DNA from: Candidatus Zixiibacteriota bacterium
Lineage (GTDB): Bacteria; Zixibacteria; MSB-5A5; GN15; FEB-12
Length of the DNA: 64,000 nucleotides
Direction of reading: 5' to 3'
Assembly: GCA_017999435.1 (NCBI GenBank)
Contig: JAGNLV010000003.1
Location: 186,001-250,000 of the forward strand
In this document: positions 1-64,000 of the stretch, piece after piece
Numbering within the stretch: position 1 is the stretch's first letter
How the letters are laid out: every line of letters starts with the position of its first letter
Translations under genes and position numbers: made by a program
Notes under the pieces: model-generated
What the model was told of the DNA's origin: nothing
Seen by the model: only the letters and a program-made list of their open reading frames with translations
Database searches by the model: none

Positions 1-1
1 A

Positions 2-886
2 CGCCGCTACGTCGACGTCGGCGAAACCGTGGCGGTCGGCGACCCGCTCTTTGACATCGCCCCCGACCCGACGCCGCTGGAGTTCGCGGAGTCCAAGCGC
101 CAGGTCGAGCTCGCGCAGGTGACGTTCGACAACGCCAAACGGGAATTCGACCGCACGCAGTCGCTCAAGGACAAACAGCTCATCTCCAACCAGGAGTTCG
201 ACAAAGCGCGAGCCGCGTACGAGGAGGCGGAACTTCGGCTCAAACTGGCCGAGGAGCGCCTCTCCCTCATCCAGTCGGGGCGGACCACGGTCGCCGACCT
301 GCAGGTCGACAACACGATCAAGGCCCCCATTTCGGGGACCGTGCTCTCCATTCTCGTCGAGGAGGGCGATCCGGTCGTTCCGCTCACTTCCTACCAGGCC
401 GGCACCGAGCTGATGACGATCGCCCGCATGGACAACCTCGTGTTCAAGGGGGACGTCGACGAAATCGACGTCGGCAAGCTGCACGAAGACATGGGGGCGG
501 AAATCGAGGTCGGGGCCCTGCCCAACAGCAAAGTCACCGGCCGCCTCACGAAGATCTCCCCCAAGGCCTCGCAGAAAGAGGGGTCGACGCTGTTCGAGGT
601 GGAAATCGCTCTGGGCGAAGTGAGCGACACCTTCCTCCGCGCCGGGTACAGCGCCAACGCGGACATCATCATTACGAAGAAGGAGGGGATACTGACGGTG
701 CCGGAGCGGCTGGTCAAAACAGAGGACTCCGTCTCGACCGTCGAGGTTCAGGATACTCTCGGTGTGGTGACGAAGCGTGAGGTCAAGACGGGCTTATCGG
801 ACGGGATCAAGATCGAGATCACCGACGGCCTTGAGGAGGGCGAGCTGCTGGTGGAGCGGCCGCCGCGCGAGATCACCGGCGACTGA
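2..886 (+). CDS. Efflux periplasmic adaptor subunit (HlyD/MacA family), 5'-truncated
   Basis: Membrane-fusion adaptor that would link an inner-membrane ABC permease to an outer-membrane channel. The reading frame is open from base 2, so the start lies outside the window; a GTG at 29 is only an internal codon. The visible part starts in the first half of a lipoyl-like domain (VGDPLFDIAP), runs through an alpha-helical hairpin rich in K/E/Q/A heptads, returns to the lipoyl half (IKAPISGTVLSI), then a beta-barrel domain. The last residues (EGELLVERPP) resemble the membrane-proximal domain of MacA-like adaptors. It is followed after 17 bases by two permease genes and then an ATPase, an arrangement that supports the assignment. 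The transported substrate cannot be told from sequence. Confidence 0.85.
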   Translation, partial: RRYVDVGETVAVGDPLFDIAPDPTPLEFAESKRQVELAQVTFDNAKREFDRTQSLKDKQLISNQEFDKARAAYEEAELRLKLAEERLSLIQSGRTTVADLQVDNTIKAPISGTVLSILVEEGDPVVPLTSYQAGTELMTIARMDNLVFKGDVDEIDVGKLHEDMGAEIEVGALPNSKVTGRLTKISPKASQKEGSTLFEVEIALGEVSDTFLRAGYSANADIIITKKEGILTVPERLVKTEDSVSTVEVQDTLGVVTKREVKTGLSDGIKIEITDGLEEGELLVERPPREITGD

Positions 887-903
887 GGCGGACGGAGGAT
901 GTG

Positions 904-2139
904 ATGGTCCCGCTGCAGGTATTCCGCCAGTTCATGAACGACGTGCGCCGCCAGAAGCTGCGGAGCGCCCTGACCATGTTCGGCATCTTCTGGGGGACCT
1001 GCGCGATCGTCCTGCTGTTCGCTTTCGGCCAGGGCATCGGCGAGGCGCAGATCAAGTCGCAGCGCGGGCTCGGCGAAGACATCGCCATCTTCTGGCCGGG
1101 AATCACCTCGAAGGAGTACCGAGGGCTGCCGCGCGGGCGCCGTATCCGCCCGACCGAGGACGACGTGCTCCTGATCAAGCAGAAAGCGCAGGCGGTCCAG
1201 CGCATTTCGCCGGAGTACTCGCGCTGGAACGCGCCGATGAAGTACGGCCGCAACGAGACCGTCCGCAACATCGTGGGCGTCTGGCCGGAATTCGGCGAGA
1301 TGCGCAACCTGATCGCCGACGTCGGCTCGCGGTTCCTCAACGGGTCCGACATGGCCGAGCGGCGGCGCGTGGTGTTCCTCGGCAACCGGCTCAAGACCGA
1401 CCTGTTCGGCGACCAGGACGCGGTCGGCCGCGTGGTCCTCATCAACAACGTGCCGTTCACGGTCGTCGGCGTGATGAAGTCGAAGAAGCAGGACAGCTCG
1501 TACAACGGGCGCGACGACAGCAAGGCTTTTATCCCGGCCTCGACCTTTCGCGCGATGTTCTCGATCCGCTACCTGAACGATTTCGTCGTCCAGTCGTACC
1601 CCGACCGGACGATGAAAGAGGCCCGGGAGGAGATTTACGGAATCCTGGGGGCGCGCTACCGGTTCGATCCCAGCGACACCGAGGCGCTCATGGTGTGGGA
1701 CACGACCGAGGGGATGGCGTTTCTCAAGACGTTTTTCCTCGCCTTCCAGGCGTTTCTGGTCGGGATCGGCGCGGCCACGCTCATCACCGGCGGGATCGGC
1801 GTCTCAAACATCATGAACGTCGTGCTCGAAGAGCGGACGAAGGAGATTGGGATCAAGATGGCGCTGGGGGCGCGCAAGAGCCTGATTGTGTCGCAGTTCG
1901 TGATGGAGACGCTGCTCATCACCGGGTTCGGCGGCCTGTGCGGGTTCCTCTTCGCCGCCGCCATCATCGCCGCCGTGCCCATGTTCCAGGTTGCAGACTA
2001 TATCGGCACGCCGCGCATCGACTGGTTCGGAAGCCTCGTGGCCACGCTGCTCCTCGGTCTGGTCGGTTTCATCGCCGGCATCTTCCCGGCGCGCCGCGCC
2101 GCCAACCTCCAACCCGTGCAGGCCCTGAAGCTGTTCTGA
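904..2139 (+). CDS. ABC transporter permease, MacB/FtsX type (first of two)
   Basis: Inner-membrane permease of a mechanotransmission-type ABC system, about 411 residues. An N-terminal membrane helix (about residues 20-42) is followed by a large periplasmic MacB-like domain and three C-terminal helices of the FtsX domain, with the typical VLEERTKEIGIKMALGARK coupling-helix segment and a terminal PARRAANLQPVQAL motif. I chose ATG 904 because GGAGG at 894-898 sits five bases upstream; a GTG at 901 is too close. The ATPase is encoded separately two genes downstream, unlike E. coli MacB, where ATPase and permease are fused. The companion permease at 2148 is a diverged paralogue, so the transporter is probably a heterodimer. 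Confidence 0.9.
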   Translation: MVPLQVFRQFMNDVRRQKLRSALTMFGIFWGTCAIVLLFAFGQGIGEAQIKSQRGLGEDIAIFWPGITSKEYRGLPRGRRIRPTEDDVLLIKQKAQAVQRISPEYSRWNAPMKYGRNETVRNIVGVWPEFGEMRNLIADVGSRFLNGSDMAERRRVVFLGNRLKTDLFGDQDAVGRVVLINNVPFTVVGVMKSKKQDSSYNGRDDSKAFIPASTFRAMFSIRYLNDFVVQSYPDRTMKEAREEIYGILGARYRFDPSDTEALMVWDTTEGMAFLKTFFLAFQAFLVGIGAATLITGGIGVSNIMNVVLEERTKEIGIKMALGARKSLIVSQFVMETLLITGFGGLCGFLFAAAIIAAVPMFQVADYIGTPRIDWFGSLVATLLLGLVGFIAGIFPARRAANLQPVQALKLF

Positions 2140-2147
2140 GAGCGGCT

Positions 2148-3398
2148 ATGATCAACCTCGCGACCGTCTACAACGTCTTCATCCGGGATTTCCGGAAGCA
2201 GAAGAAACGGATCACGCTGACGCTGATCGCGCTCGGCTGGGGGACGATCTCGATCGTGCTGCTGCTGGCGTTCGGCGAGGGACTCCAGCGGCAGATGTCG
2301 ATCAACGGCAAGGGGCTGGGCGAGGGCATCGCGATCGTCTGGGGCGGCCAGACAACGATCCCGTTCAAGGGATACGGCAAAGGGCGCCCGATCTGGCTGA
2401 AGAAGGACGACGTGCGGTACCTGGAGGAGCGCGTGCCCGGACTCCGCTACATCGGCGGGGAGTACCACCGCTGGGGGACCGAGATCCGCTACGGCGACAA
2501 GGTGCTGAGCGAGCACGCCAACGGCATTCCGCCCAACTACGAATTCATGCGTTCGCACATCCCCATGCAGGGGGGGCGGATGATCAACGACCTCGACATG
2601 CGGCTCAAACGCCGGGTCGCCTACCTCGGCCACAATCTCAAGGAGCGGCTGTTCGGCGACGAGGATGCGGTCGGCAAGCAGATTCTCGTCAAGGGGATCC
2701 CCTTCACCATCGTCGGCGTCGAAATCGAGAAGATGCAGATGAGTTCCTACAGCGGCCAGGATGCCGACAAGCTCTCTCTTCCCGCCACCACGTTCGAGGC
2801 GATTTTCGGCGACCGCTACCTCGACAACATCGTGTACCAGCCCGAGCGCGTCGAGGACATGAAAGCGGTGGAGAAGGCCGTGTACGAGGCGATGGCGGCG
2901 AAGTACACGTTCGACCCGGCCGACGAGCGCGCTCTGTGGGTGTGGGACGTCGCCGAGTCCGCCCGGCAGTTCGAGAACCTCATGATCGGGCTGAAGCTTT
3001 TCCTCGGCATTGTCGGCGGACTGACGCTGCTCATCGCCGGGGTCGGCGTGGCCAACATCATGTACGTGTCGATCCGGGAGCGGACGCGGGAGATCGGCAT
3101 CAAGATGGCGGTGGGGGCGCGGCGGTCGTACATTCTCGCCCAGTTCCTCATCGAGGCGATCATCATCACGTTCTTCGGCGGCTTCGGCGGCCTGGCGATC
3201 AGCTACATCCTCACCGAGGGTTTCAAACGCCTTCCCATCGAATCGGAGGTGCTGGATTTCATGGGACGGCCGACCATCTCGCTGGACGTGGGCGCGATTG
3301 TCGTCGCCATCCTCGGCGTCATGGGCCTGCTGTCGGGCTTTTTCCCCGCGCTGCGGGCGGCCTCGGTCAACCCGGTGGAGTCGCTGCGCTACGAGTAA
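2148..3398 (+). CDS. ABC transporter permease, MacB/FtsX type (second of two)
   Basis: Second permease of the same efflux system, 416 residues, with the same plan as the upstream paralogue: an N-terminal helix near residues 18-40, a periplasmic MacB-like domain, and three C-terminal helices with SIRERTREIGIKMAVGARR and a closing PALRAASVNPVESLRYE. Start ATG 2148 lies eight bases after the stop of the first permease, implying translational coupling. A much longer open frame upstream in the same phase is only absence of stops in GC-rich DNA. Two distinct permeases suggest an asymmetric membrane dimer. Substrate unknown; macrolide, lipoprotein or peptide export are all possible for the family. 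Confidence 0.9.
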   Translation: MINLATVYNVFIRDFRKQKKRITLTLIALGWGTISIVLLLAFGEGLQRQMSINGKGLGEGIAIVWGGQTTIPFKGYGKGRPIWLKKDDVRYLEERVPGLRYIGGEYHRWGTEIRYGDKVLSEHANGIPPNYEFMRSHIPMQGGRMINDLDMRLKRRVAYLGHNLKERLFGDEDAVGKQILVKGIPFTIVGVEIEKMQMSSYSGQDADKLSLPATTFEAIFGDRYLDNIVYQPERVEDMKAVEKAVYEAMAAKYTFDPADERALWVWDVAESARQFENLMIGLKLFLGIVGGLTLLIAGVGVANIMYVSIRERTREIGIKMAVGARRSYILAQFLIEAIIITFFGGFGGLAISYILTEGFKRLPIESEVLDFMGRPTISLDVGAIVVAILGVMGLLSGFFPALRAASVNPVESLRYE

Positions 3399-3425
3399 CC
3401 ATTGGAGACAGGGAGCACAAACCAC

Positions 3426-4136
3426 ATGCTGATCGCACTGCACAACGTCGAGAAGGAATACCGCACCGGGGCGGTGTCGTTCAAGGCCCTCAAGGGGGTG
3501 TCGCTGGCGGTCGACCGGGGCGAATACCTCGCCATCGTCGGGCCCTCCGGCTCCGGCAAGTCGACCCTCATGAATTTGATCGGCTGCCTGGATGTGCCGA
3601 GCGCAGGCGAGTATCTTCTCGACGGCCGGCCGGTCGGCGCCATGACCTCCAATCAGCTCGCCGACATCCGCAACCAAACCATCGGCTTCGTCTTCCAGGC
3701 GTTCAACCTGCTGCCCTACGCCACGTCGTTTGAGAACGTCGAGGTCCCCCTCCTGTTCGCCCGGGTGCCGGCGCGGCAGCGCAAACGGCGGGTGCTCGAG
3801 CTGCTTGCCCGGGTCGGCCTCGCCGACAAAGTCAGCAACAAGCCGACCGAGCTCTCCGGCGGCGAAATGCAGCGTGTGGCGATCGCCCGCGCGCTGGCTA
3901 ACGAGCCGGAGATCATCCTCGCCGACGAGCCGACCGGCAATCTCGACACCGCTTCCGGAAAACAAATCATTGCCCTGTTCGACGAGCTCCGCAACGCAGG
4001 CAAGACAGTCATCATCATCACGCACGATGTCAACATCGCCAAACAGGCGCCGCGCATTGTCCGCATCCGCGACGGGGCAATCGAGGAGAACGGCTACCAC
4101 CCGGTGGGGGTGAACGTCCAATCCCTCCAGGGTTAA
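3426..4136 (+). CDS. ABC transporter ATP-binding protein, MacB/LolD type
   Basis: Cytoplasmic ATPase of the efflux system, about 236 residues. All motifs are present: Walker A GPSGSGKST, a Q-loop in FVFQAFNLLPYATSFENV, signature LSGGEMQRVAIARAL, Walker B IILADEPTGNLD, and H-loop IIITHD. The FNLLPYATSFENVEVPL stretch is characteristic of the MacB/LolD/FtsE subgroup. ATG 3426 is chosen because the protein then starts at the usual MLIALHNVEKEY; the open frame extends to a TTG at 3402, but those residues are not family-like. It is the last gene of the operon; about 70 bases later lies the convergent phosphatidyltransferase. No clear terminator was seen. Confidence 0.92.
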   Translation: MLIALHNVEKEYRTGAVSFKALKGVSLAVDRGEYLAIVGPSGSGKSTLMNLIGCLDVPSAGEYLLDGRPVGAMTSNQLADIRNQTIGFVFQAFNLLPYATSFENVEVPLLFARVPARQRKRRVLELLARVGLADKVSNKPTELSGGEMQRVAIARALANEPEIILADEPTGNLDTASGKQIIALFDELRNAGKTVIIITHDVNIAKQAPRIVRIRDGAIEENGYHPVGVNVQSLQG

Positions 4137-4210
4137 GCGGCTGCCTCCGATGACCGCCTTTTTCGGAACAGGCTATCCGGTCCCGATTCTGCCGGCGCCT
4201 TCAGCCGGAA

Positions 4211-4858
4211 TTACCAAAGGTATTCGGCGAGTTGGACGGCGAAGATAACCAGAAAGAGCACCAGCAGAGTAACGCGCACCATCTTGTAGCCCGGGCGGTC
4301 GTGCTCGGGGGCAGGCCGATCGCCTCGGCGAACCCGCAGGAACACGCGGGCATAGAGGATCATCGAAAAGGCAATGAGGGCGAGCGTAATCGGCGGCATC
4401 ACCAACATGCCGAACGGGAAGCGGATGACATAGCTGCCCAGCAGGAAGGCGATCGCGGTGAAAGTGTATTTCCCGGTGATGTTGGAGCCGAGGACGACCT
4501 TCCGCCCCTGCAGCAGGAAGAGCCCGGCGGCCATGATGAGCAGGTCCCGGCCAAGAATGACCACCGCCAGCCAGAGCGGAAAACCCCGGTAGGCGACCAG
4601 CAGGAGTACCAACACCCCGGCCATGATCTTGTCGGCCACCGGATCGAGCACCCGGCCGAGGTCGCTGGTGAGCCCCCGCCGCCGCGCCAGGTAGCCGTCG
4701 AGTCCGTCAGTCACAGCCGCCAGGAACAGGAAACCGACGCAGACAAACGGGGCGGCCGGGGTGTCGAGCCACAGGAAATAGCCGATCAGCGGGGTCATCG
4801 CGATCCGCGACAGACTCAGCAGGTTGGGCAGGCGCCCTATTTCACGCCAGGAAATCAC
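4211..4858 (-). CDS. pgsA: CDP-alcohol phosphatidyltransferase (phosphatidylglycerophosphate synthase-like)
   Basis: Integral membrane enzyme that transfers a phosphatidyl group from CDP-diacylglycerol to an alcohol; the PgsA-type reaction uses glycerol-3-phosphate to make anionic phospholipid. The diagnostic motif DGYLARRRGLTSDLGRVLDP continues into VADK and matches D-G-x2-A-R-x8-G-x3-D-x3-D exactly. Five to six hydrophobic segments follow. The N-terminus ISWREIGRLPNLLSLSRIA fits family members if GTG 4858 is used; the frame is open to a TTG at 4918, and neither start has a convincing Shine-Dalgarno, so the start is uncertain. The gene stands alone, convergent with the ABC operon. A cardiolipin or phosphatidylinositol-phosphate synthase role cannot be excluded. 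Confidence 0.82.
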   Translation of the reverse strand: MISWREIGRLPNLLSLSRIAMTPLIGYFLWLDTPAAPFVCVGFLFLAAVTDGLDGYLARRRGLTSDLGRVLDPVADKIMAGVLVLLLVAYRGFPLWLAVVILGRDLLIMAAGLFLLQGRKVVLGSNITGKYTFTAIAFLLGSYVIRFPFGMLVMPPITLALIAFSMILYARVFLRVRRGDRPAPEHDRPGYKMVRVTLLVLFLVIFAVQLAEYLW

Positions 4859-5097
4859 ACTCTTTTCGCCACGTTTCGGGTTGTCCGGGAAACTAACGCC
4901 GCCGGTGAATCTTCGCAAGGGGTATGAACGGCCGCCGGGCGGGCTAAAGCATTCCGCGCCGCGGCCGATACCACTACTACCTCCTTTTGAGAGACTCTTT
5001 CGTTAACAGTTGCAGGTGCGCCGCCGCGCCCCGCCGGGCGCGGCGTTCTTCTGCCGGCGGGATCGCTTCCCCGGCCTTCGCAGTGCGCAACTATCGC

Positions 5098-5126
5098 TTG
5101 ACAAACGGCACCTTTGCCTGCATGTT
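5098..5126 (+). promoter_or_regulatory. Possible sigma-70 promoter for the dockerin-repeat protein, within the 4919-5227 gap
   Basis: A perfect TTGACA at 5098-5103 is followed 17 bases later by CATGTT (5121-5126), a poor -10 (three of six), so the call is weak. The surrounding 300-base gap also holds a GC-rich hairpin (arms 5022-5030 and 5037-5045, followed by TTCTT) and no credible gene. The start codon at 5228 is preceded by AGGAGG at 5214-5219. Confidence 0.35.
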
Positions 5127-5227
5127 AAAGTAGTCATCGGGGATCGCCCGACCCTGCTCACACAAGCGCCGATCCCCTTACTCAAACCATTTATCATGAG
5201 CGCGCTTTCGCGCAGGAGGATACTGTG

Positions 5228-6703
5228 ATGATCGTGCCGCGAATATTGGCGGCAGCCATCCTCGGCGTGCTGTTGCTCGCAGCGCCCCAGGCAGCAGCAC
5301 AGCTGTGCGGCGATGTGGACAACAGCGGGGGCGTCAGCCTTGGAGACCTCGCCGCTCTCGTCAACTGGCTCGGCATTGAGGGTGCCCCGCCGTTGCCCAA
5401 CCCGGCCATGGCCGAAATGGACGGCCGCGCCGGCATAACGGTGGGCGATCTAGTGCCGCTGCTCGAATACGTCTTCGAGGGCGGGCCGGTCCCCACGTGC
5501 GGCGCCACGGATACCTACACCTTCGCCCCTTCGCCGGGCGACACGCTGTTTATCCCCCGCATGCTCGGCATTGCGGCGGAAGTCAATGAGGTTACGCTCC
5601 CGCTGACGATCCACGTGCAGTCGGGGGTGCGGGCCTTCAACCTGTCATTTTTGGAAAACACCGCTGGACCGGCCTTCCGACTGGCCGACGTCACCTACCC
5701 CCCGGAAGTCGGGCTCCTCCTCGTGGGCCGGGACTACACGAATCACGATTCGTGCCGGGCCATCGGCCTTGAGTTCAACCCGAACCCATTCACGGGCACC
5801 ATCGTCGTCGCCAATCTGATCTATGAGCGCTATTCGTCGGGAGTGGCCGACATCATTCCCGTCCCGGTCAACCGGGCCGATCCGTACCGCAACGCCGTGG
5901 CGCGCGACGGCGATCTGTACGTGCCGACCGTCGCGTATCTCGATGCAGCCCGGCCGCCTGACACGCTGTTCGCCGCTCCCACGGCGCTTGATTTCGACGC
6001 CGTCTACGGGTATCCGGCCGTCGACACGCTGCCGGTCAGTTTCACCTCGGCGCCGGCTGCGGTCGACTTCACGATCTCCCCGGACGAGAGCTGGATACGG
6101 GTCGTGAACGGCGCCGAATCTCCGTGGACCGCCCCGGCAACGGTGCAGGTGACGGTTGATCTTGCCGGTCTCCCCGGCGGCCTTCACACCGGGCACCTGA
6201 ACATCTCCACCACCGACCCCGAGGTCATTCTGCCGGCGAGCGCCATCGAGGTCAACCTCACGATCCAGGCGCCGGTCGACACGCTGTTTGTCTCGACCGA
6301 TTCAGTCCGCCTGGAGGCGGTGGCGGGCGTCCCTTCGTACCCGATTGTCTATGTGAATTTCAGCCACTCCCTGAACCCGCTCCAGTTCAACCTGTTGCCC
6401 GGCCAAAGCTGGGTGAAGCTCGCCGACCCGGCCGCGGCGCCGTTCACCTCGCCCGCGACTGTGGGGCTGACCGTCAACCATACCGGCCTGCCGATCGGGG
6501 AGTATGTCGGGGAAATGCTGGTCGTTCCGGCAGCGCCCGGCGTCTATGTCGAGCACAGCCCCATCCGCATGTATCTGAAAGTAACCGGACTGGCTCTCCC
6601 GCCGGGTGACCTCAACTGCGACGGGGCGGTGGCGGTTGCCGACGTGACGATGCTGATCAACTACCTGTTCCGCAACGGTCCGCCGCTGACGCCGTGCCAG
6701 TAA
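5228..6703 (+). CDS. Secreted protein with dockerin-like repeats at both ends and BACON/Ig-like domains
   Basis: About 491 residues, exported: a Sec signal peptide (hydrophobic core AAAILGVLLLAA, cleavage near AAA-Q). Immediately after it are two EF-hand-like dockerin repeats (GDVDNSGGVSLGDLAALVNW, then MDGRAGITVGDLVPLLEYVF). A beta-rich domain follows, then two Ig-like domains resembling BACON modules (about residues 250-345 and 350-455, each with DTLPV/DTLFV and ESWIRV/QSWVKL cores). The C-terminus is a single dockerin repeat (GDLNCDGAVAVADVTMLINY). Dockerin repeats of this type are abundant in Zixibacteria-like genomes, where cohesin partners are usually not obvious; here function is unknown. 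ATG 5228 is preferred over GTG 5225 by spacing to AGGAGG. Confidence 0.75.
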   Translation: MIVPRILAAAILGVLLLAAPQAAAQLCGDVDNSGGVSLGDLAALVNWLGIEGAPPLPNPAMAEMDGRAGITVGDLVPLLEYVFEGGPVPTCGATDTYTFAPSPGDTLFIPRMLGIAAEVNEVTLPLTIHVQSGVRAFNLSFLENTAGPAFRLADVTYPPEVGLLLVGRDYTNHDSCRAIGLEFNPNPFTGTIVVANLIYERYSSGVADIIPVPVNRADPYRNAVARDGDLYVPTVAYLDAARPPDTLFAAPTALDFDAVYGYPAVDTLPVSFTSAPAAVDFTISPDESWIRVVNGAESPWTAPATVQVTVDLAGLPGGLHTGHLNISTTDPEVILPASAIEVNLTIQAPVDTLFVSTDSVRLEAVAGVPSYPIVYVNFSHSLNPLQFNLLPGQSWVKLADPAAAPFTSPATVGLTVNHTGLPIGEYVGEMLVVPAAPGVYVEHSPIRMYLKVTGLALPPGDLNCDGAVAVADVTMLINYLFRNGPPLTPCQ

Positions 6704-6742
6704 GGCGGCTCAGCCCCCGACCGCAATTCGCACACAAGCCGG

Positions 6743-6773
6743 CCGCCGCGTCCCACCGGGCGCGGCGGTTTTT
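6743..6773 (+). terminator. Rho-independent terminator of the dockerin-repeat gene
   Basis: Perfect 8-bp stem CCGCCGCG (6743-6750) with CGCGGCGG (6761-6768), a 10-base loop, then five T residues. It lies 40 bases after the stop codon. Confidence 0.85.
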
Positions 6774-6824
6774 GTCGCCGCAAGCGCCCCGGTTTCTCGT
6801 TCGGGCGGCCGCCCGGTCCCCCGG

Positions 6825-7544
6825 CTAGTCCGATCCGGACGGCCCGGCTGTCCCGGAATCTCCCCCGCTCTCCTCGGAATGATTGTACTGGTCCATCCGG
6901 TGGCGGGCGATGATGCCCTCGACCATGTAGATGACGTCTTCGGCGATGTTGGTGGCGTGGTCGCCGATCCGCTCGAGCTGGCGGGAGACGGCGAGCATGT
7001 GGATGTAAGTTTCGATCTGGTCGGGCTGGGCGCGCATGCCGGCCTCGACCTGGCGGTACATCTCCCGGTGGAGCCCGTCGATCTCGTCGTCGCGGAGACA
7101 CACTCCGGCGGCGAGGTCGGGGTTCATAGAGACGAGGGAGTCGATCGCCCCTTTGAGCATGTCCTTGGCGATCTCCGCCATGCGGGGGAAGTCGAAGGGG
7201 AGGACGACCCTGGGCCGGGCGGCGAGGAAGATCCCCTGCTCGGCGATGCCGGCGGCGAGATCTCCTATGCGCTCGAGGTCGCTGTTGATTTTGAGGACGG
7301 CGATAAGGAAGCGCAGATCGATCGCGACCGGCTGGTGGAGGGCGAGAATTTTCAGGCAGTCCTCCTCGACCTCCACCTCCATGCGGTCGATCTCCCAGTC
7401 CGACTCGCACACGCGCAGCGCCATCTCGGAGTTGCGTTCGGCGATCGATTTCACGCTCAGGTGGAGGCGTTCTTCGACCATCGCGCTGAGCGACAGGATC
7501 TTCTTCTTGATCCGCTCGATTTCTCTCTGCAGGTGTCGGGTCAT
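6825..7544 (-). CDS. phoU: Phosphate transport regulator PhoU
   Basis: Cytoplasmic PhoU, 239 residues, the usual family length, made of two three-helix bundles. Metal-binding E/DxxxD-type segments are visible: ERNSEMALRVCESDWEIDRM in the first repeat, and ERIGDLAAGI and ERIGDHATNIAEDVIYMVEG as the classic PhoU signatures. PhoU relays the state of the Pst transporter to PhoR and damps the Pho response when phosphate is sufficient. It starts 50 bases after the pstB stop, as last gene of the pstSCAB-phoU operon. ATG 7544 begins MTRHLQREIERIKKKI, typical of the family. Confidence 0.95.
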   Translation of the reverse strand: MTRHLQREIERIKKKILSLSAMVEERLHLSVKSIAERNSEMALRVCESDWEIDRMEVEVEEDCLKILALHQPVAIDLRFLIAVLKINSDLERIGDLAAGIAEQGIFLAARPRVVLPFDFPRMAEIAKDMLKGAIDSLVSMNPDLAAGVCLRDDEIDGLHREMYRQVEAGMRAQPDQIETYIHMLAVSRQLERIGDHATNIAEDVIYMVEGIIARHRMDQYNHSEESGGDSGTAGPSGSD

Positions 7545-7593
7545 GCGATCGGGTTCCCTTTTTCCGGGCGTGTGTGGTTTGCGTCGGGCCGCC

Positions 7594-8499
7594 TCAGCCG
7601 AATCGGCCGGTGACGTAGTCCTCGGTCCGCTTGAGCGACGGCTTCGTGAATATTCTCCGCGTCGGCCCGTACTCGATCAGGCGCCCCTCGTAGAAGAAGG
7701 CGGTGTAGTCGGAGATGCGGGCCGCCTGCTGCATGTTGTGGGTGACGATGACAATCGTGTAGTTGTCGCGCAGATCGCCGATCAGGTCCTCGATCTTGGT
7801 GGTGGAAATGGGGTCGAGGGCGGAGGCCGGCTCGTCCATCAACAGCACCTCGGGCCGGACCGCGAGCGCCCGCGCGATGCACAGCCGCTGCTGCTGCCCG
7901 CCCGAGAGCATGTAGGCGCTCTGATCGAGTTTGTCCTTCACCTCGTCCCACAGAAACGACCGCCGGAGCGCATCCTCGACCGACGCGGCGACAATCTGCC
8001 TGTCGGTCACGCCGTTGACCCGCAGGCCGTAGGCGACGTTGTCGAACACCGACTTGGGAAACGGGTTGGACTTCTGAAACACCATCCCCACCCGCGTCCG
8101 CAGGGTGGAGAGGTCGGCGATGTCGCGGTAGATGTCGAGACCGCCCAGCCGCACCGTGCCTTCCATGCGCGTGCCCGGGATCGTATCGTTCATCCGGTTG
8201 AGGGTGCGCAGGAAAGTCGACTTGCCGCAGCCGGAGGGTCCGATGAGCGCGGTGACGCGCTTCTCCGCAATCTGCAGGTTGATGTCGAAGAGCGCCTGGT
8301 GGTGGCCGTAGAAGAAGTTCTGGTGATCCACGGTGATCTTGCAGGCGGTCTCGCCCTCGGGCTCGGACGGACGCGCGAACCGCACCTGCGGCGCGCGGAG
8401 CGGATCGGCCATCCCCGGGCGGGCCGGTTCTCCGTCGGGCAAAGCAGGCGGCGTCGGCCGCGGCCGGTTGTCGGCGGTGGGCGGTGTGTCTTCAGGCAT
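7594..8499 (-). CDS. pstB: Phosphate ABC transporter ATPase PstB, with N-terminal extension
   Basis: ATPase of the high-affinity phosphate importer. Walker [21 protein letters not shown]-loop [20 protein letters not shown], signature [16 protein letters not shown], and Walker [14 protein letters not shown] are all strongly PstB-specific, as is the ending [11 protein letters not shown]. From ATG 8499 the protein has about 301 residues, some 45 longer than typical PstB; the extra N-terminus is proline- and arginine-rich and of unknown role. The ATG overlaps the pstA stop by 8 bases, supporting this start; translation could alternatively begin closer to the conserved [10 protein letters not shown]. 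Confidence 0.95.
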
Positions 8500-9457
8500 T
8501 CGGACGCCTCGCGCGCAGTCGCGATCGAATGATGATCGCGGTGAAGTTAAGGACAAAGGTCAGCACCAGCAACACCAAAACAGTGCCGTAGAGGATCGGC
8601 TTGGTGGCCTCGATGTCGGGCGACTGGGTCGCCATGACGTAGATGTGGTAGCCGAGCTCCATGAACTGGTCGTTGAGCCGGGTGGGGAGGTAGGGCAGGT
8701 AGTAGGCGGCCCCGGTGAACATGATCGGCGCGACCTCCCCGGCGCCGCGGCTCACGGCCAGGATGCCGCCGGTGAGAATCCCCGGCATCGCCTGCGGGAG
8801 AATGATCCGCCGGATCGTCTGCAGTTTGGTCGCCCCGAGCGCGTAGCTGGCGTCCTTGAGCTCTCCCGGGATGGTCCGCAGCGCCTCCTCGGTCGAGATG
8901 ATCACCACGGGAAGGGTCAGCAGGGCGAGCGTGGCCGCCGCCCAGACGATCGCCGGCTGTCCCCACACCGGGCCCGGCGCCCCGCCATGAAACACCGCGT
9001 CGAGCCCGCCGCCGACGAACCCGATGAAAAACCCCAGTCCGAACAGGCCGAAGACGATCGATGGCACCCCGGCGAGATTGCTGATCGCGATGCGGATCAG
9101 CCGCGTGATCTTCGAGTCGGGCCGCGTGTATTCGTGCAGGTAGACGGCCGTCAACACCCCGATCGGCACCACCGCGATCGTCATGAGCAGCACCAGCGCC
9201 ACGGTCCCGAAGATCGCCGGGAAAATACCCCCCGCCTGCATCCCCTGCTCCGGCGGATGGGTAAGGAAATCGACCGAGAGGACTTCCCGGCCGCCGATCA
9301 GAATGTTGGCGAGAATGACGGCCAGCATGAGCGCGATAATCGCGACGGCCGCCAGGGTCAAGGACTTCGGAAGCAGCCCCGTGCCTTTGGCTTTCAACTG
9401 AAAGTCGGGCGCCGGCGGGCCGGGCCGCGCCGCGAGGCCGCGGGGGACGGCGCTCAT
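8492..9457 (-). CDS. pstA: Phosphate ABC transporter permease PstA
   Basis: Inner-membrane permease, about 321 residues and six helices. The first helix ([20 protein letters not shown]) is followed by a periplasmic loop ([19 protein letters not shown]) and the permease core with the coupling loop [20 protein letters not shown] and [20 protein letters not shown], both classic for PstA. ATG 9457 overlaps the pstC stop in an ATGA tetranucleotide and is preceded by GGGGAGG, which settles the start; the frame extends much further upstream only as a shadow of pstC. It forms a heterodimer with PstC and is translationally coupled to both neighbours. Confidence 0.95.
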
Positions 9458-10413
9458 GACGTCCTCCCCTGCAGGCGCGTCCTGATCCGGCGCAGCGCCA
9501 CGTCGCCCCCGAGGTTGATGAGGAAGGTGAAAACGAACAGGAGGGTTCCGAGCAGAAAGAGCACGCTGTAGTGGGCGCTCCCGAACACGACTTCGGCCAG
9601 TTCCGCGGCGATGGTCGCGGAGAGCGTCCGCACCGAATCGCCGGGCGCGAGCGAGACGACCGCGGCGTTCCCCGAGGCCATCAGCACAATCATCGTTTCC
9701 CCGATCGCGCGCCCGAACCCGAGGATGACGCCGGCGGCGATGCCCGGCAGGGCGGCCGGAAGCACGACTGTCCGCGAGACCTGCCACCGGTTGGCCCCGA
9801 GCGCCAGCGCCGCGTCGCGCAGCGACTGCGGCACCGAAGTCATCGCATCCTCCGCCACCGTGAAGACAATCGGGATGACGGCGAGGCCGAGGGCCAGGCC
9901 GGCGGTGATCGCGTTCAGCCGGTAAGTCAACCCGAGCGCGTTCTGCACCACCGTCGCCAAAACAAGCAGGGCGAAGAACCCGAGGACAACGGAGGGAATG
10001 CCCGCCAGCAGTTCCACCACCGGCTTGATGAACTCCCGCAGGCGGCGGGAGGCGAACTCGGCCGAGTAGATCGCCGCCCCCACGCCGAGCGGGACGGCGA
10101 ATAGCATGGCGATGAGCGCCGCCTTCAGCGTCCCCACAAACAGCGGCAGCAGCGAGTACTTCGGCGTCCCGGACTCCGGCTGCCATTTGCACGACGCCTC
10201 CCGCCCCGCCTTCCACTCCTGCTTGACGACCATTTTCTCCAGCGTGACTTCCTCGCGGACGGACTCATCGGTGAAAATCGGGACGGCTTCCTTGAAGATA
10301 AAGATGAAGATGAGCGCGACCGAGACCAGGGCGGTGAGCGCCGTGACCTGGATGAGGCGCTCGCCCAGGAACTCCCTGATCTTCGATTTCGGTCGGAACT
10401 GGTAGGGCTGCAT
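9454..10413 (-). CDS. pstC: Phosphate ABC transporter permease PstC
   Basis: Inner-membrane permease, 319 residues. An N-terminal helix (ALTALVSVALIFIFIFKEAV) is followed by a periplasmic loop of roughly 45 residues, KWQPESGTPKYSLLPLFVGT leading into the core, which contains LLAGIPSVVLGFFALLVLAT, AEDAMTSVPQSLRDAALALG, and GFGRAIGETMIVLMASGN, all signature PstC segments. It begins at ATG 10413, 101 bases after the pstS stop; a strong hairpin lies in that gap. Together with PstA it forms the phosphate channel. Confidence 0.95.
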   Translation of the reverse strand: MQPYQFRPKSKIREFLGERLIQVTALTALVSVALIFIFIFKEAVPIFTDESVREEVTLEKMVVKQEWKAGREASCKWQPESGTPKYSLLPLFVGTLKAALIAMLFAVPLGVGAAIYSAEFASRRLREFIKPVVELLAGIPSVVLGFFALLVLATVVQNALGLTYRLNAITAGLALGLAVIPIVFTVAEDAMTSVPQSLRDAALALGANRWQVSRTVVLPAALPGIAAGVILGFGRAIGETMIVLMASGNAAVVSLAPGDSVRTLSATIAAELAEVVFGSAHYSVLFLLGTLLFVFTFLINLGGDVALRRIRTRLQGRTS

Positions 10414-10431
10414 ACTTACTCACCCGGCAGC

Positions 10432-10467
10432 GCGCCGCGGCGGGCGGGCCGATGCCCGCCGCCGCGC
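10432..10467 (-). promoter_or_regulatory. Intergenic mRNA hairpin between pstS and pstC
   Basis: Arms 10432-10445 and 10454-10467 pair over 14 bases with one mismatch; there is no T-tract on the minus strand. Such a hairpin after pstS could protect the pstS message or attenuate pstCAB, giving more binding protein than transporter. This function is inference from position. Confidence 0.6.
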
Positions 10468-10514
10468 GGCTATTGCTTTGCTCTCTCCGCCGGCGGTCGT
10501 CGCCGTCTCACGGC

Positions 10515-11363
10515 TCACGGAACCTGGTTGGCTCTGGCTCTCTCGGCGGGCAGCGGCACGTAGTCGATGTCGGCCGCCATGGTCTGACCGGCGGGCGAGA
10601 GCACCCAGTTGAGCAGTTTCTTCAGCTCGCCGGTCGGGGGGCCGTTGAAGAACCAGTAGAGGTCGCGCGAAATGGGATACCGGCCGTCCGAGACCGTCTC
10701 CAGCGAGGGCATCACGGCGGCGGCTGTATCGTTTTGCCGAACCGCCGCGAACTTCACGCCCGTCGCCCACGCCAGACCGCCGTAGCCGATCCCGTTGGGA
10801 TCCTTCCCCACCGCGTTCACCACCGCGGCCGTCCCCGGAAGCGTCTGCGTCCGATCGGCGTAGTCCTCATCATTCAGGACGTGCTCCTTGAAGAACACGT
10901 AGGTGCCGGAGTTGTTTTCGCGGCCGTAGAGAATGATCGGAGCGTCCGGTCCGCCGACCTCTTTCCAGTTGACGATGGCGCCGGTGTAGATGCCTTTGAG
11001 CTGGGGCACGGTGAGCTCGCCGACCGGGTTCTTCGCATTGAGAAACACGGCGATGCCGTCGAGCGCGACCGCCACCCGGAATGGCTCCTTGCCGTTCTTT
11101 TCGGCCAGTTGGTACTCTTTCTCCTTCATGTCGCGGGAGGCCTGGCAGATGTCGGTCGATCCGTTGAGCAGGGCGGCGATCCCCGTGCCCGAGCCGCCGC
11201 CGGAAACCTGGATCACCGTCCCCGGATTTTGCTTCATATACTCCTCGGCCCAGCGCTGGCCGAGGCGGACGAGCGTGTCGGACCCTTTCATCGTGATGGC
11301 GCCGGCGCTCAGCGCCACTCCGGCCACGAGCAGCAGGGCGCCGCCGATCAGTACCTTCTTCAT
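10515..11363 (-). CDS. pstS: Phosphate-binding periplasmic protein PstS
   Basis: Periplasmic phosphate receptor, about 282 residues, of the SphX/PstS-2 type. Signal peptide KKVLIGGALLLVAGVALSAG, then the binding-site segments MKGSDTLV, SGGGSGTGIAALLNGSTDIC, YGRENNSGTYVFFKEHVL and the C-terminal SRDLYWFFNGPPTG. ATG 11363 is preceded by AGAGGAGA at good spacing; an upstream in-frame start at 11447 would add residues ahead of the signal peptide and is rejected. It is the first gene of the pst operon and lies just downstream of the porin gene on the same strand. Confidence 0.95.
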   Translation of the reverse strand: MKKVLIGGALLLVAGVALSAGAITMKGSDTLVRLGQRWAEEYMKQNPGTVIQVSGGGSGTGIAALLNGSTDICQASRDMKEKEYQLAEKNGKEPFRVAVALDGIAVFLNAKNPVGELTVPQLKGIYTGAIVNWKEVGGPDAPIILYGRENNSGTYVFFKEHVLNDEDYADRTQTLPGTAAVVNAVGKDPNGIGYGGLAWATGVKFAAVRQNDTAAAVMPSLETVSDGRYPISRDLYWFFNGPPTGELKKLLNWVLSPAGQTMAADIDYVPLPAERARANQVP

Positions 11364-11416
11364 CGTGTTCTCTCCTCTGCCTTCCATCTGGCGTTCCGAT
11401 GACATAACATTTGCAT

Positions 11417-11433
11417 TGTTAGGATCTTGTGAG
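11417..11433 (-). promoter_or_regulatory. Candidate Pho box upstream of pstS (two half-sites)
   Basis: Read on the minus strand, CTCACA (11433-11428) and CTAACA (11422-11417) are spaced exactly 11 bases apart, 54 bases upstream of the pstS start. This matches the direct-repeat architecture of PhoB/PhoP binding sites and the stronger array upstream of the porin. Confidence 0.4.
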
Positions 11434-11458
11434 GATGCCTCTTGCACGGGTGTGCCCC

Positions 11459-12574
11459 TCAGAATTTGAGCTGCAGGTCGACCTGCAGCCGGTTTAAGTA
11501 CTCGGCCTTGTCGGACGCACCGATTCCGATGGTGTTATAGAAATAGGTGGCGCTGAACGTAGTGTTCCCGGCCACCTGGCAGGCGGCTGAGACCTCGTGG
11601 CCGGAGGCGTTGGCGCCGCCCTCGCCCAAGTCGGAATCGGTGAACGCCCCGACGACGGCATCGGCCTCGAGCTCGCGGTAGACATACCGCACCGTCCACG
11701 AGCCGGGATTCTTGATTTTGCCGGCCGACGCCCCGAGCGACCAGCCGGCATTGAGGCTGTCGGCTTCGATGTTGTTCACGTAGTGCCCGAACAGCGCCGC
11801 CGGCACCGCGCCCAGGGGGTGCGTCAATTCCACGAACGCCTCCACGATGTTGTAGTCATGCGCGTAGACATTGACTGTCTCGCCCCCGAACTGCGCTTCC
11901 ACCGCGCTGTTGCCGAAAGCATCCTCTTCGTCGTAGAAGAGCGGGAAACCTTTGATATTCTGGTAGTCAAAGTAGCCGGCGCCAACGAGCAGGCCCGATT
12001 TGTCCTCGTTGAGAGAGAGACGGGCGGAAACCTGCCCGCTGCCGAGCCAGCTGTCCTTCGTCTTCGATCGCTCCTGGATCCACAGACCGGACACAACCGC
12101 GGCCAGAGTGAGCTTTTCAAAGTTGTGCTCCAGTGCGGCCGCCGCCCCCTCCGGGTTGAGGTCGCCGTCCCACTGGAGTTCGGAATGGCCGGGGATGATG
12201 AAAGGCTTTTCCATCTTGCCCGCCGTGAGGGTCAGGAAGCTCAGGCGTGCGGGGCGATACATCAGGGAGGCCAGGTCGAGCCCCAGATTCTTGGTCGTGA
12301 ACGACTCCCCGAGCGTCTGGTTAGTCGAGACCGGATCATCGGAACCTGAGGCCAACCCCACGACCACTTTGGCGGTCTCCGAGACCCGGCCCTCGATCGC
12401 CAGGCGCGCCCGAAGGCGCTGGCGGTTGCGTGCCGGCGAAGTATCGCTGTTGCGGTCGAGCACTTCATGACGGTAGCGCAGATCCCCTTTGACCTTGACA
12501 TTGTCTGTCCACTCCGCGGCCGAGGCGGCGCCGACGACGGAGGCGGCAAGAAAAACGATTATCCCTCTCTTCAT
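11459..12574 (-). CDS. Outer-membrane porin (Porin_5/putative porin family), likely phosphate-starvation induced
   Basis: A 371-residue beta-barrel protein with a signal peptide (RGIIVFLAASVVGAASA, cleavage before AEWTDN). The body alternates amphipathic strands and turns typical of the 'putative porin' family (VKVKGDLRYRHEVLDRN near the N-terminus, MEKPFIIPGHSELQWDGDLN in the middle) and ends in phenylalanine (LQVDLQLKF), the Bam recognition signature. It sits between the phoBR genes and pstS on the same strand and has three 11-bp-phased Pho-box-like repeats upstream, so a role as a phosphate- or anion-admitting channel analogous to OprP/OprO is a reasonable inference. Selectivity cannot be read from sequence. 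Confidence 0.85.
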   Translation of the reverse strand: MKRGIIVFLAASVVGAASAAEWTDNVKVKGDLRYRHEVLDRNSDTSPARNRQRLRARLAIEGRVSETAKVVVGLASGSDDPVSTNQTLGESFTTKNLGLDLASLMYRPARLSFLTLTAGKMEKPFIIPGHSELQWDGDLNPEGAAAALEHNFEKLTLAAVVSGLWIQERSKTKDSWLGSGQVSARLSLNEDKSGLLVGAGYFDYQNIKGFPLFYDEEDAFGNSAVEAQFGGETVNVYAHDYNIVEAFVELTHPLGAVPAALFGHYVNNIEADSLNAGWSLGASAGKIKNPGSWTVRYVYRELEADAVVGAFTDSDLGEGGANASGHEVSAACQVAGNTTFSATYFYNTIGIGASDKAEYLNRLQVDLQLKF

Positions 12575-12666
12575 GTTCTCAAGTCCCTTTCACCTTGCAC
12601 GGTTTGCACAGGGGCCGGACGTGCGGCGTCCGGTTTCTCTATTCCATGGCGACAGAACGTACTCAG

Positions 12667-12694
12667 TGTTAGGCGGAGGTTAGCGCCGGGTTAA
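12667..12694 (-). promoter_or_regulatory. Candidate Pho box: three direct repeats with 11-bp period
   Basis: On the minus strand TTAACC, CTAACC and CTAACA start at 12694, 12683 and 12672, precisely 11 bases apart with five-base GC-rich spacers. Period and core closely resemble PhoP/PhoB boxes. The array ends about 93 bases before the porin start codon and next to the phoR gene. A weak -10 candidate (TACGTT) follows it. Confidence 0.6.
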
Positions 12695-12770
12695 TTGGCC
12701 GCGAATTTTCTCGTCACCGTCTCCGCACCTACGGGCGCTGCACGATGACAAGAGGCTACGGCGCAATGAA

Positions 12771-14558
12771 TTAGGCCGAGTGCGGCAGATGGATGCTGAA
12801 CGTGCTCCCCTGTCCGACCGCGCTGCGCACCGTCACCCGCCCCTTGTGGGCGCGGGCGATGTGTTTGACGATGGCCAAACCCAGCCCGGTTCCCCCCTGG
12901 TCGCGGCTGCGCGCCTTGTCGATGCGATAGAACCGCTCGAAGATCCGCTCGTGGTAGCGCGGCTCGATCCCCGGCCCCTCATCGGCGACGAACAGCTCGA
13001 CGCCCTCGACCGACCGGCGCGCCCCCGCCCGCACCGTGCTGCCGGCCGGGCCGTAGGTGATCGCATTGCTCAGGAGATTGACGAGCGCCTGCTCCAGCAG
13101 GCTGGGGTTGATCGGGGCCACGAGATCGAGGTCGCCCTCGCACAGGAGCGCAATCCCTTTCTCCCGGGCGCGGGATTCGCAGCTCTGCACCGCCGACCGC
13201 AGCACGCCTCCCACGGGCCGGCGTGTGACCTCACACCCCTCGCCGTCGCGCTCCTGCTCAAGGCGCGAGAGGGCGAGGAGATCCTCGATGATGTTGTTCA
13301 ACTGGTCGGCCTGGCGCTTGATGATCTCAAGAAAGCGCCGCGCATCCTCGGGCCGGTCCATCGCCCCGTCGAGCAGCGTCTCGAGAAAACCCTTGATCGA
13401 GGTGACGGGCGTGCGGAGTTCGTGGGAGACATTGGCGACGAAATCTGTGCGGATGTTTTCCAGACGGCGCAGGCGGGTGATGTCGTTGAGCACGATCACG
13501 CCGCCGGCGGCGTTGCCCGACCCGTCGCGCAGCGTGGTGCCGTGGACCTGCAGCTGCCGCTCGTCGTCGCCGGCCAATTCGATCGTCCCCTCCACCGGCG
13601 CTCCGGAGTGGAGCGTCTCCGAGACCAGGCGGTGCAGTTCGCTGTTGCGCACAACCTCGGGCACGCTCCGCCCGACGGCCTCCTCGGGCCGGATGCGGAG
13701 CAGCCGGGCGGCGGCGGCATTCAGGGTGAGGATACGTTCGGAGGTATCGACCGCCAGGACTCCCTCGACCATGGCGGCGAGAATGGCCTCCTGTTCGTTG
13801 CGCCGGCGGCCGATCGCCTCCATGCGCTCGTGGAGCTGGGCGGCCATTTCGTTCATCGCCTGGGCGAGCCCGGCGATTTCCTGATGCCCGGCCGCCGGAA
13901 GGGCATAGTCGAACTCGCCGCGCGCGAACCGGTCGGCGCCGGCGCGCAGGTCGCCGATCGGGCGCACCACCGACCGGGCAACGAGGCGGCTGATCACGGC
14001 CGCGAGCAGCACCAACAGCAGTCCGCCGACGACCACATCACCGGCCAGCGTCCCGGTCACCGTCCCGATCCCCCCTTCGGCCGCGTCTTCCGGGATGGCC
14101 GTCCGCACCACGCCGACCACCCGGTCGTCGGCAAGGACCGGCACCGCCGTGTACAGCATGTGGCGCTGGAGCGTGCTGCTGTAGCGCCGGGAGGCCATCA
14201 TCTCTCCGCGCAGGGCGGCGGCAATCTCCGGGCGAAACCGGTGCTGCTCCATGTGTTTCGGATCTTCCTCGCTGTCGGCCAGCACGCGGCCGTCGGCCCC
14301 CACGACCGTGAACCGCGTCCGGCCGGCGCGGCCGAGCGCGACCACGAGCGAATCGAGAGCATCGTTGTCGTGCGCATCCAGGTAGGGGGTGATGACCCTC
14401 TCCGCCAGCCGCGCCCGCATCTCCAGATCGTGGACGGCTTCATGGTAATGGGCGGTCCGGTAAGCCTGCCGCGTGTAGAGGTAGACGCCCCCCGCCGCCA
14501 GCGCCACGACCAGTACAAACGAGGGGAACAACTGCCACAACATCCGCCGCTGCCGCAT
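12771..14558 (-). CDS. phoR: Phosphate-regulon sensor histidine kinase PhoR
   Basis: Membrane sensor kinase, 595 residues. Order: TM1 (about 10-29), a periplasmic sensor of about 140 residues, TM2 (about 175-195), HAMP, PAS domain (about 255-355), HisKA with the phospho-accepting His379 in FVANVSHELRTPVTSIKG, and an HATPase with N-box NLLSNAIT, DEGPGIEP, ERFYRIDKARSRDQGGTGLG. The FYRxDKARSR segment is typical of PhoR. The substantial periplasmic domain is like Bacillus-type rather than E. coli PhoR. ATG 14558 shares one base with the phoB stop (TGATG), implying coupled translation. Together with phoB, pst and phoU it makes a compact phosphate-response locus. Confidence 0.9.
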   Translation of the reverse strand: MRQRRMLWQLFPSFVLVVALAAGGVYLYTRQAYRTAHYHEAVHDLEMRARLAERVITPYLDAHDNDALDSLVVALGRAGRTRFTVVGADGRVLADSEEDPKHMEQHRFRPEIAAALRGEMMASRRYSSTLQRHMLYTAVPVLADDRVVGVVRTAIPEDAAEGGIGTVTGTLAGDVVVGGLLLVLLAAVISRLVARSVVRPIGDLRAGADRFARGEFDYALPAAGHQEIAGLAQAMNEMAAQLHERMEAIGRRRNEQEAILAAMVEGVLAVDTSERILTLNAAAARLLRIRPEEAVGRSVPEVVRNSELHRLVSETLHSGAPVEGTIELAGDDERQLQVHGTTLRDGSGNAAGGVIVLNDITRLRRLENIRTDFVANVSHELRTPVTSIKGFLETLLDGAMDRPEDARRFLEIIKRQADQLNNIIEDLLALSRLEQERDGEGCEVTRRPVGGVLRSAVQSCESRAREKGIALLCEGDLDLVAPINPSLLEQALVNLLSNAITYGPAGSTVRAGARRSVEGVELFVADEGPGIEPRYHERIFERFYRIDKARSRDQGGTGLGLAIVKHIARAHKGRVTVRSAVGQGSTFSIHLPHSA

Positions 14559-15247
14559 CAGTTCTCCCGGAGGCGGTAGCCGACGCCCCGCACGGTTTCG
14601 ATATACCGGCCGGCCGCGCCCAGTTTCTTGCGCAGACCGACAATCTGCACATCGACCGACCGGTCGGTGACGATCACATCCTCGCCGCGCACCTGGTTGA
14701 CGATCTGGTACCGCGTGTAGACCCATCCGGGCCGCCGCGCGAGGAGGTGCAGGATCTGAAATTCGGTGTGCGTGAGTTGGACCGGGCGGCCGTCGACGCT
14801 CACCTCGTGCCGCCCGGGGTCGATGATGAAGCCGTGAATGGCCAGCCGCGCCGCGGCGTCCTCCGGCCCGGTCGCCTTGCGCCGGAGCACTGCCCGGATG
14901 CGCGCGATGAGCACTTTGGGGCTGAACGGCTTGGCGATATAGTCATCGGCCCCCATTTCGAGCCCGGCGACGATGTCGCTCTCTTCCCCCTTGGCAGTGA
15001 GCATGACAATCGGGATCGCGCGGGTGGCGGGGCTGTGCTTCAACTGGCGGCATACCTCCAAACCGTCGACGCCGGGCAGCATGAGGTCCAGCAACACGAG
15101 CGCCGGCGGCTCCCGGCGGGCGCAGGCCAAACCGTCTTCGCCGGTCACCGCCCGCACGACGCGGTACCCCTCGCGGGCGAGGTTGTAGGCAATCAGCTCC
15201 TGGATGTCCTGTTCATCTTCGATGACGAGAATCGGTTCCTTCGCCAT
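14558..15247 (-). CDS. phoB: Phosphate-regulon response regulator PhoB
   Basis: OmpR-family transcription factor, 229 residues. The receiver has the acidic pair in VIEDEQD, phospho-acceptor Asp54 in LLDLMLPGVDGLEV, T in MLTAKGEE and K in YIAKPFSPK. The C-terminal winged helix contains VQLTHTEFQILHLLARRPGW, and YTRYQIVNQVRGEDVIVTDR, the OmpR/PhoB recognition region. ATG 15247 (MAKEPILVIEDE) is preceded by GGAGAGG. The gene is first in the phoBR operon, and candidate Pho half-sites lie about 60-85 bases upstream, consistent with autoregulation. Confidence 0.92.
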   Translation of the reverse strand: MAKEPILVIEDEQDIQELIAYNLAREGYRVVRAVTGEDGLACARREPPALVLLDLMLPGVDGLEVCRQLKHSPATRAIPIVMLTAKGEESDIVAGLEMGADDYIAKPFSPKVLIARIRAVLRRKATGPEDAAARLAIHGFIIDPGRHEVSVDGRPVQLTHTEFQILHLLARRPGWVYTRYQIVNQVRGEDVIVTDRSVDVQIVGLRKKLGAAGRYIETVRGVGYRLREN

Positions 15248-15305
15248 GGCGCCTCTCCACCGGCTGCGACGGTCGCTTTCCGCACTAAGGTAAAACGCCT
15301 CCCCC

Positions 15306-15333
15306 GGTAAGGAAACCACTAACTTTCCGTTAG
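15306..15333 (-). promoter_or_regulatory. Degenerate Pho-box-like repeats upstream of phoB
   Basis: On the minus strand CTAACG (15333-15328), TTAGTG (15322-15317) and CTTACC (15311-15306) are phased at 11 bases. The middle unit is poor. Placement 59-86 bases before the phoB ATG fits autoregulation. Confidence 0.35.
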
Positions 15334-15385
15334 ACTTGTGTGAGGAACGACGGGGCCCCCCGAGGACGCGCGGGTCGCCGACCGC

Positions 15386-16750
15386 TCAGGCGTCCGGGCC
15401 GTGCAGGCCGTACTTCTTCATCCGGTACACCAGAACGTGCCTCGGGATTCCGAGCTGCAGCGCGGCCCGCGACCGATTGCCGCCGGTGCGGGTCAGCGCC
15501 TTGATGATGAGTTGCTTCTCCGTCTCCGGCAGGGTGCGCTCCGGTTCCGGGTCGCCCGCGGCGGGGCGGGCCTCGGCCGGGCCGACGTCGCGGCCGAAAT
15601 CCGGAGGCAAATCCGCGGTCGTGAGCACCTCGCCGCGCCGGAGGATCGCCATGCGCTCGATCAGGTTTTCGAGTTCGCGGATATTGCCCGGCCAGGCGTA
15701 CGCCGCCAGCCGCGCCATGAGCTCGGCATCGACCGCCAGCGGCGCGGAGGGGGCGAAAGCGCGCGCGAACTCCTTGACGAGAATGGGGATATCCTCGCGC
15801 CGCTCGCGCAGGCTCGGCACCCGGAGGGGAATGACGTTGAGCCGGTAGTAGAGATCCTCCCGGAATCTCCCCCGGGCGGCTCGCTCCTTGAGGTCCACAT
15901 TGGTCGCCGCGATCAGGCGGACATCCATCTCGACCGGCTTTTCCGCGCCGACCGGCTCGATCGTTTTCTCCTGAATCGCCCGGAGGAGCTTGGCCTGCAG
16001 GTCGATCGACAACTCAGCGATTTCATCGAGAAAGAGCGTCCCCCGGTCGGCCAGCTCGAATTTCCCCCGCTTGTCGCGCACGGCCCCGGTGAACGCCCCC
16101 CGCACGTGCCCGAACAGCTCCGATTCGATCAGATCCCTGGGGATGGCGGCGCAGTTGACGACCACCAACTCCCGGTCGGCCCGGTGGCTGCCGTAGTGGA
16201 TCGCCCGCGCGATCATCTCCTTGCCGGTGCCCGACTCTCCCGCAATCAGCACCGTCGCATCGGTCGGCGCGATTTTCTCCACCAGCGCCATCATCTCCCG
16301 GAAGGGGCGGGAGACGCCCACGAGTTTCCGCATTACGTCGCGCCCCCGGAGTCGTCCCCGCAGGAGGCGGTTTTCTTCGGCGAGCCGGCGATGCTCGAGG
16401 GCCTTGTCGATGGCCACGAACAACTGCTCGTCCTCGAACGGCTTGGTGAGATAGTCGAAGGCACCGAGCTTGACGGCCTGCACCGCCTGGGCGACCTCGG
16501 CGTGGGCGCTGATGAAAATCACCTCAAGATCCGGCTGTACGCCGCGCACCCGCTCGAGCAGTTCGATCCCGGACAGCCGGGGCATCCTGATGTCCGAGAG
16601 GAGCAGGTCGAAACGCTCCCGGGTGAGGCGGTCGAGAGCCTCGGCGCCGTCGCCGGCCGCCGTGACCGCGAACCCCTGCCGCTCCAGCTTGAACTGGAGG
16701 ACGCGGCGCAGTGAGGCGTCGTCGTCGGCCAAAAGAATGCGCACCGTCAT
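15386..16750 (-). CDS. Sigma-54-dependent response regulator (NtrC/ZraR family)
   Basis: Bacterial enhancer-binding protein of 454 residues with the full three-domain plan: receiver (Asp53 in [12 protein letters not shown]), AAA+ domain with Walker A GESGTGKE, the sigma-54-contacting GAFTGA loop at about residue 216, Walker [12 protein letters not shown] and an arginine-finger region, then a Fis-type helix-turn-helix ([20 protein letters not shown]). It activates promoters of the -24/-12 class. It overlaps its kinase by four bases (ATGA) and is divergent from the Cus-like efflux operon, whose start is abutted by a -24/-12-like element; the most likely target is therefore that operon, as ZraSR controls zraP. 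Confidence 0.93.
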
Positions 16751-17865
16751 CGCACCTCCCCCGCGGGCAGCCGGAGCGTGAACGTCGTCCCCGCCCCGAC
16801 CGTGCTCTCGACCGCGATCGACCCGCCGTGGCTTTCGACGATCTGCCTGGCCACGGCCAGCCCGAGACCGCTGCCCGAGGATTTCGTCGTGAAGAACGGG
16901 TCGAAAATGCGCCCGACTGCCTCCGGCGGGATGCCGTGGCCGCCGTCCGCTATCGTGAGGCGCGCGCCGCCGGCCTCGGATTCCACGGCCACGCGCACGG
17001 CGCCTCCCGGGGCGGACGCCTCGAGCGCATTGAGCAGCAAATTGAGCATGACCTGGTGGATCTTCTCCCGGTCGCCGACGATGGCGACGTCCGGCTGGAT
17101 GTGCCGCACCAGCCGGACGCCGGCGTGGGCCGCCGGGGCCTCGATCTGGCGCAGTCCGGCCGCCACCGTCTCCGACAGATTCATCGGCGCCAGGTGCGGC
17201 TCGCGCGGGCGGCCGAACTCGAGGAAATCGCGGAGCGTCCCGTCGATCCGCCGGATCTCGCTCACCGCGATCTCGCGGAACTCCGCCCGGTCCGCCTCCG
17301 GCGTGTCCTTGTCGCAGATGATCTCCACCGCCCCCTTGATGCTGGCGATCGGGTTCTTGATCTCGTGGGCCACGGTCGAAGCCATCCGGCCCACCAGCGC
17401 CTGGCGCTGCGACCGTTCGAGCGCGAGTTCTGTCTCCTGCTGGCGGCGGCGGACCCTGCGCTCGCGGTCGACGATCCCGCCGATCAGGCCGCCGAGGGCG
17501 AAGTAGAAGACGATTTCAGTGACCTCTCCGGCCGTGTTGTGCGCGCCGAGGTCGTTGACGAAGATGAACGGGAGCACGAGCAGCGAGATCGCTGCCGCCG
17601 CCCCCAACCCCCCCCGCAGGCCGAACCAGGAGGCGGCCAGGACGATCGGGATGTAGCACAGCCGTCCGTGGATGGCATGGATCCAGTGCTGGGGACCAAA
17701 AATCGGCTCCAGCACCCAGCCGTAGTGAATGCTGACCGTAACCAGGATGATGCCGCCGATGATCGCCAGACGGTAGCGCGTTCTCTCAGGCAGAGATTCA
17801 GTGAGCGAGCCGGAGCGCGGGCCCGCCAAAGGGGAGCTTTCCGGATGGGCAGGCGTCTTCTGCAC
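16747..17865 (-). CDS. Membrane sensor histidine kinase partnering the sigma-54 regulator
   Basis: About 372 residues. Four hydrophobic helices near the N-terminus (about residues 35-155) with very short loops, no periplasmic sensing domain, then HisKA with His167 in STVAHEIKNPIASIKG, and HATPase (LNLLLNALEAS, DGGHGIPPEAVGRIFDPFFT, SGSGLGLAVARQIVESHGG), the NtrB-type class that pairs with sigma-54 activators. GTG 17865 has an excellent GGAGG four bases upstream. A TTG at 17931 would extend the frame but lies upstream of the predicted transcription start (about 17926), so it is rejected. The signal may be a membrane-embedded or metal cue; the neighbouring copper/silver efflux suggests metal stress. 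Confidence 0.88.
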   Translation of the reverse strand: MQKTPAHPESSPLAGPRSGSLTESLPERTRYRLAIIGGIILVTVSIHYGWVLEPIFGPQHWIHAIHGRLCYIPIVLAASWFGLRGGLGAAAAISLLVLPFIFVNDLGAHNTAGEVTEIVFYFALGGLIGGIVDRERRVRRRQQETELALERSQRQALVGRMASTVAHEIKNPIASIKGAVEIICDKDTPEADRAEFREIAVSEIRRIDGTLRDFLEFGRPREPHLAPMNLSETVAAGLRQIEAPAAHAGVRLVRHIQPDVAIVGDREKIHQVMLNLLLNALEASAPGGAVRVAVESEAGGARLTIADGGHGIPPEAVGRIFDPFFTTKSSGSGLGLAVARQIVESHGGSIAVESTVGAGTTFTLRLPAGEVR

Positions 17866-17931
17866 GTTTCCTCCTGAAAACGGTATCACCGGCGGATTGG
17901 CCGGCTTGTGATCGACCGATCCATACACCAA

Positions 17932-17960
17932 CTTATAGTCTCATTCGGCATTCTTGTTAA
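17932..17960 (-). promoter_or_regulatory. Sigma-70 promoter for the kinase/sigma-54 regulator operon
   Basis: On the minus strand TTAACA (17960-17955), a 17-base spacer, and TATAAG (17937-17932); each hexamer matches five of six consensus bases. Predicted start near 17926, giving a leader of about 60 bases to GTG 17865. Confidence 0.65.
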
Positions 17961-17993
17961 CAATATTCTTCACCCGTTGAATAATATTCTTCA
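17954..17993. repeat. Direct and inverted repeats in the divergent cus promoter region (candidate enhancer sites)
   Basis: AATATTCTTCA occurs at 17962-17972 and 17983-17993, exactly 21 bases (two helical turns) apart. The second copy overlaps a perfect odd palindrome GAATAATATTC (17979-17989), and a TTGTTAACAA palindrome lies at 17954-17963. The AT-rich patch contrasts with the GC-rich surroundings. It sits roughly 90-120 bases upstream of the start predicted from the sigma-54-like element, the usual place for enhancer-binding-protein sites, and also overlaps the kinase promoter. Confidence 0.55.
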
Positions 17994-18057
17994 ATGACTT
18001 CATTCGTCAGCCATACATTCAAATGTTAAGTTGCTGCTAATCATACCATTATCAGGT

Positions 18058-18073
18058 CGGCACGTCGGTTGTT
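18058..18073 (+). promoter_or_regulatory. Putative sigma-54 (-24/-12) promoter of the cus-like operon
   Basis: CGGCACG-N4-TTGTT matches TGGCACG-N4-TTGCW at all defined bases except the first T and the C of TTGC. A transcription start about 12 bases further on falls at 18083-18085, immediately before ATG 18086, so the transcript would be nearly leaderless; no Shine-Dalgarno precedes this ATG, which agrees. The sigma-54 activator is encoded divergently. Confidence 0.6.
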
Positions 18074-18085
18074 TTGTGAGTTGGC

Positions 18086-19399
18086 ATGAAGAGCCGAGTA
18101 CTCCATGCTCCCACCAGTTGGTTCATCGTGGCGCTGCTGCTCGTTCTATCGATCTCCGGAGCGTCCCGGGGCGCCGAGCCGGCACTGGCCGACACGGTTC
18201 TGCCGGCCAGCCCGGCTCTCGACGATTACCTTCGGGTCGCCCTCAACCGGAGTCCCGATGTCCGTCGGGCCTATGAGAGCTGGCGCGCCGAAGCGGCTCA
18301 GACGGGTTACGCGGGAACGCTGCCCGACCCGATGCTGATGTTCGAGTACATGGTCGATCCCAAACAGCCGCGGCTCGGGGCGCGCCAGGAGATTCCGTGG
18401 CTTGGCGGGCTTCGGGCCGAGAAGGCGATGGCGGCGGCTGCCGCCCGGGCGGCGTACGACCGCTGCGAGGCGGCGCGCCTGGCTGTGATCTACCGCACGA
18501 CCGCGGCCTACTACAACTACTGGAACCTCAGCCGGCAGGTTGCGCTCATGCGCGAAAACCTGCAGCTCCTCACGTTCTGGGAGGAGGTTGTCCGCACCAA
18601 GTACCGGGCCGCCCTGGCCTCGCATCCCGATGTAATCAAGGCCCAGGTGGAGTTGGCCGCCATGGACAACCAGGTGCACTCGCTCGAGGATCGCCTCGGG
18701 CCCTCCCGACAGCAACTGCTCGCGGAGCTCAATCTGCCCGCCGCGACTGAACTTCCCGTACCGGCCGGCGTGGTTCCCCCGGCGGTTACTATCGACGAAA
18801 CGACGGCGCTGGCCGCGATTGACTCGGCCAATCCCGACCTTCGGGCGATGGCGGCCATGGTGGAGCAGGAGCGGGCCGGGGTGCGGGCGGCGAATGCCGC
18901 ACGGTATCCCGGCCTGACCGTCGGCGCCGACTACCTCTTCGCCGGCCGGTCAGCCGACCCGGGGATGACCGGCGACGGTGCGGACACCTGGGTGCTCAGT
19001 GCATCCGTCTCCCTCCCCCTTTGGCTCGGCAAGAACCAGGCCCGGTCGCGCGCGGCCGAGGCCCGCGAACGGGCCGCCGCTTATGATCTGACCGAGTCGC
19101 GCAACCGGCTGCGTACATATGCCGCCGACGTGATGTACCAGTACCGCGACGCGCGCCGTCGGGTCGAGTTGTACGCCGGCGGCCTTCTGCCCAAAGCCGA
19201 GGAGGGGCTCAATGCCGCCTACACAGCCTACCAGGCCGGGGCGCTCGATTTTCTGAGTCTCCTGGACGCCCAGCGGCAACTGCTCGAATTTCAACTGGCC
19301 CACAGCGAGGCTGTCGCCGCCGCCGCCGTCCGCCTGGCGGAGCTTGAGATGCTCGCCGGCGGCCGACTCACCGGCGAGACGCCGGCGACCGAACGGTGA
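18086..19399 (+). CDS. TolC-family outer-membrane efflux channel (CusC-like)
   Basis: Outer-membrane factor of 437 residues for tripartite metal efflux. A signal peptide (WFIVALLLVLSISGA) is followed by two copies of the alpha-helical TolC repeat; SRAAEARERAAAYDLTESRN and AYTAYQAGALDFLSLLDAQR are typical OEP segments. It opens the operon with the adaptor and the RND pump, 40 bases before the adaptor start. Its own start has no ribosome binding site, and the putative sigma-54 promoter predicts a start only two to three bases upstream. No lipobox cysteine is seen, unlike E. coli CusC. Confidence 0.88.
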   Translation: MKSRVLHAPTSWFIVALLLVLSISGASRGAEPALADTVLPASPALDDYLRVALNRSPDVRRAYESWRAEAAQTGYAGTLPDPMLMFEYMVDPKQPRLGARQEIPWLGGLRAEKAMAAAAARAAYDRCEAARLAVIYRTTAAYYNYWNLSRQVALMRENLQLLTFWEEVVRTKYRAALASHPDVIKAQVELAAMDNQVHSLEDRLGPSRQQLLAELNLPAATELPVPAGVVPPAVTIDETTALAAIDSANPDLRAMAAMVEQERAGVRAANAARYPGLTVGADYLFAGRSADPGMTGDGADTWVLSASVSLPLWLGKNQARSRAAEARERAAAYDLTESRNRLRTYAADVMYQYRDARRRVELYAGGLLPKAEEGLNAAYTAYQAGALDFLSLLDAQRQLLEFQLAHSEAVAAAAVRLAELEMLAGGRLTGETPATER

Positions 19400-19439
19400 C
19401 ATACGATGATTCCGAAAACTTCGCACAGAGAGAACAGCT

Positions 19440-21386
19440 ATGAACGATTTTGAGGCTGCCGGCGGCCGCTCCCCCCGGAGCCGAATCGACCGGTTCCGCC
19501 GAACCCGGCTCGGCCTCGCGGTGCAGATTGCGCTGGTCATGGGCGTGTTCGCGCTCGGCCTGATGATCGGCGGGGGCGGGAGTCCCGCTCCCTCCGCCGA
19601 CAGCGGGCGCCCCGGCGCCGAAGAGGCGAACGCCCCAGTGCTGTGGACCTGCTCCATGCACCCGCAGATTCAACTGCCCAAACCGGGGAAGTGCCCGATC
19701 TGCTTCATGGATCTTATCCCGGTCGAGACCGGGCGCGGCAGCGGCCGCCTCGGTCCCCGCCAGATTGCGATGAGCGAGGCGGCCCGGAGGCTGGCCCGCA
19801 TCGAGACCGCGCCGGTCCGGCGCGCCGACGCCGAGGCGGACATTCGCCTGGTCGGGCAGATCGACTATGACGAAACCCGCCTGGCGTACATTGCGGCCCG
19901 CGTGCCCGGCCGTATTGACACGCTTTTCGCCGACTACACCGGGGTCACCGTGCGGCGGGGGGCGCCCCTGGTTTCGCTCTACTCGCCCGATCTTTTGTCA
20001 ACCCAGCAGGAGCTCTTGCAGGCGAAGAAAGCGCTGGCCGCAGCGGCGCAGAGCGCCGGACTGGTGCGCGCGACAGCCGAATCGACCCTGGCCGCAGCCC
20101 GCGAACGGCTCCGTCTCTGGGGACTGACCGCCGAGCAGATCGAGCGTATCGAGGCCGGCGGCCAACCCAGCGACCACTTGACGATTCTCTCGCCCATCAG
20201 CGGCACGGTGATCGAGAAAGAAGCTCTCGAGGGGGAATATGTCGAGACCGGCATGCGCATCTATACGGTCGCCGATCTCTCCCGGCTGTGGGTGATTCTG
20301 GAAGCATATGAGTCCGATCTCCCCTGGCTGCGCGAGGGGCAGCGGTTCACCTTCACTGCCCAGGCGCTACCCGGCGAGACGTTCTCCGCGGTCGTATCGT
20401 TCATCGACCCGGTCATCGACCCGGAGAGCCGGACCGCGCGCGTCCGGGCGGCGGTGGACAACGCTGCGGGCCGGCTGAAACCGAAGATGTTTGTCTCGGG
20501 CGAGGTTGCGGCGCGGCTTGGCTCCGAGAGCGGCCTCGCGCGCTCCACCGGCCGGCCGGACGCCCCCCTGCTCATCCCCACCTCGGCGCCGCTGGTGACC
20601 GGCACGCGGGCGGTGGTTTACGTCAAAACGGCCGAGGACGGCGACGGCCCGGTGTACGAAGGGCGCGACATAGTCCTCGGTCCGCGGGCAGGGGATTTCT
20701 ATGTCGTCGCCAACGGGCTGGCCGAGGGAGAGGAAGTGGTCTCGCGCGGGGCGTTCAAGATCGACGCCGAGCTGCAGATTCAGGCGAAACCTTCGATGAT
20801 GTCCCCTGCGCCGCTCGCCCGCCGGGCGGCCGACAGCGCGTCTGTGCACGGCGACCATCCCGCCGCCGGCGCGGACGTCGCGATCTCGCCGGACGCCCGG
20901 GCATCCCTCTCCCCGCTCTACGAGGCGTATTTCGAAGTCCAGATGGCTCTCGCGAAGGATCAATTCGAGGCTTCGCGGCGCGGCCTGGACGATCTGGCGG
21001 CGAAGACGGCGGCGGTTGACATGAGCCTCTTCGCCGGCCGGGCACACGCACTGTGGATGGACCTGTCGCGGCGCCTGCAGACCGCCGCGCGGGCGGGCGC
21101 GGCCGCCGGCGACATCGCCGCCGTGCGCAACGCTTTCCGCGATCTTTCCGCCACCGCCATCGACCTGCACCGGGCGTTCGGTCACGCCGACGACCGCCCC
21201 TTCTACCTCACATACTGCCCGATGGCTTTCCACAACACCGGCGCCTACTGGCTGCAAACCGAAGGGATTGTCTGGAACTCCTACTGGGGGGCCGCCATGC
21301 TGCAGTGCGGGGAAATCCGCGACACGCTTCCCGCGCTCTCGGCCGGAGCCGGGATCACCGCCCCTGACTCCGGACAGGGCCGCTGA
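19440..21386 (+). CDS. cusB: Heavy-metal efflux RND periplasmic adaptor (CusB-like) with metal-binding N- and C-terminal domains
   Basis: Periplasmic adaptor, 648 residues, larger than E. coli CusB (about 407). One N-terminal membrane anchor (about 23-42), then a heavy-metal-binding module with WTCSMHPQI and GKCPICFMDLIPVE (about 62-92), the HlyD core with beta-barrel and lipoyl hairpin (VSLYSPDLLSTQQELLQAKK; SPISGTVIEKEALEGEYVET), and a C-terminal DUF3347-type domain (about 495-635) with YLTYCPMAFHNTGAYWLQ and MLQCGE, a second Cys/Met/His-rich metal site. Two extra metal-binding domains fit Cu(I)/Ag(I) capture and handoff to CusA. ATG 19440 follows an AGAGAG-type sequence; the pump gene begins three bases after the stop. 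Confidence 0.92.
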   Translation: MNDFEAAGGRSPRSRIDRFRRTRLGLAVQIALVMGVFALGLMIGGGGSPAPSADSGRPGAEEANAPVLWTCSMHPQIQLPKPGKCPICFMDLIPVETGRGSGRLGPRQIAMSEAARRLARIETAPVRRADAEADIRLVGQIDYDETRLAYIAARVPGRIDTLFADYTGVTVRRGAPLVSLYSPDLLSTQQELLQAKKALAAAAQSAGLVRATAESTLAAARERLRLWGLTAEQIERIEAGGQPSDHLTILSPISGTVIEKEALEGEYVETGMRIYTVADLSRLWVILEAYESDLPWLREGQRFTFTAQALPGETFSAVVSFIDPVIDPESRTARVRAAVDNAAGRLKPKMFVSGEVAARLGSESGLARSTGRPDAPLLIPTSAPLVTGTRAVVYVKTAEDGDGPVYEGRDIVLGPRAGDFYVVANGLAEGEEVVSRGAFKIDAELQIQAKPSMMSPAPLARRAADSASVHGDHPAAGADVAISPDARASLSPLYEAYFEVQMALAKDQFEASRRGLDDLAAKTAAVDMSLFAGRAHALWMDLSRRLQTAARAGAAAGDIAAVRNAFRDLSATAIDLHRAFGHADDRPFYLTYCPMAFHNTGAYWLQTEGIVWNSYWGAAMLQCGEIRDTLPALSAGAGITAPDSGQGR

Positions 21387-21389
21387 CGT

Positions 21390-25175
<3,786 letters not shown>

Positions 25176-25181
25176 TTCACA

Positions 25182-25199
25182 GCCGGCGGCGCCGCCGGC
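25182..25199 (+). other. GC palindrome after the cus operon
   Basis: Perfect 18-base palindrome seven bases after the pump stop codon. It can form a hairpin but has no T-tract, so termination here would be inefficient or factor-dependent. Confidence 0.4.
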
Positions 25200-25341
25200 G
25201 GGCGTTCCTCGCCGCTTGCGTTGCGGCTCTGCGCAAGCTACCTTGGCGTGCGACCCTTGCCTCCCGGAGGCCCGCAGAAGCGCGCCGTGCTCCGGACGGT
25301 TCGCCGGACCCGCCGGTTCACATCGAGATCAGAGGACGCCC

Positions 25342-26310
25342 ATGCCCGATTCCGCTCCTGTCGAACGCCCGATCAAGGTGGGTATCAGCACCTGCCTGCT
25401 CGGCCAGAAGGTCCGTTTCGATGCCGGGCACAAGCACGATCGCTACATCACGGACGTCCTCGGCGGCTACTTTCGCTTTGTCCCGGTGTGCCCGGAGCTG
25501 GAGGTGGGAATGGGCGTCCCGCGCGAATCGGTCCGGCTGGAGGGGGCGCCCGACGCCCCGCGCCTGGTCGGTACCCGGAGCGGCGCCGACTGGACGGAGC
25601 GGATGAACCGCTATGCGCGCGAGCGCACCGCCCGGCCCGATCTCGCCGACATCTCCGGCTACATCCTCAAGAAGGACTCCCCCAGTTGCGGGCTCGAGCG
25701 GGTGAAAGTGTATCCCCCCTCCGGCATGGCCGAGCGCAAAGGGACCGGGCTGTTCGCCGCCGCCCTGCGGCAGCGGTTCCCGCTGCTGCCGATCGAGGAG
25801 GAGGGCCGCCTCAACGACCATCGCCTGCGCGAGAACTTCATCGTCCGCGTTTTCGCCTACGACCGCCTGCAGACGCTGTTCCGGGAGCGTTTCAGCCGCG
25901 GGCGTCTGGTCGCCTTCCACACGGCCCACAAGTATCTCCTCATGGCGCACAGCCCGAAGCACTATGCGGAGCTCGGCCGGCTCGTCGCCGCGGTGAGCCG
26001 GCACTCGCCCGCCGCCATGCGGGAGCAGTACCGCCGGCTTTTCATGGAAGCCCTCGCGGTCCCGACCACCACGCGCAAGAACGTCAACGTCCTCCAGCAT
26101 CTCCTCGGGTATCTCAAGCACCGGCTCGGCCCCGAGGAGAAGCAGGATATCCTGAACGTCATCGCCGACTATCATCGGGAGCTGATCCCGCTGGTGGTCC
26201 CGCTCACGCTGCTGCGCCACTACGTCGACAAACATCGCATCGCCTACATCCAGGACCAAGTGTATCTGAACCCGCATCCGAAAGAGCTCATGCTCCGGAA
26301 CCACGTGTGA
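25342..26310 (+). CDS. DUF523 and DUF1722 domain protein (YbgA-like)
   Basis: About 322 residues. The N-terminal DUF523 half (about 12-160) has GISTCLLGQKVRFDAGHKHD and KKDSPSCGLERVKVY, whose cysteines are conserved in the family; the C-terminal DUF1722/YbgA half (about 175-315) contains LVAFHTAHKYLLMAHSPKHY and NVNVLQHLLGYLKHRLG. E. coli YbgA matches the second half only. Fused proteins are common in bacteria, and a role near photolyase or thiol chemistry has been suggested for relatives, but the biochemistry is unknown. ATG 25342 has AGAGGA at 25331-25336. It follows the cus operon by about 165 bases without obvious functional link. Confidence 0.85.
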   Translation: MPDSAPVERPIKVGISTCLLGQKVRFDAGHKHDRYITDVLGGYFRFVPVCPELEVGMGVPRESVRLEGAPDAPRLVGTRSGADWTERMNRYARERTARPDLADISGYILKKDSPSCGLERVKVYPPSGMAERKGTGLFAAALRQRFPLLPIEEEGRLNDHRLRENFIVRVFAYDRLQTLFRERFSRGRLVAFHTAHKYLLMAHSPKHYAELGRLVAAVSRHSPAAMREQYRRLFMEALAVPTTTRKNVNVLQHLLGYLKHRLGPEEKQDILNVIADYHRELIPLVVPLTLLRHYVDKHRIAYIQDQVYLNPHPKELMLRNHV

Positions 26311-26569
26311 GGCATCTCTCCGCACGCTACCTGCAAGACCGCGGCGCCGATTACGTACGGTGCCTGCGCGGGCAGCTCGACCGCCGCATCGAGCTGACGG
26401 TCGGCGCGGCGATCCCGAGGTCCCCTCGGGCGGCGACGCCGACCTCGAAATCCATCCTGCGGATCATCTGCCCGCATCGGCGCAGATTGCGGAGCCGGCG
26501 GCGATGCTGAAGGCGGCGGCCGATGGGCGGCCGATACCCAATCCGGTGGATCCCCGGAGGGGCTATTAG
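26307..26569 (+). pseudogene. Possible frameshifted remnant of a small gene
   Basis: Two protein-like segments lie in different frames. From GTG 26307 (overlapping the stop of the previous gene) one reads VRHLSARYLQDRGADYVRCL and on to about 26420; a second frame then gives DADLEIHPADHLPASAQIAE and PAAMLKAAADGRPIPNP up to TAG at 26569. Joining them needs one net shift near 26410-26425. I do not recognise the family. Either a decayed gene or a sequence error is possible; a chance open frame is also possible in such GC-rich DNA. Confidence 0.3.
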
Positions 26570-26730
26570 GGGGCGACGACGCTTCCGCGGCAACACTAGG
26601 AAATTTTTTCCCACAACCGCAGTGGCGCGTGGATGGTCGATGCGGGGACTATGAGGGTCGATCTTGGCAGGTGCGGGTGGGGCCGTATTTTCGACGTTGT
26701 TGTTTTTTCCGCCAGGCGGCGTTTTTTTTG

Positions 26731-26758
26731 GTGACAACCACTTGTGCCTGTCTGTAAT
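26731..26758 (+). promoter_or_regulatory. Probable promoter for the first beta-barrel gene, in the 26570-26834 gap
   Basis: GTGACA (26731-26736), 16-base spacer, TGTAAT (26753-26758). The gap otherwise holds T-rich tracts (26702-26708, 26722-26729) around a short GC inverted repeat, possibly a weak terminator, and no gene. Confidence 0.45.
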
Positions 26759-26834
26759 TTGGCCCCGTATTGACCAACAACGCGGAGAGAAAACGGAAAC
26801 TGGACTCTCTGCCAACGTATCAAGGAGGTGCTTT

Positions 26835-27506
26835 GTGATCAAACGGTTAACGCTTCTCACCCTGGTCGCGCTGCTGGTCGCGCCGGCGTTCTCCAATGCC
26901 AAGGACATGACCGGCAAGTACGGCCTCGGCTATTTCACAACTGACGCCCCAATCGGCTTCCGGTATTGGGCCACTCCCAAACTGGGTATCGATGTCGGAG
27001 TAGGGTTCAAGTCCGATGCGGCTTGGGTCGGCGAGTACGACGAAACCGAAGACAGAACGGTGTACTCCAAGGAGACGGCTAGCAGCTTCTGGTTCGAGGT
27101 TGGATTCCCGTATGTGGTCGTTGCGACGGATCAGGTGAACTTCTGGGTTCGCCCGGGATTCCAATTCGCTTCGTTGGACGACCGCATCTTCAGCCCCGAC
27201 TCGAAAGTCTATGATGCAGATGACGACTTCGAGGAACAGGGGATGGACGATGTCGGCCTCGACGCCAAGTTTACCCAGATGACTATCAGCCTTACTCCCG
27301 CAGCTGAGTGGTTCATTAGCGACAATTTCTCGATTGAGGCCGGCCACGGGATCAAGATCCAGATGCTCAAGTTCCCGGACGACAAAATCCCCGGAAGCGA
27401 CCCGGCCGAGTACTACTACGGTGATGCTGGCGGCGAGACCGAGACCAGCATCGTGACCTTCTCAGCCGACAATGTCTTCTTCGCATTTCACTTCTACTTC
27501 AAGTAG
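26835..27506 (+). CDS. Small secreted outer-membrane beta-barrel protein
   Basis: About 223 residues starting at GTG 26835, with AAGGAGG at 26822-26828. Signal peptide IKRLTLLTLVALLVAPAFSNA, then alternating strands with aromatic girdles (YGLGYFTTDAPIGFRYWATP, VGVGF) and a C-terminal FAFHFYFK ending typical of outer-membrane barrels with a charged last residue. Long acidic loops (EYDETEDRT, DADDDFEEQG) might face outside. Base composition is visibly less GC-rich than the flanks. It is followed by its own terminator. No specific family recognised; it resembles the OmpA-barrel-like 'outer membrane beta-barrel' group. A second gene of the same style follows. Confidence 0.7.
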   Translation: MIKRLTLLTLVALLVAPAFSNAKDMTGKYGLGYFTTDAPIGFRYWATPKLGIDVGVGFKSDAAWVGEYDETEDRTVYSKETASSFWFEVGFPYVVVATDQVNFWVRPGFQFASLDDRIFSPDSKVYDADDDFEEQGMDDVGLDAKFTQMTISLTPAAEWFISDNFSIEAGHGIKIQMLKFPDDKIPGSDPAEYYYGDAGGETETSIVTFSADNVFFAFHFYFK

Positions 27507-27544
27507 GCCGTCCCCTTCGCTGAGGTGATTAGTGCAAACGACAC

Positions 27545-27574
27545 GGGCAGGGTCATCCGATCCTGCCCCTTTGT
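27545..27574 (+). terminator. Rho-independent terminator after the first beta-barrel gene
   Basis: Stem GGGCAGG (27545-27551) with CCTGCCC (27562-27568), 10-base loop, followed by a T-rich tract (CTTTGTTATATTTG). Confidence 0.75.
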
Positions 27575-27727
27575 TATATTTGTTTGTCCTCAGAACCCCG
27601 ATCGCGGCGCCCGGTTTTTTTGTAGCTTTGACTGAATACTGAAAGTAGTTTGACACGGAAGTCTGGCCATAGGCGAGAACCGGAAAAGGATAGTCAGGTT
27701 CATTACCCAACACTCAGGAGGTGCTCC

Positions 27728-28378
27728 ATGTTTAAGCGTGCTGCAATGTTCACTCTGGCCTTGTTGCTGATCGTATCCATGCCCACGTGGGCCCAAAACC
27801 AGATAAAACCGGTGGTGTATGCGGGCGGTGGAATTGACTTGCTCCTGTCGCCTGATTTGCTCAAAGACTACTGGAAGATGGGATATGGATTCGGCGGCGG
27901 CGTGGGCATTCAAGTCAAGCCTAACCTTGAACTCATCGGTCGCGTGTCCTTCAACACTTTTCCCTTTGACGCCGACAAATTCCTGGACGACATGGATGCC
28001 CCGGCGGGAGTCTCTGTCGATGGGCTTGACTTCCGCTCCCTTGAGTTCGGAGCCGATATGAAGTATATCTTCATGTCTGATCAAGCGAATATGATGTTCA
28101 AGCCATTCGTAGTCGCCGGGCTCGGCTTTGCGAACATCAAGGCCACGGATGCGACCATTACGGCTGAGGACGAGGATGACATAGAGGAAGTTCATTTGCC
28201 TTTTGGCGATGCCAGCGAAACCGATTTCTCGTTTAACTTCGGCGGGGGCTTTGACTACATGTTCGCGCCAAAGGCCGGCGCCTGGGTGGATGTTCGCTAC
28301 ACCTATATCGCCAGCGAAGGAGATGCCATCTCCTACTTGCCGATTCGTGCGGGCGTGAAGTTCCTCTTTGGCAACTGA
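27728..28378 (+). CDS. Small secreted outer-membrane beta-barrel protein
   Basis: A 216-residue protein starting at ATG 27728 with a strong AGGAGGTG (27716-27723). Signal peptide KRAAMFTLALLLIVSMPTWA before QNQIKPV. The mature part has repeated beta-strand patterns (VVYAGGGIDLLLSP, GYGFGGGVGIQVKPNLELIG, FKPFVVAGLGFANIKA, FNFGGGFDYMFAPKAGAWVD) and ends VKFLFGN, as in the OmpA-like eight-strand barrel superfamily. One acidic loop (AEDEDDIEE) could bind divalent cations. Relatively low GC for this window. Specific function unknown; the neighbouring barrel genes at 26835 and 29213 share the layout but are not close in sequence. Confidence 0.72.
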   Translation: MFKRAAMFTLALLLIVSMPTWAQNQIKPVVYAGGGIDLLLSPDLLKDYWKMGYGFGGGVGIQVKPNLELIGRVSFNTFPFDADKFLDDMDAPAGVSVDGLDFRSLEFGADMKYIFMSDQANMMFKPFVVAGLGFANIKATDATITAEDEDDIEEVHLPFGDASETDFSFNFGGGFDYMFAPKAGAWVDVRYTYIASEGDAISYLPIRAGVKFLFGN

Positions 28379-28402
28379 TTCCCTGTACGATAGGTCCACT
28401 GA

Positions 28403-28437
28403 GAACCGGGCTTGGCAATTCGAGCCCGGTTCTTTTG
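28403..28437 (+). terminator. Rho-independent terminator after the second beta-barrel gene
   Basis: Ten-base perfect stem GAACCGGGCT (28403-28412) with AGCCCGGTTC (28423-28432), then TTTTG. Confidence 0.85.
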
Positions 28438-28895
28438 ATACCTCCGCAGCGGCAGGTGGGCTTGGGCTCTCTCGCAACGACTCCGCACCTGCACCTTACC
28501 ACGGTTTGTCTGAAAACAACAGCGATTGCGAAGCGCATGGGTGAGAGGTTCAAGATCGCCGGCGAGTGTCTTCACCGGGACGGCAGCGACCTCTCCCCTA
28601 CGGGCGCCTCGTGGATCGCCCATTCAAACTGCCCGACAGAAAGCCGCTAAGCCTGCTGTCGTTCCAATCAGGCTCGGCGAAATCGCGGCATTGACCTTAT
28701 CCTTCTGTCAGCGTCTCGGCCGAACGACAGATGGGAGAAGTGGCCGCCGCGGCTCAGATTCCGCCCCGCGGGGACCGGTGCCGCAGTCAGCTCGCCGGCG
28801 TCCAGCCGCAGGTTATCTTCATCAACTGCGAACTCCCAGCCCTGCCCGCTCCCCCCGCCAATCGTCGACTAAAATGGACGACCGGGTAAAATATG
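28438..28895. other. Non-coding stretch without recognised features
   Basis: About 460 bases with lower coding character. Several open frames exist on both strands, but none has a plausible ribosome binding site, signal peptide or motif. No tRNA-like cloverleaf was seen. It may contain decayed sequence. Confidence 0.4.
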
Positions 28896-28924
28896 TTGAC
28901 AGCCGGGCCGCGGCACGGTAGAAT
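28896..28924 (+). promoter_or_regulatory. Near-consensus sigma-70 promoter with a long leader
   Basis: Perfect TTGACA (28896-28901), a 17-base spacer, TAGAAT (28919-28924). Predicted start about 28931, roughly 280 bases before the next start codon. Confidence 0.75.
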
Positions 28925-28930
28925 TTCCTC

Positions 28931-29212
28931 ATTCGTGTACCTCTACCGCGGCAGAGTCCGAAGGCAGCCTGCGGCAGTCGGTCCGGCATCCCGGTTAGAG
29001 GGGTATTCGGCATCGTCTCTCAACACCAGGTACCCATAGACGAAAACACCAGCGTTCATCACCGAAGGGTGCCGCTCTTGTCGAGGGCGCCGCACTAGCG
29101 GAGGAAAGGAGGGGAACGAACCAATTCGCTCCATGGTCTGACGTCGTGCCGACTCGAAGATCTCGTCGGGCCGGTTCAGGGGAATCACCACTTAGTCGAA
29201 AGGCAGTGACTT
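28931..29212 (+). other. Long transcribed leader (or small RNA) upstream of a beta-barrel gene
   Basis: From the strong promoter to ATG 29213 there are about 280 bases with no convincing ORF on the plus strand. GC-rich blocks around 28950-28995 and 29085-29125 could fold. I compared it by eye with SRP RNA, RNase P and common riboswitch cores and found no match. It could be a structured 5' UTR or an independent RNA. Confidence 0.35.
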
Positions 29213-29812
29213 ATGAAAGCAACGTTTGTGGCCGCCTGTGTCTGCCTGCTGATCCTGGGCGCGGCGCTGTCCGCGCAGGCGCAGAGTGAAAAGCCGACGC
29301 TTGGTCTGGGTTACCACGGAATTCTGGCCGGCGACGTCCTGCAGGGGCTGAGCGGCCGAATCTGGACATCGCCCAAAGTCGGCCTTGAGGCCAACCTCTA
29401 CTACGCCCACGTGGGCGTGGACGTGAAAATGGAGGGTGGGGAAGGGCAGGAAGACGACGAGTACGATATCAGCGGCACGCTGACGGACTTTTCGGGCAAG
29501 TTCCTCTACGCGGTAGCCAATCACAGCCAGAGCAAGTTCTATGTCGGCGCGGAACTCGGTTACGGCCATGTGTCGGTCGAGGTCGAGACCCCGGGGCTTC
29601 CGGCCGCGCTGGCCGAGGGATTCGACGTGATCACGCTCGGCCCGCTCATGGGCGCCGAGTTCTCGTTCGCCGGAATCCCCGAGATGTCGGTTGACTGGGA
29701 GCTCGGCTATCGCACGAATTTGGTCGATATCGAGGTCGCCGACTACGACATCTCGCTGTCGATGGGCGTCCTCGCGGCCTCGGTCGGCGTGCACTACTAC
29801 TTCGGCCGCTAG
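29213..29812 (+). CDS. Small secreted outer-membrane beta-barrel protein
   Basis: A 199-residue protein with signal peptide (ATFVAACVCLLILGAALSA, cleavage after AQAQ) and eight or so beta-strands with glycine-rich turns (LGLGYHGILAGDVLQGLSGR, LEANLYYAHVGVDVKM, FYVGAELGYGHVSVEV, LGPLMGAEFSFAGIPEMSVD) ending VGVHYYFGR. The acidic loop GGEGQEDDEYD is exposed in the barrel model. Codon use is GC-rich, like the bulk of the window and unlike the two preceding barrel genes. The ribosome binding site (AAAGG at about 29200) is weak. Transcribed from the strong promoter with a long leader. No defined function. Confidence 0.72.
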   Translation: MKATFVAACVCLLILGAALSAQAQSEKPTLGLGYHGILAGDVLQGLSGRIWTSPKVGLEANLYYAHVGVDVKMEGGEGQEDDEYDISGTLTDFSGKFLYAVANHSQSKFYVGAELGYGHVSVEVETPGLPAALAEGFDVITLGPLMGAEFSFAGIPEMSVDWELGYRTNLVDIEVADYDISLSMGVLAASVGVHYYFGR

Positions 29813-29839
29813 CCGCACTCTGTTCCAGGTTCGCGCAAC

Positions 29840-29865
29840 GGAGCCCGGCCCTGCCGCCGGGCTCC
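29840..29865 (+). terminator. GC-rich hairpin between convergent genes
   Basis: Nine-base perfect stem GGAGCCCGG (29840-29848) with CCGGGCTCC (29857-29865), eight-base loop, no T-tract. It lies between convergent genes and may act as a weak bidirectional terminator. Confidence 0.45.
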
Positions 29866-29896
29866 TCGCACCGGAGAGGGCGGGAGCGGCGGCGCT

Positions 29897-30319
29897 TCAC
29901 TCGCAGCAGACTCGGACGCTCTCGCGCTCGTCATCCACGTCGATACTCATCTCCCCGAGCGCGTCGATCAGCCGCTCGAGATCTTCCATGTTCAGCTTGC
30001 CCAGGTCGACCGTGAACCCTTTCTCCGCCAGTGCCTCGTTGATCCGCCCCTTCACGCTGTCCGGCACTACGCCGCCGAGTTTCACCCCGGCCCGGAGCAG
30101 AGCGAGGGGGATCCGGATATTGACCTGATCCCGCTGCCCCTGTTTCGGCTGCACGATTACCCGGAGGTATTTGGGCCGAGCGCCGGCCGTCCTCCCCGTC
30201 GTCTCCGGAGCGGTGCGCTCCGCCGTCCGGCCGAGCGCCTCGAGCAGCCGCTCGGCCTCATCGGCCGTGATTTTCCCTTCGGCCAGCATGTTGAGAATGC
30301 GGCGACGATCCTCACTCAT
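29897..30319 (-). CDS. SHOCT-like domain protein partnered with DUF2089 regulator
   Basis: A 140-residue cytoplasmic protein. The N-terminus DRRRILNMLAEGKITADEAE is the SHOCT-like helical hairpin seen in YvlB/LiaX-type and DUF2089-linked proteins. The middle (VQPKQGQRDQVNIRIPLALL) and the C-terminal helical part (LEDLERLIDALGEM-like) match small proteins usually encoded after DUF2089 genes. It ends in VRVCCE. It overlaps the upstream DUF2089 gene by eight bases, so the two are co-translated. A role as partner or modulator of the regulator is inferred; no enzymatic motif is present. Confidence 0.72.
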   Translation of the reverse strand: MSEDRRRILNMLAEGKITADEAERLLEALGRTAERTAPETTGRTAGARPKYLRVIVQPKQGQRDQVNIRIPLALLRAGVKLGGVVPDSVKGRINEALAEKGFTVDLGKLNMEDLERLIDALGEMSIDVDDERESVRVCCE

Positions 30320-30695
30320 GATTCTGCTCCTTCTCCAATTGCGACAACGCGTCCTGAACCGTGATTTCTCCCCGCTCGAGCCGGTCGAGCAGTTCTTCCC
30401 GGCGATCGCCGGGCTCGACCTGCACCTGGGCGAATGACAGCGCGGCCCCGATCCGGTTCAACCGGTTCTTGACCGTCGGATAGCTGATCCCGAACACCTC
30501 CTCCATCTTCTTGATCGAACCGTGGCTGCGCACGAAAGCGGCGACAAACAGCTGATCCTCGGCCGTAAGTTTCGCCAACGGCGGCAATTCGAACTCCCCT
30601 TCCAGCGCAATGCCCTCGACGACCAGCCGCACGCGCTCCACGATCACTTCTTTATCGCCGGTGAGGCGGGTCAATTCCTGCCATTCATGGGCCAT
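30312..30695 (-). CDS. DUF2089 family transcriptional regulator
   Basis: A 127-residue protein. The central part LTAEDQLFVAAFVRSHGSIK and KMEEVFGISYPTVKNRLNRI is the DUF2089 helix-turn-helix; the C-terminal REELLDRLERGEITVQDALS is a short SHOCT-like hairpin that mirrors the partner protein. Canonical DUF2089 proteins often have an N-terminal zinc ribbon; it is missing here. ATG 30695 lies about 28 bases after the predicted start of a promoter that contains an inverted repeat, suggesting autoregulation. Target genes unknown. Confidence 0.78.
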   Translation of the reverse strand: MAHEWQELTRLTGDKEVIVERVRLVVEGIALEGEFELPPLAKLTAEDQLFVAAFVRSHGSIKKMEEVFGISYPTVKNRLNRIGAALSFAQVQVEPGDRREELLDRLERGEITVQDALSQLEKEQNHE

Positions 30696-30725
30696 ATGTG
30701 TCTTCCCATTGTTTCAGTTATTTAA

Positions 30726-30757
30726 TATTGTATACGATCAATAGTCGTAGAAGTTAA
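30726..30757 (-). promoter_or_regulatory. Promoter and overlapping inverted repeat of the DUF2089 operon
   Basis: Minus-strand TTAACT (30757-30752), 17-base spacer, TATACA (30734-30729). TATTG-N8-CAATA at 30726-30743 overlaps the -10 element and could be an operator. The 30700-30860 stretch is notably AT-rich. Confidence 0.5.
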
Positions 30758-30888
30758 TACGAGAATTGATTTTCATTGTAAGAATTTGTGGATTCAGACC
30801 TCTCCGCTCATCAACAGGCCTTGTTCTCAATCGGCAAGCCATTATTCCCCATTTACTTAAGCGAGAACGCTCTGGGCAGCGCATCCAT

Positions 30889-30936
30889 TAATGAAGAAGC
30901 GGCGCGAAAACCGACCCATATCGGTTCTCGCGCCGC
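30889..30936 (-). terminator. Terminator after the dienelactone hydrolase gene
   Basis: Long hairpin: GCGGCGCGA (30899-30907) with TCGCGCCGC (30928-30936), and AACCGA (30909-30914) with TCGGTT (30921-30926), one internal mismatch. Followed on the minus strand by TTCTTCATT. It lies 41 bases past the stop. Confidence 0.75.
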
Positions 30937-30977
30937 TGAAGCAGGCAGAGCGCCGCCGAGTATGCCTGTCCTGCGGG

Positions 30978-31760
30978 CTACCGGAAGATCTCTTCAAAGA
31001 ACATCTTCATTTGCTCCCACGACCGCCGGTCGGCCGCCTCGTTATACGCGGCGCCCCTCGACGCGTCGTTGCCGGCGTCCGGGTTGGTGAAGCTGTGCAC
31101 CGCCCCGCCGTACTCAGTCAGTTGCCAGTCGGCGCCGACCCGGCGCATTTCCTCTTCGAACGCGGCCACCTGCGAATCCGGTACGTACGGATCATCGGCT
31201 CCGCCGAGCACGAGGATTTTGGCCTTGACCGTCCCCGGCTCGGCCGGCTGAGTTGTCGAGAGAATGCCGTGGAAACTCACCACGCCGCGGACGTCGGCCC
31301 CCGCCCGCGCCAGCTCCAGCACCGCGGAGCCGCCGAAGCAGTATCCGATCGCGGCCAGCCGGCGATCATCGGAGAGTTCCTGCCCGCGCAGCACGGCGAG
31401 CGCCGCCTGAACGCGGTCACGGAAAAGGCGGCGGTCCTGGTAGTAGGTCTGGGCCAGTTTCGCCGCCTCGTCGGCGTTTTTCGCACGGATCCCTTTGCCG
31501 TAGACGTCGGCGGCGAAAGCCACATAGCCGAGTTCGGCCAGCCGCCGGGCGCGTATCTTGACGTAGTCGCCCAACCCGGTCCACTCGTGGACCACCAGCA
31601 CGCCGGGGACCGGTCCTGTGCCGATCAGGCTGGAATCATAGGCCAGGTATCCCTCGAGGACGACCTTGCCATGCCGGTACTCGACGGTTTCGGTGTGCAC
31701 CGCGGCGCCGGCCGCCGTTGCCCAAAGCAGCGCCGCACAGAAGATGAATGCAGTCCTCAT
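30978..31760 (-). CDS. Secreted dienelactone hydrolase family protein
   Basis: Alpha/beta hydrolase, 260 residues, with a signal peptide (AFIFCAALLWATAAGA) placing it in the periplasm. The catalytic triad is Cys141 in IGYCFGGSA, Asp189 in LVLGGADDPYVP and His222 in GGAVHSFTNPDAG, as in the DLH family, with an early HEWTGLGDYVKIRARRLA helix. Substrate is probably a lactone or ester but cannot be specified. ATG 31760 is preceded by GAAAGGA. A 19-bp perfect palindrome lies 27 bases upstream of the start, and an FNR-like palindrome a little further, shared with the divergent NO reductase gene. Confidence 0.87.
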   Translation of the reverse strand: MRTAFIFCAALLWATAAGAAVHTETVEYRHGKVVLEGYLAYDSSLIGTGPVPGVLVVHEWTGLGDYVKIRARRLAELGYVAFAADVYGKGIRAKNADEAAKLAQTYYQDRRLFRDRVQAALAVLRGQELSDDRRLAAIGYCFGGSAVLELARAGADVRGVVSFHGILSTTQPAEPGTVKAKILVLGGADDPYVPDSQVAAFEEEMRRVGADWQLTEYGGAVHSFTNPDAGNDASRGAAYNEAADRRSWEQMKMFFEEIFR

Positions 31761-31786
31761 TATTCGGGTCCTTTCTCAGGGATGCG

Positions 31787-31805
31787 CCGGCGAACTGTTC
31801 GCCGG
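31787..31805. promoter_or_regulatory. 19-bp perfect palindrome upstream of the dienelactone hydrolase gene
   Basis: CCGGCGAAC-T-GTTCGCCGG. Arms of nine bases around one central base, 27 bases before ATG 31760 on the minus strand. Either a repressor operator or an mRNA hairpin near the ribosome binding site. Confidence 0.5.
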
Positions 31806-31830
31806 GTCCGCGCACAAAAAACACTGGCCG

Positions 31831-31873
31831 TTGACTAATGTCAAGGCTATCATAGGCCTATTCAGTCGATACT
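31831..31873 (+). promoter_or_regulatory. FNR/DNR-type palindrome and -10 element for the NO reductase gene
   Basis: TTGAC-TAAT-GTCAA at 31831-31844 is a perfect palindrome of the CRP/FNR superfamily type (consensus TTGAT-N4-ATCAA). GATACT at 31868-31873 is a four-of-six -10 element. With a start near 31879 the palindrome is centred at about -41.5, the classic class II activator position. The minus strand also reads TTGACA here, so the box may equally affect the divergent hydrolase gene. Confidence 0.65.
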
Positions 31874-32018
31874 TCGCGCGGCGGTGCGTACCGGCCCCCG
31901 TGCCCGGCGTCCGCGACAAACTGTCCGCCGCCTGCTCCGTAATACGTGCGGGGAATCAACCCGCACCGGGGCGGCTGAGCCGACATGGCGAGGTCTCATA
32001 TATGAAAGGAGCTTTGGT

Positions 32019-34322
32019 GTGAACTACTTCCGACTGTGGCTCGCGATGGGTGTGGTGATTGTCGCCTCCTTCGCAGTCCTCGGTTATTTCGGCGGCGATA
32101 TCTATCGTCAGGCCCCGCCGGTGCCCGACCGGGTCGTCACGTCCGACGGCGCGGTGCTGTTCACCGGCAGCGACATCAAGGATGGGCAGAACGTCTGGCA
32201 GTCCACCGGCGGCCAGCAGGTGGGCACGGTCTGGGGACACGGCTCGTACGTAGCCCCCGACTGGTCGGCTGACTGGCTGCACCGGGAATCGGAGTGGATT
32301 CTCAATGAGTGGGCGCGCACCGAGTACGGCGTGTCGGCCTACACGTCCCTGAGCGGCCCCGATCAGGCGGCTCTCCGGGAGCGTCTGCGCGAGGAAATCC
32401 GCCCCAACACGTTCGATCCGAAAACCGGGGACCTGGTGGTCTCCCCGGTGCGGGCGCGCGCCATCGAGGCGGTCGGACGGCACTACGCGGGTCTATTCGG
32501 CGGCGATCCGGCGCTCGGCAAGCTCCGCGAGGCCTATGCGATCCCCGGCAACGCGGTCAAGGATCCTGCGCGGCTGGCCAAGCTCAACGCTTTCTTCTTC
32601 TGGGCCTCGTGGGCCTGTTCGACCAACCGGCCGGGCGAGAGCATCACCTACACGCAGAACTGGCCGCCGGAGGATCTCATCGGCAACCGCCCGACCAGCT
32701 CGAGCATCGTCTGGTCGGTCATCAGTTTCGTCCTGCTGCTCGCGGGCATCGGCGCCCTCGCCTGGTACTACGCGGTGCTGAAGCACAAGCCGGTCGGGGA
32801 GGTGGCGCTCCCGGAGCAGGACCCGCTGCTGGCGCTCCAGCCGACGCCCTCCATGAAAGCGACGCTCAAGTATTTCTGGGTGGTGATCGGCCTGATGATT
32901 GTGCAGATCATCATGGGAATTCTCACCGCCCATTACGGCGTCGAGGGCTCCGGGTTCTACGGCTTCCCGCTCGCCGAGTGGCTCCCTTATGCGGTCACGC
33001 GCACGTGGCACACGCAGCTCGGCATTTTCTGGATCGCCACCGCCTGGCTGGCGACGGGGCTCTTTATCGCCCCGGCGGTCAGCGGCTATGAGCCCAAGTT
33101 CCAGCGCGCCGGCGTCAATTTCCTCTTCGTCTGCCTGCTCATTATCGTGGTCGGTTCGATGTTCGGCACGTGGTACGGCACGCGCCAGCAGATGGGTCTG
33201 ACGGCCAACTTCTGGTTCGGCCACCAGGGCTACGAGTATGTCGACCTCGGCCGGTTCTGGCAGATTTTCCTGTTTGTCGGGCTGTTCGTCTGGCTGGGGC
33301 TGATGGGCCGCGGCCTGTGGCCGGCGCTGCGCAAACCCGGTCCCAACCGCCACCTGCTCGTGCTCTTCTTTATCGCCAGCGCGGCGATCGCCCTATTCTA
33401 CGGCGCCGGCCTCATGTGGGGACGGCAGACCAATCTCGCGATCGCCGAGTACTGGCGCTGGTGGGTGGTCCACCTGTGGGTGGAAGGATTCTTCGAGGTG
33501 TTTGCAACGGTGGTGATTGCGTTCCTGTTCACACGCATGGGGTTGTTGCGGACGGCGACGGCCACGGCCGGCGTGCTGTTCGCCACGACCATTTTCCTCG
33601 CCGGCGGAATCATCGGGACCTTCCACCACCTCTATTTCACGGGCACGCCGACGGCGGTGCTCGCGCTGGGAGCGACATTCAGTGCGCTCGAGGTGGTGCC
33701 GCTGGTGCTGATCGGTTTCGAGGCCTATGAGAATCTCTCGCTCAGCCGCGCCAAACCCTGGCTCCAGGCATACAAGTGGCCGATTTACGCGTTTGTCGCG
33801 GTCGCTTTCTGGAACCTGGTCGGCGCCGGCCTGTTCGGGTTCTTCATCAACCCGCCGATCGCGCTGTACTATATGCAGGGACTGAACACGACGCCGGTCC
33901 ACGGCCACACCGCCCTCTTCGGGGTGTACGGCATGCTCGGGGTCGGTCTGACCCTCTTCTGCCTGAAAGGGCTGGCCTCGCGCTACGCGTGGAAGACCAC
34001 GTGGCTGGCGGTGGGTTTCTGGTGCATCAACATCGGGCTCGCCCTGATGGTGCTCTTGTCCGACCTGCCGCGCGGCCTCATGCAGACCTGGGCGAGTGTT
34101 TCCCACGGCATGTGGTTCGCGCGGTCCGCCGAATTCATGCAGACCGGCCTCATGGATACGTTTCGCTGGCTCCGCGTGATCGGCGATACGATTTTCGCCG
34201 TGGGCGTTTTCGCCCTCGGCTATTTCGTCTTCGGGCTCAAATTCGGATGGTCCGTGTCGGGGCAGCTTGATCGCCCGGTCGGCGCGGCGCCCGAACGGCC
34301 GGAAGAAGTGACGAGGCCTTAA
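32019..34322 (+). CDS. norZ: Quinol-dependent nitric oxide reductase (qNOR)
   Basis: Single-subunit heme-copper-family enzyme, about 767 residues, reducing two NO to N2O with quinol in the inner membrane. The N-terminal fused periplasmic domain (about 30-230) replaces NorC and lacks a CxxCH motif. The catalytic part, about 12 helices, shows TWHTQLGIFWIATAWLATGL, WWVVHLWVEGFFEVFATVVI (with the FeB-site Glu), IIGTFHHLYFTGTP and TTPVHGHTALFGVYGMLGVG, matching metal-ligand histidines. GTG 32019 follows AAAGGAG at 32005-32011; a six-codon reading frame at 32003 overlaps the start. It precedes the Ric-containing gene, so this block probably detoxifies NO. Confidence 0.95.
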   Translation: MNYFRLWLAMGVVIVASFAVLGYFGGDIYRQAPPVPDRVVTSDGAVLFTGSDIKDGQNVWQSTGGQQVGTVWGHGSYVAPDWSADWLHRESEWILNEWARTEYGVSAYTSLSGPDQAALRERLREEIRPNTFDPKTGDLVVSPVRARAIEAVGRHYAGLFGGDPALGKLREAYAIPGNAVKDPARLAKLNAFFFWASWACSTNRPGESITYTQNWPPEDLIGNRPTSSSIVWSVISFVLLLAGIGALAWYYAVLKHKPVGEVALPEQDPLLALQPTPSMKATLKYFWVVIGLMIVQIIMGILTAHYGVEGSGFYGFPLAEWLPYAVTRTWHTQLGIFWIATAWLATGLFIAPAVSGYEPKFQRAGVNFLFVCLLIIVVGSMFGTWYGTRQQMGLTANFWFGHQGYEYVDLGRFWQIFLFVGLFVWLGLMGRGLWPALRKPGPNRHLLVLFFIASAAIALFYGAGLMWGRQTNLAIAEYWRWWVVHLWVEGFFEVFATVVIAFLFTRMGLLRTATATAGVLFATTIFLAGGIIGTFHHLYFTGTPTAVLALGATFSALEVVPLVLIGFEAYENLSLSRAKPWLQAYKWPIYAFVAVAFWNLVGAGLFGFFINPPIALYYMQGLNTTPVHGHTALFGVYGMLGVGLTLFCLKGLASRYAWKTTWLAVGFWCINIGLALMVLLSDLPRGLMQTWASVSHGMWFARSAEFMQTGLMDTFRWLRVIGDTIFAVGVFALGYFVFGLKFGWSVSGQLDRPVGAAPERPEEVTRP

Positions 34323-34388
34323 ATCTCACATGTCCGCCGGCGGGGTCGGACCGGAGCGCCCGACCGCGCCGGCGATGGAGGGACACAC

Positions 34389-35723
34389 ATGTTGCGCTAC
34401 AAGTCCGGGTTCTCGATAAGTCTGGCGGTGATGCTGCTGGTGGCGGCGTCGGCCGCCGCTCACTGCGACCGGGAAGACGGTCCGGTCGCCAACGACGCCC
34501 GCGCCGCGCTCGCCGGCGGCGAGTTCACCAAAATCGCCGTCTGGGTGGGCGAAGCGCAGACCGATGAATTGCGCCGGGCATTCGACCAAACCCGCGCCGT
34601 CCGGTCCCAGAGCGAGGAGGCGCGCGAACTGGCCGACCGCTGGTTTATCGAAACCGCCGTCCGCCTGCACCGCGCGGCCGAAGGCATGCCCTACACCGGC
34701 CTGCAGCCCGCCGGCCTCCCCGCCCCCGCCGAAGTGGCCGCGGCCGACAAGGCCTACGCCGCCGACGACGTGGAGCCCGTGATCGAGCTGCTCGAATCGT
34801 CGCTGGAGGAACATGTCCGCAGCCTCTTCACCGAGGCGATGCGCGCCAAGAAGGAGGGAGACAAGTCACTGGAGGCGGGGCGGGAGAAGATCGACGCCTA
34901 CGTCCGCTTCATTCTCTACGTGCACGGCCTGGTCGAGAAAATCGAGGCCGGGCCGGAGCACGGCGTGGGCGAACACTCGTCGGTCCCCGACCCGCACAAT
35001 ACGAAAGGAGCAACTATGAATACCGTTTCTGCCGACCGGACGGTCGGCGATCTGGTCACCGAACAGCCCGGCCGCGCCAAGGTCTTTGAGGATCTCGGCA
35101 TCGACTACTGCTGCGGCGGGCACCGGCCGCTGACCGAGGCCTGCGCGGAGAAGGGGATCGACCCTGAAAACGTTCTCGCTCAACTCGCCCGGGTCGATGC
35201 GGCGCGGCGCCCCGACGCCGACGCGGACTATGGTTCGATGAGTCTCACAGCGCTGGCCGATCACATCGTCGACACCCATCACGCCTACCTGCGCCAGGCG
35301 CTGCCGCGCGCGAACCAACTGGCCGCGAAAGTCGCCCAGGCCCACGCCGCCTCGCCCAAAGGCGCCGACCTGAAGCGCGTCGACGAGCACGTGCGCGCCC
35401 TGGCCGCCGAACTCCAGTCGCACATGGTGAAGGAGGAGCACATTCTCTTTCCCATGATCCGGCGCATCGACGCCGGGGAGCGCGGCCTGGTGATCGACGG
35501 TCCGGTGATGGTCATGATGCGGGAGCACGACGAGGCGGGCGAGGCGCTCGCCGCCATTCGCACGCTCACCGATGATTTCGCCCTCCCCGCGTGGGGATGC
35601 AACACCTACCGGGCGATGCTTGACGCCCTCCAGGAGCTGGAGCTGGATCTCCACCAGCACATTCACAAGGAGAACAACGTCCTCTTTCCTCGGGCGCAGC
35701 AGGCGGCCGCCGTCGGCGCCTGA
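34389..35723 (+). CDS. In-frame fusion: secreted DUF6448 domain plus Ric/YtfE iron-sulfur repair domain
   Basis: One uninterrupted ORF of 444 residues. Residues 1-25 form a signal peptide (ISLAVMLLVAASAAA) before HCDREDGPVANDARAAL, a DUF6448-like domain to about 200 (HRAAEGMPYTGLQPAG). From residue 210 a complete Ric (ScdA/YtfE) protein starts: MNTVSADRTVGDLVTEQPGR, DLGIDYCCGGHRPL, then hemerythrin-like di-iron ligands in HIVDTHHAYL, HMVKEEHILFPMI, REHDEAGEAL and HIHKENNVLFP. Ric normally works in the cytoplasm repairing nitrosatively damaged Fe-S clusters. ATG 35016 at the junction has its own AAAGGAG (35004-35010), so a separate Ric is probably made. Loss of a stop codon between two genes, or a sequencing error, may explain the fusion. 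Confidence 0.8.
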   Translation: MLRYKSGFSISLAVMLLVAASAAAHCDREDGPVANDARAALAGGEFTKIAVWVGEAQTDELRRAFDQTRAVRSQSEEARELADRWFIETAVRLHRAAEGMPYTGLQPAGLPAPAEVAAADKAYAADDVEPVIELLESSLEEHVRSLFTEAMRAKKEGDKSLEAGREKIDAYVRFILYVHGLVEKIEAGPEHGVGEHSSVPDPHNTKGATMNTVSADRTVGDLVTEQPGRAKVFEDLGIDYCCGGHRPLTEACAEKGIDPENVLAQLARVDAARRPDADADYGSMSLTALADHIVDTHHAYLRQALPRANQLAAKVAQAHAASPKGADLKRVDEHVRALAAELQSHMVKEEHILFPMIRRIDAGERGLVIDGPVMVMMREHDEAGEALAAIRTLTDDFALPAWGCNTYRAMLDALQELELDLHQHIHKENNVLFPRAQQAAAVGA

Positions 35724-35743
35724 ACGCTCACACAGCCGACACC

Positions 35744-35776
35744 GGCGCCGGCGGCCGATCCGCCGGCGCCGTTTTT
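35744..35776 (+). terminator. Rho-independent terminator after the norZ-Ric block
   Basis: Perfect 11-base stem GGCGCCGGCGG (35744-35754) with CCGCCGGCGCC (35760-35770), five-base loop, then GTTTTTG. Confidence 0.9.
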
Positions 35777-35843
35777 GTTCTTTCGCGGCCCGGTCGGTCC
35801 CATCCCCGCCGCGTTTTCTGCAACAACCGGCCCGCGCGTTTCG

Positions 35844-35849
35844 TATACT
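35844..35849 (+). promoter_or_regulatory. Probable -10 element of the serine hydrolase gene
   Basis: TATACT (five of six) 26 bases before the start codon at 35876. No convincing -35 is present at the expected distance. Confidence 0.4.
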
Positions 35850-35875
35850 GGCGGAAACCGCTCGACGGAGGAGAT

Positions 35876-37384
<1,509 letters not shown>

Positions 37385-37515
37385 GCCCGGCCCCGCCCCC
37401 GAGCGTCCCCTTCCTCCCGCGGCGACGGACCCGCGGGCGCGGTCACTTTAATCTTGACCTCGCCCGGCCCCTGCCTACCTTACCTCCCAGACCCGCATCT
37501 GATGAAAGGAACGCC

Positions 37516-38895
37516 ATGGATGACGTGACCCTTCTCTCTCGAGTCCAGTTCGGCCTCACCGTCGGTTTCCACTACATCTTCCCGGTTCTGAGCCTCGGTC
37601 TCGGTCTCTTCCTGGTGATCGCCGAGGGCATCTACCTCAAGTCGAGGGATCCGCTCTGGGAGAGCATCACGCGCTTCTGGGTGCGCATTTTCGGGCTCAT
37701 TTTCGCCCTCGGGGTAGCGACCGGGATCGTCATGGAATTCCAGTTCGGCACCAATTGGTCGGTCTACTCGCGGTTTGTGGGCGACGTGTTCGGCAGCGCC
37801 CTGGCGGCCGAAGGGATCTTCGCGTTTTTCCTCGAGTCGGGCTTCCTGGCGATCCTCCTTTTCGGATGGGATCGGGTCAAGCCGCGCACCCATTTCATCG
37901 CCACCCTCTTGGTCGCGCTCGGCGCACACTTCTCGGCGGTCTGGATCGTGGTGGCGAATTCCTGGCAGCAGACGCCGGCCGGCCACCATCTCGTCTCGCA
38001 CGCGCAGGGGATGCGGGCGGAGGTGGTCGATTTCTGGCAGGTCATCTTCAACCCGTCGTTTGTCGACCGCATCACGCACGTCTTCATGGGGGCGTGGCAG
38101 GCGGGGGCGTTCCTCGTCCTGAGCGTCAGCGCCTGGTACCTCCTGCGTCGGCGGCACCGCGCGGCGGCGGTGGGTTCGATCAAGATTGCGGTCGTCATCG
38201 CAGCGGTCGCCTCGCTCGCCCAGTTGGTGAGCGGCCACAGCTCCGCGAACGTTGTCGCCCGCCACCAGCCGGCCAAGCTGGCGGCTTTCGAGGGCCATTA
38301 CCCCGAGTCCGCTCCCGGCGATTCCTACCTCTTCGGCTGGGTCGACGAAGCCGGCGAGATAGTGTACGGACCGAAGATTCCCGGCCTGCTGTCGTTCCTC
38401 GCCTACTCGGATTTTGACGCTCCGGTGACCGGCCTGCGCGCCTTCGCCCCCGAGGACCGTCCGCCGGTCAACCTCACCTTCCAATCGTTCCACCTGATGG
38501 TGGCGATCGGCTTGGCGCTCATTGCGATCAGCCTGGCCGCGGCGTGGTACTGGCGCCGCGGCACGCTCTGGGAGAAGCGCTGGTTTCTGTGGATCCTGGT
38601 GCTCGCGGTGGTGCTCCCGGAGCTGGCCAACCAGCTCGGCTGGTTCTCCGCCGAGGTCGGCCGCCAGCCGTGGATCGTGTACGGGCTGCTGCGGACGAGC
38701 GCGGCGGCCAGCGTCGGCATCGGCGGCGCCCACGTGTGGGGGTCGCTCGTGATGTTCGCCGTGATCTACATCCTGCTCGGCGCGCTGTTCATCTACCTGC
38801 TCAACGACAAGATTCAGCACGGTCCCGACGGCGCGGAGCCGCCGGCCCCGTCCGGTAGTGAACCCGTAATCGCGAAGGAGGGCCCCCGCGCATGA
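37516..38895 (+). CDS. cydA: Cytochrome bd quinol oxidase subunit I
   Basis: Heme-bearing subunit of the high-affinity terminal oxidase, about 459 residues, inner membrane. His19 in QFGLTVGFHYIFPVLS, His in ITHVFMGAWQAGAFL, and Met in FQSFHLMVAIG are at the heme-ligand places; EVGRQPWIVYGLLRT is the conserved C-terminal segment. The quinol (Q) loop is short, as in the cyanide-insensitive (CIO) type. ATG 37516 has AAAGGA upstream. The stop overlaps the cydB start by four bases. The enzyme resists NO, fitting the adjacent NO-detoxification genes. TTGACC at 37454 with TACCTT at 37476 might be its promoter, but the match is poor. Confidence 0.95.
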   Translation: MDDVTLLSRVQFGLTVGFHYIFPVLSLGLGLFLVIAEGIYLKSRDPLWESITRFWVRIFGLIFALGVATGIVMEFQFGTNWSVYSRFVGDVFGSALAAEGIFAFFLESGFLAILLFGWDRVKPRTHFIATLLVALGAHFSAVWIVVANSWQQTPAGHHLVSHAQGMRAEVVDFWQVIFNPSFVDRITHVFMGAWQAGAFLVLSVSAWYLLRRRHRAAAVGSIKIAVVIAAVASLAQLVSGHSSANVVARHQPAKLAAFEGHYPESAPGDSYLFGWVDEAGEIVYGPKIPGLLSFLAYSDFDAPVTGLRAFAPEDRPPVNLTFQSFHLMVAIGLALIAISLAAAWYWRRGTLWEKRWFLWILVLAVVLPELANQLGWFSAEVGRQPWIVYGLLRTSAAASVGIGGAHVWGSLVMFAVIYILLGALFIYLLNDKIQHGPDGAEPPAPSGSEPVIAKEGPRA

Positions 38896-39914
38896 TGACC
38901 GATCTCAACAGCCTCTGGTTCGCCCTGGTCGGGCTCCTCTTTATCGGCTACGCCATCCTCGACGGTTTCGATCTCGGCGTCGGCGCGCTGCACCTCTTCA
39001 CGCACACCGACGAGGAGCGGCGGGTCATGATCAACGCGATCGGGCCGGTGTGGGACGGCAACGAGGTCTGGCTGGTGACCGGCGGCGGCGCTCTGTTCGC
39101 CGCCTTTCCGGAGGTCTACGCGACCGCCTTCTCCGGGTTCTATGTCCCGTTCATGCTGCTGCTCTTTGCGCTCATTCTCCGCGCCGTCGCCATCGAGTTC
39201 CGTTCCAAGCGGGCGTCGCACGCCTGGCGCCGGACGTGGGACGTCAGCTTTACGGCCGCCTCGCTCCTCGGCAGCCTCCTGATCGGCGTGGCGCTCGGCA
39301 ACATCGCCTGGGGCATCCCTCTCGGCCCCGGCTACGAGTACCTGGGTTCGTTCTGGGATCTGCTCAATCCCTACGCCCTGCTGGTCGGGGTCACCACGGT
39401 CGCGCTGTTCATGATGCACGGGGCGATCTACCTGACGCTCAAGACCGAGGGGGCGATTCATGACAAGGTGCGCGGCTGGATCAACAACACGATCATTTTC
39501 TTCATCATCTGCTACGCCACGACGACCATGGCGACGCTGTTGTTCGTGCCGCACATGACCGACAACATCCGCAACGACCCGGTCCTGTTCGTCCTGCCGC
39601 TCCTGAACATGCTGGCGATCGCCAACATCCCCCGCGAGATCCATCACGGCCACGATTTCCGCGCCTTTCTCTCGAGCGCGGCGGCGATGTTCTTCCTGCT
39701 CGTGCTGTTCGGCGTCGACATGTACCCGCGCCTGATCCTCTCCAGCCCGCTTACCGAGCACAGCCTGACCATCTGGAACGCCGCCTCCTCCGACCGGACG
39801 CTCGGCATCATGGGGATCATCGCCCTCATCGGCCTCCCGCTGGTGCTGACCTACACGATCACGATTTACTGGGTATTCCGGGGGAAAGTGCGGCTCGACC
39901 GGAGCAGTTATTGA
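38892..39914 (+). CDS. cydB: Cytochrome bd quinol oxidase subunit II
   Basis: Partner subunit, 340 residues with eight to nine helices. Characteristic segments are LLFIGYAILDGFDLGVGALH and NAIGPVWDGNEVWLVTGGGA near the N-terminus, and FPEVYATAFSGFYVPFMLLL. Overlap with cydA in an ATGA indicates coupled translation. No small CydX-like ORF was seen after it; the next 100 bases contain a loose inverted repeat and lead to an unrelated secreted protein. Confidence 0.95.
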   Translation: MMTDLNSLWFALVGLLFIGYAILDGFDLGVGALHLFTHTDEERRVMINAIGPVWDGNEVWLVTGGGALFAAFPEVYATAFSGFYVPFMLLLFALILRAVAIEFRSKRASHAWRRTWDVSFTAASLLGSLLIGVALGNIAWGIPLGPGYEYLGSFWDLLNPYALLVGVTTVALFMMHGAIYLTLKTEGAIHDKVRGWINNTIIFFIICYATTTMATLLFVPHMTDNIRNDPVLFVLPLLNMLAIANIPREIHHGHDFRAFLSSAAAMFFLLVLFGVDMYPRLILSSPLTEHSLTIWNAASSDRTLGIMGIIALIGLPLVLTYTITIYWVFRGKVRLDRSSY

Positions 39915-40012
39915 GCGCACCTCCGCGCCCCGGCGGGCCTTCAGCCCTGCCCGGCGAACGCCGATAGAAAGGGCAGGGGCGGCAAGCCCGACAAGCCCCG
40001 ACGGAGGAGACT

Positions 40013-40792
40013 GTGAACGCCAAATCTCTGGTGATGGTGATTGCGCTGTGGGCGGCGGCGGCGGCGGCCTCGGCCCAGGAACTGCTTCCCCCGGACACGA
40101 CCGTCACGGTCGCCGACATCATGAACCGCATGGCGGCTCTGATGGGCGGGCCGGAGTCGGTCGGCGGCATCCGGACGGCGCACATCGTCGGCCATTCCCG
40201 CCTGCCCAATTCCGACCGCGCCGCCACAATCGAAGTCTGGTGGGCACAGCCGAACCTGTTCCGCGCGGTGACCCGGCCGCCTGTCGGCGACGCTGCGGAA
40301 TGCGGTTTTGACGGCCGCGTGTGCTGGCAGAGAGAACCCAAGACCGGCCCGCGAATAATCAGCGGCGAGGAGGCGGGCGATCTGATTCTCGAGTACCACC
40401 CCGGCCGGTTTATCCTCTGGCGCGACCTCTACCTCAACGCCGATCTGATCGGCGCCGACAGCGTTTTCGGCGAACTCTGCGACATTGTGCGCCTCGTCCC
40501 GGACCAGGGCCGCGCCCAGGACGTCTACCTCAGCCGCTCAGCGGGACTCCCCGTCATGATCAAGACCGAGCGGGCCATGGGCGCCCGTCTCGTCGCCGTG
40601 AATATCTACCTCTCGGACTACCGCGCCACGGGCGGGACCGTGCTCCCCTGGCGCTCGCTCATGGAGTTTTCCGGCCGCACCCGGACGATGCAGGTCGACA
40701 AAGTCAGCCTCAACGGCGACCCCCCTGCGGACATCTTCAGCCTCCCCGACGATGTGCGCGTGCTCGCGGCGGCTCCCGATGATCCCCGATAG
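40013..40792 (+). CDS. Secreted LolA-like-fold protein, paralogue of the convergent gene
   Basis: About 259 residues beginning at GTG 40013 with GGAGGAGA at about 40002-40009. Signal peptide SLVMVIALWAAAAAASA. The body shows a repeated outer-membrane-lipoprotein-sorting-like half-barrel: RTAHIVGHSRL, TIEVWWAQPNLFRAVTRPPV, GFDGRVCWQREPKTGPRIIS, YLSRSAGLPVMIKTER, YLSDYRATGGTVLPW. The gene at 40883-41683 (opposite strand) has the same order of segments (YSAKPNLQF, CDGVTAWERSVMTGPRVLEG, SRDSGLPLKM, TDYRNVDGMKMPF), so the two are diverged paralogues facing each other. Function unknown; periplasmic carrier of lipidic ligands is possible. Confidence 0.68.
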   Translation: MNAKSLVMVIALWAAAAAASAQELLPPDTTVTVADIMNRMAALMGGPESVGGIRTAHIVGHSRLPNSDRAATIEVWWAQPNLFRAVTRPPVGDAAECGFDGRVCWQREPKTGPRIISGEEAGDLILEYHPGRFILWRDLYLNADLIGADSVFGELCDIVRLVPDQGRAQDVYLSRSAGLPVMIKTERAMGARLVAVNIYLSDYRATGGTVLPWRSLMEFSGRTRTMQVDKVSLNGDPPADIFSLPDDVRVLAAAPDDPR

Positions 40793-40818
40793 CTTCTCCC
40801 TTTCGGGCCCGAAAAACT

Positions 40819-40855
40819 GCGGCCGCGCCCGGGATTCCGCGCGCGGCCGCTTTTT
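40819..40855. terminator. Bidirectional terminator between convergent paralogues
   Basis: Ten-base stem GCGGCCGCGC (40819-40828) with GCGCGGCCGC (40841-40850), followed by TTTTT on the plus strand and preceded by AAAAA (40812-40816), which gives a T-tract on the minus strand too. Confidence 0.85.
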
Positions 40856-40882
40856 CTTTCACCCGCCGGTCAGCCGGCCGGT

Positions 40883-41683
40883 CTATTCTTTCGTCATGAG
40901 GGCCTTGATGTCCTCCGGAAGATCAAACAGCCCCGGTTTGAGCTCGACATTGTGCGCCACGCTGTCAACCTTGATCGCACGCGTCTGCCCCATCACATCC
41001 ATGGTCGTCAGGAAGGGCATCTTCATCCCGTCGACATTGCGGTAATCAGTCATGTAGACGGTGATGGGAATCTGCCCCATTTGGTGTTCGACGGTCATGA
41101 CCATTTTTAGGGGCAGGCCGGAGTCGCGGCTGATCGAGAGTTTTTCCGGCTGCGAGCCCTCGCCGGTGAGCGCCACCACATCGCACACCTCGCCATTGAC
41201 CGTGTCGACCCCGGCGAGTTCGGCGCTCTGGTAGATCTGGCGCCAGACGGCGTACTTGTCGAAGTGGGCATCGCGCAGCCGCTCGGCGGCTTCCGCTCCC
41301 TCCAGTACGCGCGGGCCGGTCATGACCGAGCGTTCCCAGGCGGTGACGCCGTCGCAGCCGCTCTCGATGGAGCCGGTCGCTTCCGAGGTAGCCACGGCAA
41401 ACTGGAGGTTGGGTTTCGCCGAATAGGTTTCGATGCTCAGGCTGAGTCCCATGCCGGCGATTTCGAGCGTGCTCCTGGAGTAGCGATTGTTGATTTTGGC
41501 GAGCGTTTCCAGACCGCCGGTGGCTTCAACCATGCGGTCCATGAGGGCGGCCGCTTCCGGAGTAATGCCTGCGGGGGCCGCCGCCTGCGCCGGGGGAACC
41601 GGCTCCTGTGCGGCGGCGAGGCCGAGGCCGGCCCACAAGAGCACGCCGGCCAGAACGACGGTAAATCCCAACTGTTTCATCAT
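40883..41683 (-). CDS. Secreted LolA-like-fold protein
   Basis: About 266 residues with a signal peptide (LGFTVVLAGVLLWAGLGLAA). After an Ala/Pro linker the LolA-like half-barrel runs to the end (LMDRMVEATGGLETLAKINN, VWRQIYQSAELAGVDTVNGE, VDGMKMPFLTTMDVMGQTRA). Paralogue of the gene at 40013. Two adjacent ATGs (41683, 41680) follow AAAGGAG; the first is used here. It lies 24 bases downstream of the S41 peptidase gene on the same strand, suggesting an operon of secreted proteins. Confidence 0.7.
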   Translation of the reverse strand: MMKQLGFTVVLAGVLLWAGLGLAAAQEPVPPAQAAAPAGITPEAAALMDRMVEATGGLETLAKINNRYSRSTLEIAGMGLSLSIETYSAKPNLQFAVATSEATGSIESGCDGVTAWERSVMTGPRVLEGAEAAERLRDAHFDKYAVWRQIYQSAELAGVDTVNGEVCDVVALTGEGSQPEKLSISRDSGLPLKMVMTVEHQMGQIPITVYMTDYRNVDGMKMPFLTTMDVMGQTRAIKVDSVAHNVELKPGLFDLPEDIKALMTKE

Positions 41684-41707
41684 CGATAGCTCCTTTAGTT
41701 CAGCCGT

Positions 41708-43015
41708 TCACTTTTCCTGTTGCCGTATCCAGTCGGCGGCGGCCTCGATCACCCGGTCGCGCCCGGCCAGCAGGCTCTCGCGGGTCAGTTCGACCGGCTC
41801 GTCGGGCGTTACACCCGTCCCTTCGAGACGGGTGCCGTCGGCCGATAGAAAATCCGCAAACACGTACAGGAGCGCATCGCCGTTGGCGAGCTTTTCGGTC
41901 ATCGCCGAGAGCGCCGCCCCCATCGACCGGGAGCCGAACACGCGCGCCCGCCCGATCGCCTGAAGGCCCCCCGAGAAGAACTCCGCGCTCGAGCCCGAGA
42001 GCCCGTCGATCAGCACCGCGACCCTGCCGTCGTAAGTCTCTGCGCGGGGGTTGATCACCATCTTGAGGTTTGACTCGCGGGTGGTCAGAGTGCCGATGAG
42101 CAGGTTTTTTTCGCTGACCATGAATCCGGCCAGACCCATGGCGATCCCGCCAATGCCACCGGGGTTGCCTCGCACATCAATAATCCACCCCGGGGCGTCG
42201 CGGTGGGCGGCCACAAATTCCTGGAAACGCCCCATCAGCATTCCCGGGTCGAAAAAGCAGTTGAAGGCAAAGTAGCCGATCCCCCCTTCAAGCGTCGCCG
42301 TGTCAATGGTCAGGTAGAACGGCGGGAGGTTGCCAAACACGGTGCGCTGTCCGACCCGTTCCGCCAGGACGAGGCTGTCGGTGACGAGGTTCCCGGAACT
42401 ATCGCGGAAGGTCGCCGTCACCGTGTCGCCGACCTTGCCGGCGAGGCGGTTGAGCACGGCGGTGGCGGCATAGATGGGATAGCGGATATGGTCCGCGTAC
42501 TGCTCCTGCAGCGGCGCCAACACTTCCGTCACCTTGTCGCCGCCGGCCGTGACCACTTCCCAGCCCGGCCGGATCCCAGCCTCGGCGGCGGGTGTTTCCG
42601 GCCGCACGCGCGCCACCAGCGCCGCACCGCCGACCACCCGGACCACCATTCCGGTGACCCCCGCCTGGTCCACCGGGTTGTCCGGGATGTCCATGGTGGA
42701 GAGAATCTCGCCCGGGAGAATTTCAAAATGGCTCAGCCCGAGGCGGTGAATCATCTCCGCCAGCAGCACCCGGACATCGGCCATGGTTTCGCAGGTGTCC
42801 AGCTTCGGCCGCAGTTCGATCCTCAAGCCCGGCCAGTCGACGCCCCCGAACGTGGTATCGTAGTGGCGGTCGTAGACAATCTGCCACACCTGGTCGAACG
42901 ACTGCTCGCACAGGCGGCGCTGCTCGGGTGTGAGCTGATCGCCGCCATCGGCGGCCGCCGCGGGCAGGCAAAACGCCAGCGCCGCCAGGACACAGAACGC
43001 CCGCACTCGCTTCAT
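41708..43015 (-). CDS. S41 family (C-terminal processing/tricorn-like) peptidase, secreted
   Basis: Periplasmic serine protease of 435 residues. Signal peptide RAFCVLAALAFCLPAAA; an N-terminal helical domain; a PDZ domain (about 120-200, ALVARVRPETPAAEAGIRPG); then the S41 core with GWIIDVRGNPGGIGG, ANVLIDG-like VAVLIDGLSGSSAEFFSGGL carrying the nucleophile region, and ARVFGSRSMGAALSA. Such proteases trim or degrade periplasmic proteins. Starts ATG 43015, with AGGAGA before it. It is upstream of the LolA-like gene and downstream of the leucine-rich lipoprotein, on the same strand. Confidence 0.88.
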   Translation of the reverse strand: MKRVRAFCVLAALAFCLPAAAADGGDQLTPEQRRLCEQSFDQVWQIVYDRHYDTTFGGVDWPGLRIELRPKLDTCETMADVRVLLAEMIHRLGLSHFEILPGEILSTMDIPDNPVDQAGVTGMVVRVVGGAALVARVRPETPAAEAGIRPGWEVVTAGGDKVTEVLAPLQEQYADHIRYPIYAATAVLNRLAGKVGDTVTATFRDSSGNLVTDSLVLAERVGQRTVFGNLPPFYLTIDTATLEGGIGYFAFNCFFDPGMLMGRFQEFVAAHRDAPGWIIDVRGNPGGIGGIAMGLAGFMVSEKNLLIGTLTTRESNLKMVINPRAETYDGRVAVLIDGLSGSSAEFFSGGLQAIGRARVFGSRSMGAALSAMTEKLANGDALLYVFADFLSADGTRLEGTGVTPDEPVELTRESLLAGRDRVIEAAADWIRQQEK

Positions 43016-43114
43016 CGTGTCATCTCCTCATGTGACATATTACGCGGCCCACGGCCGGGTATTCGACCGGAGCAGCGGCCGCACCGAAACCGCTCCGGGC
43101 CGATTTCAGGTTGT

Positions 43115-44359
43115 CTAAATGTCAACCTCCACGCCCCGGTCCCGCAGCGCCTGCACCTGGCCGTTGGTGGAGGGGTCGGGGATGGGATTGAATTTGAGAT
43201 AGACGGCATCCCCTTGCCCCACGCCGCCGTTGTCGACCAGCGGCTGGAGGTCGGTGATCGCATTGTAGTTCAAGTGAATGATGCGGAGGTTGGCCAGGTT
43301 ACGCAGCGGCGACAGGTCGACAATGTTGTTTCCCGGCAAGTAGATATCCTGAAGCGCGGCGTGGCCGGCCAGGGGCGCGAGGTTTGTGATCGAATTGTTG
43401 GCCAGCGTCAGATCGCGAAGCTGGGGGAACCGGCCCGAGAGGAAGCCGATATCGCTCAGGTTGTTGCCGCCGAGACGGAGAAGCTCCAGCTTCTCCAGAC
43501 CGTAGAGCGGCGAGAGGTCGGCGACCGACACATAGTCGAGGCTGAGTTGCGTCAGGTTTCCGAGTCCGGCCAGCGGCGCCAGAGTCGCCAAAGGGTTTTG
43601 CGAGAGCGCGAGATCCCGCAGACCGGTCAGCCCGGCCAGCGGGCTGACATCGCTGATGTCGTTGCCGACTGCGTTCAGCGAGACCAGCGCCGGCAGTCCG
43701 GCCACCGGCGACAAGTCCGTGATGTTGTTGCCGAGGAGGTGGAGAAAGGCGAGCGAGGTGAAATATTCCACCCCCGTGATGTCGGCGATGTGCTGCTCAT
43801 TGGCGTTCAATTCGCCGATCGTGTCGACGTCGGAAGAGTGAATGTCCCCGGTCGGCTTATGGATATGCTCGCGGACGACCCGCTCGAAGGCCGTATCCTC
43901 GAAAGCGACGACAAGCTCGGCCGGAATGTGCACGCGGCAGCAATTCGATAGGCCGCTCGCGTTGCCGGCCTCATCGATCGTCTTCATCGCGAAGTAGTAG
44001 ATGCTGTCGGAGAGCAGATCGTCCACCACCACCGTCTGCGGCTGTCCGGCGACGCCGGGAGATACGATGTCGGCCAGCGGGACTGCCCAGACGAAAGTGG
44101 CGTCGGTGATGGTGTCGGCGGACGCGCGCAGGTCGTAGGCATTCGCAATCCCCGTCAGGCCGTCGTCCCCCGGCGCGGTCCACCCGAGCACGACTGAACC
44201 GGTGGTGACCGTCAGCGCCCGCAGGTCGGTGATCGCCGCCGGGGCGGTGAGGTCGTCCTCCCCGCCGTTGTCGCCGTCATCGGTGGCGTTCTTCGAACAG
44301 GCCAGGGCCAGGCAGACCAACCCGATGACCGCCGGCCACAGTACTCTCATGCGCTTCAT
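43115..44359 (-). CDS. Leucine-rich-repeat lipoprotein with fibronectin type III domain
   Basis: A 414-residue exported lipoprotein: lipobox LVCLALAC with Cys21 as probable lipidation site, followed by an acidic linker (SKNATDDGDNGGEDDL). A fibronectin III domain (about 40-145, ITDLRALTVTTGSVVLGWTA) precedes at least eight internalin-type 21-23-residue leucine-rich repeats (LVSLNAVGNDISDVSPLAGL, LRDLALSQNPLATLAPLAGL and so on, about 190-400). Such proteins mediate protein-protein contacts at the cell surface. No catalytic motif. A strong promoter lies about 80 bases upstream, with a palindrome in the leader. Confidence 0.85.
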   Translation of the reverse strand: MKRMRVLWPAVIGLVCLALACSKNATDDGDNGGEDDLTAPAAITDLRALTVTTGSVVLGWTAPGDDGLTGIANAYDLRASADTITDATFVWAVPLADIVSPGVAGQPQTVVVDDLLSDSIYYFAMKTIDEAGNASGLSNCCRVHIPAELVVAFEDTAFERVVREHIHKPTGDIHSSDVDTIGELNANEQHIADITGVEYFTSLAFLHLLGNNITDLSPVAGLPALVSLNAVGNDISDVSPLAGLTGLRDLALSQNPLATLAPLAGLGNLTQLSLDYVSVADLSPLYGLEKLELLRLGGNNLSDIGFLSGRFPQLRDLTLANNSITNLAPLAGHAALQDIYLPGNNIVDLSPLRNLANLRIIHLNYNAITDLQPLVDNGGVGQGDAVYLKFNPIPDPSTNGQVQALRDRGVEVDI

Positions 44360-44405
44360 GTCCGACCTCCTGAATCAAAACCTGCGCGCCCTCGGACCGG
44401 CCGGC

Positions 44406-44420
44406 CGGTTGAGTCAACCG
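44406..44420. promoter_or_regulatory. 15-bp palindrome in the leader of the leucine-rich lipoprotein gene
   Basis: CGGTTGA-G-TCAACCG, perfect seven-base arms, about 22-36 bases after the predicted transcription start, 47 bases before ATG 44359. Candidate repressor site. Confidence 0.45.
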
Positions 44421-44447
44421 CCGGGGATCCTCGTGGACCATGGCGGT

Positions 44448-44477
44448 AATGTACCGCGCCGTCCCTGACAGTGTCAA
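44448..44477 (-). promoter_or_regulatory. Sigma-70 promoter for the leucine-rich lipoprotein gene
   Basis: On the minus strand TTGACA (44477-44472), 18-base spacer, TACATT (44453-44448). Predicted start about 44442. Confidence 0.65.
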
Positions 44478-44505
44478 CGGCGAACTGGGGGCTCGATCGC
44501 GCGCC

Positions 44506-45339
44506 TCACAGCGACAGCCGCTGGAAGGCCATCAGCTTGTTCGCATACTCGACGTTCTGCGCCACCACAGGGATGCCGGTAGCGCGCTTGACGCTGCCGG
44601 GCCCGGCGTTGTACGCGACGCCGGCGAGCAGGAGAACGTGGGCTTCGTCGGAGAGGTTGAGATCCCGCTTCACGCCGCGGGCGAGCATGGCGAGGTAGCG
44701 CACGACCAGGTCGTCGGCCACCGCCGGGTCGAACCGGGCGTCGTAGGCCCGGCGCGCCTCCGGCGTGAGGGCGAACATGCGCCGCCGGAAGCTCTCCATC
44801 GTGGTGGCGTGGAGCAGATCGTAGTCCTCTCTGAGGGTCTCCGCCTCGGCCCGCTGGGCCCGCGCCCCCGCGTCGTCGCCTTCCTGAAAAGCCGCCACCG
44901 CCTCGCTCATCTTTCGCTGGAACGCTCCGCGGAGCCGCAAGACCTCGTCCTGATCGGCGAACACGTCGGCTTCGGGGAGCGCGGCGCCCAACTCTCGCGC
45001 GGTGGTGTGCATGAGTTGCGCCGCACCCGCCGCAAAGGAGGACGAGATAGCGTCGTCGGCAAAGCCCGATTCGATGGCCAGCACCTTGGCGGCCAGCACC
45101 GGCGGAATCGGGTAAATCCCCGCGTGTCTGGCACAGGCCGCCCGGAGGCGGGGAAGATGTTCGCGCGCCTGCGGCAGCTCCCGGAGGATCTTCTGCAGGT
45201 CCCGGTCGTTATCCAGCGCGCCCGCCGTCGAATCGGCGCTCGCCGAGTCCTGCGGGACCAGCGCCCCAAGCGTCTCCGGAAGCAGCAGCGCGGTCGCGCA
45301 GGCAGCAAGGAACATCCGACGGTCGGTTGTCAAGGTCAT
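44506..45339 (-). CDS. Lytic transglycosylase-like (SLT/transglycosylase) protein
   Basis: About 277 residues from ATG 45339; the frame is open further upstream, but that part is an arginine-rich tail without export signal. An RR-containing signal sequence (TDRRMFLAACATALLL) leads to the periplasm, possibly by Tat. The transglycosylase fold is split: the catalytic Glu lies in VLAAKVLAIESGFADDAISS, followed by AAGAAQLMHTTARELG, and the second half GVAYNAGPGSVKRATGIPVV contains the AYNAG motif. Between them is a long helical insertion (residues about 130-210). It would cleave peptidoglycan glycan strands. The start codon spacing to GGAG is short. Confidence 0.78.
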   Translation of the reverse strand: MTLTTDRRMFLAACATALLLPETLGALVPQDSASADSTAGALDNDRDLQKILRELPQAREHLPRLRAACARHAGIYPIPPVLAAKVLAIESGFADDAISSSFAAGAAQLMHTTARELGAALPEADVFADQDEVLRLRGAFQRKMSEAVAAFQEGDDAGARAQRAEAETLREDYDLLHATTMESFRRRMFALTPEARRAYDARFDPAVADDLVVRYLAMLARGVKRDLNLSDEAHVLLLAGVAYNAGPGSVKRATGIPVVAQNVEYANKLMAFQRLSL

Positions 45340-45472
45340 GATCTCCGTTCTCTTCCGCCGCCGAGTCAGCCTCGGCGGCCGCCGTTCAGTGTGGCTGCGT
45401 TCTTCCGATGTTACGTCCGGGACGGCAATTGTCGCCATAAAACAGACCGGCGCCGGATTTTTGTGACAGTTT

Positions 45473-45504
45473 TTGTCGCCGCGCGGCCGGATTTTGCGTA
45501 TAAT
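45473..45504 (+). promoter_or_regulatory. Promoter with consensus -10 for the small membrane protein gene
   Basis: Perfect TATAAT at 45499-45504; the best -35 (TTGTCG at 45473) is 20 bases upstream, longer than usual. The start codon is 63 bases downstream. Confidence 0.5.
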
Positions 45505-45566
45505 CGGTCGGCGGACACATGGGCGCTGGGAAAACCGTCGCCCGCTCGCGGCTGTCGGAGGATCTC

Positions 45567-46076
45567 GTGAGAGTATTCAAATCGCTCGTTATCTGGTCGT
45601 TTGGAGCAATGCTCCTGGCGCCGTTCGTTTCGCCCCGGGCCGCCCGGCCCGAGCCGGTTCCCTCCGACACCGCGGCCCGCCTGGAACCTCGGTCGGTGAC
45701 CAGCGGGCTTTTCCTGGCCGCCGTATTTCCGGGCCCCTTCATACACGGCGCCGGCAACTATTACGCGGGCGCCCCGGCGGCCGGCGCGGTCATGACGGTC
45801 GCGGAAATCGTCGGCGCCGGGGCGATCATAGCCGGCTTCGCCTCGGGCGGCCTGGACTTGTTCGATAACGAGGAGGACGATGAGACCGGCGAGGCGCTCA
45901 TGGCCGGCGGCCTCGTGCTTTTCTGGGGCTCCTGGCTTGCCGACATCGCCACCACCCCCTTCCAGGTGCACCGCTACAACCGCCGCCTTGCCCAGCGCGG
46001 AATGGTGTTCGGGGTTTACGCGGCGCCTCCCGCACAGGGCCGCCCGCCCGCTTTCGGGGTCACAATCCGATTCTGA
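45567..46076 (+). CDS. Exported hypothetical protein with two hydrophobic segments
   Basis: About 169 residues from GTG 45567, chosen because GGAGG (45557-45561) lies five bases upstream; an ATG at 45519 extends the frame but has no ribosome binding site. Signal-like helix (RVFKSLVIWSFGAMLLAPFV), a glycine-rich hydrophobic region (GAVMTVAEIVGAGAIIAGFA), an acidic patch (DLFDNEEDDETGE), a second helix (LMAGGLVLFWGSWLADI) and a closing FGVTIRF. The GPFIHGAGNYYAG segment resembles small inner-membrane proteins of unknown function in other bacteria (DUF5683-like). No function assigned. Confidence 0.6.
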   Translation: MRVFKSLVIWSFGAMLLAPFVSPRAARPEPVPSDTAARLEPRSVTSGLFLAAVFPGPFIHGAGNYYAGAPAAGAVMTVAEIVGAGAIIAGFASGGLDLFDNEEDDETGEALMAGGLVLFWGSWLADIATTPFQVHRYNRRLAQRGMVFGVYAAPPAQGRPPAFGVTIRF

Positions 46077-46122
46077 GTAAGCGCCCTGCTTCAGGAATGC
46101 GGAACTCTCCCCGGTGGGAGCG

Positions 46123-46311
46123 TCACCGCCCGAGGATGCGGGCGGGAAGCGTCAGCACCGCCCGGAGCAGCTCCAGCACGCCGTCGACCGCCGCCCCGAC
46201 CACGCGGAACGGCAGCAGGAGGAGCCAGACGATCGGGTAGAGCACGAGCGCGAGGAGCGCCAGCGGCCACGCCACAGCCAGCAGAATCAACCACAGAAGG
46301 AAAGTCGCCAT
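46123..46311 (-). CDS. Small hydrophobic membrane protein
   Basis: A 62-residue protein from ATG 46311, with GGAGG at good distance. Two hydrophobic helices in tandem (FLLWLILLAVAWPLALLALV and PIVWLLLLPFRVV) then an amphipathic tail (ELLRAVLTLPARILGR). An upstream in-frame start at 46383 is ignored, since it would overlap the protease gene and add polar residues. It could be the last member of the hydrogenase operon (56 bases after the protease gene), but no homologous function is known to me. Confidence 0.55.
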   Translation of the reverse strand: MATFLLWLILLAVAWPLALLALVLYPIVWLLLLPFRVVGAAVDGVLELLRAVLTLPARILGR

Positions 46312-46366
46312 ATCATCGCCTCCGAACACCGGTACGCGCCGGGCCGGAGAAAGATTCGCCCCCCTC

Positions 46367-46846
46367 TCACCGGGTTTCGACAAAAGCGTCGATTTCGGTC
46401 CAGATCCGTCCGATCACGTGCTCGGCCGCTTGCTCAACCGGAAGCGACATCTCGGTCCCCGGTGCGCAGGTATCGGCCTCGATACCGAAAACGATAAGCT
46501 GGGGGGGCATCTGACCCATGGCCGCGGCGAGCGCCAGGGCGTCGACCACGCTGAAGGCGTGCGTGGAGTAGCGGCAGAACAAATCCTCGGGGATCGGCTC
46601 CCGGAGGGCGTCGAAGCGGTGCACCGTGCCGGCCTCGCGGCCGGAGACGGCGCAATCGACGAGGATCACGAAATCAGCCCGGTTCCACAAGTCGAGGAGA
46701 TCAAGCGCGTCGGCCACCCCGATCATGACCCCCACTCCGGGCCGTCCGGCCGCCTCGACCCGCCGGGCGACATACAGGCCAACCCGGTCATCCGATCGAA
46801 AGTCGTTGCCCAGACCGATCACCAGGATGCGGGGCGCGGCGGCCAT
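46367..46846 (-). CDS. NiFe hydrogenase maturation protease
   Basis: A 159-residue HycI/HyaD-type endopeptidase that removes the C-terminal tail from the large subunit after Ni insertion. Conserved GLGNDFRSDDRVGLYVARRV (nickel-sensing Asp/Glu positions), ILVDCAVSGREAGT, and YSTHAFSVVDALALAAAMGQ with the His of the family's third motif. The C-terminal part has GIEADTCAPGTEMSLPV. It follows the large subunit by six bases, so is co-expressed with its substrate. Confidence 0.9.
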   Translation of the reverse strand: MAAAPRILVIGLGNDFRSDDRVGLYVARRVEAAGRPGVGVMIGVADALDLLDLWNRADFVILVDCAVSGREAGTVHRFDALREPIPEDLFCRYSTHAFSVVDALALAAAMGQMPPQLIVFGIEADTCAPGTEMSLPVEQAAEHVIGRIWTEIDAFVETR

Positions 46847-46852
46847 ACCTCC

Positions 46853-48142
46853 TCACTCGCGAATGATGCGCAGCTTGAGGAAGTGGCAGGAGCACGAAAT
46901 GCACGGGTCGTAGTTGCGCACCACCTGCTCGCACTGCCAGGTGAGATCCTCCTGCGACAGGTGGAGGTTGCGTTCGACGAAGTGCAGGAGGTCGTCTTCC
47001 ACGGCCTTCTGGTTCTGCGAGGTGGGGGGGACGATGCGCGCCGAGAGGATCAGCCCGTGGCCGTTGAGCGTGTACTGGTGCAGGAGCATGCCGCGCGGCG
47101 CCTCGGTCGCCCAGGCGGCCGTGCCCGCCCGCGGGGGGACCGGAATCGCCGGCTGCGCCGGCGGCTGGTAGCGCTCGATGAGGCGGAGGGCCTCCCAGCA
47201 GGCGAAGACGAGCTCGACGCTGCGGACGATGATGCTCTTGAAGGGGTTGCGACAGGTCGGGCCGAGCCCGGCCTCCCGGGCCGCCCGCTGCGCGATCTCC
47301 GGCAGTTGGCCGTAATTCAGGCTGTACCGCGCCAGCGGTCCCACGAGGTAGTGGCCGCGCTCGATCACCCGCGCGTGCAGCGAGGTCGAGTGCTTGACGT
47401 GCTCCTCTTCGAAGTACTTGAAGAAATCGTTGAAGGGGATGTCGATACCCCGGTTCGAGACGATCCGCCCCTCGGTGATGGCGTACTCCTCGGGGTGCCG
47501 GATGGCCACCATCTCGTAGTCCGGCTCAAAATCCGGGAACGACAACCCGGCCGTCCACTTGACCGTCTCCAGCGAGGCTTCCAGCGCCCACTCGAGATCC
47601 TTCTTGAGCGCGAGCACGGCCGCCCGCGAGGGCACGCTGTAGAACCCACCGGTGCGGATATTGATGGGGTGGATTTCCCGCCCGCCCAGCAGCACCATGA
47701 CGTCGTTGCCGATCTTCTTCAGGCGCAGCCCGCGCTTGACGATGTCGGGGTAGTCGGCGGCCATGTGGATGCCGCTCGCGTAGCCAAGGAAGTCGGGGGC
47801 GTGCAGCAGGTAGACGTGGAGAGCGTGCGACTCGATCCACTCGCCGAGGAACAAGAGGCGGCGCAGATCGCGCAGCGGACCCTCGACGGCCGCCCCGCAG
47901 ATCGCCTCCATCGCCTGGGCCGAGCTCATCTGGTAGGCCACCGGGCAGATGCCGCAGATGCGGGCGGTGATGTCCGGCGCCTCGGAGAACCGCCGGTTGC
48001 GGAGGAAGGCTTCGAAGAACCGCGGGGGCTCGAAGATGTTGAAGCGGACCTCGGTCACCTTGTCCTGCTTGACCCGGACCGTCAGCCCGCCCTCCCCCTC
48101 GACCCGCGCGAGCATGTCCACCGTGATCGTTCTATTTTTCAT
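46853..48142 (-). CDS. hydA: NiFe hydrogenase large (alpha) subunit, group 3b-like
   Basis: Catalytic subunit of 429 residues. N-terminal motif [20 protein letters not shown] (first CxxC), C-terminal [18 protein letters not shown] (second CxxC); processing is expected after the His, releasing FLKLRIIRE. Short tail and lack of periplasmic export partner fit a soluble bidirectional NAD(P)-linked group 3b enzyme (sulfhydrogenase type) that interconverts H2 and protons. It overlaps the small-subunit gene by 11 bases, and the four-subunit order beta-gamma-delta-alpha in the operon matches Pyrococcus SHI. No hyp maturation genes are in the window. Confidence 0.93.
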
Positions 48143-48911
48143 GCGCTTCGCTCTCTTTCCGGAATGGCTCCGCGTACGCGTTGTACTGGCGGAACGTGCG
48201 GACTATGTCGTCGCTCGACATCTGCTGCTCCTTGAACCAGTTCGCCAGCGACGACGGATTGGGGGTCTCCTTCGGTCCGAAACAGCCGAAGCAGCCGCGG
48301 TTGTAGCTCGGGCAGAGGGCGTCGCACCCGGCCTGGGTGACCGGGCCGAGGCAGGCGAGCCCTTGGGAGACCATGACGCAGACGGTCCCGCGCCGCTTGC
48401 ACTCGAGGCAGACGGAGTAGGGGGGGACGTTGGGCTTGCGGCCGTTGAGGAGGGCATTGACGACCTCGAGGAGCTGGTACTTGCTGATCGGGCAGCCGCG
48501 GAGCTCGAAATCGACGTGGACGTGGTCGGCGATCGCGGTCGACTTGCGCAGCGTTTCGATATACTCCGGGCGCGCGTAGACGGCCGGGATGTAGGTGCGG
48601 ATTTCGGCGAAATTGCGGAGCGCCTGGATCCCGCCGGAGGTCGCGCAGGCGCCGATGGCAATGAGCAGTTTCGATGCCCGGCGCACCTTGTGGATCCGTT
48701 CGGCGTCGTGGGGCGTCGTGATCGACCCCTCGACCAGCGATACATCGTAGGGCCCGGGGACCACTTCGCGCGAGGCCTCGAGGAAGTTGGCGATCTCCAC
48801 CGCCCCGGTTATCGCCAGCAGTTCATCCTCGAGTTCCAGCAGACTCAGCTGGCAGCCGTCGCACGAGGCGAACTTCCACACTGCGAGTTTCGGTTTGACT
48901 GACTTCGCCAT
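48132..48911 (-). CDS. hydD: NiFe hydrogenase small (delta) subunit, group 3b-like
   Basis: A 259-residue iron-sulfur subunit. The proximal cluster ligands lie in [24 protein letters not shown] and the later Cys in [14 protein letters not shown]; a further Cys-rich region [31 protein letters not shown] and [15 protein letters not shown] contributes medial/distal clusters. No Tat signal, so the complex is cytoplasmic. It is coupled to the gamma gene (stop/start four bases apart) and overlaps the large subunit. Confidence 0.93.
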
Positions 48912-48915
48912 AATG

Positions 48916-49785
48916 TCATATCTCCCGCTGCGTAAAGAGCGGTTTTACGCGGTCCAGGCGGAACACCGGCCCGTCCTTGCACACGAACAGCGACCCCGTC
49001 TGGCAGTGGCCGCACAGGCCGATTCCGCATTTCATGTTGCGCTCCATCGACACGTAGATCTGCTCGTCAGCCAGCCCGCGCTTGGACAGCGCCAGCGCCG
49101 TGAACCGCATCATCACCTCCGGCCCGCACGCCATCGCCAGGCAGTTGGCCGCGTCGAACGTCACCTTCGGAACCAGCGTCGTCACCACGCCGACATTCCC
49201 CGTCCACTGCCCCATGCCGCGGTCAACCGTGGTCAGCACCTCGATCTCGGGCCGGGCTCCCCACTGCGCGAGCATTTTCGGATAGAGCACGTCGTCCGGC
49301 GTCCGCGCGCCGTACAGCAGGATCACCTTGCCGTACCGCTTGCGGTGCTTGAGGAGATGGTAGAGCGCGGGGCGCAGCGGCGCCAGTCCGATCCCGCCCG
49401 CCACCACCACCACGTCGCGCCCCTTCGCCTCCTCGACCGGCCAGGCGGTGCCGTAGGGACCGCGCACCCCGATCACGTCGCCCTTGCGCAGCTTCTGCAT
49501 CTGTTTCGTGACCGACCCGACCGCGCGCGTCGTGTGAATGAGGGCCCGGGGTTTGGCCGGATCGCCGGATATCGATATCGGGACTTCTCCCACCCCGTAG
49601 ACATAGAGCATGTTGAACTGACCGGGGAGGAAGGCGAACCCGTTCCCCTCCTCGGTCGGCGCCAGCTCCAGCGTAAAGGTATCGTAGGTCTCCTTGACCA
49701 CCCGCCCGATGCGATAGGGCTGCCCGAGCATGGGATCGAGGAGGGCCGGAGACTCGGCTGCGGCATTTGTCTTAGTGATGGCCAT
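48916..49785 (-). CDS. hydG: Hydrogenase FAD/NAD(P)-binding (gamma) subunit with 2Fe-2S site
   Basis: Ferredoxin-NADP reductase-like subunit of 289 residues. The FAD domain (about 25-115) has [20 protein letters not shown] and the phosphate-binding GPYGTAWPV; the NAD(P) domain follows with [20 protein letters not shown], and a C-terminal cysteine cluster in [25 protein letters not shown], like dihydroorotate dehydrogenase PyrK. It transfers electrons between pyridine nucleotide and the hydrogenase. ATG 49785 overlaps the cNMP-protein stop by 14 bases. Confidence 0.92.
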
Positions 49786-50230
49786 ATACATCCAGGAGCT
49801 GCATGCGCGTGGCGTCGAGCCGTTCGGCGATGACGGTGACGAACCGGCGCATGACTTCGTATCCCAGTTCATGGTCGCTGGCGAACCTCTCGCGCAGGCA
49901 CTTGCCGTCGAACACGATCGCCCGCGTTGTTTCGACCGCCCGCGCGTCAAAATGCCACCGGTAGGGAGGCACCAGCCAGGACCACCCCAGCACCTCGCCC
50001 GCCTCCCGGCTCTGAATGGCTACCGGTCCGCGGTGCGGCACGTGCGTCTCCACCAGCACTTTGCCCTGGCGGATCACGTAGAACTTGTCCGCCGCTTCGC
50101 CCTCCCGGAACAGAAACTCCCCTTTCGGGAACACCGTGTTGGCGGCACACCCGCAGATAATCGCGTTGTGCGCAGGCGAGAGGTCTTTGAAGAAGGAGTG
50201 CTCCGACAGAATTTTCTCAAGGGTCTCCAT
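49772..50230 (-). CDS. Cyclic-nucleotide-binding domain protein embedded in the hydrogenase operon
   Basis: A 152-residue protein from ATG 50230 (GGAGG upstream). It is a single CNMP domain: [60 protein letters not shown], a phosphate-binding-cassette-like [20 protein letters not shown], and a C-terminal helix [20 protein letters not shown]. There is no helix-turn-helix, so it is not a Crp-type repressor. The usual R in the cassette's RxxxV is shifted (R near 108), and nucleotide specificity is unclear. Its place between the beta and gamma subunits argues for a modulatory subunit or redox sensor of the hydrogenase. Confidence 0.82.
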
Positions 50231-50244
50231 AGGTTCCTCCTGAC

Positions 50245-51411
50245 TCAGGTATGCGCTTCCGCGCGCTGGAGGCTGTGTGCGAATACTCGGGCTTCTTCCG
50301 TTATATCTATGCCCACCGGGCACCAGGTGATACAGCGGCCGCAGCCGACGCATCCGAAGGTGCCGAACTGATCGACCCACGAGGCCAGCTTGTGCGTCAT
50401 CCACTGCCGGTACCGGGAGTAGGGCGAGGGCCGGATGCTCCCGCCGAAGATGTACGAAAAATCGACGGTGAAACAGCTGTCCCACTTGCGCACCCGCTGG
50501 GCCTTCTCCCCCCCGAGAGCGGTCCAGTCCTCGACCGTCGTGCAGAAACAGGTCGGGCAGACCATGGTGCAGTTGCCGCAGGTGAGGCAGCGCGCGGCGA
50601 TCTCCGCCCAGTGCGGGTGTTCGACCGCCTTTTCCATGCGGGCTTTCAGACCGTCCGTGTCCAACTGCCTTCCCATGTGGTGGGCGGCATCGGCCGTCGC
50701 CCGCGCCGCCTCCTGCCGGTCGCTCTCGCCCGCCGGGGGCGCCGCCAGTTCGGCGAGCACCGCCTCTCCCTCGACCGTACCGGCCTCGGCGATGAAGACG
50801 TGCCGGCCATTCGCCGACAGCTCCGTCAGCACGATGTCGTAGCCGCTGCGGGCCTCCGGGCCGGTCCCCATCGAGCCGCAGAAACAGGTCCCGCCGGGCC
50901 GGGTGCAGTTGACGGCGACGAGAAACAGGTTCTCGCGCTGGCGCCGGTAGAGCGGGTCGGCGTACGGTCCCGCGGTGAACACTTTGTCCTGGATCGCGAT
51001 GGCGGCCAGCTCGCATGGCCGGACGCCGATGAACGCCCGCCGGGGCGGCGGCTCCGCCGCCGGCGCGGTCCGGAAACCCTCCGCGCTGCGCTCCGCCTCC
51101 CAGAGCGTCGCCGTCGGCAGGTGCAGATACTTCTTCCACGACCCCTGGCCGACGACGTAACCGAAGACCGCGGCCGTTCCCGTGTGCGTGAGCCGATAGG
51201 TTCCGCCCTCCTGATGGTCGGTCCATCCGAGCGGCAGGTCCTCGACCCGCTGAATGTCATCGTACACGATGCCGCCATTTCTGACGGTCGGGCCCAGCAA
51301 GCGGTGACCGCGCCGGGCGAGCGCATCGAAAAGAGCCTGGAGATGACTCCGCTCAATGACGCGCGGCTGATAGGTATGGTGTGTCTGTGTCGACATTGTG
51401 ATTTTTTTCAC
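50245..51411 (-). CDS. hydB: Hydrogenase iron-sulfur (beta) subunit, AsrA/HydB type
   Basis: A 388-residue subunit that carries electrons between the FAD subunit and the small subunit. The C-terminal half has CLTCGNCTMVCPTCFCTTVE and FGTFGCVGCGRCITWCPVGI, two [4Fe-4S] motifs; the N-terminal half matches anaerobic sulfite-reductase subunit A proteins (FIGVRPCELAAIAIQDKVF, NCTRPGGTCFCGSMGTGP). Start GTG 51411 has GGAG five bases upstream; an internal ATG at 51396 has none. It is the first gene of the operon, transcribed divergently from a histidine kinase gene. A CRP-like palindrome overlaps the start. Confidence 0.9.
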   Translation of the reverse strand: MKKITMSTQTHHTYQPRVIERSHLQALFDALARRGHRLLGPTVRNGGIVYDDIQRVEDLPLGWTDHQEGGTYRLTHTGTAAVFGYVVGQGSWKKYLHLPTATLWEAERSAEGFRTAPAAEPPPRRAFIGVRPCELAAIAIQDKVFTAGPYADPLYRRQRENLFLVAVNCTRPGGTCFCGSMGTGPEARSGYDIVLTELSANGRHVFIAEAGTVEGEAVLAELAAPPAGESDRQEAARATADAAHHMGRQLDTDGLKARMEKAVEHPHWAEIAARCLTCGNCTMVCPTCFCTTVEDWTALGGEKAQRVRKWDSCFTVDFSYIFGGSIRPSPYSRYRQWMTHKLASWVDQFGTFGCVGCGRCITWCPVGIDITEEARVFAHSLQRAEAHT

Positions 51412-51412
51412 A
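51397..51412. promoter_or_regulatory. CRP-like palindrome at the start of the hydrogenase operon
   Basis: TGTGA-N6-TCACA with a perfect palindrome (spacer six T on the plus strand). Its centre is about 15 bases after the predicted transcription start and it overlaps GTG 51411. Perfect match to the E. coli CRP half-sites; a bound CRP-family protein here would repress. Confidence 0.55.
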
Positions 51413-51426
51413 TATACTCCGACCGC

Positions 51427-51454
51427 AATCTACATCCGCTTCCCCGGGTGTCAA
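51427..51454 (-). promoter_or_regulatory. Sigma-70 promoter for the hydrogenase operon
   Basis: Minus-strand TTGACA (51454-51449), 16-base spacer, TAGATT (51432-51427). Start predicted near 51420, leaving only about nine bases before GTG 51411. Confidence 0.6.
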
Positions 51455-51518
51455 GCGAAAAGTGCGCCCCCGTCCCGAAAATCGGCGCGCCCGGCGGACG
51501 GGGCGGTCCCGATCGGTC

Positions 51519-51547
51519 TTGACAAACCGCGCCCCGCATGGTATACA
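51519..51547 (+). promoter_or_regulatory. Sigma-70 promoter for the histidine kinase/receiver operon
   Basis: TTGACA (51519-51524), 17-base spacer, TATACA (51542-51547). Start about 51554, roughly 100 bases upstream of ATG 51651. Two divergent promoters thus share a 240-base gap. Confidence 0.65.
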
Positions 51548-51650
51548 AACTAGTTAAACGTCCACATATTCTTCGAGGGTGTGTGAACCCCGTCCCGCGG
51601 CGCTCGCTCTGGGGTCGCCCCGAAGTGCCGTCAGACGACACACGTGAGCG

Positions 51651-53312
51651 ATGGCGAAGGCCCCTGGCCTGCGATGGCGGATTACTGCAGCCGTGCTCCT
51701 GGCGGCCCTGTTGCCCCTGGCGTTGGCCGGCTTTGGCGCCTGGATCGTTTTCGGCAGCCTCTTTGAGCAGCGTTCTCTGGAGTCGCTCCGCGGGCTCGTT
51801 CGGGCGCACGCCCGCACTATAGACGCCGACCTTTCCGAGCACATCCGTCTCCTGCAGGTGCTGGCGGCCTCGCAGACGCGCACGCGTTTGGCCGACGATG
51901 CGCAACTCGACACCCTTCTGGCCGAACTCAACCGCGCCGGCGACAACAGCTTCACCGACCTGGGAGTCATCGACGCCGAGGGGGACCACCTCGCCTATGC
52001 CGGTCCCTTCGACCTCAAGGGCCGCAACTATCGCGGGGACGAGTGGTTCGGCGAGGCCATGGAGCGCGGCGTTTCCCTCAGCGATGTTTTCCTCGGATTT
52101 CGCGGCGCGCCCCACTGCGTGATTGCGGTACGGGCCGGGAATGCCGCCGAGGGTTTCTGGATTCTCCGCGGCACGATCAACTCGGCGCGGTTCGACACGT
52201 TGGTGCAGGCGGGCAAGTGCAACGGCGGCGACGCCTACATCGTCAGCCGCCGCGGGCTCTACCAGACTGCGTCGCGGCGCGGCGCCCTTCTGGACACGGC
52301 GCGCGGCATCCCGCTTGTTCCCCACGAGGGCGCGGCGGACTACCGGGCCACCCTGGCCGGGACCGACCTCATCCTGCTCACCGCCTGGCTCCAGTCGGGG
52401 CGCTGGCTGCTGGTGGTCGAGCAGGACCGCACGGCGCTGCGCGCCCCGGTCAACCAGGCGATCACCCGGGGGGCGCAGGTTGTGCTCATCGCCGTCCTCA
52501 TCCTCATCGTCACGACCGTCATCGCCACCCGCCACCTCTGCCGTCAGATCGACCGCGCCAATGCGCAGCGCGAGGAGCTGTCGCGCGCGTTTGTCCGCTC
52601 GGCCCGCCTAGCCTCGATCGGGGAGCTGGCCACCGGCCTCGCCCACGAAATCAACAACCCGCTGGCGGTGATCAGCGCCGAGCACACCAATCTCGCCGAC
52701 CTGCTCCGCGCGAGTGACCTGCCGGAACCGACCCGCGGCGACCTGCTCGAGTCGGTCGAGCGCTGCCGCCGCCAGGTGCAGCGCTGCGCCGGCATCACGC
52801 GCAAGATGCTCCAGTTCGGCCGCCGCCGCGAAGCCGCGCCCGAACCGACCGACATCACCCCGCGTCTCCAGGAGATCATCGCCCTGCTCCGCCGTCGCGC
52901 GGGTGTTCGCAACGTCGCTCTCCATCTCGAGACGGCGGCCGGGCTCCGGCCGGTGCTGGTTGACCCCATCGAGTTCGAACAGGTCATCGTCAACCTCATC
53001 AATAACGCGGTTGACGCGCTGCCCGGCGGCGGCGACGTCTGGGTTCGCGCCGGCGCCGCCGGCGACCGCCTCCGCATCGAGGTCGCCGACAACGGCGTCG
53101 GCATCCCGGCCGACACGCTCGAACGCATTTTCGAACCCTTCTACACCACCAAACCGGTCGGCCAGGGGACCGGCCTCGGGCTGTCCGTGTGCTACGGCCT
53201 GGTCGGCGAGTGGGGCGGGCGTATCACCGCCGAGAGCGCCGTCGGCCGCGGCACCACCATGCGGGTGGAGCTGCCGCTCCCGCACCCCGACAATTCCACC
53301 GCGAGACCATAG
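51651..53312 (+). CDS. Membrane sensor histidine kinase with periplasmic Cache-like domain
   Basis: A 553-residue kinase. TM1 (about 9-33), a large periplasmic region (about 35-270) with a Cache/PDC-like pattern (DLGVIDAEGDHLAYAGPFDL, YRGDEWFGEAMERGVSLSDV), TM2 (about 275-298), then HisKA with His332 in ELATGLAHEINNPLAVIS and an HATPase (NLINNAVDALPGGGDV, GIPADTLERIFEPFYTTK, GQGTGLGLSVCYGLVGEWGG). No PAS domain. No signal peptide other than TM1. The downstream gene codes for its probable phosphorelay partner with two receivers. Ligand unknown. Confidence 0.88.
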   Translation: MAKAPGLRWRITAAVLLAALLPLALAGFGAWIVFGSLFEQRSLESLRGLVRAHARTIDADLSEHIRLLQVLAASQTRTRLADDAQLDTLLAELNRAGDNSFTDLGVIDAEGDHLAYAGPFDLKGRNYRGDEWFGEAMERGVSLSDVFLGFRGAPHCVIAVRAGNAAEGFWILRGTINSARFDTLVQAGKCNGGDAYIVSRRGLYQTASRRGALLDTARGIPLVPHEGAADYRATLAGTDLILLTAWLQSGRWLLVVEQDRTALRAPVNQAITRGAQVVLIAVLILIVTTVIATRHLCRQIDRANAQREELSRAFVRSARLASIGELATGLAHEINNPLAVISAEHTNLADLLRASDLPEPTRGDLLESVERCRRQVQRCAGITRKMLQFGRRREAAPEPTDITPRLQEIIALLRRRAGVRNVALHLETAAGLRPVLVDPIEFEQVIVNLINNAVDALPGGGDVWVRAGAAGDRLRIEVADNGVGIPADTLERIFEPFYTTKPVGQGTGLGLSVCYGLVGEWGGRITAESAVGRGTTMRVELPLPHPDNSTARP

Positions 53313-53322
53313 AGGGATCCAC

Positions 53323-54168
53323 ATGCACAACCCGTATCAGATGATCCGCGTGCTTTTGGTCGACGATGAGCGGGATTTCCTCGCGTCGACCGCCCAGGCG
53401 CTGACCCGCCGCGGCTTCCGGGTCACCACCGCCGACAGCGGCACGGCCGCGCTCCGCCTGCTGGAGGGGGACTTCTTCGACGCCGTCGTGCTCGACGTGA
53501 AGATGCCCGACGTTGACGGCCTGGAGGTCTTCCGGCAGGTCCACGGCCTGCGGCCGCAGCTCCCGGTCATTCTCCTCACCGGCTACGCCTCGGCCGCGCA
53601 GGCGGCGGCCGCCGCCGAATCCGGCGTCGCCGTCTACCTCGCCAAACCGTGCGAGATCGGCGACCTGGTGGAGCATATCCGGAACGCCCTCGGCGCGCGC
53701 CGGGTGGTCGATGAAAACGGTTTCGAGTCCGCCGCCATGGAGGAAGTCAGCGTGCTCCTGGTCGACGACGAGGACGAGCTCATCGCCGCGCTTTCGCCGG
53801 TGCTGCGCCGGCGGGGCATGACGGTCAGCGCGGCCTCCGGCGGCGAGGAGGCGCTCCGCGTTCTGCGCGAGTCGTTCGTCGACGTCGTCGTGCTCGATCT
53901 CAAGATGCCGGGCATGGACGGCCTCGCGGCGCTCCGCCACATGAAGCGGGAGTTCCCCGACGTCGAGATTGTCATCATGACCGGCCACCCCTCGGCGGAT
54001 TCGGCGGTCCAGACGATCAAGGCGGGCGCGAGCGAGTACCTCATGAAACCGCCGGACACCGATGAACTCGTGGGGGCGATCCGCAAAGTCTTCCGCCGGC
54101 GCCGCCAGCGCCTCGAACAAAAACAGCAGCGCCTCATCGACGAGGTCCGGAAGCGCTATCCCGAGTGA
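53323..54168 (+). CDS. Tandem-receiver response regulator without output domain
   Basis: A 281-residue protein of two complete CheY-like receivers. The first (about 8-125): DDERD, Asp58 in VVLDVKMPDVDG, T in LLTGYAS, K in YLAKPC. The second (about 142-260): DDEDE, Asp192 in VVVLDLKMPGMDGL, T in IMTGHPS, K in YLMKPP, followed by a basic helix (RKVFRRRRQRLEQKQQRL) ending the protein. No DNA-binding or enzymatic domain is present; phosphate relay or protein-binding output is likely. ATG 53323, 10 bases after the kinase stop. Tandem receivers of this type occur in complex phosphorelays. Confidence 0.88.
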   Translation: MHNPYQMIRVLLVDDERDFLASTAQALTRRGFRVTTADSGTAALRLLEGDFFDAVVLDVKMPDVDGLEVFRQVHGLRPQLPVILLTGYASAAQAAAAAESGVAVYLAKPCEIGDLVEHIRNALGARRVVDENGFESAAMEEVSVLLVDDEDELIAALSPVLRRRGMTVSAASGGEEALRVLRESFVDVVVLDLKMPGMDGLAALRHMKREFPDVEIVIMTGHPSADSAVQTIKAGASEYLMKPPDTDELVGAIRKVFRRRRQRLEQKQQRLIDEVRKRYPE

Positions 54169-54208
54169 CCGCCGGCGTTGCGGATTCGGCGGCCCCGTCT
54201 CTCTCACG

Positions 54209-54247
54209 AAAAAAAATGCCGCCGGCAGGGTAGTTTGGCCGACGGCA
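54209..54247 (-). terminator. Intrinsic terminator of the dcw (ftsZ) operon
   Basis: On the minus strand a stem TGCCGTCGGC (54247-54238) with GCCGGCGGCA (54226-54217), one mismatch, 11-base loop, then eight T (54216-54209). About 200 bases beyond the ftsZ stop. The span 54249-54447 has no gene with a start codon. Confidence 0.85.
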
Positions 54248-54447
54248 CTGTGGAGGAACCAAGTACACAAATAGAGCGCGAGCCCTATTTCCTGATGTAA
54301 CGGTTCTTGGGTGCAATGAACAGGCGCCGGCCGTGGAGCGTGCCGGCGTCCGTTCCCTGGTTTATCTCTCTCTCGCTGGTCTCCTTCCTTCGCTTGGTCT
54401 CCGGTCTTCCGTTTAACGTATTCGCGTTTCGATAGTCGCTTCTTTCG

Positions 54448-55716
54448 CTACCGGTTGTCGGTCAGCCGCCGCAGGTACGCGGGCACGGTCCGGTCGGTGT
54501 CGGCAAACATCGGCACGCGCGGTTTCCCCTTGCCGTTGCCGTTGCCGTTGCCGTTGCCGCCGCGGTCGCCGTACTCGGGGACGCCGGCCGCGGCCAGCAC
54601 TTCTTCCGGCTCGGCCGCGGGCGCCGGTTCCGGGGGCCGCGCGACGGCGCTCTCGGGAAAGAGCGAGATCGGCGCGCCCGAGGGGACTTCGCGCGCCGCC
54701 CGCTCCCGCTCGTCCTTCTCGACCTGGGCGCGCTTGGTCTCGACACCGCCGAACCCGGTGGCGATGACGGTCACCCGCATCTCGTCGGCCATCGTCGGGT
54801 CGATCACCGCGCCGAAGATGATGTTGGCGTTGTTCCCCGCCGCCTCGTAGATGAGCGAGGTCGCGTTGTTGACGTCGAAAAGAGTCATGTCCTCGCCGCC
54901 GGTAACATTGATGAGGACGCCGCGGGCGCCGCTGATCGAGACGTTTTCCAGGAGCGGCGACGAGATCGCCTCCTGGGCCGCATCCACCGCTTTCTCCTCC
55001 CCCTTCCCCCAGCCCGTGCCCATGAGGGCGTCGCCGCGCTCGAGCATGACCGTGCGCACGTCGGCAAAATCGCAGTTGATCAGGCCGGGGATCGTGATGA
55101 GGTCGGAAATCCCCTTGGTCGCCTGGTGCAGCACCTCGTCCGCCACCTTGAAGGCGTCCGCGAGGGTGGTCTTGCGGTCGACAATCTGCAGGAGCCGCTC
55201 GTTGGGGATGGTGATGAGCGTATCGACCTTCGAGCGCAGCTCTTCCAGGCCGGTCTCGGCCCGGTTGATCCGGTGCGCCCCTTCGAAGCGGAACGGCTTG
55301 GTGACGATGGCCACCGTAAGCGCCCCGGCTTCCTTGGCCAGCTCGGCCACTACCGGCGCCGCCCCGGTGCCGGTGCCGCCGCCCATGCCGGCGGTGATGA
55401 AGACGAGGTTGGGGCGGCCGATCGCTTCGGCCACCTGGGCACGGCTCTCGTCGATCGCCCGCTTGCCCACGTCGGGATTGGCCCCGGCGCCGAGACCGCC
55501 CGTGAGCTCGATCCCGATCTGCACCTTCTTGTCCGCCCGGTTCGCATCGAGCACCTGGGCGTCCGTGTTGATGGCAATGAATTCTACGCCCTGCAGGCGG
55601 GCCTCGATCATCCGGTTGATCGCGTTCCCGCCTGCGCCGCCCACACCGACTACTTTGATGTTCGCGTAGCCGATGAAATCCTCGGCGAAATTGAAACTGT
55701 GTTTACCCTCAGCCAT
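54448..55716 (-). CDS. ftsZ: Cell division protein FtsZ
   Basis: Tubulin-like GTPase forming the Z-ring, about 422 residues. GTP-binding [20 protein letters not shown], the tubulin signature [20 protein letters not shown], and the T7/catalytic [11 protein letters not shown]-type helix region ([11 protein letters not shown]). A long disordered linker follows (about 320-400) that includes a [12 protein letters not shown] tract, then the conserved C-terminal peptide VPAYLRRL, which binds FtsA. ATG 55716 (MAEGKHS) has GGAGGA upstream; the ATG at 55728 overlaps this Shine-Dalgarno. Last gene of the dcw operon. Confidence 0.97.
54529..54558. repeat. Hexanucleotide tandem repeat inside ftsZ
   Basis: Four perfect GTTGCC units (54535-54558) plus one CTTGCC unit (54529-54534). 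Encodes the Gly-Asn/Gly-Lys dipeptide tract in the linker; likely length-variable by slippage, always in frame. Confidence 0.9.
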
Positions 55717-55740
55717 CGGTTCCTCCATGAGGCTGTTGTG

Positions 55741-56967
55741 TTAGAACTTATTGGAAATCCATTTCTCGAATTTCTTCAGCAAACCCCGCACTTTCCCCCG
55801 GGCCGTGCCGGCCAGTTCCGGTTCGTTGTGAAAGCCGTAGAGGAGCAGGCCGTGCGCGGTGGCGAAACAGGCGTTGTTCATCTCGTCGGGAATGCTCGTA
55901 AAACCGCGGATCTGCCCCGGCCGGACAGGGATGTCGAGGAGCTGCTCGGCCAGCGCGATCGTCCCCGGCAGCAGCGACCCGCCCCCCGTCAACACCACCC
56001 CGCCGGCGAGCATGTCGTCGACGTCCGCGCGGCGCAGCTCGCGGATCACCAGCGCGAGGATCTCCTCCATCCGGGGCTCGATGATCGAGGCGAGCACGTT
56101 GCGCGAGATTTCCTTGGCCTCGTGCCCGGCGGCGCTCTCGACCGGGATCATCTCTTCCGGGTCGACCTGCGAGGCGAGCGCCGCGCCGTGCGCGATCTTG
56201 AGCGACTCCGCCTGCTCCACCGTCGTGCGCAGGCCGATCGCGATATCGTTCGTCACGTTCCGCCCTCCGAGCGGCACCACCGCCGTGTGCCGGATCGCCC
56301 CGTCGTGGAAGATCGAGATGTTCGTCAGCTCCCCCCCGAGGTCGACCACCACCACCCCGTGCTCGGCCTCGTCGTCGGTCAGGATCGCTTCGGACAGGGC
56401 CAGCGATTCGAGCACGATATGGTCGGCGTCGAGCCCGCACCGTTCGAGCGCCCGGTAGATATTGCGCGCGGTCGTCACCGAGGCCGTCACGATGTGGGCC
56501 TCGACCTCCAGCCGCACGCCCGACATGCCGATGGGGTCCTTGATCCCCGTCTGGTCGTCGACCGAATACTCCTGCGGGATGACGTGGATGATTTCGCGGT
56601 CGACCGGGATGGCGATCCCGCGGGCTGCGTCGACCGCCTTGCGCACGTCGGCCGCGGTGATCTCGTTGTCGGCCCGGGTCACGGTCACCACGCCGTGCGA
56701 GTTGATCGACCGGATGTGTTCGCCGGCGATCCCGACCGTCACCCGGTCGATCACGGTGCCGGAGACGAGCGCGGCGTCATCCACGGCCTTGCGGACCGAC
56801 CGCACGGTCCGCTCCATGTCGACGAGGACGCCGCGCCGGAGCCCCTCGGCCGGGGCTTGGCCGTGGCCGATGACGTAGATTCGCCCGTCGGTGTCCATCT
56901 CGGCGACCAGGCAGACCACCTTGGTGGTCCCGATGTCGAGGGCGGCTATGATGTTCTCGGTCGCCAT
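55741..56967 (-). CDS. ftsA: Cell division protein FtsA
   Basis: Actin-like ATPase that tethers FtsZ to the membrane, 408 residues. Phosphate-1 motif ALDIGTTKVVCLVAEM, the SHS2/1C domain (VTVGIAGEHIRSINSHGVVT), phosphate-2 VVVDLGGELTNISIF, adenosine motif GGVVLTGGGSLLPGTIALAE, and a C-terminal amphipathic helix (RGLLKKFEKWISNKF) for membrane binding. It starts seven bases after the ftsQ stop and ends 24 bases before ftsZ. Confidence 0.97.
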   Translation of the reverse strand: MATENIIAALDIGTTKVVCLVAEMDTDGRIYVIGHGQAPAEGLRRGVLVDMERTVRSVRKAVDDAALVSGTVIDRVTVGIAGEHIRSINSHGVVTVTRADNEITAADVRKAVDAARGIAIPVDREIIHVIPQEYSVDDQTGIKDPIGMSGVRLEVEAHIVTASVTTARNIYRALERCGLDADHIVLESLALSEAILTDDEAEHGVVVVDLGGELTNISIFHDGAIRHTAVVPLGGRNVTNDIAIGLRTTVEQAESLKIAHGAALASQVDPEEMIPVESAAGHEAKEISRNVLASIIEPRMEEILALVIRELRRADVDDMLAGGVVLTGGGSLLPGTIALAEQLLDIPVRPGQIRGFTSIPDEMNNACFATAHGLLLYGFHNEPELAGTARGKVRGLLKKFEKWISNKF

Positions 56968-56973
56968 CGCCGG

Positions 56974-57771
56974 TCAGTCTTTCGCCTCCTGGGTCGCGGC
57001 CTCGGCCTTGGCCCGCTCGCGGGCCGCTTCCGCCCGCCGCTCCATCTCCTCGTCGGAGAGTGCGCAGATGATCATGTTTTCGTAGCGCAGGTCCATGCGG
57101 ATCACGCCGGAGAGGTCGGCATCGTAGCGGCCCGTGAATTCGACGAACCGGTCGAAATCCTCAAGCACGTGGTCGGGCCGCACCCGCAGGCGGTAGGGGA
57201 GTCCGGCGAACGTCACCTCCAGGTACTCGCGTTCGCCGAAATCGATCTCGTCCAACAGGCGGTAGAGGTCGGCGCGCGATTCGCGCAGGTCCTCGAGCTG
57301 GTCGATCACCGGCAGCACCCGCGGGTCGGCGCAGATCGAGTGGAGCGCCCCCGTCGTTAGGCCGGTGAACACCGGCTGCTCCCAGTTGATGTCCGGGGCG
57401 TCGAGCGCAATGAGGCGGGCCCGCCGGTTCAGCCCGAACAGCTTGCCCGTCTCCATCCCCACCACGAAACAGACGGGCCGGAACTCGTTGGTCCGGACAT
57501 CGATCCCCCCCGGCAATTCGAACCGCACGTCGACTTTGTAGACGTCCTCGTCGGCCAGCAGCTTCTTCGCCAGCCGCTCGACCGGCTGGGCGGCGAGAGA
57601 GCCGGGGCGGAGCATCGCAAACTGCTGCCGCCAGTTCTCGACCGGCTTGCCGTCGACCGTCACCGCGCGCAGGCGGCAGGCATCGGTGAAATTGACCGTC
57701 ACCGTGAGCCCCAGGCCGACCAGGAGGCCGGCGAGGGCGAACAACCGGTATTTTCTGCCGCTTATCCCCAC
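56974..57771 (-). CDS. ftsQ: Cell division protein FtsQ (POTRA)
   Basis: Bitopic division protein, about 265 residues. A short cytoplasmic start, TM (LFALAGLLVGLGLTVTVNF), a POTRA domain (CRLRAVTVDGKPVENWRQQF), and a C-terminal beta domain. GTG 57771 overlaps the murC stop by ten bases (GTGGGGATAA), with GGAG before it; the frame is open further upstream only as a murC shadow. The protein ends in an Ala/Glu/Lys-rich tail (RRAEAARERAKAEAATQEAK). It is followed immediately by ftsA. No ddl or murB gene lies between murC and ftsQ. Confidence 0.82.
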   Translation of the reverse strand: MGISGRKYRLFALAGLLVGLGLTVTVNFTDACRLRAVTVDGKPVENWRQQFAMLRPGSLAAQPVERLAKKLLADEDVYKVDVRFELPGGIDVRTNEFRPVCFVVGMETGKLFGLNRRARLIALDAPDINWEQPVFTGLTTGALHSICADPRVLPVIDQLEDLRESRADLYRLLDEIDFGEREYLEVTFAGLPYRLRVRPDHVLEDFDRFVEFTGRYDADLSGVIRMDLRYENMIICALSDEEMERRAEAARERAKAEAATQEAKD

Positions 57772-59201
57772 CGCTCCCTCAGCGCCTCCAGAATGTTCTT
57801 CCGCTCCAGCGTGATGGAGCCGGCCCCCATGGTGATGACGATATCTCCCGGCTGCGCCCGCTGGACCACTTCCCGCGCCGCGTTCTGCCGCTCGCCGATG
57901 CAGGTGAATTGGCCGAGACCGCGCGCGGCGGCTTTCTCCCGGATCAGATCGGCCGTCACTCCCGGCATCGGCTTCTCCCGCGCCGGGTAGATGTCGACGA
58001 GCAGGCACTGGTCGGCGATGGCCAGCGCCTGCGCGAATTCATCGGCGAAATCCCGCGTCCGGCTGAACAGGTGCGGCTGGAAGACGACGATCACGCGCCG
58101 CCCGTACACGTCCCGCGCCGTGCGCAGGGTCGCTTCCACCTCGGTCGGGTGGTGGGCGTAGTCGTCGACCACCGTCACGCCGCCGGCCTCGCCGACGATC
58201 TCGAAGCGGCGCCCGACGCCGGTGAATCCGCGCAGACCGTCGGCGATCAGCTCGAACGGCACACCCAGTTCGGTGCAGGCGGCCGCCGCCGCGAGAGCGT
58301 TGGCGACGTTGTGGCGCCCCGGCACCCGCAGGAGGATGTCGCCGAGGTACTGCCCGCGCCGGTAGAGCGAGAAGACTGACCGTCCCGGCTCGAGCCGCAC
58401 CTCCACCGCGCGGTAGTCCGCCTCGACGGAAAAGCCGAAGGTCACGTAGGGGCGCGCGAGGCGGTCGCGCATCTGCATGAGCTGCGCGTTGTCCGCCGAC
58501 AGCACGACCGAGCCGAAGAAGGGCACGCGGTTCATATAGGTGAGGAAGGCGTGCCCGAGGTCATCCAGGCCGCGGTAGCAGTCGAGGTGGTCCGCCTCGA
58601 GGTTGGTCACCACCGCCATGGTCGGGAACATCGCGAGAAAGGACCGGTCGAATTCGTCGGCCTCGGCCACCAGGTACTCGCCTTCGCCGAGCGACGCCCC
58701 GGTGCCGAGCTCGGCGACGATTCCGCCGACGATGATGGTCGGCTTGAGCCCGCCGGACTGGAGGATGCGCCCGATCATCGAGGTCGTCGTCGTCTTGCCG
58801 TGGGTGCCCGCCACCCCGATGGAGTACTTCAGGCGCATCAGTTCGCCCAGCATTTCGGCCCGCTTGATCACGGGGATGCCGCGGCGGCGCGCCTCGACCA
58901 CCTCCGGGTTGGCCTCGCCGACGGCGGACGAAATCACCACCACCTCGGCATCGCCGAGGTGCGCCGCGTCGTGCCCCTCATGGATGCGCAGGCCGCGTTC
59001 GGCCAAATAGCGGGTGAGGTCCGAGGCCGTCTGGTCGGAGCCGCTGATTTCGAAGCCGAGGTTGTGGAGGATCTCGGCGATCCCCGACATGCCGGAGCCG
59101 CCGATCCCGACGAAATACAGCTTGCGGATTTTTCCAAACATGAGTCTGTCGTTCGCAAAGGGTGCGATTTCTTTGGGTTTGGTGGTGACTGCCGTTTTCA
59201 C
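57762..59201 (-). CDS. murC: UDP-N-acetylmuramate-L-alanine ligase MurC
   Basis: Cytoplasmic Mur ligase adding L-Ala, 479 residues. N-terminal Rossmann GIGGSGMSGIAEIL, central ATPase AGTHGKTTTTSMIGRIL, then DEFDRSFLAMFPTMAVVTNL and DHLDCYRGLDDL, and the C-terminal VVDDYAHHPTEVEATL and VFQPHLFSRT typical of MurC. Start GTG 59201 overlaps murG by four bases (GTGA). The first 22 residues before GKIRKLYFVGIGGSG are longer than usual, so an internal ATG (about 59141) could be the true start. Confidence 0.96.
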   Translation of the reverse strand: MKTAVTTKPKEIAPFANDRLMFGKIRKLYFVGIGGSGMSGIAEILHNLGFEISGSDQTASDLTRYLAERGLRIHEGHDAAHLGDAEVVVISSAVGEANPEVVEARRRGIPVIKRAEMLGELMRLKYSIGVAGTHGKTTTTSMIGRILQSGGLKPTIIVGGIVAELGTGASLGEGEYLVAEADEFDRSFLAMFPTMAVVTNLEADHLDCYRGLDDLGHAFLTYMNRVPFFGSVVLSADNAQLMQMRDRLARPYVTFGFSVEADYRAVEVRLEPGRSVFSLYRRGQYLGDILLRVPGRHNVANALAAAAACTELGVPFELIADGLRGFTGVGRRFEIVGEAGGVTVVDDYAHHPTEVEATLRTARDVYGRRVIVVFQPHLFSRTRDFADEFAQALAIADQCLLVDIYPAREKPMPGVTADLIREKAAARGLGQFTCIGERQNAAREVVQRAQPGDIVITMGAGSITLERKNILEALRERWG

Positions 59202-60343
59202 GCCCGCGCCTTTCTCTCACGGTTGATGAGGTCGATGATGTCCTCGGCGATGATGTCCGTCGCCGGCCGTCCCTGACGCCGCGCGGACTCCAGTTTCTCT
59301 CTCATGGTCCGGTACTCGGCCGCCTCCAGCAGGTCGGCCGCCTCGGCGATCAAATCGTGCCGGGGAAGATCGTTTTCGTCGATCACCCGGGCGAGACCCG
59401 CGGCGGCGAGGTCGCGGGCGTTCTTGCGCTGGTGGTCTCCGGCCGCGTGGGGATAGGGGATGAGAATGGCCGGGATGGCGCAGGCGGCCAGCTCGGCCAG
59501 CGTGAGCGCCCCGGCCCGCGCGACGGCCAGGTCGGCCGCGGCATAGACCGCGGCCATGTCATGGGCAAACGGAAAGAGGGCGCAGCGCGCTGCCGTGCCG
59601 CCTGCCTTCGCAGAAACCTCCGTGTAATCCCTCTTTCCGGTCTGCCACAGAATCTGGCAGCCGTCCGCCGGCGCGCCGCCGGCGAGGCTCCGGAGCACCG
59701 CCTCGTTGATCGCCCGCGCTCCCTGGCTGCCGCCCAGCACGAGGATCGTTTTCTTGGCCGGGTCGAGCCCGAAGGCCGCCGCCGCCGCGGCGCGGTCGCC
59801 GCCGCTCAGCCCCCGCCGCACCGGGTTCCCGGTCGTGAGGACCTCCGCCTCCGTGCGGAGGTACTGCCGCGCGCCGTCGAACCCCAGGTAGATCTTGCGC
59901 GCGTGTTTCGCCCCCTGGCGCGTGGTGATGCCGGGGAAGGAATTCTGTTCCTGGAGCACGGTGGGTACGCCGCGCCAGCGGGCAGCTTTCAACACCGGCA
60001 GGGCGACATAGCCGCCCGTCCCCACCACCGCATCCGGCCGGAAGCGCCCGAGCAGGAGCCAGGCCCGGACGAGCGCGGTGACGAGCACGAACGGCACCAG
60101 CAGGTTGGCCGGCGACAGCGCGCGCACCAGTCCACGGACGTTGATAACGTGGAGGGGATAGCCGAGGGCGTCGCGCATCCGGTACTCCAGGCCGCGCCGC
60201 GTGCCGACAAAGAGAATCTCCACCGGGGCCGTCCCCGCAAGCAGCTCGCGGACGCGGTCAGCGATCGCAATCGCCGGGAAGAGGTGCCCTCCCGTCCCGC
60301 CGCCCGCGAACACCAGCCGGTACTCCTGCGTCCGCCCCGTCAT
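59198..60343 (-). CDS. murG: UDP-GlcNAc:lipid I glycosyltransferase MurG
   Basis: Peripheral membrane glycosyltransferase converting lipid I to lipid II, 381 residues. N-terminal VFAGGGTGGHLFPAIAIADR, GTRRGLEYRM, VVGTGGYVALPVLKAARWRG, QEQNSFPGITTR; the C-terminal domain has ILVLGGSQGARAINEAVL, and VARAGALTLAELAACAIPAI, with IPYPHAAGDHQRKNARDLAA. ATG 60343 overlaps the ftsW stop (ATGA); the much longer upstream open frame is a shadow. Overlaps murC by four bases. Confidence 0.97.
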   Translation of the reverse strand: MTGRTQEYRLVFAGGGTGGHLFPAIAIADRVRELLAGTAPVEILFVGTRRGLEYRMRDALGYPLHVINVRGLVRALSPANLLVPFVLVTALVRAWLLLGRFRPDAVVGTGGYVALPVLKAARWRGVPTVLQEQNSFPGITTRQGAKHARKIYLGFDGARQYLRTEAEVLTTGNPVRRGLSGGDRAAAAAAFGLDPAKKTILVLGGSQGARAINEAVLRSLAGGAPADGCQILWQTGKRDYTEVSAKAGGTAARCALFPFAHDMAAVYAAADLAVARAGALTLAELAACAIPAILIPYPHAAGDHQRKNARDLAAAGLARVIDENDLPRHDLIAEAADLLEAAEYRTMREKLESARRQGRPATDIIAEDIIDLINRERKARA

Positions 60344-61464
60344 TGCTTCGCCCTCCCCACCATCCGCCGCGACAGGTTGAGCAGGACGCCGATAGTTATG
60401 CTCGTGATGAGGAGCGATGAGCCGCCGTAGGAAATGAAGGGCAGCGGCAACCCGGTGACCGGCATGAGGCTCGTCACCACCGCGACATTGACCGCGATAT
60501 TGATGAACAGCGACAGCACCACGCCGCTCGCCAGCAGGAACCCGAACCGGTCCGGCTGGTCGGCCGCAATCTTGAAGCCCCGGTAGAGAATGAACCCCAA
60601 AAGCGACAGCAGCAGGAGCAGCCCCACGAGCCCGATCTCCTCGCCGGCGGCGGCGAAGATGAAGTCGGTGTGCGGGTAGGGCAGGAAGAAGTGTTTCTGC
60701 CGCCCGTCGCCGAGCCCGACGCCGAAAATCCCGCCCGCCCCCAGCGTGAGCGCCGCCTGCTTCGACTGGTAGCTCCCCGCCAGCGGATCCATGACCGAGG
60801 CGAGGAAGTCCATCACGCGGGCCTTTTTGTACCCGATCACGAACACCAGCAGGGCCGCCCCGCCCATCGCCGGCAGAGCCGCGTAGGCGATGTGCTTGAT
60901 CTTCGCCCCCGCCAAGAAGAACAGCCCCACCGCCGTCGCGAATATCACCATCGACATCCCGAGATCCGGCTCCAGCACGATCAGCACCAGCCCCGCCCCG
61001 AGCATCGGCCCGTAGGGCATCCACACCTGCTTGAGCTTCGTCACGTCGCGGTTGCGGTTGGCCAGGGAGAAGGCGAGGAAGTAGATCATGACGAACTTGA
61101 ACAGCTCGGCGGGCTGGAGGGTGAGGGGTCCGAGGAAGAGCCAGCGATGCGAGCCGTTCCGCGCCGGCATGAGAAAGACCAGCGCCAGCAGCCCGAGGGT
61201 GAGCACGAACAGCAGCCACGACCACACCGCCCACCGCTGGAGATCGATGCGGCAGACCAGCCAGATCGCGGCGAGCGAAATAATCGCCCAGACGAACTGC
61301 CGCCCGATAAAGTGCAGGTGCGAGCCGAACCGGCTCTCCGCCAGCATCGACGAGGTCGAGTAGACGAGCACCATTCCCGCCACCACCGCGACGAGGTAGG
61401 CGATCAGCAGCTTCTCATCGTAGCCGCCCTTAAGGAGCAACCGGGTTGTGGTTTTTCTTACCAT
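60340..61464 (-). CDS. ftsW: Septal peptidoglycan polymerase FtsW
   Basis: SEDS family lipid-II polymerase, 374 residues, about ten helices. Typical segments: LVYSTSSMLAESRFGSHLHF, LFLGPLTLQPAELFKFVMIY, LIVLEPDLGMSMVIFATAVG, FAAAGEEIGLVG (catalytic-Asp/Glu region nearby), LPLPFISYGGSSLLITSITI. ATG 61464 lies within the end of murD (35-base overlap), with a weak ribosome binding site; starting further down would remove the N-terminal basic tail only. Works with PBP3 in the septum. Confidence 0.95.
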   Translation of the reverse strand: MVRKTTTRLLLKGGYDEKLLIAYLVAVVAGMVLVYSTSSMLAESRFGSHLHFIGRQFVWAIISLAAIWLVCRIDLQRWAVWSWLLFVLTLGLLALVFLMPARNGSHRWLFLGPLTLQPAELFKFVMIYFLAFSLANRNRDVTKLKQVWMPYGPMLGAGLVLIVLEPDLGMSMVIFATAVGLFFLAGAKIKHIAYAALPAMGGAALLVFVIGYKKARVMDFLASVMDPLAGSYQSKQAALTLGAGGIFGVGLGDGRQKHFFLPYPHTDFIFAAAGEEIGLVGLLLLLSLLGFILYRGFKIAADQPDRFGFLLASGVVLSLFINIAVNVAVVTSLMPVTGLPLPFISYGGSSLLITSITIGVLLNLSRRMVGRAKQ

Positions 61465-62821
61465 TTTTCAATTGTGCGACCGCCTCCTTGAAGGCCCGGC
61501 CGCGGTGTTCATAGTTGTCGAACATGTCGAAACTGGCGCAGGCGGGCGAGAGCAGGACGGTCTCCCCGGGGCGCGCCTGCGCAAAACACTTCTGCACCGC
61601 CTCCTCGAGAGTGTCGGCGAACTGCACCGGGAATTCCCGGCCCAGCGCCCGGAAGATCTTCTCCCGGGCCTCCCCGATCGCCACCACGCCGCGCACCTTT
61701 CCCCGGGCCAGCGGCGCGAGCGGCTCATAGGGCGCGCCCTTGTCGCGCCCGCCGAGAATCAGGTAGACCGGCGTGTCCACCGACTGCAGCGCGAAACAGA
61801 CCGAATCCACGTTCGTCGCCTTGGAGTCGTTGATGAAATGCACGCCCGCGACGCTCGGCACCCGCTCGAGCCGGTGCTCGACGCCCGGGAACGTGCGCAG
61901 GACCCCGGCGAGTACGGCGGCCTCGACGCCGAACACGGTCGCCATCACCGTCGCCGCCGCCGCGTTCTGCAGGTTGTGGGGCCCCGGGATGAGGATATCG
62001 CGGGCCGGGATGACCGGCTCCTCGGCCCGGTCTTTGCGGCGCCAGAGCACCCCCGCGCGCACGAACGCGCCCGCCTCGGTCGCGTCCCCCGTCGTGAAAT
62101 ACACCCGCGCCGCCCGCGTGGCGATCCGCTCGCCGGACGTCACCGGATCGTCGAGATTCGTCACCAGCACGTCGTCGGGACCCTGGTTCTCGGTGATCCG
62201 GTACTTCGTCCGCTTGTACTCCTCCATCGTCCCGTGCCGGTCGAGGTGGTCCGCGGTGATATTGAGAATCGCGGCCACGGCCGGGCGGAAATCGGCGATC
62301 GTCTCGAGCTGGAAGTTCGACACCTCCACGACCGCCACCCCGTCGGGCGGCACGCTCGAGGCCGCTTCGGCGAAGGGCCGGCCGATGTTGCCGCAAATGC
62401 AGGTCGGGCGGCCCGCCGCCGCGAACATCTCCCCCGCCAGCGTCGTCGTGGTCGTCTTGCCGTTGGATCCGGTGATCGCGACGATACGCCCGCGGCAGAA
62501 CCACGAGGCGAATTCGATCTCCGAGAAGAGCGGAATCCCCCGCTCGCGGATCCGCCGGGCGATCTCCGCGGAGAGCGGGATGCCGGGGGAGATCACGGCG
62601 TAGTCGCTCTGCAGGATCCGGTCGCTGTGGCCGTCGGTCTCGAACGGCACGCCCGACTTCTCAAGCTGGGCGCAGGCGGGCGCGAGCGCCTCGCGCCGGC
62701 CGCTGTCGGTGACGAAGGGGATGCCGCCCATTTCTTTGGCCAGCAGCGCCGCCGCCAGCCCGGACCGGGCCATCCCGATCACCCCGACCTTGCGTCCGCG
62801 TATCCTTTCTTCCCGCGTCAT
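61430..62821 (-). CDS. murD: UDP-MurNAc-L-alanine:D-glutamate ligase MurD
   Basis: Mur ligase adding D-Glu, 463 residues. N-terminal GVIGMARSGLAAALLAKEMG, ATP site ITGSNGKTTTTTLAGEMF, the central VEVSNFQLETIADFRPAVAA, ILNITADHLDRHGTMEEYKR, and the C-terminal HFINDSKATNVDSVCFALQS, ILGGRDKG, LLSPACASFDMFDNYEHRGR, the last being highly MurD-specific. It begins four bases after the mraY stop (ATG 62821) and overlaps ftsW by 35 bases. Confidence 0.97.
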   Translation of the reverse strand: MTREERIRGRKVGVIGMARSGLAAALLAKEMGGIPFVTDSGRREALAPACAQLEKSGVPFETDGHSDRILQSDYAVISPGIPLSAEIARRIRERGIPLFSEIEFASWFCRGRIVAITGSNGKTTTTTLAGEMFAAAGRPTCICGNIGRPFAEAASSVPPDGVAVVEVSNFQLETIADFRPAVAAILNITADHLDRHGTMEEYKRTKYRITENQGPDDVLVTNLDDPVTSGERIATRAARVYFTTGDATEAGAFVRAGVLWRRKDRAEEPVIPARDILIPGPHNLQNAAAATVMATVFGVEAAVLAGVLRTFPGVEHRLERVPSVAGVHFINDSKATNVDSVCFALQSVDTPVYLILGGRDKGAPYEPLAPLARGKVRGVVAIGEAREKIFRALGREFPVQFADTLEEAVQKCFAQARPGETVLLSPACASFDMFDNYEHRGRAFKEAVAQLKNGKKNHNPVAP

Positions 62822-62825
62822 TGTC

Positions 62826-63914
62826 CTACCGCACTTTCAGGGTCGCCAGCGTGGCCAGCGTGCAGAGCGCCCCGATAATCCAGAACCGCACCACCACCTT
62901 CTCCTCCGGCCAACCGAGCAGCTCGAAATGGTGGTGGATCGGCGCCATCTTGAACACCCGCTTGCCTCCCCGGTAGCGGTATGAGAGCACCTGGATGATC
63001 ACCGACAGCACTTCGACGACGAACACGCCGCCGACAATCACCAGGAGCAGTTCTTTCTTGAGCATGATGGCGATCGCGCCGAGCGCGCCGCCGAGAGCGA
63101 GCGACCCGGTGTCCCCCATGAAGACCTCGGCCGGGTGCGAGTTGAACCACAGGAACCCGAGGGCCGACCCGATCGCCGCCCCGCAGAACACGGTCAGCTC
63201 GCCGGCGCCCGGAAGGTACTCGATCTGGAGGTAGCTCGAGAAATCGAGCCGCCCGGTGAGATAGGCGATCCCGCCGAAAGCGAGGAAGGCCAGTCCGGAC
63301 AGCCCGATCGCCAGCCCGTCCGCCCCGTCGGTCAGGTTCACCGCGTTCGAGGCGCCGGTGAGCACGAGGATCATCCACGGGATGTACAGGACGCCGAGGT
63401 CGAGCATGTAGTTTTTGAAGAACGGGATCCCGGTCATCCCGTCGTAGAGACCGTTCGGGGCCACCCACAGCAGGAGGCCTCCGAACACGAGCCCGAGCCC
63501 CACCTGCCCCATGAACTTCTTGCGCGCCACCATTCCGTTGCGCTGGTGCTTGAGGGCCTTGCTGTAGTCGTCGAGGTAGCCCAGCAGTCCCAGCCACGCC
63601 GTCACCAGCAGCGCCATCAGCACGTAGAAATTCGTCAGATCCGACCAGAGCAGGGTGGGGATAATGATCCCCGACACAATGATGAGCCCGCCCATGGTCG
63701 GCGTTCCGGCTTTCTTCTGGTGCGACGCCGGCCCTTCCGCCCGGATCCTCTCCTTCACCTGGTGCTTGCGCAGGAGCCCGATGAAGAACGGCCCGAGGAT
63801 GAGGCAGATGAAGATCGCCGTCGCCATCGCCCCGGCCGTCCGAAACGTGATATACCGGAACAGGTTGAGCCCCGACACCTGGTGCGCCAGTGGATAGAGC
63901 AGGTGGTAGAGCAT
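62826..63914 (-). CDS. mraY: Phospho-MurNAc-pentapeptide transferase MraY
   Basis: Integral membrane enzyme forming lipid I, 362 residues, ten helices. Motifs: GTPTMGGLIIV, LGYLDDYSKALKHQRNGM (catalytic Asp pair), NAVNLTDGADGLAIGLSGLA, FLWFNSHPAEVFMGDTGSLA and IHHHFELLGWPEEKVVVRFW. ATG 63914 follows GGAGG, which lies inside the end of murF (TAATG overlap). It is the second visible gene of the cluster. Confidence 0.98.
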   Translation of the reverse strand: MLYHLLYPLAHQVSGLNLFRYITFRTAGAMATAIFICLILGPFFIGLLRKHQVKERIRAEGPASHQKKAGTPTMGGLIIVSGIIIPTLLWSDLTNFYVLMALLVTAWLGLLGYLDDYSKALKHQRNGMVARKKFMGQVGLGLVFGGLLLWVAPNGLYDGMTGIPFFKNYMLDLGVLYIPWMILVLTGASNAVNLTDGADGLAIGLSGLAFLAFGGIAYLTGRLDFSSYLQIEYLPGAGELTVFCGAAIGSALGFLWFNSHPAEVFMGDTGSLALGGALGAIAIMLKKELLLVIVGGVFVVEVLSVIIQVLSYRYRGGKRVFKMAPIHHHFELLGWPEEKVVVRFWIIGALCTLATLATLKVR

Positions 63915-64000
63915 TACAGAACCTCCTCACCCGGTTCGCCCAGGCCGTTGAGAACCGCTTCCAGGCCGATCCCCCGCGAGGCCTTCAGGTACACCAGGTC
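63914..64000 (-). CDS. murF: MurF C-terminal end (gene continues beyond the window)
   Basis: The last 28 codons of an ORF entering from the right edge, reading DLVYLKASRGIGLEAVLNGL and then GEPGEEVL before TAA. The VKGSRGMGLE-like segment is the conserved C-terminus of UDP-MurNAc-tripeptide:D-Ala-D-Ala ligase, and MurF precedes MraY in standard dcw order. The stop shares one base with the mraY start (TAATG). Confidence 0.8.
   Translation of the reverse strand, partial: DLVYLKASRGIGLEAVLNGLGEPGEEVL

Follow-up and report, generated by a model that had tools for sequence, protein, structure and literature searches.

A conserved candidate sigma-54 promoter at the start codon of a predicted copper/silver efflux operon in Candidatus Zixiibacteriota

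Genes and regulatory features of the efflux locus

The window, meaning the whole 64-kb stretch of DNA that was analysed, contains a three-gene efflux operon on the + strand. Its first gene (18086–19399) encodes a TolC/CusC-like outer-membrane efflux protein, the second (19440–21386) a CusB-like periplasmic adaptor with a heavy-metal-binding domain (HMBD) and DUF3347, and the third (21390–25175) a CusA-like RND pump, assigned from TIGR00914 and alignment with CusA. The pump scored 783.4 bits against the TIGR00914 CusA/CzcA model (cut-off 701.45). Its best solved relatives were E. coli CusA structures, and in the alignment its methionines match those of the three-methionine Cu/Ag relay of CusA (M573, M623, and M672 in E. 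coli). The pump is thus a predicted CusA-type HME-RND protein that would export Cu/Ag.

The divergent operon on the - strand was described in the initial annotation as a GAFTGA activator with its kinase, and the domain searches bear this out. The response regulator (15386–16750) belongs to the NtrC family by domain and motif search and carries a receiver domain, an AAA+ domain with the GAFTGA motif at residue 218, and a Fis-type HTH. The sensor histidine kinase (16747–17865, 372 aa) has a GTG start at 17865 behind AGGAGG. Its N-terminal part resembles DUF4118 at a score below the cut-off (26.8 of 28.4 bits), and the domain search found no recognised metal domain in the sensor part. A second two-component pair, consisting of a PAS/HAMP kinase and an OmpR-type regulator, adjoins this pair on the - strand (12771–15319).

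A candidate -24/-12 promoter of the efflux operon, assigned from sequence and conservation, lies on the + strand at 18058–18073. Its sequence is as first described, CGGCACG-N4-TTGTT with the spacer letters TCGG, and it matches the consensus at 10 of 12 positions. The two departures from TGGCACG-N4-TTGCW are C for T at -26 and T for C at -12 (position 18072). The hallmark GG at -25/-24 and the 4-bp spacer are present; of the hallmark GC at -13/-12, G-13 is retained and the -12 base is T. With +1 placed 26 nt after the first promoter base, the predicted start of the efflux mRNA is 18084. The initial annotation proposed sigma-54 control and named the absence of rpoN from the genome as grounds for giving it up. 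This objection falls away, as the genome (3.5 Mb, 98.2% complete) contains a single copy of rpoN (E = 8.2e-59), and the sigma-54 reading of the operon is supported.

The number of such matches was not above chance. With up to two mismatches, one match was found in the 64-kb window versus 8.4 expected in shuffles, and 238 were found genome-wide versus 479 for a reversed control pattern. The idea that the match is significant on its own over the window or genome was therefore dropped. Within its own intergenic region, the site reached p = 0.02 when C at -12 was rewarded and p = 0.003 when the -12 base was ignored. The weight given to the site thus comes from its conservation across loci and not from match counts in the window or genome; this conservation confirms it as a genuine match to the predicted promoter.

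The ATG of the TolC-like gene (18086) falls at predicted +3, which would leave a leader of about 2 nt. Upstream of this ATG, the reading frame is closed by a TGA (18077–18079), so an earlier start of the TolC-like gene is blocked. By eye, there is no GGAG-type Shine-Dalgarno in TTGTTTTGTGAGTTGGC before the ATG, in agreement with what had first been noticed.

Two palindromes resembling TTGAAGAATATTCTTCAA, on which the initial annotation was silent, lie upstream of the promoter. The proximal one, TTGAATAATATTCTTCAA (17977–17994), is centred about -98 from +1 and the distal one, GTTAACAATATTCTTCAC (17956–17973), about -119, so that their centres are 21 bp apart. Both are likely activator sites on the basis of sequence. 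At three or fewer mismatches, the window palindrome is present as a single copy in its own genome.

Possible IHF-like bending sites occur between the predicted activator sites and the promoter (18027–18051), a suspicion prompted by partly conserved columns at -61 to -53 in the relatives. Against the IHF consensus, TAAGTTGCTGCTA at 18027 had two mismatches (p = 0.37) and AATCATACCATTA at 18039 had one (p = 0.098), and neither was significant. An IHF-like site at p ≤ 0.05 was found in 5 of the 27 efflux loci described below in one direction and in 2 of 27 in the other. The genome contains two HU/IHF-family genes. An IHF-like site between the palindromes and the promoter is therefore put forward as suggestive. 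Separately, mismatch-free IHF-type sites near -58 were seen in L121, L146, and L147, and a reversed one in L116.

Conservation of the promoter, palindromes, and start codon

A search for the kinase covered 117 genomes, the majority from the same family, order, or class, and then 132 genomes of the phylum with a match threshold of E ≤ 1e-65. It was found at this threshold in 48 of the 132, and the genomes listed all belong to the same class (64 of the 132 phylum genomes without a match were outside that listing). In total, 49 kinase loci of unequal closeness (36–56% identity) were fetched, L112 to L160. A TolC-like gene was divergent from the kinase in 26 of them, followed by CusB- or CusA-type genes in 22 of these 26; in L141, L143, L145, and L156 the stretch ends early or shows no CusB/CusA-type gene. 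The 26 loci and the window formed the efflux set of 27 loci, covering 25 genomes, 17 genera, and 5 families. The other 23 loci, which lack TolC, served as a contrast set. The computed features are the anatomy of the locus with its conservation, the placement of the start codon, the presence of rpoN, and the palindromes with their spacing; the loci are related by descent, and the p-values overstate their independence.

The first promoter score rewarded C at -12 and gave 16 of 27 efflux sites at p ≤ 0.05. Because such a score biases the comparison of -12 bases, a -12-blind score was adopted. With this score, all 27 efflux loci had a site on the + strand scoring 10.0 or more out of 12.5 (4.5 in shuffles), and 26 of 27 had one scoring 11 or more (0.7 in shuffles). 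Including the window, 26 of 27 loci beat their shuffles at p ≤ 0.05 and 24 of 27 at p ≤ 0.01; the exception was L147, with a weak site (p = 0.10). With one locus per genus (17 genera), G-25, G-24, C-23, A-22, T-14, and G-13 were invariant, and the mean upstream column in this set held 0.33 bits. These 17 sites were chosen by score, and the shuffle control is the fair measure of their conservation.

The palindromes were conserved as well. The best palindrome beat shuffles at p ≤ 0.05 in 24 of 27 efflux loci, scored with a consensus drawn from the same loci. Palindrome starts cluster near -70, -80, -90, -101, -112, and -124 from the first promoter base, that is, with a register of about 10.5 bp to the promoter (R = 0.83, with eight periods tried on related loci, so that R is no probability). 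The hallmark arrangement of tandem palindromes in helical register with a promoter was thus found at the level of sequence, roughly 100 and 120 bp before the predicted start and in register in most loci. A stricter form of the palindrome gave 21 sites in 98 genomes of the class versus 2 for a reversed control. Of these 21 sites, 10 belong to the kinase-regulator locus, including one immediately after the regulator gene. Four loci cut by a contig end (L226, L231, L233, and L241) were left out of the sigma-54/palindrome spacing. In one of these, L231 (G044), the palindrome stands beside a PII-like frame and a membrane methyltransferase-like frame, both named by eye; this locus is possibly a second metal cluster of the regulon.

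Three further loci served as a later test. Two of them, L243 and L244, from genomes first seen once the pattern was fixed, match it: they have a divergent TolC-like gene, TGGCAC-N5-TTGA sites, and palindromes with five or fewer mismatches at -80/-100 and -102/-112, respectively. The third, L245, lacks a TolC-like gene, and its sites score no higher than 9.5, though a palindrome with three or fewer mismatches is present. In the Bryobacterales locus L032, one of two among 80 named loci with any efflux match, the kinase, NtrC-type regulator, and divergent TolC-CusB-CusA genes stand in the same order, and no recognisable palindrome or -24/-12 site was found, so that the promoter arrangement may not be general across phyla.

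In the contrast set, which lacks TolC, a promoter site scoring 11 or more was found on the + strand in 9 of 23 loci, and all nine have a palindrome at -110 to -114; in L125, the TTG of the -12 element is lost. The other 14 have no site of this score, and 10 of them have a palindrome with five or fewer mismatches. Taking the longest frame within 1.5 kb as the next gene proved wrong, as a smaller frame usually precedes it. In six of the nine loci (L119, L134, L140, L142, L150, and L160), the first frame is small and secreted-looking and encodes CPVMGG...YHCC-type motifs, not a pump. These frames are YHS-like by eye, with the palindrome at -110 to -112, and a search with their first 110 residues found no Pfam family at E ≤ 0.001. 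About 600 bp downstream of the module, Pfam identified an HMBD protein in L114 and a YHS protein in L140.

The predicted near-leaderless layout first proposed for the window recurs in the orthologous loci, together with the promoter and palindromes. In 16 of 27 loci (1.05 expected from upstream codons), and by genus in 11 of 17, an ATG or GTG that is in frame with the TolC match and open to it stands at +1 to +5. The first in-frame ATG is at +5 in L243 and at +6 in L244. Where a divergent kinase promoter site was found, the candidate leader usually measures about 6 to 35 nt, with an exception of 102 nt in L121; the kinase of L118 also has an in-frame ATG at +1.

From this placement, the first gene of the efflux mRNA is probably translated as a leaderless message. 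An alternative is that the sigma-54 promoter is real and the codon near +1 is not a leaderless start, either through an additional transcription start upstream or through a translation start downstream. A second in-frame ATG at +22 to +32 in L117, L122, L135, L137, and L144 (5 of 16) and in the later L243 fits this alternative. In the five loci the later ATG, which GGAG precedes in L117 and L122, could be the true start. Furthermore, a start at +1 to +5 is absent from 11 of 27 loci, and that of L244 is at +6. Against it, 11 of the 27 loci, the window among them, have no in-frame ATG or GTG as far as +35 other than the codon near +1 and neighbours within 6 nt of it. In the window itself, the frame is closed upstream by the TGA at 18077, and the next in-frame ATG comes after a signal-peptide-like stretch. 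We regard this alternative as a substantial possibility and lean towards the leaderless message.

The base at -12 in the divergent promoters

The -12 base of the 27 efflux promoters is A in 16, T in 8, and C in 3, so that A or T is found in 24 of 27; by genus, C occurs in 2 of 17. On the opposite strand, the 22 divergent kinase promoters scoring at least 9.5 have C in 18 and A in 4. The difference between efflux and kinase promoters gave a Fisher p of 1e-6, with relatedness ignored. The five remaining loci, including the window, have no kinase site of at least 9.5. In the window, the best score of any sigma-54 site for the kinase was 8.0, and a sigma-70-type candidate on the - strand (9/12) could drive the gene. 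The window kinase may therefore be transcribed from a sigma-70-type promoter, and the autoregulation suggested in the relatives is not evident in the window.

The exact pattern TGGCACG-N4-TTGNW occurs 117 times in 21 genomes of the class, versus 34 times with N3 and 35 times with N5. The -12 base of the 117 matches is A in 40, T in 41, C in 25, and G in 11, and on this distribution the lineage seems to tolerate A or T at -12. C was not enriched (25 of 117 at N4 versus 15 of 69 at N3/N5, p = 1.0), G was depleted (p = 0.01), and T was higher at N4 in raw counts (41 of 117 versus 8 of 69). In 14 genomes outside the class, 76 matches were found at N4 versus 37 at N3 and 49 at N5, and the expected excess of C at -12 was absent (22 of 76 versus 22 of 86 at N3/N5, Fisher p = 0.72). 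Accordingly, no claim is made that other phyla are strict for C at this position.

At least 4 of 15 listed near-consensus sites (L171, L176, L179, and L180) precede an ATG with an ordinary Shine-Dalgarno leader, as judged by eye; L171, L176, and L179 are TTGAT sites in the genome of the window. Several others among the 15 fall inside long reading frames. L180 (G000:C4:107754–107769) has TGGCACGCCTCCTGCT, GGAG, and ATG, by eye, before a flagellar rod-like protein, and looks like a canonical sigma-54 promoter in the same genome.

Canonical sigma-54 promoters, as given in the available parts of PMC12316311 and PMC7910581, share the -24 element, the 4-bp spacer, and TTG with the sites described here. 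The difference is at -12, where they have C and 24 of the 27 efflux promoters have A or T. The accessible text of PMC7910581 describes the GC hallmark at -13/-12 as typical with known one-base exceptions, and reports that one-base changes in GC or GG occur in characterised sigma-54 promoters. For this reason, A or T at -12 is called uncommon, not unheard of.

A predicted metal circuit and its relation to known systems

Taken together, the locus very probably represents a dedicated metal circuit composed of the kinase, the NtrC-type regulator, the palindromes, the sigma-54 promoter, and the near-leaderless efflux mRNA. From the features computed above, we infer the binding, the phosphorylation, the metal, the transcription start, and the leaderless translation in this scheme. 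In or at the membrane, the kinase would sense a metal (probably Cu(I)/Ag(I)) and then phosphorylate the NtrC-type regulator. The regulator would bind both tandem palindromes (17956–17994), which lie on the same side of the helix as the promoter, and would use its GAFTGA loop to remodel the sigma-54 RNA polymerase waiting at 18058–18073. Transcription from about 18084 would give a TolC-CusB-CusA mRNA with a leader of about 2 nt, the first gene of which would be translated without a leader.

E. coli has a comparable arrangement for cusCFBA, in which the divergent CusRS genes lie beside a TolC-CusB-CusA-type pump. CusR is an OmpR-type regulator that works with sigma-70. Divergent two-component genes are common to both systems, and the NtrC-type regulator distinguishes the locus described here. 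The initial annotation considered a sigma-54 circuit to be a different control logic for such a pump. This holds as far as the NtrC-type regulator is concerned, but a CusA/CusB precedent exists in Myxococcus xanthus, where MXAN989 is a listed Nla28 target with a sigma-54 promoter (PMC9765219, available part). That CusA/CusB operon shares with the present one a sigma-54 promoter (CCGCACG-N4-TTGCT) and activator half-sites. In the same text, Nla28 is a regulator of starvation for which several targets and GC-rich half-sites are listed, whereas the activator here is the product of an adjacent gene, its palindrome occurs once in the genome at three or fewer mismatches, and the -12 base is T.

Whether the circuit answers Cu/Ag was weighed against ZraSR of E. 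coli, a kinase with an NtrC-type, sigma-54-dependent regulator tied to zinc and envelope stress (PMC7657598, in part). A circuit of the same kind here, responding to general envelope stress or another metal as thought for ZraSR, would agree with a kinase sensor part in which no recognised metal domain was found. Against such a response, the pump exceeds the TIGR00914 CusA/CzcA cut-off with the E. coli CusA methionines aligned, the adaptor has a heavy-metal-binding domain, and the two HMBD or YHS genes lie behind the same module in loci without TolC. The ZraR targets listed in the available part of PMC7657598 are zraP, zraSR, and mgtA, with no RND pump. Furthermore, neither protein reached the curated ZraS/ZraR cut-offs. 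The regulator scored 388 bits against the ZraR model (cut-off 760) and was nearer the AtoC model (464 bits, also below the cut-off), and the kinase scored 191.5 bits against the ZraS model (cut-off 479). A response to general stress or another metal is accordingly rather unlikely, and a response to Cu/Ag is the preferred prediction.

It is very unlikely that sigma-70 drives the operon from TTAACA-N17-AATAAT (17957–17985; 10/12, with a leader of about 90 nt), the palindromes that it overlaps being the operator and the -24/-12 match a chance one: sigma-70-like sites are in excess in the region (3 on both strands versus 0.4 in shuffles), but this match coincides with the AT-rich palindromes, in the one-per-genus set a sigma-70-like site is absent from 10 of 17 loci over the stretch between 140 bp before the -24/-12 site and the predicted +1, the GGCA and TG of the -24/-12 site are kept in 17 of 17, and the regulator is of the GAFTGA class.

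A literature search that covered few subscription papers found no paper in which a Cus-type pump is under the control of a dedicated NtrC-type pair, and the available parts of PMC3333781 and PMC8836040 contain no such case. Activators that work with sigma-54 in metal stress have been documented for E. coli and Salmonella, with the function conserved in Desulfovibrio (PMC4641369, in part). Leaderless transcripts and sigma-54 promoters are both reported in PMC3616915, with no statement joining them found in its available text. The parts of the present circuit are therefore known, and what sets it apart as a variant is the dedicated pair, A or T at -12, and the start codon at +1 to +5.

We tentatively propose, at somewhat less than an even chance, that the -12 base of sigma-54 promoters is relaxed to A, T, or C in this phylum and that the sigma-54 switch of the efflux operon is fused to a leaderless start that bypasses the Shine-Dalgarno, with A/T at -12 of the efflux promoter versus C in the kinase promoter of relatives setting the strength or leakiness of the divergent promoters. 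If true, an efflux mRNA made by an activator-opened polymerase would begin within 5 nt of its start codon, and one activator on one shared set of upstream sites would fire two divergent promoters unequally, in strength or in leakiness.

These results point to a sigma-54 circuit that is conserved and dedicated to a Cus-type metal pump, with the listed genomes all in one class. They predict that the position of a sigma-54 promoter can make its message leaderless, and that the natural promoters described here can do without the hallmark C at -12. Promoter finders that require TTGC would overlook such sites.
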